In this document: positions 1-37,020 of the stretch, in pieces
Layout: every line of letters begins with the position of its first letter
Position numbering within the stretch: the first letter of the stretch is position 1
Assembly: GCA_020630275.1 (NCBI GenBank)
Contig: JAHDBU010000007.1
Span: forward strand, 1 to 37,020
Direction: 5' to 3'
DNA length: 37,020 nucleotides
Origin: Hellea sp.
GTDB lineage: Bacteria; Pseudomonadota; Alphaproteobacteria; Caulobacterales; Maricaulaceae
Position numbers and translations under genes: made by a program
The notes under the pieces: model-generated
Told to the model about the DNA's origin: nothing
The model's input: only the letters and a program-made list of their open reading frames with translations
Databases searched by the model: none

Positions 1-1
1 C

Positions 2-1081
2 GAATTATTCGCCGCCCTCAAACCCGGTCACGTTTTGAAATTTGATGACGGCAAGCTGCAGGTCACAGTGGAAAAGAATTCAGGCAAAGAGATAAAAGCC
101 AAAGTAGACGTGCCAGGCACGCTCTCCGACCGCAAAGGTTTGAATGTCATTGGCGCCGTTCTCCCTATGTCAGCCATGACCGACAAAGACCGAGAAGACA
201 TGGCCTTTGCCCTCGAACAGGATGTAGATTACATCGCCTTGTCTTTTGTCCAAAACCCTCAGGATGTCCGCGACGCCCGCAAGATCATCGGCGACCGGGC
301 CGGTATCATCGTCAAGGTCGAAAAGCCGTCGGCCGTCGATCAACTAGATGAAATCCTCGAACTCACCGACGCCGTCATGGTCGCTCGAGGGGATCTCGGT
401 GTGGAGCTCCCACTTGAACAGGTTCCAGTTGTTCAGCGCCGCATCATCCGCAAAGCCCGCTCGCTAGGCAAACCGGTCATCGTCGCAACTCACATGCTGG
501 AGTCCATGATTGACAGTCCGACACCGACACGCGCAGAAGCCTCAGACGTCGCCACGGCCGTTTATTTGGGCACAGATGCGGTGATGTTGTCTGCGGAAAC
601 AGCCGTTGGTCGTCACCCGGCTACCGCTGTTGCGATCATGGACCGCATCATTCGCGCCGCTGAAACCGACCCAGAGTTTTGGGATTTTTTCCGCAATCGC
701 CGACTGCCTTCAGATGCGACGTCTGAGGATGCTATCGGTCATTCTGTGCGAAGTATTGCCGAGATCATGAAATGCAAAACAGTGTTTGGTTATACCTCTA
801 GCGGTTCGACGGTGCAGCGGATTTCGCGCGAGCGCCCACCTTGTCAAATTGTCGGCCTAACTCCAAATCAGGGCACAGCCAACCGCTTGGCCCTAAGCTG
901 GGGCGTACAACCCCTTAAAACTATAGATCCGTCAAGTTTTGACGAAATGCTGCTTCATATTCAGCATCTGGCGACGGATTATGTGGGGCTTATGCCTGGT
1001 GATAAAATCATGATATCCGCCGGTATTCCGTTTGGCCGTCCGGGCTCGACGGATACGCTGAAAGTGGCGACAGTTGATTAG
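2..1081 (+). CDS. pyk: Pyruvate kinase, C-terminal three quarters (5' end outside the window)
   Basis: The enzyme transfers phosphate from phosphoenolpyruvate to ADP, the last step of glycolysis, in the cytoplasm. The reading frame is open from the window edge (codons in phase with base 2), so the N-terminal part of the barrel is missing. About 359 residues are visible against a usual length near 475. The pyruvate kinase signature KVEKP, the catalytic and metal-binding segment ARGDLGVELP, the substrate-loop segment THMLESM and the following PTRAEASDVATAV stretch are all intact. The C-terminal allosteric domain follows and ends normally. Its stop codon overlaps the GTG start of the next gene by one base (TAGTG), so the two are probably translated from one mRNA. 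Identity is certain; only the upstream boundary is unknown. Confidence 0.97.
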   Translation, partial: ELFAALKPGHVLKFDDGKLQVTVEKNSGKEIKAKVDVPGTLSDRKGLNVIGAVLPMSAMTDKDREDMAFALEQDVDYIALSFVQNPQDVRDARKIIGDRAGIIVKVEKPSAVDQLDEILELTDAVMVARGDLGVELPLEQVPVVQRRIIRKARSLGKPVIVATHMLESMIDSPTPTRAEASDVATAVYLGTDAVMLSAETAVGRHPATAVAIMDRIIRAAETDPEFWDFFRNRRLPSDATSEDAIGHSVRSIAEIMKCKTVFGYTSSGSTVQRISRERPPCQIVGLTPNQGTANRLALSWGVQPLKTIDPSSFDEMLLHIQHLATDYVGLMPGDKIMISAGIPFGRPGSTDTLKVATVD

Positions 1082-1560
1082 TGGCCAATAGCCGTCTGAC
1101 AGACACAAAAACTTTATGGCGGCTATTCTGGGTATTTGGCGCCTTATCTTTGGCGATGCTGGCCTGGATTAGCTTCTACAAACTCCACATAATTGATGAA
1201 ATCTGGGAGCCAGCGAAAGTGCAGGCTGTGTTGGATGCACAAACTACGGAGCAACACCGGGCCCATTTTCGCATGACGCTCTTCTTCGACCTGCTATATC
1301 CATTTGTTTACGGACCATTATTTGCCGGACTGACGCTCAAATATCTTAAGCGCGGCTGGCTCACGATCCCGGCCTTTTTATGCATTCCCGCCGACACGAT
1401 CGAGAACATTGCCCAGCTTTTTATCCTGAGTGGGACAACGCAAGCCATGGCCATCAAAGCAATCGCAACGCCTATTAAGCTCATTTGTTTTATAATAGCG
1501 CTGGTTCTGGCGATTTTAGCTTTAGGGGTTGCAGTCAAACAACGAAAAAGCAAGTCCTAA
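1081..1560 (+). CDS. Four-helix membrane protein of unknown function
   Basis: I do not recognise this 159-residue protein. Hydrophobicity suggests four transmembrane helices at about residues 12-33, 68-88, 92-116 and 126-151. An amphipathic segment of about 30 residues lies between the first two, and the C-terminus is short and basic. The GTG start overlaps the stop of pyruvate kinase by one base, which argues for translational coupling and for this start. Aspartates and glutamates sit at membrane boundaries (FFDLLYP, PADTIENIAQ), which could matter for transport or catalysis, but no known motif is evident. It is followed by about 90 non-coding bases. It is a real gene judged by coupling and membrane-protein composition; function is unknown. 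Confidence 0.8.
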   Translation: MANSRLTDTKTLWRLFWVFGALSLAMLAWISFYKLHIIDEIWEPAKVQAVLDAQTTEQHRAHFRMTLFFDLLYPFVYGPLFAGLTLKYLKRGWLTIPAFLCIPADTIENIAQLFILSGTTQAMAIKAIATPIKLICFIIALVLAILALGVAVKQRKSKS

Positions 1561-1600
1561 AAACTCTAAACTTTCCTGCAAGAGAATTGCTCAATTGAGA

Positions 1601-1628
1601 TTGAATTCGATGATTAGTTCTATATAAT
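1601..1628 (+). promoter_or_regulatory. Putative sigma70-type promoter for the small lipoprotein gene
   Basis: A perfect -10 hexamer TATAAT (1623-1628) is preceded at 16 bp by TTGAAT (1601-1606), a 4/6 match to the -35 consensus. Transcription would start near 1635, upstream of the ATG at 1652 and of its AGGGAG ribosome site. This supports the shorter start of the lipoprotein, because the in-frame ATG at 1634 would lie at the transcription start itself. Confidence 0.55.
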
Positions 1629-1651
1629 CCTACATGACTAGGGAGAATAGT

Positions 1652-1957
1652 ATGCGTACCAAAATTCTTGCATCTGTAATATGCATCATTTTTACAGGGG
1701 CTTGCTCAACAACGAACAACCAAGAAACTGAAGTACTAGCGAACAAAAAGACGACTATTACAAAGGTTGCCGAAAGCAGCGAAAAAGATCCAAATGAGAA
1801 AATTTGCGTGAAGCAGCCCATTACGGGCTCGAGGTTTGGAAAAAAGATTTGCCAAACGAGAGCTCAGTGGCAAGCGATAAAAGAAAATGCCAAAAAGACT
1901 TCAGAGGATTTGGTCAACCAAACAACCGTCAACGATGGGACAGTGATAAACAACTAA
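1652..1957 (+). CDS. Small secreted lipoprotein, unknown function
   Basis: A 101-residue protein with a short basic N-terminus, a hydrophobic stretch and a lipobox-like FTGAC, so it is probably lipid-anchored after signal peptidase II cleavage. The mature part is polar and contains the motif C-x-(K/R)-x-x-x-x-TGSR-x-x-x-K-x-C-x-TRAQW. I associate that pattern with small uncharacterised alphaproteobacterial exported proteins; this is recollection, not a search result. The start at 1652 is preferred over the in-frame ATG at 1634: an AGGGAG site lies about 8 bases upstream of 1652, and a strong -10 box sits just before 1634. It converges on the oxidoreductase gene with a 6-bp gap. The two cysteines of the motif may form a disulfide. 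Confidence 0.75.
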   Translation: MRTKILASVICIIFTGACSTTNNQETEVLANKKTTITKVAESSEKDPNEKICVKQPITGSRFGKKICQTRAQWQAIKENAKKTSEDLVNQTTVNDGTVINN

Positions 1958-1963
1958 GCGAGC

Positions 1964-3358
1964 CTACCCCAACTCCCCTAAATATTGATGGAGTTTCATC
2001 ACCGCCATAGGCGCATTTTTGCGAATGCGTTTGAGGACAGCGACTTTTTCTGTGTCGTCTCTATCCACACCCGCGACCATATCTGAAAATCCGTCTAGGC
2101 GATTGCCTAGCAGCCATTTGGACAGCGCTTTGTCCTGCCCCCAATTATATTGGTTCATCATGAAGGCGGATGTGAATTTGATATAGTCTGTATCGTGATT
2201 AGGCAGCGGGACAACACCGCAAAGACGGTTCTTTTCTGCTTCATCATTATATGCCGCTTCGACATGGGCGATCAAAGCCGCACTGAATACAGGCTGATAA
2301 GAGCGGACCATTTGCGGGATGATTTTATTGCCTTGAAATACCGGGACGATTTCCTCATTTTCAACGGCCCGCGCGGAACAATCTACATGGACTATATTCG
2401 AAGTTGTCGGGAGTGTCCCTTCGTCCAGAATGATCTCTGTTCCTGTAATGCGCTGCACCCGCCCCATGCGGATAATGTTTTTCACGCGGCGCAGTGCTTC
2501 AACTTCGGCTCGGCTGATGGTAGCACCGTGAAACATTTTGGGACGCACGTTTTTGTCGATCCGTAGAAAATAGCCACACGCTTCCAATCGGTCGAACATG
2601 TCCTCTATGGAAGTGGAATTGACGATGGCTTCAAATTGTCCGGCTTGAGCTTCCATTGTGCTGTGGAAAAATTCGATACCCGGCTGGGTGTTTTCCCGGT
2701 CCAAGAGCCAGGCATCGCGCGGCATAATCCAGCGGATCATATCCGGGTCCACCCGGTTATCCAGCAGCCAAAGAACGGCATCTATGCCCGTTTTGCCTGC
2801 CCCGATAACAACATACCCTTCGGGGGCTTTTTTGATTTTGGTGAGATCATTAAGGGGAATGAAGTTCACACCCTCGTCTACGTGAAAATTGGGTTTGTGG
2901 GTGGAGGGTACAGAGGTTTTCAGCCAGGTTGCATCCACTTCCTTTTGGCTTTCAACTTCATAGGATTTACCGGAAAGCATACACTCAAACCGGCCTTCGC
3001 CTTTGTAATCGCACATTGGAAAGTACTGCACCCGCCCAGTAGGCAGAAAGACATGTTTCATCACCTCGTCATAATAAGCCGAAACCGCCTGCCCGCTGGC
3101 CAAGTCTGATAGGCCTTTATTGAGACCGACTTGATCCTTTTTGCCAGTGGAAAGCTCAACCGAACTGACCCCATAATATTGAGACGGTTGGTGCAAGGTG
3201 ACATATGGGTAAGCGACATTCCAATGCCCACCGGGCTTGGGATACCGGTCCACAAGAATTATGTTGGCGTCAGTTTCGTGCAAAAGCACATCAGCAAAAG
3301 CCATGCCGACCGCGCCGGAACCAATAATGAGATAGTCTGTTTTAAGCTGTTCTGTCAT
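1964..3358 (-). CDS. FAD/NAD(P)-dependent oxidoreductase, flavin monooxygenase-like
   Basis: A 464-residue flavoprotein with two Rossmann folds. The N-terminal FAD-binding GSGAVG sits at residues 13-18, followed by a downstream DRYPKPGGHW. A second nucleotide-binding motif, GAGKTG, lies near residue 185. The DRxxxPGGxW pattern and the two-dinucleotide layout resemble flavin-containing monooxygenases and related Pyr_redox proteins. The exact FMO fingerprint is not evident, so the substrate is unknown. There is no signal peptide, so it is probably cytoplasmic. It lies 49 bp downstream of the antiporter gene on the same strand and may be co-transcribed with it; no terminator is visible between them. 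Confidence 0.85.
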   Translation of the reverse strand: MTEQLKTDYLIIGSGAVGMAFADVLLHETDANIILVDRYPKPGGHWNVAYPYVTLHQPSQYYGVSSVELSTGKKDQVGLNKGLSDLASGQAVSAYYDEVMKHVFLPTGRVQYFPMCDYKGEGRFECMLSGKSYEVESQKEVDATWLKTSVPSTHKPNFHVDEGVNFIPLNDLTKIKKAPEGYVVIGAGKTGIDAVLWLLDNRVDPDMIRWIMPRDAWLLDRENTQPGIEFFHSTMEAQAGQFEAIVNSTSIEDMFDRLEACGYFLRIDKNVRPKMFHGATISRAEVEALRRVKNIIRMGRVQRITGTEIILDEGTLPTTSNIVHVDCSARAVENEEIVPVFQGNKIIPQMVRSYQPVFSAALIAHVEAAYNDEAEKNRLCGVVPLPNHDTDYIKFTSAFMMNQYNWGQDKALSKWLLGNRLDGFSDMVAGVDRDDTEKVAVLKRIRKNAPMAVMKLHQYLGELG

Positions 3359-3407
3359 AGGAAACCCAATGACACAGAGACGGCAGGATTAAAAATCAAA
3401 TTTCCGA

Positions 3408-4811
3408 CTAGTGGTCAAACAAATCCGGGTCGACGGATTTCTCGACGACGCGTTTAATAGTCAGGCCCTGGACGATGATCGAGAAGACCACTACGCAGTA
3501 TGTCGCTAGAATTATAATCGGAAAATAACCGTTCACAACCTCGCCCGCCGCATTCTTAAATGGCGGCAAAGATAGCGCCAGCGCCACGGAAATACCTCCT
3601 CGGACACCGCCCCAGGTCAGGACCGGAATCGCGCCTTTGGTAAATCGCTTAAACATGCCCAGGAATTGCATCGGAACAGAAACAGCCGTAAATCTGGCAA
3701 GCAGGACCAGCGGAATGGATAATAAGGCAATCAAAACTGTGTTGGATGTCACATAATCATCACCGCCAAACAAAACGAGTAACTCAAGACCAATCAAAAG
3801 GAATAATACGGAGTTTAGAATTTCGTCGATCATTTCCCAGAACCCAAAAAGATAGGTTTTGGTCTGCTCGCTCATAGCAAAGTTCGCACCTCTATTACCG
3901 ATCATCAATCCGGCCACGACCACAGCTAAAGGTCCCGATAAATGATGCCCCATAACTTCGATCCGTGATGCCAGAGCATAGGTTCCCGCTACGGCTCCCA
4001 GCGTGATTAGGATTTCAATGGCATGATCATCTAGTTTTGCCATTGCCCGATAGGTCAGCCATCCAGCCAAAAGACCCAACAAAATACCCCCTGCGACCTC
4101 GACCAAGAACAGTTCAATAACGGCCATCATACCTTCAGGTGCATGATAGCCTTCGATCCCAAGCGTCCCAACTGCAATCGACGAAATCACGATAAACACG
4201 ACAACACCTACACCATCATTAAACAGGCTTTCACCGGCGATCTTGGCTTCCAATGCATGCGGCATGTTGACTGTTTTTAATATAGACAACACAGCTACTG
4301 GATCGGTTGGGCTGATCAATGCCCCAAAGACCAGCGCCCAGATAAAAGGCATCTCAATGCCGAACATTTTACAAAGGAAATAAAATCCAGTTCCGACAAT
4401 GAAGGTTGAGGCAATCACCCCTATTGTGGCCATGGATCCAATGGCCCACTTTTCGGATTTTAAAAAACTCATATCCACATGAAGAGCGCCAGCGAATAGC
4501 AAAAAGCCGAGCATCCCTTTCATCAAGGCTTCATTAAAGTCGATTTGCCCTATGGCCCCTTGGAGCATATCCGTCATCCCTAAAGAAGGGATCGCGATCT
4601 CCAGCGCCAGCAAAACCATCGACGCTATTAGAGCGATCACAAGCAATCCGATTGTGTGCGGTAATTTGAAAAAAACTTTGTTGAGCCAGGAAAAAACAGC
4701 CGACAGCACCAATAAAAGCGCTACAATTTCAAAAATAGAAAGCCCTGAAGAGGCCTTGCCTACTGCACTGGCTGCGGCGGCCATCACTGTTAAACTGGAC
4801 GAAAAAATCAT
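3408..4811 (-). CDS. Na+/H+ antiporter, CPA1 (NhaP-type) family
   Basis: A 467-residue inner-membrane protein with about 12-13 hydrophobic helices, the usual size of bacterial CPA1 exchangers. The family hallmarks are present: SPTDPVAV near residue 168 and GESLFNDG with the ion-binding Asn198-Asp199 pair, then a WGGVRGG segment near the C-terminus. Proteins of this family exchange cytoplasmic Na+ (or K+) for protons in pH and salt homeostasis, which would suit a marine bacterium. There is no cytoplasmic TrkA or UspA tail. The ATG at 4811 has an AGGGG ribosome site 7 bases upstream. The ion preference cannot be read from the sequence. Confidence 0.93.
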   Translation of the reverse strand: MIFSSSLTVMAAAASAVGKASSGLSIFEIVALLLVLSAVFSWLNKVFFKLPHTIGLLVIALIASMVLLALEIAIPSLGMTDMLQGAIGQIDFNEALMKGMLGFLLFAGALHVDMSFLKSEKWAIGSMATIGVIASTFIVGTGFYFLCKMFGIEMPFIWALVFGALISPTDPVAVLSILKTVNMPHALEAKIAGESLFNDGVGVVVFIVISSIAVGTLGIEGYHAPEGMMAVIELFLVEVAGGILLGLLAGWLTYRAMAKLDDHAIEILITLGAVAGTYALASRIEVMGHHLSGPLAVVVAGLMIGNRGANFAMSEQTKTYLFGFWEMIDEILNSVLFLLIGLELLVLFGGDDYVTSNTVLIALLSIPLVLLARFTAVSVPMQFLGMFKRFTKGAIPVLTWGGVRGGISVALALSLPPFKNAAGEVVNGYFPIIILATYCVVVFSIIVQGLTIKRVVEKSVDPDLFDH

Positions 4812-4920
4812 ACGAATCCCCTGCCTTGAACCGGCTGAATAAGACTGAATAGCGTCTGGAGCAATGGAAAACGGATAAACTTACCAACATAAGGATTGAT
4901 GATGATCCTGAGATTGCGGG

Positions 4921-4949
4921 TTGTTAATAATTTCGTGACGCGCTATTGT
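4921..4949 (+). promoter_or_regulatory. Weak candidate promoter for the TerB-like gene
   Basis: TTGTTA (4921-4926) and TATTGT (4944-4949) are separated by 17 bp; each matches its consensus at four of six positions. The predicted transcript would begin near 4956, about 30 bases before the ATG at 4985, consistent with that start. This is pattern matching only. Confidence 0.3.
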
Positions 4950-4984
4950 CTGCTTCGGGGACACAAGAGAGAGAAGCACATATC

Positions 4985-5377
4985 ATGTTTTCACATGATG
5001 ACATTTTAATGCCACTGGCGTTGACGGTTATGATCGATAGTAAGATCAAAGACCCGGAACTTCGCGAGTTCCGCCAACAGGCTATGGCGCTATTCAATTT
5101 GTTTGAATTGGATCCGCTAACCGAAGAAGGTTTGGTGGAATGGTTCAGCGCAAAAGAGGCTGAGCTGAAAGACGTTCTTACCGGACGACGCAAAAATACA
5201 GAAATTCTCCGGGCTCTCACACGCTTTTCAGACGATCAACATGTCGAGGCTATGTATGACGCCATGGTGACGATTTCGGTTGCTGATAAGGAATACCACC
5301 GCGAGGAATCTGACTTGATTAAATCTGCGGCTTCGATTTGGGGCTTTCAACGCCCACCGCTTAAGGTCATTGGCTAG
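4985..5377 (+). CDS. TerB-like small helical protein
   Basis: A 130-residue, all-helical-looking cytoplasmic protein. The C-terminal half (AMVTISVADKEYHREESDLIKSAA) matches the pattern of the TerB / DjlA N-terminal fold: a helix with an acidic turn (ADxxxHxxE) followed by LI..A. That fold is widespread and often binds metal through acidic residues. The precise role is unknown, and no tellurite-resistance genes are nearby. ATG 4985 is chosen because a GAGAAG ribosome site lies 8 bases upstream; the in-frame TTG at 4946 falls inside a promoter-like sequence. The stop codon directly abuts the stop of the convergent DUF6958-type gene. Confidence 0.75.
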   Translation: MFSHDDILMPLALTVMIDSKIKDPELREFRQQAMALFNLFELDPLTEEGLVEWFSAKEAELKDVLTGRRKNTEILRALTRFSDDQHVEAMYDAMVTISVADKEYHREESDLIKSAASIWGFQRPPLKVIG

Positions 5378-5680
5378 TTAATCGACCGGCGGATTAGGCG
5401 ACTTCCCTGTCAACCAGCAAAAGCCTTTTTTACGGTCGTGTTCAATTTCGCCCCGCGCTTCCATGTCCAATTTGACAGATACTGCATACCAAGCAATGGA
5501 GCCGTCCATTTGACCCCTCAAATGATCGGCGACGCCCTCGAACATTTTCATAGGTTTCATTTTTTCCGTCGCACCTAAAACATCAAAAATCCCCGAGCGG
5601 ACGAGATCATATTTTGCCCGGTTGATATTGACCCCTTTTTTCGCCGGGTCGGGATGAAGGGTTTTGATTTTATCGGTCAT
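5378..5680 (-). CDS. DUF6958-type small protein
   Basis: A 100-residue soluble protein. Its pattern (HPDPAKKGVNINRAKYDLVRS near the N-terminus, a central helix, then WYAVSVKLDMEARGEI and a final W) resembles the uncharacterised DUF6958 family. The second half looks like a winged-helix fold. The gene is translationally coupled to the upstream lipoprotein gene: its ATG overlaps that gene's TAA by one base. It ends flush against the TerB-like gene on the other strand. No function can be stated, and the family assignment is from memory of the pattern. Confidence 0.7.
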   Translation of the reverse strand: MTDKIKTLHPDPAKKGVNINRAKYDLVRSGIFDVLGATEKMKPMKMFEGVADHLRGQMDGSIAWYAVSVKLDMEARGEIEHDRKKGFCWLTGKSPNPPVD

Positions 5681-6078
5681 TAATCCACACAGATCGTGCC
5701 TTCAATTTTGCCGTCATTAACCAGAGTGGTACATCCGAAGCTATCGGTCGTCGGTTGGCAGACACCTTTAGCGGGGGTTCCGGGAACCGGGTCAGAAACG
5801 CTGTCTTCTAGAATACACCAGCCCAGGCAATCAGCTTCGTCCGAACAGACCTCCCCGGCATCTGGATAAGGTTGCACACAGCTCTCGGCTTGCAACCTTC
5901 CCGTCTTCTTGATTTCGCCACCGGCTTTCAGGCAAGCTTTTTTTTCAGCCTCGGTTGCCTTAGTCGTGGCGAAGCTTATGGGTGTAAACTTGGAAGCCTC
6001 TTCAGCTGAAGAGGTTGAACCCGTTGTACAACCGGCCAGTATCGTCACCGAAACCATTGCCGCAATAAGATATTTCAT
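5680..6078 (-). CDS. Cysteine-rich lipoprotein
   Basis: A 132-residue protein with a clear signal peptide and lipobox (LAGC), so it is probably anchored to the inner or outer membrane. The mature region carries eight further cysteines, including a compact CSDEADCLGWC cluster resembling small disulfide-knotted repeats. This suggests a rigid, disulfide-bonded periplasmic domain. The start at 6078 is chosen because AAAGGGAA lies about six bases upstream; the longer frame begins with a GTG at 6093 and would place five residues before the signal peptide. Its stop overlaps the start of the DUF6958-type gene, so the two form a small operon. Function is unknown. Confidence 0.8.
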   Translation of the reverse strand: MKYLIAAMVSVTILAGCTTGSTSSAEEASKFTPISFATTKATEAEKKACLKAGGEIKKTGRLQAESCVQPYPDAGEVCSDEADCLGWCILEDSVSDPVPGTPAKGVCQPTTDSFGCTTLVNDGKIEGTICVD

Positions 6079-6234
6079 AGGATTCCCTTTCACGGATAGT
6101 CTTATCTCATTAGGAACAAAGATGAAAGTGTACAGGGTACGACGCGCTCGCTTGTAAATCTTGGTGAAAAAAGTCTAGACATTTTTTCGCGATACCCTAA
6201 AGCGCTGGCGAAATCCCCGAAACGGAAAAAACCC

Positions 6235-8091
<1,857 letters not shown>

Positions 8092-8158
8092 ACGCTTATC
8101 TTTATCTTGCCATTTTTCTGAATCTCTCCATTTTGCGACTGAATATCAGGAGACGTTC

Positions 8159-10738
8159 ATGCGCACAGATGTGGCCCCGACCCCAACCCTTTTAAAAAAC
8201 TACACGCCGCCCAACTTTCAGATTGATCGTGTTTATTTGGATTTTGATCTGAATCCGGCGAAAACAAAGGTGCGGTCCCGATTGGAATTGACGCGCCTAG
8301 CGCAAGGCGCGCTAGAGCTGGACGGCGACGATATTATCCTGAAATCCGTGAAACTGGACGGAAAAGACCTGAAACGCACAGATTACCGCCTCACGCAAAC
8401 CCATCTGATACTGGAAAACTTGCCGGACAACTGCGTTTTGGAAATTGAAACGGAATGCGCGCCCGAGAAAAACTCGACGCTTATGGGGCTTTATGTCTCT
8501 GGTGGCAGGTTTTGCACACAATGCGAGGCGGAAGGTTTCCGCCGCATGACCTTTTATCCGGATCGACCCGATGTGATGTCAGTTTTCAAAGTACGGATTG
8601 AAGCTGAAAAGGAAAAATACCCCTATCTCTTGGCCAATGGGAATTGCATTGACGAAGGCGAACTCCCGGGCGATAAACATTACGCAATTTGGGAAGACCC
8701 TTTTAAAAAGCCCGCTTATCTCTTTGCGCTGGTTGCTGGCGAGTTTGATATTCTCGAAGACAGTTTTACGACCATGAGCGGTCGAGAAATTCCACTGACC
8801 ATTTATGTAGACCCTGGTGATGCGCCGCGATCCAAATATGCCATGGACAGCCTAAAACGCTCCATGAAATGGGATGAAGAGGCCTTTGGTCGCGAGTATG
8901 ACCTTGATCGTTTCATGATTGTTGCCGTCAGAGATTTCAATTTCGGCGCCATGGAAAATAAAGGGCTGAATATCTTTAACTCGGTCCTGTTATTAGCTGA
9001 TGCCGAGACAGCAACCGACATGAATTTTGAACGCATTGAGAGCGTTGTCGCGCACGAGTATTTTCATAACTGGACAGGTAATCGTATTACTTGTCGGGAC
9101 TGGTTTCAGCTCTGCCTTAAAGAGGGTTTCACCGTATTCCGTGATCAGGAATTTTCTGCCGATATGCGCGGCGCAACCGTGCAGCGGATTAAAGATGTAA
9201 GGGCGTTGCGATCACGTCAATTCCCCGAAGACCAAGGCCCGTTGGCTCATCCCGTTCGCCCGTCCGAATATATGAAGATCGATAATTTCTACACCTCTAC
9301 CATATATGAAAAAGGCGCCGAGCTGATCCGTATGCTCAAGACCATGTTGGGTGCAAATATGTTCCGCAAAGGCTGTGACTACTATTTTGATACGCTGGAC
9401 GGAACCGCGGCCACAGTCGAGGAATTCGTGACCTGTTTTGAACATGTTTCCGGCCGCAATTTGTCCCAGTTTATGCACTGGTATGAGCAGGCAGGGACAC
9501 CCATAATCCATGTCAAACGAACACCTCAAGGTATTGAAATAAAACAAGAAAATCCGCCTACACCAGGCCAACCCGAGAAAGACGACCGTGTCATTCCCGT
9601 ACGTTGGTCAAACGTCTCTGATGACGGACAGAACGACGATGAAGAGTTGGAAATCCTAGATAGGGGTTCGGTCATAATCGGAAGCCCAACGACAGGTTCC
9701 ACCCCCTCTCTTTTTCGGGATTTTTCGGCGCCCGTTGTTATTAAAACGGATTTCGAGACCGAAGACTATCTTCGCCTGATGGCTCATGATGAAAACGGCT
9801 TTAACCGGTGGGAAGCTGGGCAAACCATAGCCCGTAAGCTGCTGACCAATATGACGAAATCAATTCAAGCAGGCAAAGTCCCAAAAGTGGATAAAGCGCT
9901 GAAAGGCTACACATCAGCTCTTCGCAATACATTATCGGATAGCAGCTTCGATCCTGCTTATAAAGCCCTAGTATTGACGCCGCCTAGCGAGACAGAAATT
10001 CTGCAAGGCCTCACGGATGTCGACCCGGTGGCGGTAACCTTAGCCGGACGTTGGTTGAAACGAGCCGTTGGTGATCATCTTCGCAGCGAACTCATATCTA
10101 CCTATCATGCCATGCAGGATGACGGGCCGTTTTCTCCATCGGCCGAAGCAGCAGGGCGACGTGCGCTGGCTAATCGCTCTCTGGCATTGCTGGCATCTCG
10201 AATGGATCCTCAAGCCGCGCCCTTGGCCATTAATCAATTGAACACAGCCACAAATATGACGAATGAATTATCAGCCTTGGTCACTCTGACCCATTTAGGC
10301 GGTCGTCGTATTGATCAATCCCTCGAGGATTTTTACGAGAAATGGAAGAATAATCCGCTCGTAATCGATAAGTGGTTTGCGGTCGGCGCCTCGCGACCAG
10401 GTCCAAACGCCCTTTTCTACGTGAAAGATTTGACGAAACATGCCGCTTACAACAACTCAAATCCAAATAGGGTAAGGGCTTTGGTGGGATCTTTCGCCAT
10501 GAATAACTCCGAAGCGTTCCATAAATCCGATGGCAGCGGTTATGCGTTTTTTGCCGATCAAGTCCTAGATATGGACAGTCGAAATCCGCAAATCGCGGCT
10601 CGATTACTCGGTGCGTTTGAAGTCCTGCCAAAACTGGAAAAAAGCTTGCAATATCAGGCCCGAAAACAACTTTCTAGGGTGATTAAATCGAAGCCCTCAA
10701 AGAACGTATTGGAGATTGCGTCAAAAATCGCAAATTAA
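8159..10738 (+). CDS. pepN: Aminopeptidase N (M1 family)
   Basis: An 859-residue zinc metallopeptidase that removes N-terminal residues from peptides in the cytoplasm. The exopeptidase motif GAMEN is at residues 263-267 and the zinc motif HEYFH at 299-303, with the third zinc ligand Glu322 in KEGFTVF. Length and the HNWTGNR context match the E. coli PepN type, with the C-terminal alpha-solenoid present. The frame is open upstream to 8042, inside typA. ATG 8159 is correct because AGGAGA lies five to eight bases before it and conserved sequence begins there. Its TAA stop forms part of a TTAACCAT sequence that may be a CtrA box for the next gene. Confidence 0.97.
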   Translation: MRTDVAPTPTLLKNYTPPNFQIDRVYLDFDLNPAKTKVRSRLELTRLAQGALELDGDDIILKSVKLDGKDLKRTDYRLTQTHLILENLPDNCVLEIETECAPEKNSTLMGLYVSGGRFCTQCEAEGFRRMTFYPDRPDVMSVFKVRIEAEKEKYPYLLANGNCIDEGELPGDKHYAIWEDPFKKPAYLFALVAGEFDILEDSFTTMSGREIPLTIYVDPGDAPRSKYAMDSLKRSMKWDEEAFGREYDLDRFMIVAVRDFNFGAMENKGLNIFNSVLLLADAETATDMNFERIESVVAHEYFHNWTGNRITCRDWFQLCLKEGFTVFRDQEFSADMRGATVQRIKDVRALRSRQFPEDQGPLAHPVRPSEYMKIDNFYTSTIYEKGAELIRMLKTMLGANMFRKGCDYYFDTLDGTAATVEEFVTCFEHVSGRNLSQFMHWYEQAGTPIIHVKRTPQGIEIKQENPPTPGQPEKDDRVIPVRWSNVSDDGQNDDEELEILDRGSVIIGSPTTGSTPSLFRDFSAPVVIKTDFETEDYLRLMAHDENGFNRWEAGQTIARKLLTNMTKSIQAGKVPKVDKALKGYTSALRNTLSDSSFDPAYKALVLTPPSETEILQGLTDVDPVAVTLAGRWLKRAVGDHLRSELISTYHAMQDDGPFSPSAEAAGRRALANRSLALLASRMDPQAAPLAINQLNTATNMTNELSALVTLTHLGGRRIDQSLEDFYEKWKNNPLVIDKWFAVGASRPGPNALFYVKDLTKHAAYNNSNPNRVRALVGSFAMNNSEAFHKSDGSGYAFFADQVLDMDSRNPQIAARLLGAFEVLPKLEKSLQYQARKQLSRVIKSKPSKNVLEIASKIAN

Positions 10739-10764
10739 CCATAATTTTATGCCTCTGATATAGA
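10735..10764 (+). promoter_or_regulatory. Candidate CtrA box and promoter for the EAL gene
   Basis: TTAACCAT at 10735-10742 extends as TTAA-N7-TTTA, one base from the CtrA consensus TTAA-N7-TTAA. A TATAGA at 10759-10764 lies 17 bp after 10736-10741, so the box would cover the -35 position as at known CtrA-activated promoters. Transcription would begin at or just before the ATG at 10774, giving a leaderless or nearly leaderless message. This explains why that gene lacks a properly spaced ribosome site. The box overlaps the stop codon of pepN. Confidence 0.5.
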
Positions 10765-10773
10765 TATTAGAGG

Positions 10774-11505
10774 ATGATCGATCCACGTACCTTCCACGGC
10801 TTCCGCGAACATGTGTCTGAGCACATGTATACGGTTATGAAACAGCCTATTGTAAACCTTCACGACAATGAGATCGCCCATTATGAATGGCTGGTCCGGT
10901 TTCAGCATGAAGCCGGCGTTCAAGGGGTAATTCGCCCAGCGGAATTGTCAGGTGCGATCAAAGATCTCGACCTGTCCATGCTGGCCAGAGCCGTTTTAAC
11001 CCTAAACAAATATCCTGATGGCCACGGCATGGCGATTAATCTCTCCGGCGCATCCATCGATCTACCCGGCTTCGAACATGCTTTGATGGCTTGCCTTTCA
11101 GCCCTTCAGGGGCCGCCTAGCAAACTCGTTATCGAACTTACAGAGACCTGGGATCTGGAAAACTTGCATAAGGCGAAAGATATTTTACAAAAGCTCCGAG
11201 ACCGTGGACATAAAATTTGCTTGGACGATGTCGGTGCAGGGGCAGCATCCATCCGCTATCTAAGAGCCCTGCCTGCTGACTACTTGAAAATTGACGGCGA
11301 ATTTGTCGTATCGGCCATGCATGATGAGCGGGAAAGAGCTATTCTTGAAATGCTGTTTACGCTCCGCGAAAGTCTTGGTTTCAAGTATATCGCAGAAGGC
11401 GTTGAAACAGACCAAATTATGGATTTCGTTCGTGCGATGAAGTTTGATGCCGTGCAAGGCTACGGAATTGGGAAACCTACACCGGAGACGCGGCTCGATG
11501 ACTAA
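10774..11505 (+). CDS. EAL-domain protein, probable c-di-GMP phosphodiesterase
   Basis: A 243-residue stand-alone EAL domain with no GGDEF, PAS or membrane segment. The residues known to bind metal and c-di-GMP are present: Glu38 with Arg42 (EWLVR for EALLR), Asn89 (INLS), Glu121 (ELTE), Asp151-Asp152, Lys172 (KID), Glu208 and Glu211 (EGVE) and Gln228 (QGY). Loop 6 is divergent, DVGAGAAS instead of DFGTGYSS, which may change dimerisation or activity. ATG 10774 is the only start that keeps the whole domain: an in-frame TAG lies two codons upstream and AGAGG directly abuts the ATG. It lies 69 bp before a PleC-like kinase, so it may link c-di-GMP to polarity control. Whether it is an active hydrolase is not provable here. 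Confidence 0.88.
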   Translation: MIDPRTFHGFREHVSEHMYTVMKQPIVNLHDNEIAHYEWLVRFQHEAGVQGVIRPAELSGAIKDLDLSMLARAVLTLNKYPDGHGMAINLSGASIDLPGFEHALMACLSALQGPPSKLVIELTETWDLENLHKAKDILQKLRDRGHKICLDDVGAGAASIRYLRALPADYLKIDGEFVVSAMHDERERAILEMLFTLRESLGFKYIAEGVETDQIMDFVRAMKFDAVQGYGIGKPTPETRLDD

Positions 11506-11574
11506 TCAAGCTTTTGTATTTTTTTCATTTTTAGGTGAAACTAGTTTGGACGATTTTGATTCGAAAAGGCAGCG

Positions 11575-14358
11575 GTGAACCAGAATTATCCAAATCACCC
11601 CGGACAGGCTCGGCCTATGTCCTCTCAAGGCGCGACCCCGCCGCCTATGCCGAGATCTATGCCACAAAGGCCAACTTTGGCTGCCGGCAATTACCAACCA
11701 AGACGGGTAGAGGTCGAAGATCGCCGGCAAAAGCAATCGTCTCTTGGTGCGTTTTCGGAAAAGTTTGACCCCTCTTCCATGCGCAATGTTCTGCTGGCAA
11801 TCATCACATTTTTGCTGTTTTTTCTGATAACATCCTTTGTGATTGTTAGCGACCAGCGTTCAAGAGCTGCTAATGTCGCCAAAGATACTCTGACAACCGA
11901 TATTACTTCAGGCGCGCAGAATGCGGATCGCGCTCTGAACAACATGATTGTCTGGATTGATAACGGTTTAGTTGGCGTCGCTGGCGGCGAGCAAATTGTC
12001 AATCGAATATCCAATGCGCAAAATGTTACCGGTGTGGCGATCATCAATGGAAATCGTAAATTGCTGGCTGGGTCCGGAACAGCTCAAGAACTGGCACAAA
12101 CGAATATCACTGGGCTACCGCAATCCGGGGTGAAAATTATGTCACGGGTAATTCCGCAACGTGGCGTTCATCCCATAATTGTCCGAGACCTGTCCTATGC
12201 TGTCTTGATTGTCGAATTTTCTCCGGGCACGCTTATCGCGAACAAAGATACAGGCCTGTCAGCGGTTGTTGATGCCAATGGGCAGGCCATTGATGGGCCC
12301 TTCGCTTTGGCTGGAACAAATGCGGCGAAATTTTTTGATCAACCTGCCGATCAGTTTAAAAACATGATCCGTAGCCGCAAATCAGGTGTCATTGATGGTG
12401 GTAAGATTAAGGGTGAGAAATCCTGGTTGGGATATGCACCGATCCCAAACTCAACTTTGTATTATGTTAGTGCTGACGGCAAAGCGGGAAAGTCTAATTG
12501 GACACAGACACTCATGCTTTTGGGTCTACTGTTTCTCGGCACGCTCGCCATGGTTGCATCCCTGTTCAAGAATATGCGCAAACAAGTGCAAAGTGTTGGC
12601 GTAACGGTCACCGAAAACGAAGTCTCCCAACAAAGATATAGAGCAGCTCTGGATGGATCGCGCGGCGGGGTATGGGAAGTCAATCTCGGCGAGAACGTGG
12701 CCTATATTTCCCAATCACTGTCCAGGCTATTAGGCATGCCTGAACAAGAACATTATCTTCCAGTCCCCCAATTTCTGAGCCTGTTTCATGAGGCAGATCG
12801 GGAGAAGCTTCTATATCATATCCGAAGGGCACACATGTCGGGAGACTTTGATGTTGATGTCAACGTTGCCCGTCTGCCCCTGACAGTTGCCTGCCGCGGC
12901 CGCCCATCTACCCGGGGCGCCGAGCACACCCGCGTGATCATTGGCATGGCCATGGATGTGACTGAACAAAGAGGGTCTCAAATCCGACTGCAGGCTGCAG
13001 AAGCTCGTTTGCACGATGCTTTGCGCGCCATGAACGATTCTTTTGTGATTTGGGATCAACGCGATCAACTCACGCTCTGGAATGCCAAATTTGAAGATTT
13101 TTTTGGATTTCAGCCTGGTAATCTACAGCCAGGCATGGAGCATTCGGTCGTGGTTTATCACGCAAATAATGCAATCGCAGAAGAGTATGACAGTGGTGAC
13201 GGACAGACCTATGAAATTCAACTGAAGGATGGGCGCTGGATCCGCTATCTCGAAACAGCCACGGCCGACGGAGGACGTGTGTCAATCGGTACAGACATTA
13301 CCGTTATCCGAACCCGTGAACACCAGTTACGGGAGAATGAGTCTGCCCTTCAAAAAACGGTCAATGTTTTGCGCAAATCTCAAACCAGAATCGTTGAACT
13401 GGCCGAAAGCTATGAACAGGAAAAAATCCGAGCAGAAGAAGCTAACCAGTCCAAGAGTGAATTTCTTGCCAATATGAGCCATGAGCTCCGGACGCCTTTG
13501 AATGCCATTAACGGCTTCTCGGACATTATGAAGAAAGAAATGTTCGGTCCGTTGGGTGACCCACGGTACAAAGAATATGTGTCGGACATATTGTTTTCAG
13601 GTCAGCACCTGCTTTCTCTCATCAATGATATTCTCGACATGTCAAAGATTGAGGCCGGTAAGATGAACCTGCATGTGGAAACCATGGAAATCAATGAGTT
13701 GGTCCAGCAGGTTATACGCATTGTCCGAGGCCGCGCTGAGGAAAACGGACAGAAGCTTATATATAAACCTGTTGAAGATCGCGAAATAGAGGCTGACCCG
13801 CGTCAGGTCAAACAGGTATTGCTTAATCTGATCACGAATGCCATCAAGTTTACACCCGAGGGTGGAGTTGTCAGTGTCGATGTCAGCGTGAAATCTGCCG
13901 GTATTATTGTGCAAGTCGCCGACACGGGAATTGGCATTGCTCCCGAAGATCTCGAACGCTTGGCCAAACCTTTTGAACAGGTCGAAAACGAAAATACCCG
14001 GGAAGTTGAGGGTACCGGACTAGGACTTGCGCTATCAAAGTCCCTGGTCGAGCTTCATGGTGGTAACTTCAAGATCGAGTCCGTTGTTGGCGAAGGAACA
14101 ACTGTTATTTTCACCCTACCTAACAAACCTATTGTGAAGGTAGAGGAGGAGCCTGATACAGAAGTGGCGGATGAGATTTCCCGACTGGCTCAGGATATCG
14201 CAGATGTGCTTAATGATGGCGCTCCTGAAAACATGGCGCAACCTATTCCTCAGGATGTTCCTGCTTATGTGGCCCAGGATAATGCGGCGCCTCACATCCA
14301 GCAACAACCGGAATTTCCGCCACAACCTCCCAACGTCCCTAATCCCTACGCGGCTTAG
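11575..14358 (+). CDS. PleC-like membrane PAS histidine kinase
   Basis: A 927-residue sensor kinase. In order: a proline/glutamine-rich cytoplasmic N-terminus (1-70), TM1 (about 71-91), a periplasmic sensor region (92-309), TM2 (310-330), PAS (about 353-475), PAS (about 479-590) and a coiled coil. Then come HisKA with His636 in [14 protein letters not shown], the HATPase domain ([10 protein letters not shown] near 755, DTGIGI near 783, GTGLGL near 814) and a Pro/Gln-rich tail. The segment GEMFGPLG-like plus [18 protein letters not shown] and the two-TM/two-PAS plan resemble Caulobacter PleC, the polar kinase/phosphatase for DivK and PleD. No receiver domain is present. The GTG start has AAGG five bases upstream. 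The last four bases overlap the convergent glnE stop. PleC orthology is inference. Confidence 0.9.
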
Positions 14359-17075
14359 TCGAATATAACTTTATCAACGAGCTTAGAGGTCTCGGCCTGC
14401 CTCTTCCTTAAGTCGTCAAATAAAGCCTTATGGTCCTGATGGCAGGTTGCATGCAGAACACCTTCCAGAAATAGGCTCTCCGGACTCCAAGGCTTTTTGA
14501 ACCTGGTTGACAGGTGCTGCGTTAGGGCAAGGTAAACCGTGTAATTCTCGATCAACCTATCGGTTGACTTTTGGTCCAGTGAGGGCTGCAGATATCGTAA
14601 GGAGTCTTCGATCTTGACGCTTTCCCAGTTACATCTTTCACGGGCATCCAAAAGCAGTTTTTGAGCAATGAATTCAATATCGCGAATACCGCCTATTGCG
14701 TTTTTTAAATCAAGCGCATGAACCGGTGGTTTTTCACGGCGTACACGTTTCAGCATATCAGCAATGTCCGATGGCATATCCAAATCGGGTCGCTCGCAGG
14801 CTAAAACATCTTTCCGCAATTGTTCGATTGATTCCGAAAATTTGGGACTTGTCGAAGCGATCACCCGAGTCCGGGTTAGCGCCATAAACTCCCAACTCCA
14901 TGCCTTTTCGCGGTAATAGGTTTCAAACGCCTCTACGGATACAGCAACAGGACCAGAGCGGCCAGAAGGGCGTAACGCCATATCCACGTCATATAACGGC
15001 CCCTCTTCTGTTATGGCGGACAGAGCACTTATTAGTCTTTGCGTGACTTTGGTATATTTTTGTTGAGCATTCTCTTCACCGGGGCCTGCTTGGTAGATCA
15101 ACATGATATCCAGATCAGAATCGATATTAAGATCTCCACTGGCTAGTTTTCCCATAGCCAGTATGGCCACGTCGCCCGTAATCTTTTCAATGCGTCGTTC
15201 TGCTTCTGCGATGGATATGGGTAATAGTGCCAAGAGACACTCCTCCGCCAATTTTGAAAACAAACATGCTGCGAAAACGGCATTGATTTTCCCTGATAGC
15301 AAGGCCGCGCTAATTCTGAATTTTGTTTCACGGGCCCGACGTCTCGTTATATTTAACGCCGTTTCAAAATCTTTTGCGCCGCGTACTTGTTTTAGACTTT
15401 GCTCTATATCTTTTTCGGATAGTTCCAGAAACCCGGGATCAGACAAAGCATCCAAAATGGTCGGACGCTCCGAAATCCAATTAGAAATCCGCTCCGACTC
15501 CGTGATGAGATTTATGATGTATTTCAGATGTTCCGGCTTTTGTCGAAACATGGACATCAGAGATATACCACTCCGCAGGGAGGTGAAAAAACGGCCAAAA
15601 CATTCAAAGGCTCTGTCGGGCTGACCGGTATCAGCGCAGTTATCAATAATTCTGGGCGCTAGAATTGTCAGGAGCTCACGGGCTTTCTCAGCCCGTGTCG
15701 CGCGGATACGTCCGCCTAGCCATGCCGCCATTTCATGCCATGTCTTCTCGCCATCCTTATACCCTAATTTTTCAAAGGCAGCCAAAGTGTCAGGATCCGG
15801 TTCGACGCCGGTAAATACCATATTCCCTTCACGAGACGACAGGCTACCGGCCTCTGGGAATAAGTCCTGATAGGTCGTCCGGACCTGTTTCAGAATAGCG
15901 CCAAGTTTTCGAGACATCAGGGAGAAGTTTTCAAAGCCCAGAAGGGCGGCGACATCTGATTGCCTATCTTCATCTTCTGGCACCGTATGAGTTTGCTCGT
16001 CTCTTAGCATTTGCAGGCCGTGCTCAACGCGACGCAACTCGGCATACGCTTCGGTCAGAAACTTTTGGTCCATTTCCGAAATAAATGATTTCTGCGCTAG
16101 TTCAGACAATGCATTCACAGTTCTCGGCGTTCTTAGCTCTGGGTCGCGCCCGCCCAATATCAATTGTTGGACTTGGGCATAGAATTCGACCTCTCGAATA
16201 CCCCCAAAGCCCAGCTTAATATTGTGACCTGCCAGTTCAAAATCATCACCAGCCCCAACTCTCGCGTGAATCTGTCGTTTTATCGCCAGAATATCTTCAA
16301 TAGCTGCATAATCCATATTTTTGCGCCAAATAAACGGACCCAAGGTCTCATCAATAAATCGCTGGCCTGTCGCTATATCTCCGGCACAGATCCGGGCCTT
16401 GATCATGGCGGCCCGTTCCCAGTTCTGGCCAATGGTTTCATAATAGCGTTCCGCAGTTCGCGTCGAGACTGCAACGGCATTTGATCGGGGGTCGGGTCGC
16501 AACCGCAAATCTGTGCGGAAAATATAACCATCAACCGTCATCGACTCCATACCCTTGACGATATTCTGGACCAGCTTGATCAAAGTACGCTCGGCACGAG
16601 CCGGATTTGGGACGGATATTTTTTCCGGATCGTAAAAGACATTAAAGTCAATATCGCTGGAATAGTTGAGTTCCCGCGCGCCGTATTTACCCACAGCAAG
16701 AATAAAGAAACCTGGCACGGGATTTTCTCCACTTCCCTCCAGCTCGAGTTCGCGGGCCGAGGCCGCTAATATCCGTTGAATACAAAGATCGGCAAGCTGT
16801 GTGAGGTATTCGGTCACGACCTCCCAATCCCAGACCCGCGCGATATCGGCGATCGCGATAACGAGATGACATTGGCGTTTTAACACCCGTAAACTGGCCA
16901 TTTCCCGTTCGAGACTATCAACGTCGCCTTGAGCACTGCCCAGAAGATTTCTAACCAATTCTGCCGGATCTGAAACGGGAATTTTCTTGGCAAGATCAGG
17001 GAACAGTTCGAGGCTCTCGCGCAAATATGGCGCATGCTGCCACGCCCGCTTTAATGCCTCCCCCAAATCTGTCAT
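14355..17075 (-). CDS. glnE: Bifunctional glutamine synthetase adenylyltransferase/deadenylyltransferase
   Basis: A 906-residue cytoplasmic enzyme that adds or removes AMP on glutamine synthetase in response to PII state. Two nucleotidyltransferase domains are visible. The N-terminal one has SSDIDFNVFYD near residue 140 with LRPDPRSNA following. The C-terminal one has DSDLDIMLIY near residue 650 with ALRPSGRSGP following. Both Asp-x-Asp metal pairs are intact and helical linker domains follow each. Length is slightly below the E. coli enzyme (about 946). Its ATG overlaps the stop of the upstream histidine kinase by one base (TGATG), making it the last gene of a degP-regulator-kinase-glnE operon. 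Confidence 0.96.
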   Translation of the reverse strand: MTDLGEALKRAWQHAPYLRESLELFPDLAKKIPVSDPAELVRNLLGSAQGDVDSLEREMASLRVLKRQCHLVIAIADIARVWDWEVVTEYLTQLADLCIQRILAASARELELEGSGENPVPGFFILAVGKYGARELNYSSDIDFNVFYDPEKISVPNPARAERTLIKLVQNIVKGMESMTVDGYIFRTDLRLRPDPRSNAVAVSTRTAERYYETIGQNWERAAMIKARICAGDIATGQRFIDETLGPFIWRKNMDYAAIEDILAIKRQIHARVGAGDDFELAGHNIKLGFGGIREVEFYAQVQQLILGGRDPELRTPRTVNALSELAQKSFISEMDQKFLTEAYAELRRVEHGLQMLRDEQTHTVPEDEDRQSDVAALLGFENFSLMSRKLGAILKQVRTTYQDLFPEAGSLSSREGNMVFTGVEPDPDTLAAFEKLGYKDGEKTWHEMAAWLGGRIRATRAEKARELLTILAPRIIDNCADTGQPDRAFECFGRFFTSLRSGISLMSMFRQKPEHLKYIINLITESERISNWISERPTILDALSDPGFLELSEKDIEQSLKQVRGAKDFETALNITRRRARETKFRISAALLSGKINAVFAACLFSKLAEECLLALLPISIAEAERRIEKITGDVAILAMGKLASGDLNIDSDLDIMLIYQAGPGEENAQQKYTKVTQRLISALSAITEEGPLYDVDMALRPSGRSGPVAVSVEAFETYYREKAWSWEFMALTRTRVIASTSPKFSESIEQLRKDVLACERPDLDMPSDIADMLKRVRREKPPVHALDLKNAIGGIRDIEFIAQKLLLDARERCNWESVKIEDSLRYLQPSLDQKSTDRLIENYTVYLALTQHLSTRFKKPWSPESLFLEGVLHATCHQDHKALFDDLRKRQAETSKLVDKVIFD

Positions 17076-18541
17076 CAGCTATCCTTTATGGCAGCCAATT
17101 GCTTGATTTGCCGTCGCCGCGGGAAGATTATCTGAACAGATAATCCGGGACCGAATTCAGACTCAATACCGTCTTCCAGTGCGAACTCTGCTTTGTGTAA
17201 AGTGGCGATAGCATCCACCATAGCCAGACCCAGGCCACTGCCCGGAGCTGTTCGGCTCTTATCCAGCCTGACAAATCTCTCTTTTACACGTTCCCGTTCT
17301 GTAGCGGGAATCCCCGGCCCGTTATCTGTAACCGCAATAACGACATGGTTGGATTTATTCCGGCGAAGTTCCAGACGGACCTTCCCACCTGTGGGTGTAT
17401 ATTTAATAGCATTTTCCACCAGGTTGGAAACAGCCTGAGAGAGTAGTCCGCGATCGGCGAGAATGAAATTATTGTCCTGAATATCGATCTCGAAAGACAA
17501 GCCGGCATCTTCACAGGCAGGTTCATAAAACTCGGCCATGTCTAGAAGTACGGTTTTTGGATCTATATTTTTGAGCATTTCTCTTTGATCACCGGCTTCA
17601 AGTCGTGCAATCCGAAGGACCTTATCAAAGGTCGCCAAAAGTTCATCCGCGTCTTCGGCCGCCGCATAAAGGGCATCGACGGCATTGGGGTCTTTGACCT
17701 GAGACGCCGAACTTTCCAATCGGGTTCGAAGGCGGGTCAAAGGAGACCGTAAATCATGGGCGATACTGTCTCCGGCATAGCGCATGGCTTTCATAAGACG
17801 ATCAATATGATCCAACATGGCATTAAGATGCTCCGCCAATAGATCCAGCTCATCTTCGGAATAATCCCGAGGGGCACGCCGGTCCAATTGGCCGGAACGT
17901 ACATCTGTCGCCAAACGGTTGAATGCCTCGACGCGACGGGTAAAACGGCGGGACACAAAGAGGCTGGACAGTAATCCCAAAACGAGGGCGATGATAGAAG
18001 ACGTGATCATTGCGTTTCTGACTCGGTCTGATGTTCTTCTGAGGGCTTCAATATCACGACCGACGACAAGTCCGGCAACTGGTTGCCCGCTACTATTCAA
18101 TATGGGTCCCGCCCTCGCCCTCATTCGTTGGAACTCCGGCGCGTTCTCACCTTCTGCTTCTGATTGGATCTGGTTAAACTCGAAAATCAGAGGAAGACTT
18201 TCAGACTCAAACACTTCAAAAATACTGCTGTCATTTTCAGCAATCACGATATTTGACATGATTTGCTCAGGGGAAAGAGCCAATTGATAAACGCCCGTCT
18301 TTGCACCAATTCGGGTAAAAATGATTCGCTGAACCATATCGCCGCCAAATTCGTCATAAACAGACTGCAACTCTTCCATCTCAGACACAAGCTCCTGATC
18401 AACGCGTCGGAGCTCTGACGAAATGGTCGCAAAATACACATAGGCCAGGCTGATGAGAACCGAGACCGTAAAGAGCAAGGTTCCCAGCAGGCTGAGCCTG
18501 AAAAGCGTATTGCGAAAGAGCTTTGAGAGCGCATTCAGCAT
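17075..18541 (-). CDS. HAMP sensor histidine kinase of the degP operon
   Basis: A 488-residue inner-membrane kinase: TM1 (about 11-34), a periplasmic sensor of about 140 residues, TM2 (about 174-195), HAMP, HisKA with His262 in AHDLRSPLTRLR, and HATPase with ENAIKYTP, DNGPGIP and GSGLGLA. It is the partner of the response regulator encoded 24 bp upstream. The downstream glnE start overlaps its stop, so the two proteins are translated in tandem. The position after degP suggests an envelope-stress role, by analogy with Cpx-type systems; the sequence does not identify the signal. It belongs to the general OmpR-partner (EnvZ/CusS-like) class of kinases. Confidence 0.92.
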   Translation of the reverse strand: MLNALSKLFRNTLFRLSLLGTLLFTVSVLISLAYVYFATISSELRRVDQELVSEMEELQSVYDEFGGDMVQRIIFTRIGAKTGVYQLALSPEQIMSNIVIAENDSSIFEVFESESLPLIFEFNQIQSEAEGENAPEFQRMRARAGPILNSSGQPVAGLVVGRDIEALRRTSDRVRNAMITSSIIALVLGLLSSLFVSRRFTRRVEAFNRLATDVRSGQLDRRAPRDYSEDELDLLAEHLNAMLDHIDRLMKAMRYAGDSIAHDLRSPLTRLRTRLESSASQVKDPNAVDALYAAAEDADELLATFDKVLRIARLEAGDQREMLKNIDPKTVLLDMAEFYEPACEDAGLSFEIDIQDNNFILADRGLLSQAVSNLVENAIKYTPTGGKVRLELRRNKSNHVVIAVTDNGPGIPATERERVKERFVRLDKSRTAPGSGLGLAMVDAIATLHKAEFALEDGIESEFGPGLSVQIIFPRRRQIKQLAAIKDS

Positions 18542-18565
18542 GGCTAAATGCTTACGGTTTGAAGC

Positions 18566-19240
18566 CTAGACCTGCAAGCGGTAACCAGCACCACGGACAG
18601 TGTGGAGCATAGGGGTTTCAAACTCTTTGTCGATCTTGCCGCGCAGGCGGGAGATATGGACATCAATAACATTGGTCTGGGGGTCAAAATGATAATCCCA
18701 GACTTTCTCGAGTAACATGGTCCGGGTGACGACTTGACCGGCATTGCGCATGAGACATTCCAACAGGCGGAATTCACGCGGTTGCAAGAGAATATTCTGG
18801 CCATCACGTTTTACGGTGCGCGCCAAGAGATCCATTTCCAGTTCGCCAACTTTGAGCTTTGTAACGGCGGCCGTTGGGTCACTGCGTCGGCCAATAGCTT
18901 CCACACGGGCTAATAGCTCGGTAAAGGCGTAAGGCTTGGCCAGATAGTCATCTCCACCAGCCCGAAGACCTTCAACCTTCTGGTCGACTTCGCCTAGCGC
19001 GGACAAAATGAGAACAGGTGTCGAGTCGCCGTCTTCGCGTAGCGATTCCAGCAATTCCAACCCGTCGAGTTTTGGAAGCATGCGATCCAAGATGAGCGCG
19101 TCATATTCTGCTGCACGGGCCATCTCCAACCCGAGATCTCCATCCGGTGCCAGGTCAACAACGTGACCGGCCTCCATTAGACCTTTTCTTACATACTCAG
19201 CTGCAACAGCATCATCTTCTACGACCAGGATTCGCATCAT
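18566..19240 (-). CDS. OmpR-family response regulator of the degP operon
   Basis: A 224-residue regulator: receiver domain with acidic pocket Glu8-Asp9-Asp10, phosphoacceptor Asp52 in ALILDRMLPKLDG and Lys in LAKPYAF, then an OmpR/PhoB winged helix (REFRLLECLMRN, DVHISRLRGKID, VRGAGYRL). The frame stays open upstream into degP, but ATG 19240 (or the adjacent ATG 19237) follows GGAGAAAAC. It lies 10 bp past the degP stop, so the short start is right. It probably controls degP and the operon itself when phosphorylated by the kinase 24 bp downstream. An inverted repeat near the degP promoter is a possible binding site. Confidence 0.93.
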   Translation of the reverse strand: MMRILVVEDDAVAAEYVRKGLMEAGHVVDLAPDGDLGLEMARAAEYDALILDRMLPKLDGLELLESLREDGDSTPVLILSALGEVDQKVEGLRAGGDDYLAKPYAFTELLARVEAIGRRSDPTAAVTKLKVGELEMDLLARTVKRDGQNILLQPREFRLLECLMRNAGQVVTRTMLLEKVWDYHFDPQTNVIDVHISRLRGKIDKEFETPMLHTVRGAGYRLQV

Positions 19241-19250
19241 GTTTTCTCCT

Positions 19251-20753
19251 TCATTCGAATCGGTAGGCAGCCCGCCCCATAAAATAATCTGACAGTGGTA
19301 GGACCGCATAATTCTCAGTGCCGTTTTCCAAACGCACTAATAGTAATACTTCGTTTTGACCTGACTCAGCGGCCTTTTGCAGTATAGAACTTAGATGCCG
19401 GGTTGTCGGGACATCCTGTTGATCGACCTGCATGATAACCATATTGGCTTTGAGGCCGATCTTTGCTGCTGTACTTCCCGGCGTCACCGCTTCCAAATAT
19501 ACACCCAGTTGGTCATGACGCATGCCAATAGATTGCCGAAAAGACGCAGACAAGTCGACAACACTTAAGCCGGTCGCGAGCATATTCGCATTGGCTCCCG
19601 GCGGCACGGCAGGTGCAGGCGTAACCTGACCAATTGACGGCGAAGGCGGAGCAGATGGCGCTGTTTGATATCCTGGGTCCGAGTAAGACGGCGCGGAATA
19701 GCTTCCATCGGCCATAGCCCGGTCGACATCGTCTTTTTGTGGACGCTCTGCCATTTGGACAGTTACATTCATAGGCTCTTCATTACGCTCAATCTGGATG
19801 CTGACCCGCTGATCAGGTCCGAGACCACCGATCAGGCGAGTGGCCTCCGTCGCATTGGAAACGGATTTTCCATTAATACTGATAATGATATCATCGACCT
19901 GCAGGCCAGCCAAATGAGCCGGACTCCCTGTGATCACATTATTGACATTGGCGCCGCCTTTAATACGGCCATGCGAAAAGCCTGCATCCCTGAGGCCAAC
20001 TCCCAGCCAACCGCGTCGAACGCGCCCATCTTTGCGGATCGCGTCTATGACACTTTTTGCAGTATAATGTGGGATGGAAAAACCGATACCGACACTGGCA
20101 CCCGTCGGTGAAAAAATCGCCGAGTTCACACCAATGACGTCGCCTTGAGGATTAAAAAGGGGACCGCCTGAATTCCCTCGATTAATCGTTGCATCGGTTT
20201 GGATGTAATCCACGTAAGAGCCGGACTCGACCCGGTCTCTTCCGATTGCGGAAATAATCCCGAGACTGGTCGATTGACCGATGCCGAATGGATTTCCTAT
20301 GGCGATAACCCAGTCGCCTATGCGAATTGGATCCCCTGAATACCAGCTGACTTTCGGGAATGGCGCCTGTGCCGAGATTTTCAGTAAAGCCAAATCGGTC
20401 TCTTCGTCCGTCCCGATAATCTTGGCCGGAAACTCTGCCTTATTGTTAAACACGACCGTGATATAAGTTCCGCCGTCAATGACGTGATAATTAGTGACGA
20501 CTTCCCCGCTCTCGGAAATGACAAAACCTGACCCTTGTCCTTCAGACGTGGTCTCTCCGTCATCCGTGGTAACGACGATGTTCACAACGGCCGGGCTGAC
20601 CTGTTCGACAAGGTCAGCGACGGAATTCTGGTGGTTCAATTGATAATTCTGAGCGGACGCCACAGTTGATGTCATGGCAGACGTCATTAGCAGGGCGGAA
20701 CCCAACATGAGTGTTCTGGCAATAGAACCGAATTTCAAAGGAGGCTTTGACAC
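19251..20753 (-). CDS. degP: Periplasmic serine protease, DegP/HtrA (Do) family
   Basis: A 500-residue exported protease/chaperone that degrades misfolded envelope proteins. Signal peptide at the N-terminus ending near VASA, then a trypsin-like domain with catalytic His90 (TNYHVID), Asp120 (ETDLALL) and Ser195 (RGNSGGP). Two PDZ domains follow, separated by a Ser/Pro/Tyr-rich linker. Numbering is from GTG 20753, chosen because AAGGA lies seven bases upstream; the longer frame starts at a TTG at 20777 without a ribosome site. It heads an operon with a response regulator, kinase and glnE. The linker between the PDZ domains is unusually long and low in complexity. Precise DegP versus DegQ/MucD identity is not settled. 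Confidence 0.94.
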   Translation of the reverse strand: MSKPPLKFGSIARTLMLGSALLMTSAMTSTVASAQNYQLNHQNSVADLVEQVSPAVVNIVVTTDDGETTSEGQGSGFVISESGEVVTNYHVIDGGTYITVVFNNKAEFPAKIIGTDEETDLALLKISAQAPFPKVSWYSGDPIRIGDWVIAIGNPFGIGQSTSLGIISAIGRDRVESGSYVDYIQTDATINRGNSGGPLFNPQGDVIGVNSAIFSPTGASVGIGFSIPHYTAKSVIDAIRKDGRVRRGWLGVGLRDAGFSHGRIKGGANVNNVITGSPAHLAGLQVDDIIISINGKSVSNATEATRLIGGLGPDQRVSIQIERNEEPMNVTVQMAERPQKDDVDRAMADGSYSAPSYSDPGYQTAPSAPPSPSIGQVTPAPAVPPGANANMLATGLSVVDLSASFRQSIGMRHDQLGVYLEAVTPGSTAAKIGLKANMVIMQVDQQDVPTTRHLSSILQKAAESGQNEVLLLVRLENGTENYAVLPLSDYFMGRAAYRFE

Positions 20754-20792
20754 GATTTTTTCCTTAACTAGGCGCAATGTGAGAGCGGGCGA

Positions 20793-20832
20793 CTATCCTA
20801 ATTCTTACTAAAACATGACAAAAGAGTCATGT
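20793..20832 (-). promoter_or_regulatory. Inverted repeat overlapping a candidate degP promoter
   Basis: A perfect 7-bp inverted repeat with a 6-bp spacer, ACATGAC-N6-GTCATGT, occupies 20813-20832. On the minus strand its inner edge forms TTGTCA (20821-20816), a 5/6 match to -35. It is followed at 15-18 bp by TAGGAT/GATAGT as a possible -10. It lies about 60 bp before the degP start. It could be an operator for the operon's own regulator. On RNA from the upstream DUF938 gene it could also fold as a weak terminator, since TTTT follows. Confidence 0.4.
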
Positions 20833-20838
20833 AGCCCA

Positions 20839-21438
20839 TTATGCCTTGGAAAAAACCAATAATAGGTTCTCTGCAGGCATTTCGATACGGGCCTCCAGAT
20901 TAAATCCCATATCTGCAAATATATGCTTAACAGAATCTAAGGAACGCACCCCCCACGTCGAATTTCTAAATTGCAACGACTGGTCGAAATCAAGATTGGA
21001 TTGGGCCGTGCTCTCACCTTCAAGGAAGGGACCATATAGGAATAATGACTGACCCGATTGCAGTAATTGTCCCGCACCTTCAGCGAGGCCCAATGCAGCT
21101 TCCCAAGGGGCAATATGAATCATGTTGGCACAGTAGATGGCATTGATATCGCCAATAGTGGCCCACCACTCAAACTCAGTCATGGAAATTGGAATAGATG
21201 GCAGGATTTGTCCCGGACAGGCGCTGCGCCATGCGTCCTGACTCCGACGGGACTTAGCATCAGGATCAGAGGGCTGCCAGATAATGTCAGTACGCTTTTG
21301 ACAAACGGCCACTGCGTGCTCCCCGGTTCCTGAGGCGATTTCCAGTACTTTCGCCTTGGGAACGATACGCTCACTTAAAACATCAGAGATTGGGCCGGAG
21401 TTCCGCCCCGCGCTTGGCGAGTAAAGGCGTTCGCTCAT
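20839..21438 (-). CDS. DUF938 SAM-dependent methyltransferase-like protein
   Basis: A 199-residue soluble protein with a class I methyltransferase fold. The AdoMet-binding motif I reads VLEIASGTGEHAV near residue 31, preceded by the family's SPSAGRNSGPI opening and followed by IIWQPSDPD. These features match the DUF938 family, whose substrate is not established. The gene lies three bases after the PhoQ-like kinase and is probably the last gene of the PepSY/regulator/kinase operon. There is no signal peptide. Family assignment is good; function beyond putative methyl transfer is unknown. Confidence 0.85.
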   Translation of the reverse strand: MSERLYSPSAGRNSGPISDVLSERIVPKAKVLEIASGTGEHAVAVCQKRTDIIWQPSDPDAKSRRSQDAWRSACPGQILPSIPISMTEFEWWATIGDINAIYCANMIHIAPWEAALGLAEGAGQLLQSGQSLFLYGPFLEGESTAQSNLDFDQSLQFRNSTWGVRSLDSVKHIFADMGFNLEARIEMPAENLLLVFSKA

Positions 21439-21441
21439 CTT

Positions 21442-22857
21442 TTAAACGCCCTTTTCAACACGGCCAGGCAAACGCAATGTGACAGCGAGGCCACCAATAC
21501 CCGCCCGTCCTAATGACAATGTACCCTTATAAGCTCGCGCCAAATCATCAACGATCGGCAAACCAAAACCAGTGCCCGGCGTAGTTTCATCAAGACGTGC
21601 ACCACGTTTTAGCGCCTCTTCATATTCGTCCTTCTCAAGCCCGGGGCCGTTATCCTCTACATGAAAGACAATCTGGGTCTCGTCGTCATCAGATGGGAAT
21701 GCGAGAACGCGAATTTTTGACTTTGTCCACTTACTGGCATTGTCCAACAGATTGCCAGCCATCTCATCCAGATCGCGTTTTTCGCCCCGAAACACCAACC
21801 CTTTGGCGATATCAATATCGAAATCAATATCCTTATCCCGATAAATTCGTTCCATAGTTCTAGCAATCGGGATGATAGTGTCTTCTATCGGCGTTATCAC
21901 ACCAATTGCCTGTCCGCGTGCTGCAGCTCTTGCCCTGTGCAAATGATGATCGACTTGTCGCTTCATGGTTTCGGTCTGACGCTTGACAATATCTGACAAG
22001 CCGGATTTTGAAGATTTGGCTTCGTTTTGCAGCACAGCCAAGGGGGTTTTAAGACCGTGGGCTAAATTACTCACATGGGTACGCGCGCGTTCGACAACAT
22101 CTTTGTTGTGATTGATAAGGGTGTTCAACTCATCCGCCAGCGGAGCGATCTCAGACGGATAGGTTCCATCCACCTTTTCTGCCCGCCCTTCTCTAATATC
22201 CGCAACCTTTTGCTGAAGCGTGAATAACGGACGTAGACCATTTCGCACCTGCCAGAAAATCGCGCCGACAACACCGCCGGACACTAATAGCATGAGTAGG
22301 GTGGATATCAGCGTAAAACGTCGAATATCCCGTCTCTGCTCGGCCACGTCAGCGGCCGCTACCATAACGACAGACCGCCCATTCGGCAGGATAACCGGCC
22401 GTGCCAATACTCGGAGCTGCTCACTGTCGGGCCCAGTGGAGGCTGTTCGAAATTCACCCTGACTCTGATTTTCAATGGCCGCCTGCACATTGGGAGGCAG
22501 TTGAATAGACTCACCTGACAAAGAGCGTGACGCCAGTATTGCACTCAGCGTCCCGTCGTCTTGATATTCTCCTATCATCCAATAACGCCCCGAAAGAGAC
22601 CGCTGATAATCGGGATCAATTGGTTCCCGGGTTAAATATATTTCAGGTGCTGCGGATCCGTCACCCGTTTCCGCAGAGGATATCAAAGCCGTAATGGCGT
22701 TTTCCATTGGCTGGTCAAAGATTTTATAGGTAGATGTCCGGTTCAGATAGGACAAGGCTATGGCTGTTAAAGCCAAAACGGGAAGAGTCCACAGAACAGC
22801 ACTCGTCACCAATCGTTTGACGAGTGACGGCGTCGATGTGCTGGTCTTTTCGGCCAA
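21442..22857 (-). CDS. PhoQ-like sensor histidine kinase
   Basis: A 471-residue membrane kinase: TM1 (about 18-38), a periplasmic sensor of about 140 residues, TM2 (about 183-203), HAMP, HisKA with His267 in the PhoQ-type motif NLAHGLKTPLAVL, and HATPase with LLDNASKWTK, DNGPGL and GTGFGLPIV. The HGLKTPL form of the phosphorylation site separates it from the HDLRSPL kinase of the degP operon. The gene starts three bases after the response regulator stop. A PepSY protein in front suggests a periplasmic signal such as cations or peptides; that is inference. The sensor region lacks an obvious PhoQ-like acidic cluster. Confidence 0.92.
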   Translation of the reverse strand: MAEKTSTSTPSLVKRLVTSAVLWTLPVLALTAIALSYLNRTSTYKIFDQPMENAITALISSAETGDGSAAPEIYLTREPIDPDYQRSLSGRYWMIGEYQDDGTLSAILASRSLSGESIQLPPNVQAAIENQSQGEFRTASTGPDSEQLRVLARPVILPNGRSVVMVAAADVAEQRRDIRRFTLISTLLMLLVSGGVVGAIFWQVRNGLRPLFTLQQKVADIREGRAEKVDGTYPSEIAPLADELNTLINHNKDVVERARTHVSNLAHGLKTPLAVLQNEAKSSKSGLSDIVKRQTETMKRQVDHHLHRARAAARGQAIGVITPIEDTIIPIARTMERIYRDKDIDFDIDIAKGLVFRGEKRDLDEMAGNLLDNASKWTKSKIRVLAFPSDDDETQIVFHVEDNGPGLEKDEYEEALKRGARLDETTPGTGFGLPIVDDLARAYKGTLSLGRAGIGGLAVTLRLPGRVEKGV

Positions 22858-22860
22858 GTG

Positions 22861-23541
22861 TTAGGATTTCTTGGACGCGTTTTCCGGATCTATGAGTCGA
22901 TAGCCCAGTCCACGGACAGTTTCGATACGGTTCGTACCGATTTTCCGGCGCAAACGCCCAACAAACACCTCAATTGTGTTGGAATCCCGGTCAAAATCCT
23001 GATCATAAATATGCTCGACCAATTCTGTACGCGAAATCACACGTCCCTTATGCATAGCCATATAGCTAAGCAATCTAAACTCATGAGACGTTAGCTTAAT
23101 CGGCATGCCCTCAACGAAACAACGAGCAGCCCGGTTATCCACTAACAGATCACCGATTTCGATGGAGTCAGTTGTGTGACCAGCAGCTCGGCGCATCAAG
23201 GCCCGCAAGCGGGCCAGAAGCTCTTCGTGGTGGAACGGCTTGGTCAGATAATCGTCGGCCCCGGCATCAAAACCCGAGACCTTCTCGCTCCACTGGTCGC
23301 GGGCGGTCAATATCAATACGGGAAATGTTTTTCCATCAGCGCGCCATTTTTGCAAAACACTAATCCCGTCAATGACCGGCAACCCCAAATCTAGAATAAC
23401 CGCGTCATAGGGTTCAGTATCGCCCATGAAATGTCCGTCTTCACCATTATCGGCGACATCTACCGCATAACCGGTATCTTTTAAGGCTTCTGCCAATTGG
23501 CGTGACAGGTCCGGATCGTCTTCGACTACCAGTATTCGCAT
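22861..23541 (-). CDS. PhoP-like OmpR-family response regulator
   Basis: A 226-residue regulator: receiver domain with Glu7-Asp8-Asp9, phosphoacceptor Asp51 in AVILDLGLPVIDG and the switch Lys in LTKPFHHEEL, then the OmpR winged helix (SHEFRLLSYMAMH, EVFVGRLRRKIG, VRGLGYRL). It resembles PhoP/QseB-type regulators. A GGGG ribosome site is seven bases before the ATG. It is the partner of the kinase starting three bases downstream. An 11-bp-spaced direct repeat upstream of the preceding PepSY gene has the geometry expected for its own binding site. Confidence 0.94.
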   Translation of the reverse strand: MRILVVEDDPDLSRQLAEALKDTGYAVDVADNGEDGHFMGDTEPYDAVILDLGLPVIDGISVLQKWRADGKTFPVLILTARDQWSEKVSGFDAGADDYLTKPFHHEELLARLRALMRRAAGHTTDSIEIGDLLVDNRAARCFVEGMPIKLTSHEFRLLSYMAMHKGRVISRTELVEHIYDQDFDRDSNTIEVFVGRLRRKIGTNRIETVRGLGYRLIDPENASKKS

Positions 23542-23570
23542 GAGCTACCCCGATTCAGTTGTTTTGAGGA

Positions 23571-23945
23571 TTATCGGATACGACCCGATGTCGCGTCAAT
23601 CTTTACCTTAACTTTTTTGGTATTCGGCAAGAGCAAAATAACCGTGTAGGTGTTACCATTGAGGTAAGTGTCGATATACTGAGCACCAGGATAACGGCTC
23701 AGCGCGATAGATTTGGCCTGACGATAGGAAATCTGCTGCTGCGCCCATTGGGGCAAACTCTGACGCTCTTCAGGCATGTAGGACTGAGGCAATTGATAAG
23801 GCTGCGAATACGATAAAGGCGCCTTATCGTGGCCTTTGGCCTTGCCTTTAGCATGAGGCGGCTTGGCCGCAGCTGGCATAGCCATCAAAACGCTCACAGC
23901 GGCTGAGAGTGCGATCGCAGAGATATTTCGTCGAGTTTTCTTCAT
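23571..23945 (-). CDS. Secreted PepSY-domain protein
   Basis: A 124-residue protein with a signal peptide (cleavage near PAAA-KP), a short Lys/His/Gly and Gln/Pro/Tyr-rich linker, and one C-terminal PepSY-like domain (SYRQAKSIALSRYPGAQYIDTYL ... KVKIDATSGRIR). PepSY domains often bind or inhibit periplasmic partners and are commonly encoded beside two-component systems, as here (29 bp before the regulator). The start is uncertain: ATG 23945 and an in-frame TTG at 23957 are both possible, and neither has an ideal ribosome site. An AGGGG instead precedes an ATG-TAA start-stop pair at 23963-23958. I chose the ATG. Confidence 0.82.
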   Translation of the reverse strand: MKKTRRNISAIALSAAVSVLMAMPAAAKPPHAKGKAKGHDKAPLSYSQPYQLPQSYMPEERQSLPQWAQQQISYRQAKSIALSRYPGAQYIDTYLNGNTYTVILLLPNTKKVKVKIDATSGRIR

Positions 23946-23971
23946 TTGCGAATTCAATTACATGAAATCCC

Positions 23972-23989
23972 CTGAATACAATCTGAATA
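23972..23989 (-). promoter_or_regulatory. 11-bp direct repeat, candidate OmpR-family regulator box
   Basis: CTGAATA occurs exactly twice on the + strand (23972-23978 and 23983-23989; TATTCAG on the minus strand), start-to-start 11 bp. Tandem half-sites one helical turn apart are the usual binding geometry of OmpR/PhoB-family dimers. The box lies 27 bp before the PepSY start. A TGTAAT (23962-23957, minus strand) 9 bp downstream could serve as -10. Autoregulation of the PepSY/regulator/kinase operon is the natural reading. Confidence 0.5.
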
Positions 23990-24010
23990 TGGGGTTCAGA
24001 ATTCCCTCAT

Positions 24011-24919
24011 TCACGGTAACAGAATGCCGTCGCGCAATCCCGAGTCATCATCACCGGCTTGACGCGCCGCCCAATCCTTTAGGTCATTGTTTTTTATATC
24101 TTTTATTACGATTTGGGTCGTTACCAATAGATCCCCGCCTTTGATACCTCTCCCCTTTAAACGCAGGGTTTTTCCTGAATTTGTGCCTGCTGGCAGGCTT
24201 AATTGTACGGGTCCGGCCGGCATAGGTATCTTAATCTTGCCGCCCAGAATCGCTTCGCGCAAAGAAATTGGCAAATTCAACCTTAGATTATTACCTTCAC
24301 GTTGGAAATATTTATGCTTACCCACTGATATGTCGATTTTGGCGTCACCAGCAGGTCCTCCATAGGCGCCCGGTTGGCCTTTGCCGCGTAAGCGCAAAGT
24401 CTTACCATCTTCCACGCCTTCAGGAATTTTAAGGCTTAATGTATTTCCTTCAGCGGTTTTAATCTTCTTGGAGCCACCGGTCAAAGCCTCTATGAAGCTG
24501 AGTTTTAGCTTATATCGGACATCAGCTCCTTTTTTAGGCCGGGCATGACCACCGCGATTTCGGTTCATGCCGCCCATATTCATCCCAAAGAGGGATGAGA
24601 ACAGGTCAGCCATATCATCTTGGCCGCCTCCGCGCCCGAATGGATTCTGACCAAAGCCCCCGCCCCCAAAACCACCACCGAATGGGTTTTGTTGCTGACC
24701 GGAGGCGTCAACTTGCCCACTATCATAACGAGCGCGCAGATCCTTGTCCGACAATAGATTATACGCAGCCGTGACTTCTTTGAAGCGTTCTGACGCCTTA
24801 TCATCACCAGGGTTAACGTCAGGATGCAGCTTTTTCGCCAAAGCCCGATAAGCTTTGCGAATTTCAGCCTCCGTCGCCGAACGCTTCACACCCAGTAATT
24901 TATAGGGGTCTTTTGCCAT
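24011..24919 (-). CDS. DnaJ/CbpA class B J-domain co-chaperone
   Basis: A 302-residue Hsp40 that would stimulate the ATPase of DnaK. Order of domains: J-domain (1-67) with His32-Pro33-Asp34, a Gly/Phe-rich linker (about 75-125), then two beta-sandwich substrate-binding domains and a short tail. The CxxCxGxG zinc-finger repeats of class A DnaJ are absent, so it is a CbpA/DnaJ-B type. The linker is strongly enriched in GGGF repeats. It is separated by 65 bp from the PepSY gene, which holds a candidate regulator box, so it is probably a separate unit. Confidence 0.93.
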   Translation of the reverse strand: MAKDPYKLLGVKRSATEAEIRKAYRALAKKLHPDVNPGDDKASERFKEVTAAYNLLSDKDLRARYDSGQVDASGQQQNPFGGGFGGGGFGQNPFGRGGGQDDMADLFSSLFGMNMGGMNRNRGGHARPKKGADVRYKLKLSFIEALTGGSKKIKTAEGNTLSLKIPEGVEDGKTLRLRGKGQPGAYGGPAGDAKIDISVGKHKYFQREGNNLRLNLPISLREAILGGKIKIPMPAGPVQLSLPAGTNSGKTLRLKGRGIKGGDLLVTTQIVIKDIKNNDLKDWAARQAGDDDSGLRDGILLP

Positions 24920-25054
24920 GGACCCTATTTAAGCATCATTTGGCTATTTGCCAGATGAAATTCTGCATTCATTTTTGTCGGCACGCCTGACAAATTTTCG
25001 GATTTACCCATAGGCAAATTTTTGCATATGATGCGAAGAGCGGAGGAGACAACC

Positions 25055-26218
25055 ATGGACCTTTATACGGATACGCACCACGAAATTCAGCGCACAATGC
25101 GCAAGATCATCGAAAAGGACATTAATCCCTATGTAGATGAATGGGAACGAGAGCGAATTTTCCCCGCCCATGAAGTTTTCAAAAAGCTGGGCGATGCTGG
25201 TCTGTTGGGCATTCAAAAACCCGAAAAATATGGCGGCATGGGTCTGGACTATACATATCAATTGGCGGCCGTTGAAGCACTGGGCGATATTAATTGTGCC
25301 GCTATTCCTATGGCCATTGGCGTTCAAACCGATATGGCCACGCCTGCCTTGGCCCGCTATGGCAGCGAGGAATTATGTGAAGAATTTCTACGCCCGGCAA
25401 TCGCTGGCGAAAAAGTTGCTTGTATTGGTGTTTCTGAGCCCAGTGCCGGATCTGATGTAGCTAATATTAAAACAACTGCGAAAAAAAACGGCGATGACTA
25501 CGTTATCAATGGCGGTAAGATGTGGATTACCAATAGCTGGCAGGCGGACTTTATGGTTGCCCTTTGTAACACCAGCGGTGACCACCGCCACGCCAACAAG
25601 AGTCTAATCGTTATCCCAATGGATACACCAGGCGTGGAACGAGCTAAGAAGCTTGAAAAGATAGGAAACCACTCATCGGATACAGGTCAGATTTTCTTTG
25701 ACGACGTGCGGGTCCCACAACGAAACCTGATCGGCCAGGAAGGCGCTGGCTTTATGTATCAAATGCAACAGTTCGAAGAGGAGCGGTTATGGGCCGTTGT
25801 TTCCACCGTTTCCGGCCTGCAAGCCTGTATTGATGACACGATTGAATATACCCGGCAGCGTGAAGTTTTTGGCAAGCCTATTTTAGACAACCAAGTTGTG
25901 CACTACAGATTGGCCGAACTCCAGATCGAGGTAGAGCTCTACCGTGCACTGATGGAAAAATGTGTCCGCCAATATGCCGAAGGCGAAAGCATTACCAAGC
26001 TGGTTTCCATGCTTAAGATCAAGTCAGGGCGTCTGATGCGAGAGGTCACTGATACTTGCCTGCAATATTGGGGCGGGATGGGTTATATGGATGAAACCCT
26101 CATGGCGCGACGTTTCCGAGACGGACGTCTGGCCTCCATCGGTGGCGGTGCGGATGAAGTCATGTTGGGTGTTGTATGCAAAATGCTGGGAACCTTGCCA
26201 GGTAAGAAGAAAAGCTAG
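25055..26218 (+). CDS. Acyl-CoA dehydrogenase
   Basis: A 387-residue flavoprotein that introduces a 2,3-double bond into an acyl-CoA and passes electrons to ETF. The signatures GVSEPSAGSDVA (FAD/substrate segment) and MWITNS are present, and the C-terminal helical domain is complete. The usual catalytic Glu of medium- and short-chain enzymes (YEGT) is replaced by IGGG near residue 362. Glu243 in FEEERLW aligns with the alternative catalytic position used by isovaleryl- and long-chain enzymes, so it is probably active on branched or longer acyl chains. ATG 25055 is chosen because GGAGGAGAC lies directly upstream; the frame is open to 25022. No beta-oxidation partners are adjacent. Confidence 0.93.
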   Translation: MDLYTDTHHEIQRTMRKIIEKDINPYVDEWERERIFPAHEVFKKLGDAGLLGIQKPEKYGGMGLDYTYQLAAVEALGDINCAAIPMAIGVQTDMATPALARYGSEELCEEFLRPAIAGEKVACIGVSEPSAGSDVANIKTTAKKNGDDYVINGGKMWITNSWQADFMVALCNTSGDHRHANKSLIVIPMDTPGVERAKKLEKIGNHSSDTGQIFFDDVRVPQRNLIGQEGAGFMYQMQQFEEERLWAVVSTVSGLQACIDDTIEYTRQREVFGKPILDNQVVHYRLAELQIEVELYRALMEKCVRQYAEGESITKLVSMLKIKSGRLMREVTDTCLQYWGGMGYMDETLMARRFRDGRLASIGGGADEVMLGVVCKMLGTLPGKKKS

Positions 26219-26222
26219 CGCG

Positions 26223-27086
26223 CTATCCGCCAAGCCCAGCAATCAGCTTATTCAATCTGGCGGCATTTGCGCCCAGATCAGAACCACCCACACGGCTTAC
26301 GGAACGCATATCAACCAGCGAGCCTCCATTTTTGGAGGGCTGGATTCGAATAATAACGTCGTCCTTGAAGCCATACCAAAAAGTCGTATCAGTCGCCTCA
26401 ATAATACCGCCCGAGGTGTCCAAGGTAACGACGTCCCAGCCCAAAGACTTCACGAGGGCCTCGGCCTCTTTAAAAATCTCGTCCGGCGTTTCTGACCGTC
26501 TAACGGGTCTGATCTCGGGATAGTGTTTGGACTGTAGAACAGAAATCAGAGTGCCCCCTTCTTTGTCTTTTTTCTCAAGATATTCGAGCGTGTTAACGCG
26601 CTCTACCTTGTTCCGGGCACTTATAATCGCGTCTGTATAGGCGGGTGGATTCTCGGGGTCCGTTGTAATGTCATGGATAAATGGAAGATTGCTGACTGTG
26701 TTGCGCACATTGTTCAACTTAAACAAGCCAAACACTGGAATAAAGAGGGCGATCAAGGAAACAATTAAGCCTTTACGGGGCTGAACGAACCAGCTCAGCA
26801 ATACAGACAGCACACTTATTATCATCCCCAGCATCAAGACTTTCGGCCCCACATTTCTTGAAAGGGTACCGAGTGACGTTCCTAAGTCTAAAACTCCAAA
26901 ACGATACCCAAGTGCGGCAATGATGAAAATCAACGGACCGATAATGGCAAAAGCAATAGCCAATTTTCGCACCCATCTCCGTAGCCTCTGGCGTTTCCCT
27001 AAAGGCGTCACATCTCTTATAGTGACGTCAGTAATCTCTCCTTCTTCAAGAATTTCGACCTCGGGATTTCCATTGCCAGATACCAT
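26223..27086 (-). CDS. DUF1499 membrane protein
   Basis: A 287-residue protein with an acidic N-terminal cytoplasmic tail and three hydrophobic segments at about 42-64, 80-101 and 106-124. The C-terminal soluble domain (150-287) matches the DUF1499 pattern (NPPAYTD, FKEAEALVKSLGW, EATDTTFWYGFKDDVIIRI, DMRSVSRVGGSDLGANAARL). The family's role is not established. An AGAGG site lies nine bases before the ATG. The gene follows the two-TM protein by 18 bp and is the last member of the leftward pdxH operon. It converges on the acyl-CoA dehydrogenase with a 4-bp gap. Confidence 0.87.
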   Translation of the reverse strand: MVSGNGNPEVEILEEGEITDVTIRDVTPLGKRQRLRRWVRKLAIAFAIIGPLIFIIAALGYRFGVLDLGTSLGTLSRNVGPKVLMLGMIISVLSVLLSWFVQPRKGLIVSLIALFIPVFGLFKLNNVRNTVSNLPFIHDITTDPENPPAYTDAIISARNKVERVNTLEYLEKKDKEGGTLISVLQSKHYPEIRPVRRSETPDEIFKEAEALVKSLGWDVVTLDTSGGIIEATDTTFWYGFKDDVIIRIQPSKNGGSLVDMRSVSRVGGSDLGANAARLNKLIAGLGG

Positions 27087-27104
27087 GGTTCGAGACCTCT
27101 GTTT

Positions 27105-27527
27105 TTATTGAGAAATATAAAGAATAATAATGACGACCGCGGCGGCAATCAAAACATTGGGAATGGTCAGAAAACCCTGCCCTTCGCGTTCGCCCCAATC
27201 TGCTATTCTGTGCCGGTTTTTATCGGCAACATCTTTGCGTCGTGTAGCCTTATCTTCGCGTTGATCTTCGAGCCTGTTCTGCAAACGGCGCTTCGCCTCT
27301 CGCGCTGCGGCCTGCTGCATGCCTTTCTTAAACGAGACGTTTTGACGAGGTTCTGAGGATTGGGCTGAGGATGAATTTTGGGCATCTCCCCAAGGACTAA
27401 TGGAACCGCCATCTTGCCTGTTAGGTTGGTAGGACCGCGCACCCTTTTTGAGTGTCTTTTCCCCGGCGGCGCTCAGCACGTTCAAGACAATGATAATAAT
27501 GAAAATTGTAACGAAAGCTCCGCCCAT
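27105..27527 (-). CDS. Two-TM protein with charged middle, unknown function
   Basis: I do not recognise this 140-residue protein. One hydrophobic helix opens it (residues 4-20) and one closes it (122-138). Between them lie about 100 polar residues with a highly charged, Arg/Lys/Glu/Asp-rich stretch (75-112) that should form a long helix or coiled coil. Both ends therefore sit in the membrane with the charged middle exposed on one face. An AGGGAA site lies about seven bases before the ATG. It is 24 bp downstream of pdxH and 18 bp upstream of the DUF1499 gene, all on the same strand. Confidence 0.75.
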   Translation of the reverse strand: MGGAFVTIFIIIIVLNVLSAAGEKTLKKGARSYQPNRQDGGSISPWGDAQNSSSAQSSEPRQNVSFKKGMQQAAAREAKRRLQNRLEDQREDKATRRKDVADKNRHRIADWGEREGQGFLTIPNVLIAAAVVIIILYISQ

Positions 27528-27551
27528 ATATGTTCCCTATAACAGAAAGCT

Positions 27552-28229
27552 TCAAGGAAAAAGCCTTGATTTACCCCAGCTCCCGTCTTCTGAAGAAAAT
27601 ACAATCCGATCGTGTAGTCGGAAAGGACGATCCCGCCAAAATTCTATCGTGTGAGGAACCACACGCCAACCACCCCAATGGGGAGGCCTGGTAATATCCT
27701 GTCCTTCAAATCGCGCTTCCAATTCCTTGATCCGATTTTCAAAATACGCCCGGCTTTCCAACGGTCTGGATTGCTCTGATGCAGCGGCACCAATTTGTGA
27801 TAACCGGGCCCGGCTGGCAAAATAGGCATCTGCCTCCTGATCACTGACGGGTTCGACCCTGCCCCGAACACGTACCTGACGCCGGAGTGATTTCCAGTGA
27901 AAACACAAGGCCGCCTTAGCGTTCGTCCGAAGCTGTTGGCCTTTGGCGCTTTGGCCATTGGTATAAAAGACAAACCCCTGCTCATCCATATTTTTGAGCA
28001 GGACGATGCGAACGTCGGGCAGACCTGTTTCATCCACAGTGGCCAGAGACATGGCATTGGAGTCGTTCATTTCCAGATGTCGCGCTTCGGCCATCCAATC
28101 GCGGAACAGCTCAATAGGGTCGTTCCGATGCTCAATAGGCTCGGCATTTTTCTCGGCCTGAATTCGATAAACCTCATCCTCGGTATAATCCTTGCGACCC
28201 GGAGTCGGCGGTATGGCGGACTTACTCAT
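27552..28229 (-). CDS. pdxH: Pyridoxamine 5'-phosphate oxidase
   Basis: A 225-residue FMN enzyme that oxidises pyridoxamine or pyridoxine 5'-phosphate to pyridoxal 5'-phosphate, the last step of vitamin B6 synthesis and salvage. Family landmarks in order: [53 protein letters not shown] and [16 protein letters not shown], and [13 protein letters not shown] with the C-terminal WGKSRLFP. Length is normal. It heads a leftward operon. A CtrA-like box lies upstream over the -35 position of a GATAAT -10. Confidence 0.96.
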
Positions 28230-28239
28230 ATTTTATCTC

Positions 28240-28270
28240 ATTATCTCTCTATTATCGGAGCGTTAACCAT
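28240..28270 (-). promoter_or_regulatory. Candidate CtrA box and promoter for pdxH
   Basis: TTAACCAT lies at 28263-28270 on the + strand and extends upstream as TTAT-N7-TTAA (28252-28266), one base from the CtrA consensus. Read on the minus strand, GGTTAA (28268-28263) is 17 bp before GATAAT (28245-28240), so the box would cover the -35 element of a promoter firing toward pdxH with a very short leader. The divergent J-domain gene could be affected too. Confidence 0.4.
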
Positions 28271-28360
28271 GTTTGTCAGTAGCCTGTTAACTTTGTTACG
28301 CTTCAAAGGATTTCGATAAAGCTATTTGCAATCGAATTAAAGCTTTTAGGGGAGAATAAA

Positions 28361-28576
28361 GTGACACGCCAGGACGCACTCATGACTTTAGGGCTCAACA
28401 TGGCAGCCCGTGAAGCCGAAATCCGTGACGCCTGGCGCAAAAAGGCCAAATTTTTCCACCCCGACAGCCCTTATGGAAATGTACAAGCGTTCATGCAGGC
28501 AAAGTCTGCATATGAAACCTTGATCCCGCCTGCCCCGAAAGCGTTTCGTGTACAAGCGGGATCCAGAGCCTTTTAA
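28361..28576 (+). CDS. J-domain-only mini protein
   Basis: A 71-residue protein that is essentially one J-domain: helix I (DALMTLGL), a basic helix II (EAEIRDAWRKKAKFF), the diagnostic His33-Pro34-Asp35, and helix III (AFMQAKSAYETL), then a dozen residues. It should be able to stimulate a DnaK-type ATPase but has no client-binding region. A GTG start is supported by AGGGGAG six bases upstream. The usual J-domain tyrosine in helix I and the canonical QRR in helix II are not preserved. It is divergent from pdxH and 56 bp before aroC. I take it as a real, complete gene, not a fragment, because start and stop signals are good. Confidence 0.8.
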   Translation: MTRQDALMTLGLNMAAREAEIRDAWRKKAKFFHPDSPYGNVQAFMQAKSAYETLIPPAPKAFRVQAGSRAF

Positions 28577-28632
28577 CCAGCGCAATTTAAAAAGAACTGG
28601 TATCCTCAATGGCGTCCGTATAGAACGCCCCG

Positions 28633-29706
28633 ATGTCACATAATTCATTCGGACATTTATTCAAATTTACGACCTGGGGCGAAAGTCACGGCCCAGCGAT
28701 CGGGTGCGTCGTCGATGGTTGCCCACCCGGTATTGAATTGTCTGAAAACGACATCCAGCCCTTCATGGATGCGCGCAAACCCGGCACGAGCCGGTTCGTC
28801 ACTCAGCGTAAGGAACCTGATCAGGTTAAAATATTGTCTGGCGTTTTTGAAGGTAAAACCACAGGCACGCCGATCAGTCTGCTGATCGAAAACAAGGATC
28901 AGCGCAGTAAAGACTATTCAGAAATCAAGAACCGTTACCGTCCTGGCCATGCGGATTACACATATGATGCCAAATACGGCATTCGCGATTACCGGGGCGG
29001 CGGACGTTCTAGCGCCCGCGAAACGGCTAACAGGGTCGCCGCCGGGGCCATTGCTCGCAAAATATTAGGTAACGATGTTGTTATAAGAGGCGCTGTCACC
29101 CAGATCGGGACATCCATAATTGATGGGGATCATTGGGACTGGGATCAAGTCAGCCAGAACCCGTTTTGGTGCCCCGACGCCAAAGCTGCCAAAGCGTGGG
29201 AAAACTATCTGGACGAAGTTCGTAAATCGGGGAATTCTATCGGAGCGATTGTCGAAGTCCAGGCCGAAGGCGTACCCGCTGGTTGGGGTGCGCCTGTTTA
29301 TGGAAAGCTGGACAGTGAAATCGCAAACGGCCTAATGTCCATTAATGCCGCCAAAGGGGTTGAAATCGGCGCGGGCTTTGCAAGTGCTGGTTATACAGGT
29401 GTGGAGAATGCCGACGAAATGCGTATAAAAGATGGCACACCGACATTCCTGTCCAATAATTCAGGGGGCATTCTGGGCGGCATCTCTAATGGAGATACGA
29501 TCGTCGCCCGCATGGCCATCAAACCGACCTCATCAATACTGACCGAGGTTAGGTCCATTAATTCAAAAGGGGAAGAAATTGATGTACGCACCAAAGGCCG
29601 TCATGACCCTTGTGTGGGCATTCGCGCGGTTCCGGTTGCCGAGGCTATGTTAGCTTGTGTCTTAGCAGATCATAAACTTCGCCATCGCGGCCAGACCGGA
29701 AACTAA
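28633..29706 (+). CDS. aroC: Chorismate synthase
   Basis: A 357-residue FMN-dependent enzyme converting EPSP to chorismate, the last common step of aromatic amino acid synthesis. All three signatures are intact: [18 protein letters not shown] near the N-terminus, the central [16 protein letters not shown] with RxAAGAIA, and [17 protein letters not shown] near the C-terminus. Length is normal. There is no ribosome site before the ATG. A TATAGA (28619-28624) ends eight bases before it, hinting at a leaderless transcript like the one proposed for the EAL gene. The alpha/beta hydrolase starts one base after its stop. Confidence 0.97.
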
Positions 29707-29707
29707 T

Positions 29708-30751
29708 ATGCTGTTCACGAAATTCGCACTCATGGGCAAAAACCTGTCAAAATATGACCGGAACTGGCCAGTCACATTTGAAACAGATCCCAATTCCGAA
29801 GGCGCCGAAGCGGTTAAAGCCTATCTTATCGAAAACTTTCTGAAACCCGCTTCCAGCGGTGGGTCCGCCATGGACAAGCTGCGCGCCAAACGTGAGCGTT
29901 TTGAGCGTAATGGACATAACCGGGATTTCGGTGTTGAGTTTCGCGGCGACGTTGTAGAGTTTGCCGGACAAAACGTTTCCGGCGAATGGGCTATTGCCAA
30001 GGGTGCGCATCCAGATCGACGCATCCTTTATTTACACGGCGGCGCATTCACCGTTGGCAGCGCAATAAGTCATCGTTCGATAACGAGCAACTTATCTAAG
30101 AAAACCGGGTGTTCAGTCTTTGCCCCTAATTACAGGCTAATGCCGGAAAATCGACGCATAGATGGCATAGAAGACTGCCAATACGCTTATCGATGGATCA
30201 TTGGTAACGGTCCTAATGGACCAGGTGATCTTGAAAAGTTGGCTATTATCGGAGACTCGGCCGGTGGGAATTTGACTTTGGTCATGAGTCAATGGGCTAG
30301 AGATAATGATGTCCGTGCAGCTGACGCAATAGTTGGTATTTCGGCAGCAACAGACAGTGTGTTTACTAGCCCTTCGATCAAAAATAATTTCGAGACCGAC
30401 ATTATGCTTCAACCTTTGGTAAAGCCATTAATGAAGGTGCCTCTGCCGGTCCTCGCCTGGTTGTCCTGGTCCAATCTTAAAATAAAACCCAAGGACCCTA
30501 TTGTATCCCCTTTGCGTGGAGATTTATCTAATCTGCCGCCGACACTTTTACACGCTAGCGCCCATGAAATGGTTTTTGATGACAGCGTTCGGTATGTGGC
30601 AAAAGCCCAGGAATCCGGCACGGTGGCCACCCTGCAAAGCTGGTCGCATCTTTGTCATGTCTGGCATATATTTGACGAAATGCTCCCTGAAGCGCATGCG
30701 GCTTTGGATGAAATAGCCAGATTTTTAGCCCAATACGGCTTAAAAGGCTAA
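29708..30751 (+). CDS. Alpha/beta hydrolase, HSL-type esterase family
   Basis: A 347-residue hydrolase of the hormone-sensitive-lipase class. The oxyanion-hole motif HGGAF lies near residue 110. The nucleophile Ser184 sits in GDSAGG. The acid/base residues are expected in the C-terminal part, around SAHEMVFDDS and HLCHVWHIFDE. An N-terminal helical cap of about 90 residues precedes the core. There is no signal peptide, so it is probably cytoplasmic or membrane-associated. It starts one base after aroC and is therefore likely co-transcribed with it, although no metabolic link to chorismate is known. The substrate, short-chain esters or lipids, cannot be told. Confidence 0.9.
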   Translation: MLFTKFALMGKNLSKYDRNWPVTFETDPNSEGAEAVKAYLIENFLKPASSGGSAMDKLRAKRERFERNGHNRDFGVEFRGDVVEFAGQNVSGEWAIAKGAHPDRRILYLHGGAFTVGSAISHRSITSNLSKKTGCSVFAPNYRLMPENRRIDGIEDCQYAYRWIIGNGPNGPGDLEKLAIIGDSAGGNLTLVMSQWARDNDVRAADAIVGISAATDSVFTSPSIKNNFETDIMLQPLVKPLMKVPLPVLAWLSWSNLKIKPKDPIVSPLRGDLSNLPPTLLHASAHEMVFDDSVRYVAKAQESGTVATLQSWSHLCHVWHIFDEMLPEAHAALDEIARFLAQYGLKG

Positions 30752-30881
30752 AACGACCCAAATCCTGTCATGTTCCTGAACCGAATATGAATTTGCAGCT
30801 CAGACAAGCTTCAGAGACGATTCCCTAAACAGCTCCCATACGGATTGGAAAGGCCGATCCGAGAGACGAAAGGAGCTAACA

Positions 30882-31673
30882 ATGAAAACGACGTTCTCTC
30901 GCAAAAAAACAATGGCCGCCCTCTTACTGGCCGCGGCGACAGTCGGACTTCCGACGACCTCATACGCTGACCCGGCTAAATCTCACCGTTATCAGGATTG
31001 TAAAGAAGCCGACCGCGAAGGTCAGTTAATCGGCGGTCTTGTGGGCGCAGTTGCCGGCGGAGTCGCCGGACGTGAAATTGCCGGACGAGGCGACCGAACC
31101 GAAGGCGCGGCTATTGGCGCTGCCGTTGGCGCCCTGGCAGGTGCGACAATAGCTGACAAAGACTGTAGAAACCCTTATCGAAGAACCAACAACTATGACC
31201 GACGCGGAAGCTACGGTTATAATAACACCTATTATCGCGGTGATACCTATCGCACCGGTGGTAATTATGGATATCGTTCAGGCCCTAGCCCGCGCGGCGT
31301 CGCCAGAGGTAATCCTCATGTCCATGGTCACCGTATCCACGGTTCCCGCTGGGGCTTTAGCAACCGTCACCGCGATTGGCGCCGGAATGAAACCCTTAAA
31401 GAGCGTATTAAGTGGGAAATGGAAGAACTGCGGCGTGAACGTGAGTACCTGATCGACAAGCGTCGTTACGTTCGTTACGATCGGGATCTGGACCGCCGCT
31501 TGCGTCGAATCGGCGACGAGTTGGACCACCTAAAGCGCGAGCTTAGATATGTGAAAAAAGGTCTGACCTACCGAGATTATGACCGGATTCGGTACAGAAC
31601 GAATGATCGTTACTATGACCGCGACTACCGCGACTACCGGAGAGATAATTACTACTACAAAACCAAAAGGTAG
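30882..31673 (+). CDS. Secreted glycine-zipper protein with Arg/Tyr-rich coil
   Basis: A 263-residue exported protein. Signal peptide 1-29 (cleavage near SYA-D). A glycine zipper spans residues about 47-92 (GGLVGAVAGG, then GAAIGAAVGALAGA), flanked by Cys40 and Cys95. A Tyr/Arg/Asn-rich low-complexity linker follows. Then come a strongly charged helical coil (about 165-225, with ELRRERE and RRLRRIGDELDHLKRELR) and a Tyr/Asp/Arg tail. The zipper resembles the 17-kDa surface antigen and Rick_17kDa / Gly-zipper_2TM class of outer-membrane-associated proteins. A canonical AAGGAG site precedes the ATG. A strong terminator follows. It is the first of three tandem proteins of this kind. Confidence 0.85.
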   Translation: MKTTFSRKKTMAALLLAAATVGLPTTSYADPAKSHRYQDCKEADREGQLIGGLVGAVAGGVAGREIAGRGDRTEGAAIGAAVGALAGATIADKDCRNPYRRTNNYDRRGSYGYNNTYYRGDTYRTGGNYGYRSGPSPRGVARGNPHVHGHRIHGSRWGFSNRHRDWRRNETLKERIKWEMEELRREREYLIDKRRYVRYDRDLDRRLRRIGDELDHLKRELRYVKKGLTYRDYDRIRYRTNDRYYDRDYRDYRRDNYYYKTKR

Positions 31674-31698
31674 AATTTTTCCCCTGTAAAATGAATTC

Positions 31699-31722
31699 AG
31701 CCCGGCTTCGCCGGGCTTTTTT
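31699..31722 (+). terminator. Intrinsic terminator after the first glycine-zipper gene
   Basis: An 8-bp perfect stem (AGCCCGGC / GCCGGGCT, 31699-31706 and 31710-31717) closes a 3-base TTC loop and runs into a T-tract ending at 31722. It lies 25 bp after the stop codon. Confidence 0.9.
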
Positions 31723-31818
31723 CGTTCTACTGTATAACGTCATTTACATACTTTTTTAGGGCCTTCATGATATCCGTCGAGATCGGGGGAGCCGATTTTA
31801 CATAATAAAAACACTGGC

Positions 31819-31831
31819 ATGCAAATTGCAT
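31819..31831. promoter_or_regulatory. Palindrome ahead of the hexad-repeat gene
   Basis: ATGCAA-A-TTGCAT is a perfect 6-bp inverted repeat around one base, 39 bp before the ATG at 31871. It is a plausible operator, but no matching promoter elements stand out. The 197-bp gap holding it otherwise contains only the terminator of the upstream gene. Confidence 0.35.
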
Positions 31832-31870
31832 ACCCTTTGAAAAATGTTAGGCGAATAGGAGCTAATTGCC

Positions 31871-33412
31871 ATGAAACGTTACATGTTAAGCGCTGCTGCG
31901 GCAGCACTGCTTGTCGTACCGACGACAGCACATGCCCAGTTCTCGGGCATAGATACTGAGGAAGCGCTAGGTGCCGTCATAGGGGCCGGTATCGGTGGAG
32001 CAATTGGCTCCAACTTAGCCGCCGGAGATGTTCAACAAGAAGGTACAGCCGTTGGTGCGGTTGTCGGGGGACTTCTCGGCGCAGGTATCGGACACAAACT
32101 ATCTGGGTCTTCCCGTTACGGCGGTCACAGTGGTGGGCACTATGGTGGACATCACGGTGGCGGACACTATAGCGGCCATGCTGGCCACGGCGGTGCCGCT
32201 TATGGTGGGGCCTCACGTTACGGATCATACGGGTATCAAAGTGGCGGATATGCCCATGGTGGTGCCGTTTCACACGGCGGTGGCTATGTTGCCGCTCCGC
32301 CTCCAATGCCTGCACCAACTGTGCACGGTGGCGGTTTTGTCCAGCAAAGTGTCACAACAGCTCCAGCCTACCGGACTGTTACAGTACACCGCCCTGTCAC
32401 GACGACCCAAAGCGTCACAGAGATGCAGCCTCACACTGAAATGGTCCCAGTAACGGTTCAAAAACCTGAGGCAGTACAACGTGCTGTTACGGTCATGAAG
32501 CCTGTTACGACAATGAAACCGGTTCAAACCATGAAGCCTGTTACCGTGATGAAACCTGTTCAAACTATGAAACCAGTTGAGGTTATGAAGCCCGTTGAGG
32601 TTATGAAACCTGTTCAGACCATGAAACCTGTGACTGTCATGAAGCCAGTTGAGGTTATGAAACCTATTCAGACTATGAAACCTGTTACGGTTATGAAGCC
32701 TGTTGAAGTCATGAAGCCTGTCACCAAACAGCGCACTGTGACGAAGCAGCGTCCGGTTACCAAAACCAAAGAAGTCACTGTGATGAAAGAAGTCAAAGTG
32801 ATGAAGCCGGTGACTGTCATGAAGGAATTCATCGAAATGCAGCCGCATACAGAAGTCCAGACATATACAGACTACGAATCATACACTGATTACGAATCAT
32901 ATACGGATATGGAACGCGCGACAGAAATGCAGCCGCACACAGAAATGCAGCCGCACACCGAAATGCAGCGCGCGACAGAGATGCAGCCACATACCGAAAT
33001 GCAGCCGCACACTGAAATGCAACGCACAACGGAAATGCAACGCACAACAGAGATGCAGCCGCATACAGAGATGCAGCCACATACTGAAATGCAGCCGCAT
33101 ACAGAGATGCAGCCACATACTGAAATGCAGCCGCACACAGAGTACAAGACTGAAACAGTCATGAAATCTGTGACAGAATTGAAACCGCAAACTGTTATGA
33201 AGCCTGTAACTGTTCAAAAACAGGTTACAACCATGCAGCCACAGACAGTTACAGAGCCTGTCGGTAATGTGGTCATTGGTGGATCAGGTCCTAATGTTGT
33301 AGGCGGTGGCCTGCGTGGCATGGCACCAACTGGTCACACTGGTGGCGGCGTCTATTGCTACTCTGGCAGCAATGTCCGTTACGACAGTTGGGGTAATAAG
33401 GTTAAGTGCTAG
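31871..33412 (+). CDS. Secreted glycine-zipper protein with 50-unit hexapeptide repeat domain
   Basis: A 513-residue exported protein. Signal peptide 1-22 (AHA-QF). Glycine zipper about 33-75, including GSNLAAGDVQQEGTA. Gly/His/Tyr-rich region 82-140, then a Pro/Ala linker. Residues 167-466 are 50 consecutive six-residue units without a single break in phase. A basic block of MKPVxV/T units (about hexads 7-26) passes into an acidic, Met/His-rich block of MQPHTE, MQRATE and YESYTD units (hexads 27-43), then mixed units. A short C-terminal domain has Cys496 and Cys513, possibly a disulfide. The alternating pattern suggests beta structure. AGGAG lies nine bases before the ATG and a strong terminator follows. 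I know no function for it; structural, surface or metal-binding roles are inference. Confidence 0.88.
   Translation: MKRYMLSAAAAALLVVPTTAHAQFSGIDTEEALGAVIGAGIGGAIGSNLAAGDVQQEGTAVGAVVGGLLGAGIGHKLSGSSRYGGHSGGHYGGHHGGGHYSGHAGHGGAAYGGASRYGSYGYQSGGYAHGGAVSHGGGYVAAPPPMPAPTVHGGGFVQQSVTTAPAYRTVTVHRPVTTTQSVTEMQPHTEMVPVTVQKPEAVQRAVTVMKPVTTMKPVQTMKPVTVMKPVQTMKPVEVMKPVEVMKPVQTMKPVTVMKPVEVMKPIQTMKPVTVMKPVEVMKPVTKQRTVTKQRPVTKTKEVTVMKEVKVMKPVTVMKEFIEMQPHTEVQTYTDYESYTDYESYTDMERATEMQPHTEMQPHTEMQRATEMQPHTEMQPHTEMQRTTEMQRTTEMQPHTEMQPHTEMQPHTEMQPHTEMQPHTEYKTETVMKSVTELKPQTVMKPVTVQKQVTTMQPQTVTEPVGNVVIGGSGPNVVGGGLRGMAPTGHTGGGVYCYSGSNVRYDSWGNKVKC
32369..33268 (+). repeat. In-frame 18-bp repeat array (50 hexapeptide units)
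   Basis: Fifty consecutive 18-bp units, exactly 900 bp, encode residues 167-466 of the secreted protein. Units 8-20 and several later ones read MKPV plus two variable residues; eleven units read MQPHTE. Synonymous codons vary between units (for example PHTE as ccgcacacagaa, ccacataccgaa, ccgcatacagag). So the protein sequence has been maintained while the DNA has diverged. A higher-order 54-bp unit (QT-TV-EV triplets) is seen in the first block. Confidence 0.95.
33053..33124 (+). repeat. Exact 36-bp tandem duplication inside the hexad array
   Basis: Bases 33053-33088 and 33089-33124 are identical, each encoding MQPHTE twice with alternating codon choices. The identity of silent positions marks this as the most recent expansion of the array. 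Confidence 0.95.
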
Positions 33413-33432
33413 TCAGCCCGAAATTCTGAAAC

Positions 33433-33460
33433 AAAGCGGCCCTTCGGGGCCGCTTTTTTT
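33433..33460 (+). terminator. Intrinsic terminator after the hexad-repeat gene
   Basis: A 10-bp perfect stem (AAAGCGGCCC / GGGCCGCTTT) around a stable TTCG tetraloop (33443-33446) is followed by a T-tract to 33460. It begins 20 bp after the stop. Confidence 0.93.
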
Positions 33461-33492
33461 ATGTGACTCAAGTCTTTGATTTTCTGAAAAGG

Positions 33493-33506
33493 TTAATGCA
33501 TATTAA
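33493..33506. promoter_or_regulatory. Palindrome upstream of the third glycine-zipper gene
   Basis: TTAAT-GCAT-ATTAA is a perfect 5-bp inverted repeat with a self-complementary centre, 70 bp before the ATG. A TTGATT (33476-33481) and CATATT/TATTAA overlapping the palindrome could form a weak promoter. It also reads TTAA-N6-TTAA, one base short of CtrA spacing. Confidence 0.3.
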
Positions 33507-33576
33507 TAGTTGCGGACAAACAGGAGGGCTGGGGACGCGCGCCTGTCAGTTTAAAATTGTTTCTAGGAGAAACCAT

Positions 33577-34209
33577 ATGAAGTTTAAAATTGGATATGTA
33601 TTAGGCGCTGCGGCACTTATGGCAGCTGCTCCTATTACGGCCTCGGCCCATGATAATGGTTACCACCATCGTCATCAAAGTAATGATGGCAGCCGCCTTT
33701 TAGGCGCTGCGATTGGTGCCGTTGCTGGTGGCGTATTAGGTTCAAACCTGGCAGCTGGTGATGTGCAGCAAGAAGGCACAGCTTTAGGCGCAGTTCTGGG
33801 TGGTGTTGCCGGTTACGCCATTGCTGGCGGCGGCGGCAGCAACTATTACGGCGGCAACTACTATAATGGCGGTTATTATGGCGGTGGATATTCCGGCGGT
33901 TATTACAACACATCCTACCCGTCTTACAGCTATAGTTATCCGCAATATAGCTATCCAAGCCATAGCTACAGCTACCCAACCACATACCGGACGACAACAA
34001 GTTACCACTCCTACCCAAGCTATAGCGGCAGCTACTACTCGCGGCCATATTATGGCGGCTCATATTATAGCCGTCCATCGATCAATATAAGCCTGGGAAC
34101 TGGCAGCTATTATCGACCACGCTATTATGGATCACGTTTCTTTGGTTCCAGCCTGCGTAATCGTCATCATCATAGACGTCGTCATCACCACCGTAGACGT
34201 CATCACTAA
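33577..34209 (+). CDS. Secreted glycine-zipper protein with Tyr/Gly-rich body and His/Arg tail
   Basis: A 210-residue exported protein. Signal peptide 1-23 (ASA-HD). A short His-rich start to the mature chain (HDNGYHHRHQ) is followed by a glycine zipper (about 37-85) containing GSNLAAGDVQQEGTA, identical over 15 residues to the preceding gene's zipper. The body is Tyr/Gly/Ser/Pro-rich (YYGG, YPSYSYSYP), like adhesive or amyloid-type low-complexity sequence. The last 17 residues (194-210) are almost only His and Arg. ATG 33577 has AGGAG seven bases upstream; the open frame back to 33463 has no signal peptide at its start. The gene follows a terminator and ends in one. It may bind metals or polyanions through the tail; this is inference. 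Confidence 0.87.
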   Translation: MKFKIGYVLGAAALMAAAPITASAHDNGYHHRHQSNDGSRLLGAAIGAVAGGVLGSNLAAGDVQQEGTALGAVLGGVAGYAIAGGGGSNYYGGNYYNGGYYGGGYSGGYYNTSYPSYSYSYPQYSYPSHSYSYPTTYRTTTSYHSYPSYSGSYYSRPYYGGSYYSRPSINISLGTGSYYRPRYYGSRFFGSSLRNRHHHRRRHHHRRRHH

Positions 34210-34219
34210 GATATGCTTC

Positions 34220-34246
34220 AAGCCCGGTTTATCCGGGCTTTTTTTT
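34220..34246 (+). terminator. Intrinsic terminator after the third glycine-zipper gene
   Basis: An 8-bp stem (AAGCCCGG / CCGGGCTT) with a 5-base loop (TTTAT) runs into eight T residues ending at 34246. It separates this gene from the convergent tlyA. On the minus strand no T-tract follows, so it acts on the + strand. Confidence 0.9.
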
Positions 34247-34252
34247 GAACGC

Positions 34253-34981
34253 TTACTTTTTGGCGTGTAGGAGAAATTCCTGATTGCCGTCACCGCCTTT
34301 AATGGGCGAATTATCTGTCGCAACAACGGTCCACCCTTGGGACGACACCCAGTTCGCTACCTGCTCGAGAGAGGCTAGAGCCATCATCGGGTCTTTTACC
34401 AATCCGCCGCGACCGATATTATCTTTCCCGACCTCGAATTGAGGCTTGACTAAGGTCACCAGGTCGGAACCTATAGGTACAATTGACATGGGTGTCCCCA
34501 AGACTTTGGTAGCAGAAATAAAACTGGCGTCGCATACAATCAAAGTCGGCAATGGATCAAACTGCTCCGCTGTCAATTTTCGGGCGTCCGTCGCTTCCAT
34601 AGAGATGATCCGGTCATCACCTTTGAGCTTGGCATGCAGCTGATCCCGCCCTACATCAACCGCGTATATTTTCGCGGCACCGCATGCTAAAAGAACTTCT
34701 GTAAATCCACCTGTTGAGGCTCCAACATCCAGGCAAATACGGCCCTCGGTCTCGACATCAAAAACATTGAGGGCATGATCCAGTTTCAAACCGCCTCTGG
34801 AAACCCAAGGGTGTTCCTGCTCTGCTTTGACGACAGAATTTTCAAACACTTTTTGGGAGGCTTTTCGGGCAACCGCTCCATCAATACAGACCAGCCCAGC
34901 TTTGATGGCCGATGCGGCGCGAGCACGACTGTCAAAGTATCCATTGTCGACAAGAAAACTATCGAGACGGGTTGAGCTCAA
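34253..34981 (-). CDS. tlyA: TlyA-type 16S/23S rRNA 2'-O-methyltransferase
   Basis: A 242-residue protein with an N-terminal S4 RNA-binding domain (residues 4-60; RLDSFLVDNGYFDSRARAA) and a C-terminal FtsJ-like methyltransferase domain with motif I LDVGASTGGF from residue 84. The catalytic K-D-K-E set is visible as Lys66 (RGGLKLDHAL), Asp151 (CDASFIS), Lys179 (LVKPQFE) and Glu235 (GNQEFLL). The family methylates ribosomal RNA riboses, affecting ribosome function and capreomycin sensitivity in mycobacteria. The start is a TTG two bases after the dxs stop, with no clear ribosome site, so translation probably depends on coupling to dxs. Confidence 0.94.
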   Translation of the reverse strand: MSSTRLDSFLVDNGYFDSRARAASAIKAGLVCIDGAVARKASQKVFENSVVKAEQEHPWVSRGGLKLDHALNVFDVETEGRICLDVGASTGGFTEVLLACGAAKIYAVDVGRDQLHAKLKGDDRIISMEATDARKLTAEQFDPLPTLIVCDASFISATKVLGTPMSIVPIGSDLVTLVKPQFEVGKDNIGRGGLVKDPMMALASLEQVANWVSSQGWTVVATDNSPIKGGDGNQEFLLHAKK

Positions 34982-34983
34982 GC

Positions 34984-36897
34984 TTAAGCCAACTGGCTTT
35001 GGGTTTCAAAACCCTGAAGGTTCAAAACTTTAAACACCTCTTCGACGATCGCGTCTGAATGCAGGCCTGCCTGCTCATACATTTTGGCGGGCTTGTCTTG
35101 ATCAATAAACGTGTCAGGCAGCACCATGGTTCGCACCTTGAGCCCGTAATCCAGACGTCCAGCCTTGGCCAGCTCCTGCAAAACATAGGCCCCAAAACCA
35201 CCTACGGATCCTTCTTCAATGGTAATCAGAACTTCATGCTCGTCGGCCAAACGTCCTACCAGATCCATATCCAATGGCTTGGCAAAGCGTGCATCAGCTA
35301 CGGTCGCTGAAAGCCCCAGCGTATCCAATTGCTCTGCCGCTTTCATGGCTTCACCCAAACGGGTGCCGTAGGACAAAATAGCAATTCGGGTTCCCTCGCG
35401 CAGAATACGACCTTTGCCGATCTCCAGCGGTTGCGGGTCCTCAGGAATAGAAATGCCTGTCGCCTCGCCGCGTGCATAGCGGAAAGCAATAGGGCCGCTG
35501 TCGTGCTGTGCCGCCGTGACGACCATGCGTGCGAGCTCGACCTCGTCCGCTGCGGCCATGACGACGAAATTCGGCAGGCATCCTAGATACGCAATATCAA
35601 AGGCGCCAGCATGAGTTGGCCCATCTGCACCGACAAGACCGGCCCGGTCCATGGCAAAGCGAACCGGCAGGTTCTGGATCGCTACATCATGGACGACCTG
35701 ATCATAGGCCCTTTGCAGAAAGGTAGAATAAATCGCAGCAAAGGGTCGGTAGCCATCTGCTGCCAATCCGGCGGCAAAGGTCACAGCATGTTGCTCCGCA
35801 ATACCCACGTCAAACATACGGTCTGGGAATCGTTCTTCAAACAGGTTCAGCCCCGTCCCGCTAGGCATAGCGGCTGTGATACCAACAATTCTGTCGTCCT
35901 TTTCGGCTTGCTTGATCAGCTGATCCGCAAACACCCGAGTATAAGTGGGCGCGTTAGCTTTTGCCTTGCTTTGGACGCCGGTGACAACATTGAATTTAGA
36001 CACACCGTGATACTTGTCGGCTGAATTTTCCGCTGGCGCATATCCTTTACCCTTTTGCGTAACAACATGAACGAGCACCGGGCCGTCTTTCATGTTTTTG
36101 ACGTTCTCGAGTACAGGCAATAGATGATCAAGGTCATGACCGTCGACAGGGCCCACGTAGTAGAAGCCCAACTCCTCAAACCACGTACCACCTGTGACCA
36201 TGCCCCGGCTATATTCCTCGGCTTTGCGGGCCGTATTCTTGATTTTGCGTGGTGCGTCTTCGACAATTTTTTTGGCAAAGCCGCGAACCGCCTGATAGCC
36301 TGCAGATGAAACCATCTTAGCCAGCAGTGCGCTCATCGCACCAACAGGAGGCGCGATGGACATATCATTATCATTGAGAATAACGATCATACGGGAGTCA
36401 GACGCACCAGCATTATTCATGGCCTCGTAAGCCATCCCAGCTGTTATAGCTCCATCACCAATGACAGACACGATATGATTATCACCTCCGGATAAATCTC
36501 GCGCTGAGGCAAATCCCATCCCAGCTGAAATGGAGGTAGATGAGTGTGCGGCGCCGAAGGGATCATATTCGCTCTCTGCACGCTTGGTAAAGCCAGACAA
36601 ACCGCCGCCCTGACGGAGGGTTCGAATGCGATCACGGCGGCCAGTCAAAACCTTGTGCGGATAACATTGATGACCCACATCCCATATCAACTTATCGTCC
36701 GGCGTATTAAATACGTGGTGGATCGCCACCGTAAGCTCAACGACACCCAGTCCAGCCCCCAGATGACCTCCGGTTACAGAGACAGCGTCAATAACTTCTG
36801 TGCGCAGTTCGTCGGCCAGCTGTTTGAGCTGGTCCCGATCGAAATCTCGCATATCGGCTGGGTATTTGACGGTATCCAGTAATGGCGTTTTGCTCAT
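34984..36897 (-). CDS. dxs: 1-Deoxy-D-xylulose-5-phosphate synthase
   Basis: A 637-residue thiamine-diphosphate enzyme that condenses pyruvate with glyceraldehyde 3-phosphate, the entry step of the MEP isoprenoid pathway. It shows [15 protein letters not shown], the ThDP motif [16 protein letters not shown] (near residue 147), NDNDMSI, the central transketolase domain with [18 protein letters not shown], and a complete C-terminal domain. Length is standard. It lies 29 bp after the ispA-type gene and is coupled to tlyA, the common alphaproteobacterial order. Confidence 0.98.
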
Positions 36898-36926
36898 GCC
36901 GCTCTCTTATTTACTGCAACGGTCGC

Positions 36927-37020
36927 TCAATGCGTCCGGTTCAAAATATAGTCAACTGTTTCGTTCAGAATTTGGGCCTTTTCGCCAAAGGGTTCAAGGC
37001 GTCGTTTTGCCCTATCTGAC
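36927..37020 (-). CDS. ispA: Polyprenyl (farnesyl-type) diphosphate synthase, C-terminal fragment
   Basis: The last 31 codons of a minus-strand gene cut by the window edge. The peptide contains LEPFGEKAQILNETVDYIL and ends NRTH. The pattern LxxFGxKAxxLxxxxxYIxxR is the C-terminal signature of IspA-type prenyltransferases, which build geranyl/farnesyl diphosphate from IPP and DMAPP. The position 29 bp upstream of dxs fits the usual ispA-dxs order. No catalytic DDxxD motif is inside the window, so the assignment rests on the tail and context. Confidence 0.75.
   Translation of the reverse strand, partial: SDRAKRRLEPFGEKAQILNETVDYILNRTH

Follow-up and report, generated by a model that had tools for sequence, protein, structure and literature searches.

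Hexad array and its conservation

How does a chain built of 50 consecutive six-residue units fold, and what holds so repetitive a sequence in register? The question is raised by an open reading frame of 513 amino acids (31871-33412, plus strand, as are the protein segments and neighboring genes given below) in a 37,020-nucleotide stretch of contig JAHDBU010000007.1, deposited as Hellea sp. and referred to here as the window. A sequence-only reading of the window had described 50 unbroken hexapeptide repeats in this protein, and residues 167 to 466 (32369-33268) do divide into exactly 50 in-phase hexads, uninterrupted by any insertion or deletion. At a lag of six residues, identity within the array is 0.61, whereas 2000 shuffles averaged 0.11 and never exceeded 0.18. 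The consensus is M-K/Q-P-V/H-T-V/E. Whereas the hexad register holds throughout, the Met/Val-x-Pro core that the same reading took as common to the units does not describe a single series, as there are several hexad types laid out in mirrored blocks, an arrangement which that reading overlooked.

Silent codon variation had been taken as a sign of selection on the protein, and the counts agree. The 11 MQPHTE units are spelled by 9 DNA versions, and comparison of the hexads with those of the nearest ortholog yields 119 synonymous and 15 nonsynonymous differences (dS about 1.3, dN about 0.02), giving a dN/dS of about 0.016, a rough value because dS is near saturation. Judged by these substitutions, the hexad array is under strong purifying selection.

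A hexad profile matched 13 of the 137 genomes of the family, with one hexad locus per matched genome, and found no further relatives among 385 genomes sampled from the class and 398 from the phylum. The matches come from two genera; the named relatives are Hellea sp. MAGs, two uncultured Caulobacterales MAGs, and Hellea balneolensis DSM 19091, which is classed in Maricaulales, Robiginitomaculaceae. In group A, from the window's genus, the hexads are fused to a glycine zipper and a cap. Group B proteins (Hellea) comprise a signal peptide, a short Cys segment, the hexads, and a PVPVP/Cys tail, without a zipper. A 28-residue center, EVTVMKEVKVMKPVTVMKEFIEMQPHTE, is identical between the window protein and the H. 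balneolensis protein, while the flanks differ. Both arms of the array on either side of this center are free of Gly and of Cys in all 13 relatives.

Two weak matches from the class- and phylum-level samples were rejected as relatives, one (G296) being a reading frame that overlaps another repeat ORF and the other (G645) a DKPVTA-type repeat within a longer protein. A scan of viral contigs found no relative. Among the plasmid and phage tblastn matches, three from plasmids were inspected and proved to be simple repeats of no relation, RPVGTR and TEIQPT arrays among them.

Mirror symmetry and matched arm lengths

The array is organized about a conserved center, K312-P-V-T315-V-M-K318 (32804-32824), which would be either the tip of a hairpin or the 2-fold axis of a two-chain assembly. 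The KPVTVMK motif is the same in 13 of 13 relatives except for one V-to-I change. It contains no Gly, Asn, or Asp, and the hexad phase runs through it unbroken. The first arm spans residues 167 to 314 (hexads 1 to 25; 32369-32812), and the second spans residues 316 to 463 (hexads 25 to 50; 32816-33259). Across the center, a block of MKPVxV units (hexads 8 to 19; 32495-32710) faces a block of MQ(P/R)(H/T/A)TE units (hexads 31 to 43; 32909-33142), and the Arg/Lys hexads 20 to 23 (MKPVTK, QRTVTK, QRPVTK, and TKEVTV; 32711-32782) face the Tyr/Asp hexads 28 to 30 (VQTYTD, YESYTD, and YESYTD; 32855-32908).

Arm lengths were counted as residues from fixed anchors to the central Thr of KPVTVMK, and by this measure the window protein has 148 residues before that Thr and 150 after it. 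The arms of group A (n = 8) measure 148/150 in both the window protein and its nearest ortholog and 136/138, 124/126, 118/120, 88/90, 88/90, and 82/84 in the others, the second arm being always exactly 2 residues longer. In group B (n = 5), they measure 93/101 four times and 111/119 once, and the second arm is always exactly 8 residues longer, including in the protein that has gained 18 residues per arm. The difference between the arms is constant in 13 of 13 proteins (2 in group A, 8 in group B) despite indels, and lengths vary by whole hexads, by the same amount on either side of the center. Among these few (13) and related homologs, the length matching of group A corresponds to 1 of 2520 distinct permutations. 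On a tree of the flanking genes, the two 88/90 proteins do not group together, so several separate length changes were each matched. Copying of one arm into the other was considered as the source of the matched lengths and excluded, since the two arms encode different unit types.

Complementary units across the center

The pairing register places T-d opposite T+d, such that residue i of the window protein faces residue 630-i. Of 49 offsets tested, offset 0 gives the highest mutual information between the arms, whether group A and group B are taken separately or pooled, and the next-best values fall at neighboring even offsets, as expected for such blocky sequences. In this register, MKPVxV lies opposite MQPHTE and [QTS]RxVT[KR] lies opposite xE[SNT]YTD, with the position rules M1:P3, K/R2:Q/E2, V4:E/D6, T5:T5, and V/K6:H/Y4. 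The resulting cross-strand pairs are R:E, K:Q, K/R:Y, V:H, V:E/D, T:T, and M:P. Lys or Arg at position 6 of the first arm is opposite Tyr or Phe in 39 of 41 cases, and Glu or Asp at position 2 of the second arm is opposite Arg in 39 of 46; for each rule, 0 of 20000 cyclic-shift controls scored as high.

The facing units also match in number. In each relative, the count of Tyr/Asp hexads equals that of the facing Lys/Arg hexads, single K/R substitutions aside: 8 Tyr hexads face 7 Lys/Arg hexads plus 1 Met in L043, 6 face 5 plus 1 Gln in L036, and 3 face 3 in most other relatives. Pro falls on one parity without exception (236/236), and the two faces differ in composition, one carrying Met, Thr, and Pro and the other Val, Lys, Arg, and His.

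Structure prediction and fold comparison

For the 275-residue H. balneolensis protein, AF2 (9 sequences) predicts two strands, residues 41 to 146 and 148 to 253, centered on T147, with a pLDDT of mostly 82 to 91. For the window protein (13 sequences), the predicted strands pair 166-228 with 402-464 and 267-311 with 319-363. All of these pairs sum to 630 and are thus centered on T315, so that the conserved motif is the midpoint of both models. The window model is weak at residues 227 to 267 and 365 to 404, where sequences are few, and at the tip; the pTM is only 0.24 to 0.26, and both models are of a single chain. AF2 is reported to predict unrealistic repeat-protein structures with confidence (PMC11795689), and the models have value here because their register agrees with arm counts obtained without AF2.

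Comparison of the hairpin model with PDB folds (Foldseek, VIA) found generic hairpins, mainly toxin stems, at a TM-score of about 0.1 and Z of ≤3.0. Such generic matches neither assign the model to a family nor exclude one. The stems of beta-barrel pore-forming toxins resemble the model solely in their long beta hairpin arrangement; they are shorter, are not built of repeats, and form barrels.

A predicted two-stranded ribbon and its alternatives

Taken together, the mirror, the compensated lengths, the cross-arm correlation, the pair rules, and the Pro parity argue for a two-stranded antiparallel beta ribbon of complementary hexads. Antiparallel pairing of the two arms about T315 is, in our judgment, very probable, and we lean toward pairing within one chain, as the predicted beta hairpin. 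The chain would run out for about 148 residues, turn at K312-PVTVM-K318, and come back with i opposite 630-i, forming a thin rod; at a rise of about 0.33 nm for each of the 148 residues, its length would be about 50 nm. The complementary unit types plausibly hold the repetitive chain in register, and the parity occupied by Pro can correspond to the outward NH side, in which case it would keep either edge from extending into a larger sheet. The conserved center may nucleate the hairpin, with zipping then proceeding toward the base. The base would be anchored in the envelope by the signal peptide and glycine zipper, with the two-cysteine cap beside it. We suggest only tentatively that the ribbon serves as a rigid envelope stalk, exposed at the surface and presenting the conserved tip; that tip could be the working end or only a folding nucleus. 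To our knowledge, no isolated two-stranded ribbon of this length is known experimentally.

The same local contacts could be made by two chains rather than one. In an antiparallel homodimer, two extended chains would be related by a 2-fold axis at T315 and form a ribbon near 100 nm long, each end of which would carry an anchor and a cap. Such a ribbon could connect membranes or cells or run along a surface. The mirror, the compensated lengths, and the pair rules are predicted equally by this arrangement and by the hairpin, and the homodimer accounts for the center: a KPVTVMK motif devoid of Gly, Asn, and Asp and continuous in phase would be an unusual hairpin turn but is natural for a 2-fold two-chain ribbon. 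On the other hand, AF2, run on single chains, gives a hairpin at good pLDDT for the Hellea protein. Finding the right register should also be more difficult for two repetitive chains than for one that zips up from a turn, and a single envelope would hardly accommodate a 100-nm rod anchored at both ends. We therefore consider the homodimer rather unlikely, though a serious competitor to the hairpin.

All readings besides the hairpin and the two-chain ribbon are, even when combined, improbable. The abundance of Thr, Pro, Lys, and Glu and the differing tandem copy number among relatives would suit an extended spacer, mostly disordered or polyproline-like, whose repeats only set the length. Such a spacer needs no equal arms, matched indels, pair rules, or one-parity Pro, nor a dN/dS as low as that observed, and we regard it as very unlikely. 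The sequence-only reading had expected a regular beta assembly, which is supported; its option of a solenoid is not supported, as the evidence favors a single ribbon about T315. A beta-solenoid or cross-beta assembly with one or few hexads per turn would fit the strict six-residue period, for which the left-handed beta-helix offers a known hexad family. However, a solenoid gives no reason for a mirror center with equal arms, no match to the Pfam hexapeptide repeat was found at E ≤ 1, the arms lack Gly, and AF2 did not choose a solenoid, which makes this reading extremely improbable. It has also to be asked whether the 11 MQPHTE units and the GGH-rich linker that precedes the array bind copper, zinc, or nickel, with repeat number setting capacity. 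The His residues lie within the block paired to MKPVxV, and in certain units Thr, Ala, or Gln stands in their place. HTE-type units number only three in the relative L043, and metal binding leaves the mirror unexplained. As the explanation of the array it is most unlikely, but it is compatible with a ribbon, and both could hold at once.

Comparison with known families

Pfam and NCBIfam contain no family covering the hexads, in keeping with the earlier impression that the units belong to no named family. Neither a strong match to a described family nor pure disorder lacking conservation was found. A PDB sequence search returned a LIM-domain entry in which single stretches matched at E near 1; the likeness is compositional only, and the entry was discarded.

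Short repeats of planctomycete proteins had been named as the nearest likeness. YTV proteins (PF07639) have short Thr/Val-rich repeats and are, like the hexad protein, secreted envelope proteins. As far as profile and description allow comparison, they differ in being Cys-rich, whereas the hexads are without Cys. They are reported only from Planctomycetales, where they are cysteine-rich and located in the cell wall (PMC8567305). The PF07639 profile matched neither the window protein at E ≤ 1 nor the H. balneolensis protein at E ≤ 0.01, and it found no member in 21 genomes in a search run without a positive control. No YTV protein was found on two planctomycete plasmids, and an approximate YTV consensus found nothing in plasmids. 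By description the YTV proteins come closest, but they differ by profile and by cysteine content.

The Pfam hexapeptide repeat is a left-handed beta-helix with the signature aliphatic-Gly-x4, from which the Gly-free hexad arms differ. SMC and Rad50 proteins have antiparallel coiled-coil arms that form a hairpin rod and must stay equal in length; those arms are alpha-helical heptads in ATPases, whereas here there are beta hexads in an envelope protein, and the likeness is one of analogy only. Among the open papers, nothing relevant was found on long beta hairpins or equal-length arms. Judged against the family libraries searched and the open papers, the hexad repeat architecture would be new in kind.

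We think it likely that the hexads represent a new tandem-repeat architecture, a very long two-stranded beta ribbon in which complementary hexad types (Lys/Val against His/Glu, Arg/Lys against Tyr/Asp) and unit-for-unit matched gains and losses make up a register-setting pairing code. If so, sequence alone reveals a beta rod of tens of nanometers with a simple unit-pairing rule, and a rod in two genera evolves by matched hexad gain and loss in two separate arms. It would provide a natural model for register and for aggregation avoidance, through complementary units and one-parity Pro, as well as a template for the design of beta rods on the nanometer scale. Other short-repeat proteins lacking an assigned fold can likewise be tested for matched arm length.

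Probable membrane anchor, gene neighborhood, and related repeat modules

The protein was earlier described as secreted, and a Sec-type signal peptide (residues 1 to 22, MKRYMLSAAAAALLVVPTTAHA|Q; 31871-31936) is indeed present and is kept in the group A orthologs. It is followed by a glycine-zipper-like segment (residues 33 to 77; 31967-32101), so the protein is probably membrane-anchored rather than simply secreted. The segment has a zipper Gly pattern and sub-threshold Pfam matches to PF13441 (E = 1.6e-4; 21.8 bits against a curated cutoff of 28.9) and PF05433 (E = 9e-4; 19.5 bits against 24.2), and a PDB sequence search matches it to SlyB chain 7ojf at E = 0.011. AF2 places helices at residues 29 to 49 and 58 to 77, at a low pLDDT of 40 to 50. 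A Gly/Tyr/His-rich, GGH-rich linker (residues 78 to 166; 32102-32368; AF2 pLDDT about 30) leads into the array. At the C terminus is a two-cysteine cap (residues 494 to 513, VYCYSGSNVRYDSWGNKVKC; 33350-33409), recognized by its conserved motif, CY.GS..RYD..G..I.C, which is kept in group A and has similar counterparts in syntenic proteins without hexads.

The hexad gene lies between two glycine-zipper genes in a three-gene cassette that is conserved across the family, with an unchanged order in orthologous loci. Both neighbors exceed the PF05433 cutoff of 24.2 bits, the upstream gene (30882-31673) with 33.9 bits and the downstream, Tyr- and His-rich gene (33577-34209) with 29.5 bits; the product of the latter shares 50% identity with the beginning of the hexad protein. 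Both thus belong to the glycine-zipper outer-membrane families Rick_17kDa_Anti (PF05433)/SlyB, which the N-terminal segment of the hexad protein resembles. These families have no hexad ribbon, and the syntenic proteins found in other genera have different repeats or lack them. Terminator-like hairpins lie on both sides of the hexad gene, 5' at 31699-31717 and 3' at 33433-33456 (plus strand), and it may therefore be its own transcription unit. The wider neighbors encode chorismate synthase, an alpha/beta hydrolase, an FtsJ-type methyltransferase, and DXP synthase.

The stand-alone hexad proteins (L041:5863-6687, L036, L037, L038, and L042) have Cys immediately ahead of the first arm and also beyond the second. 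These residues would meet at the base of a ribbon and could form disulfides there. In a congener of the window organism (G002; L012:1330-2091), the zipper is the same and the C-terminal cap similar, but hexads are absent, which places the gain or loss of the ribbon within the genus. Two syntenic glycine-zipper proteins of other genera (L016:232-1806 and L021:181-1782) have Cys repeats of about 30 residues, CPAGTTDxGNGTCxEPAxTVxGxAPIVIPx, in place of the hexads, and appear to combine the same anchor with swapped repeat modules. In two further syntenic glycine-zipper proteins (L014:1063-2241 and L023), repeats of the VDRPVVKEVIKHVDRVQYVDRPV type run up to the contig end.
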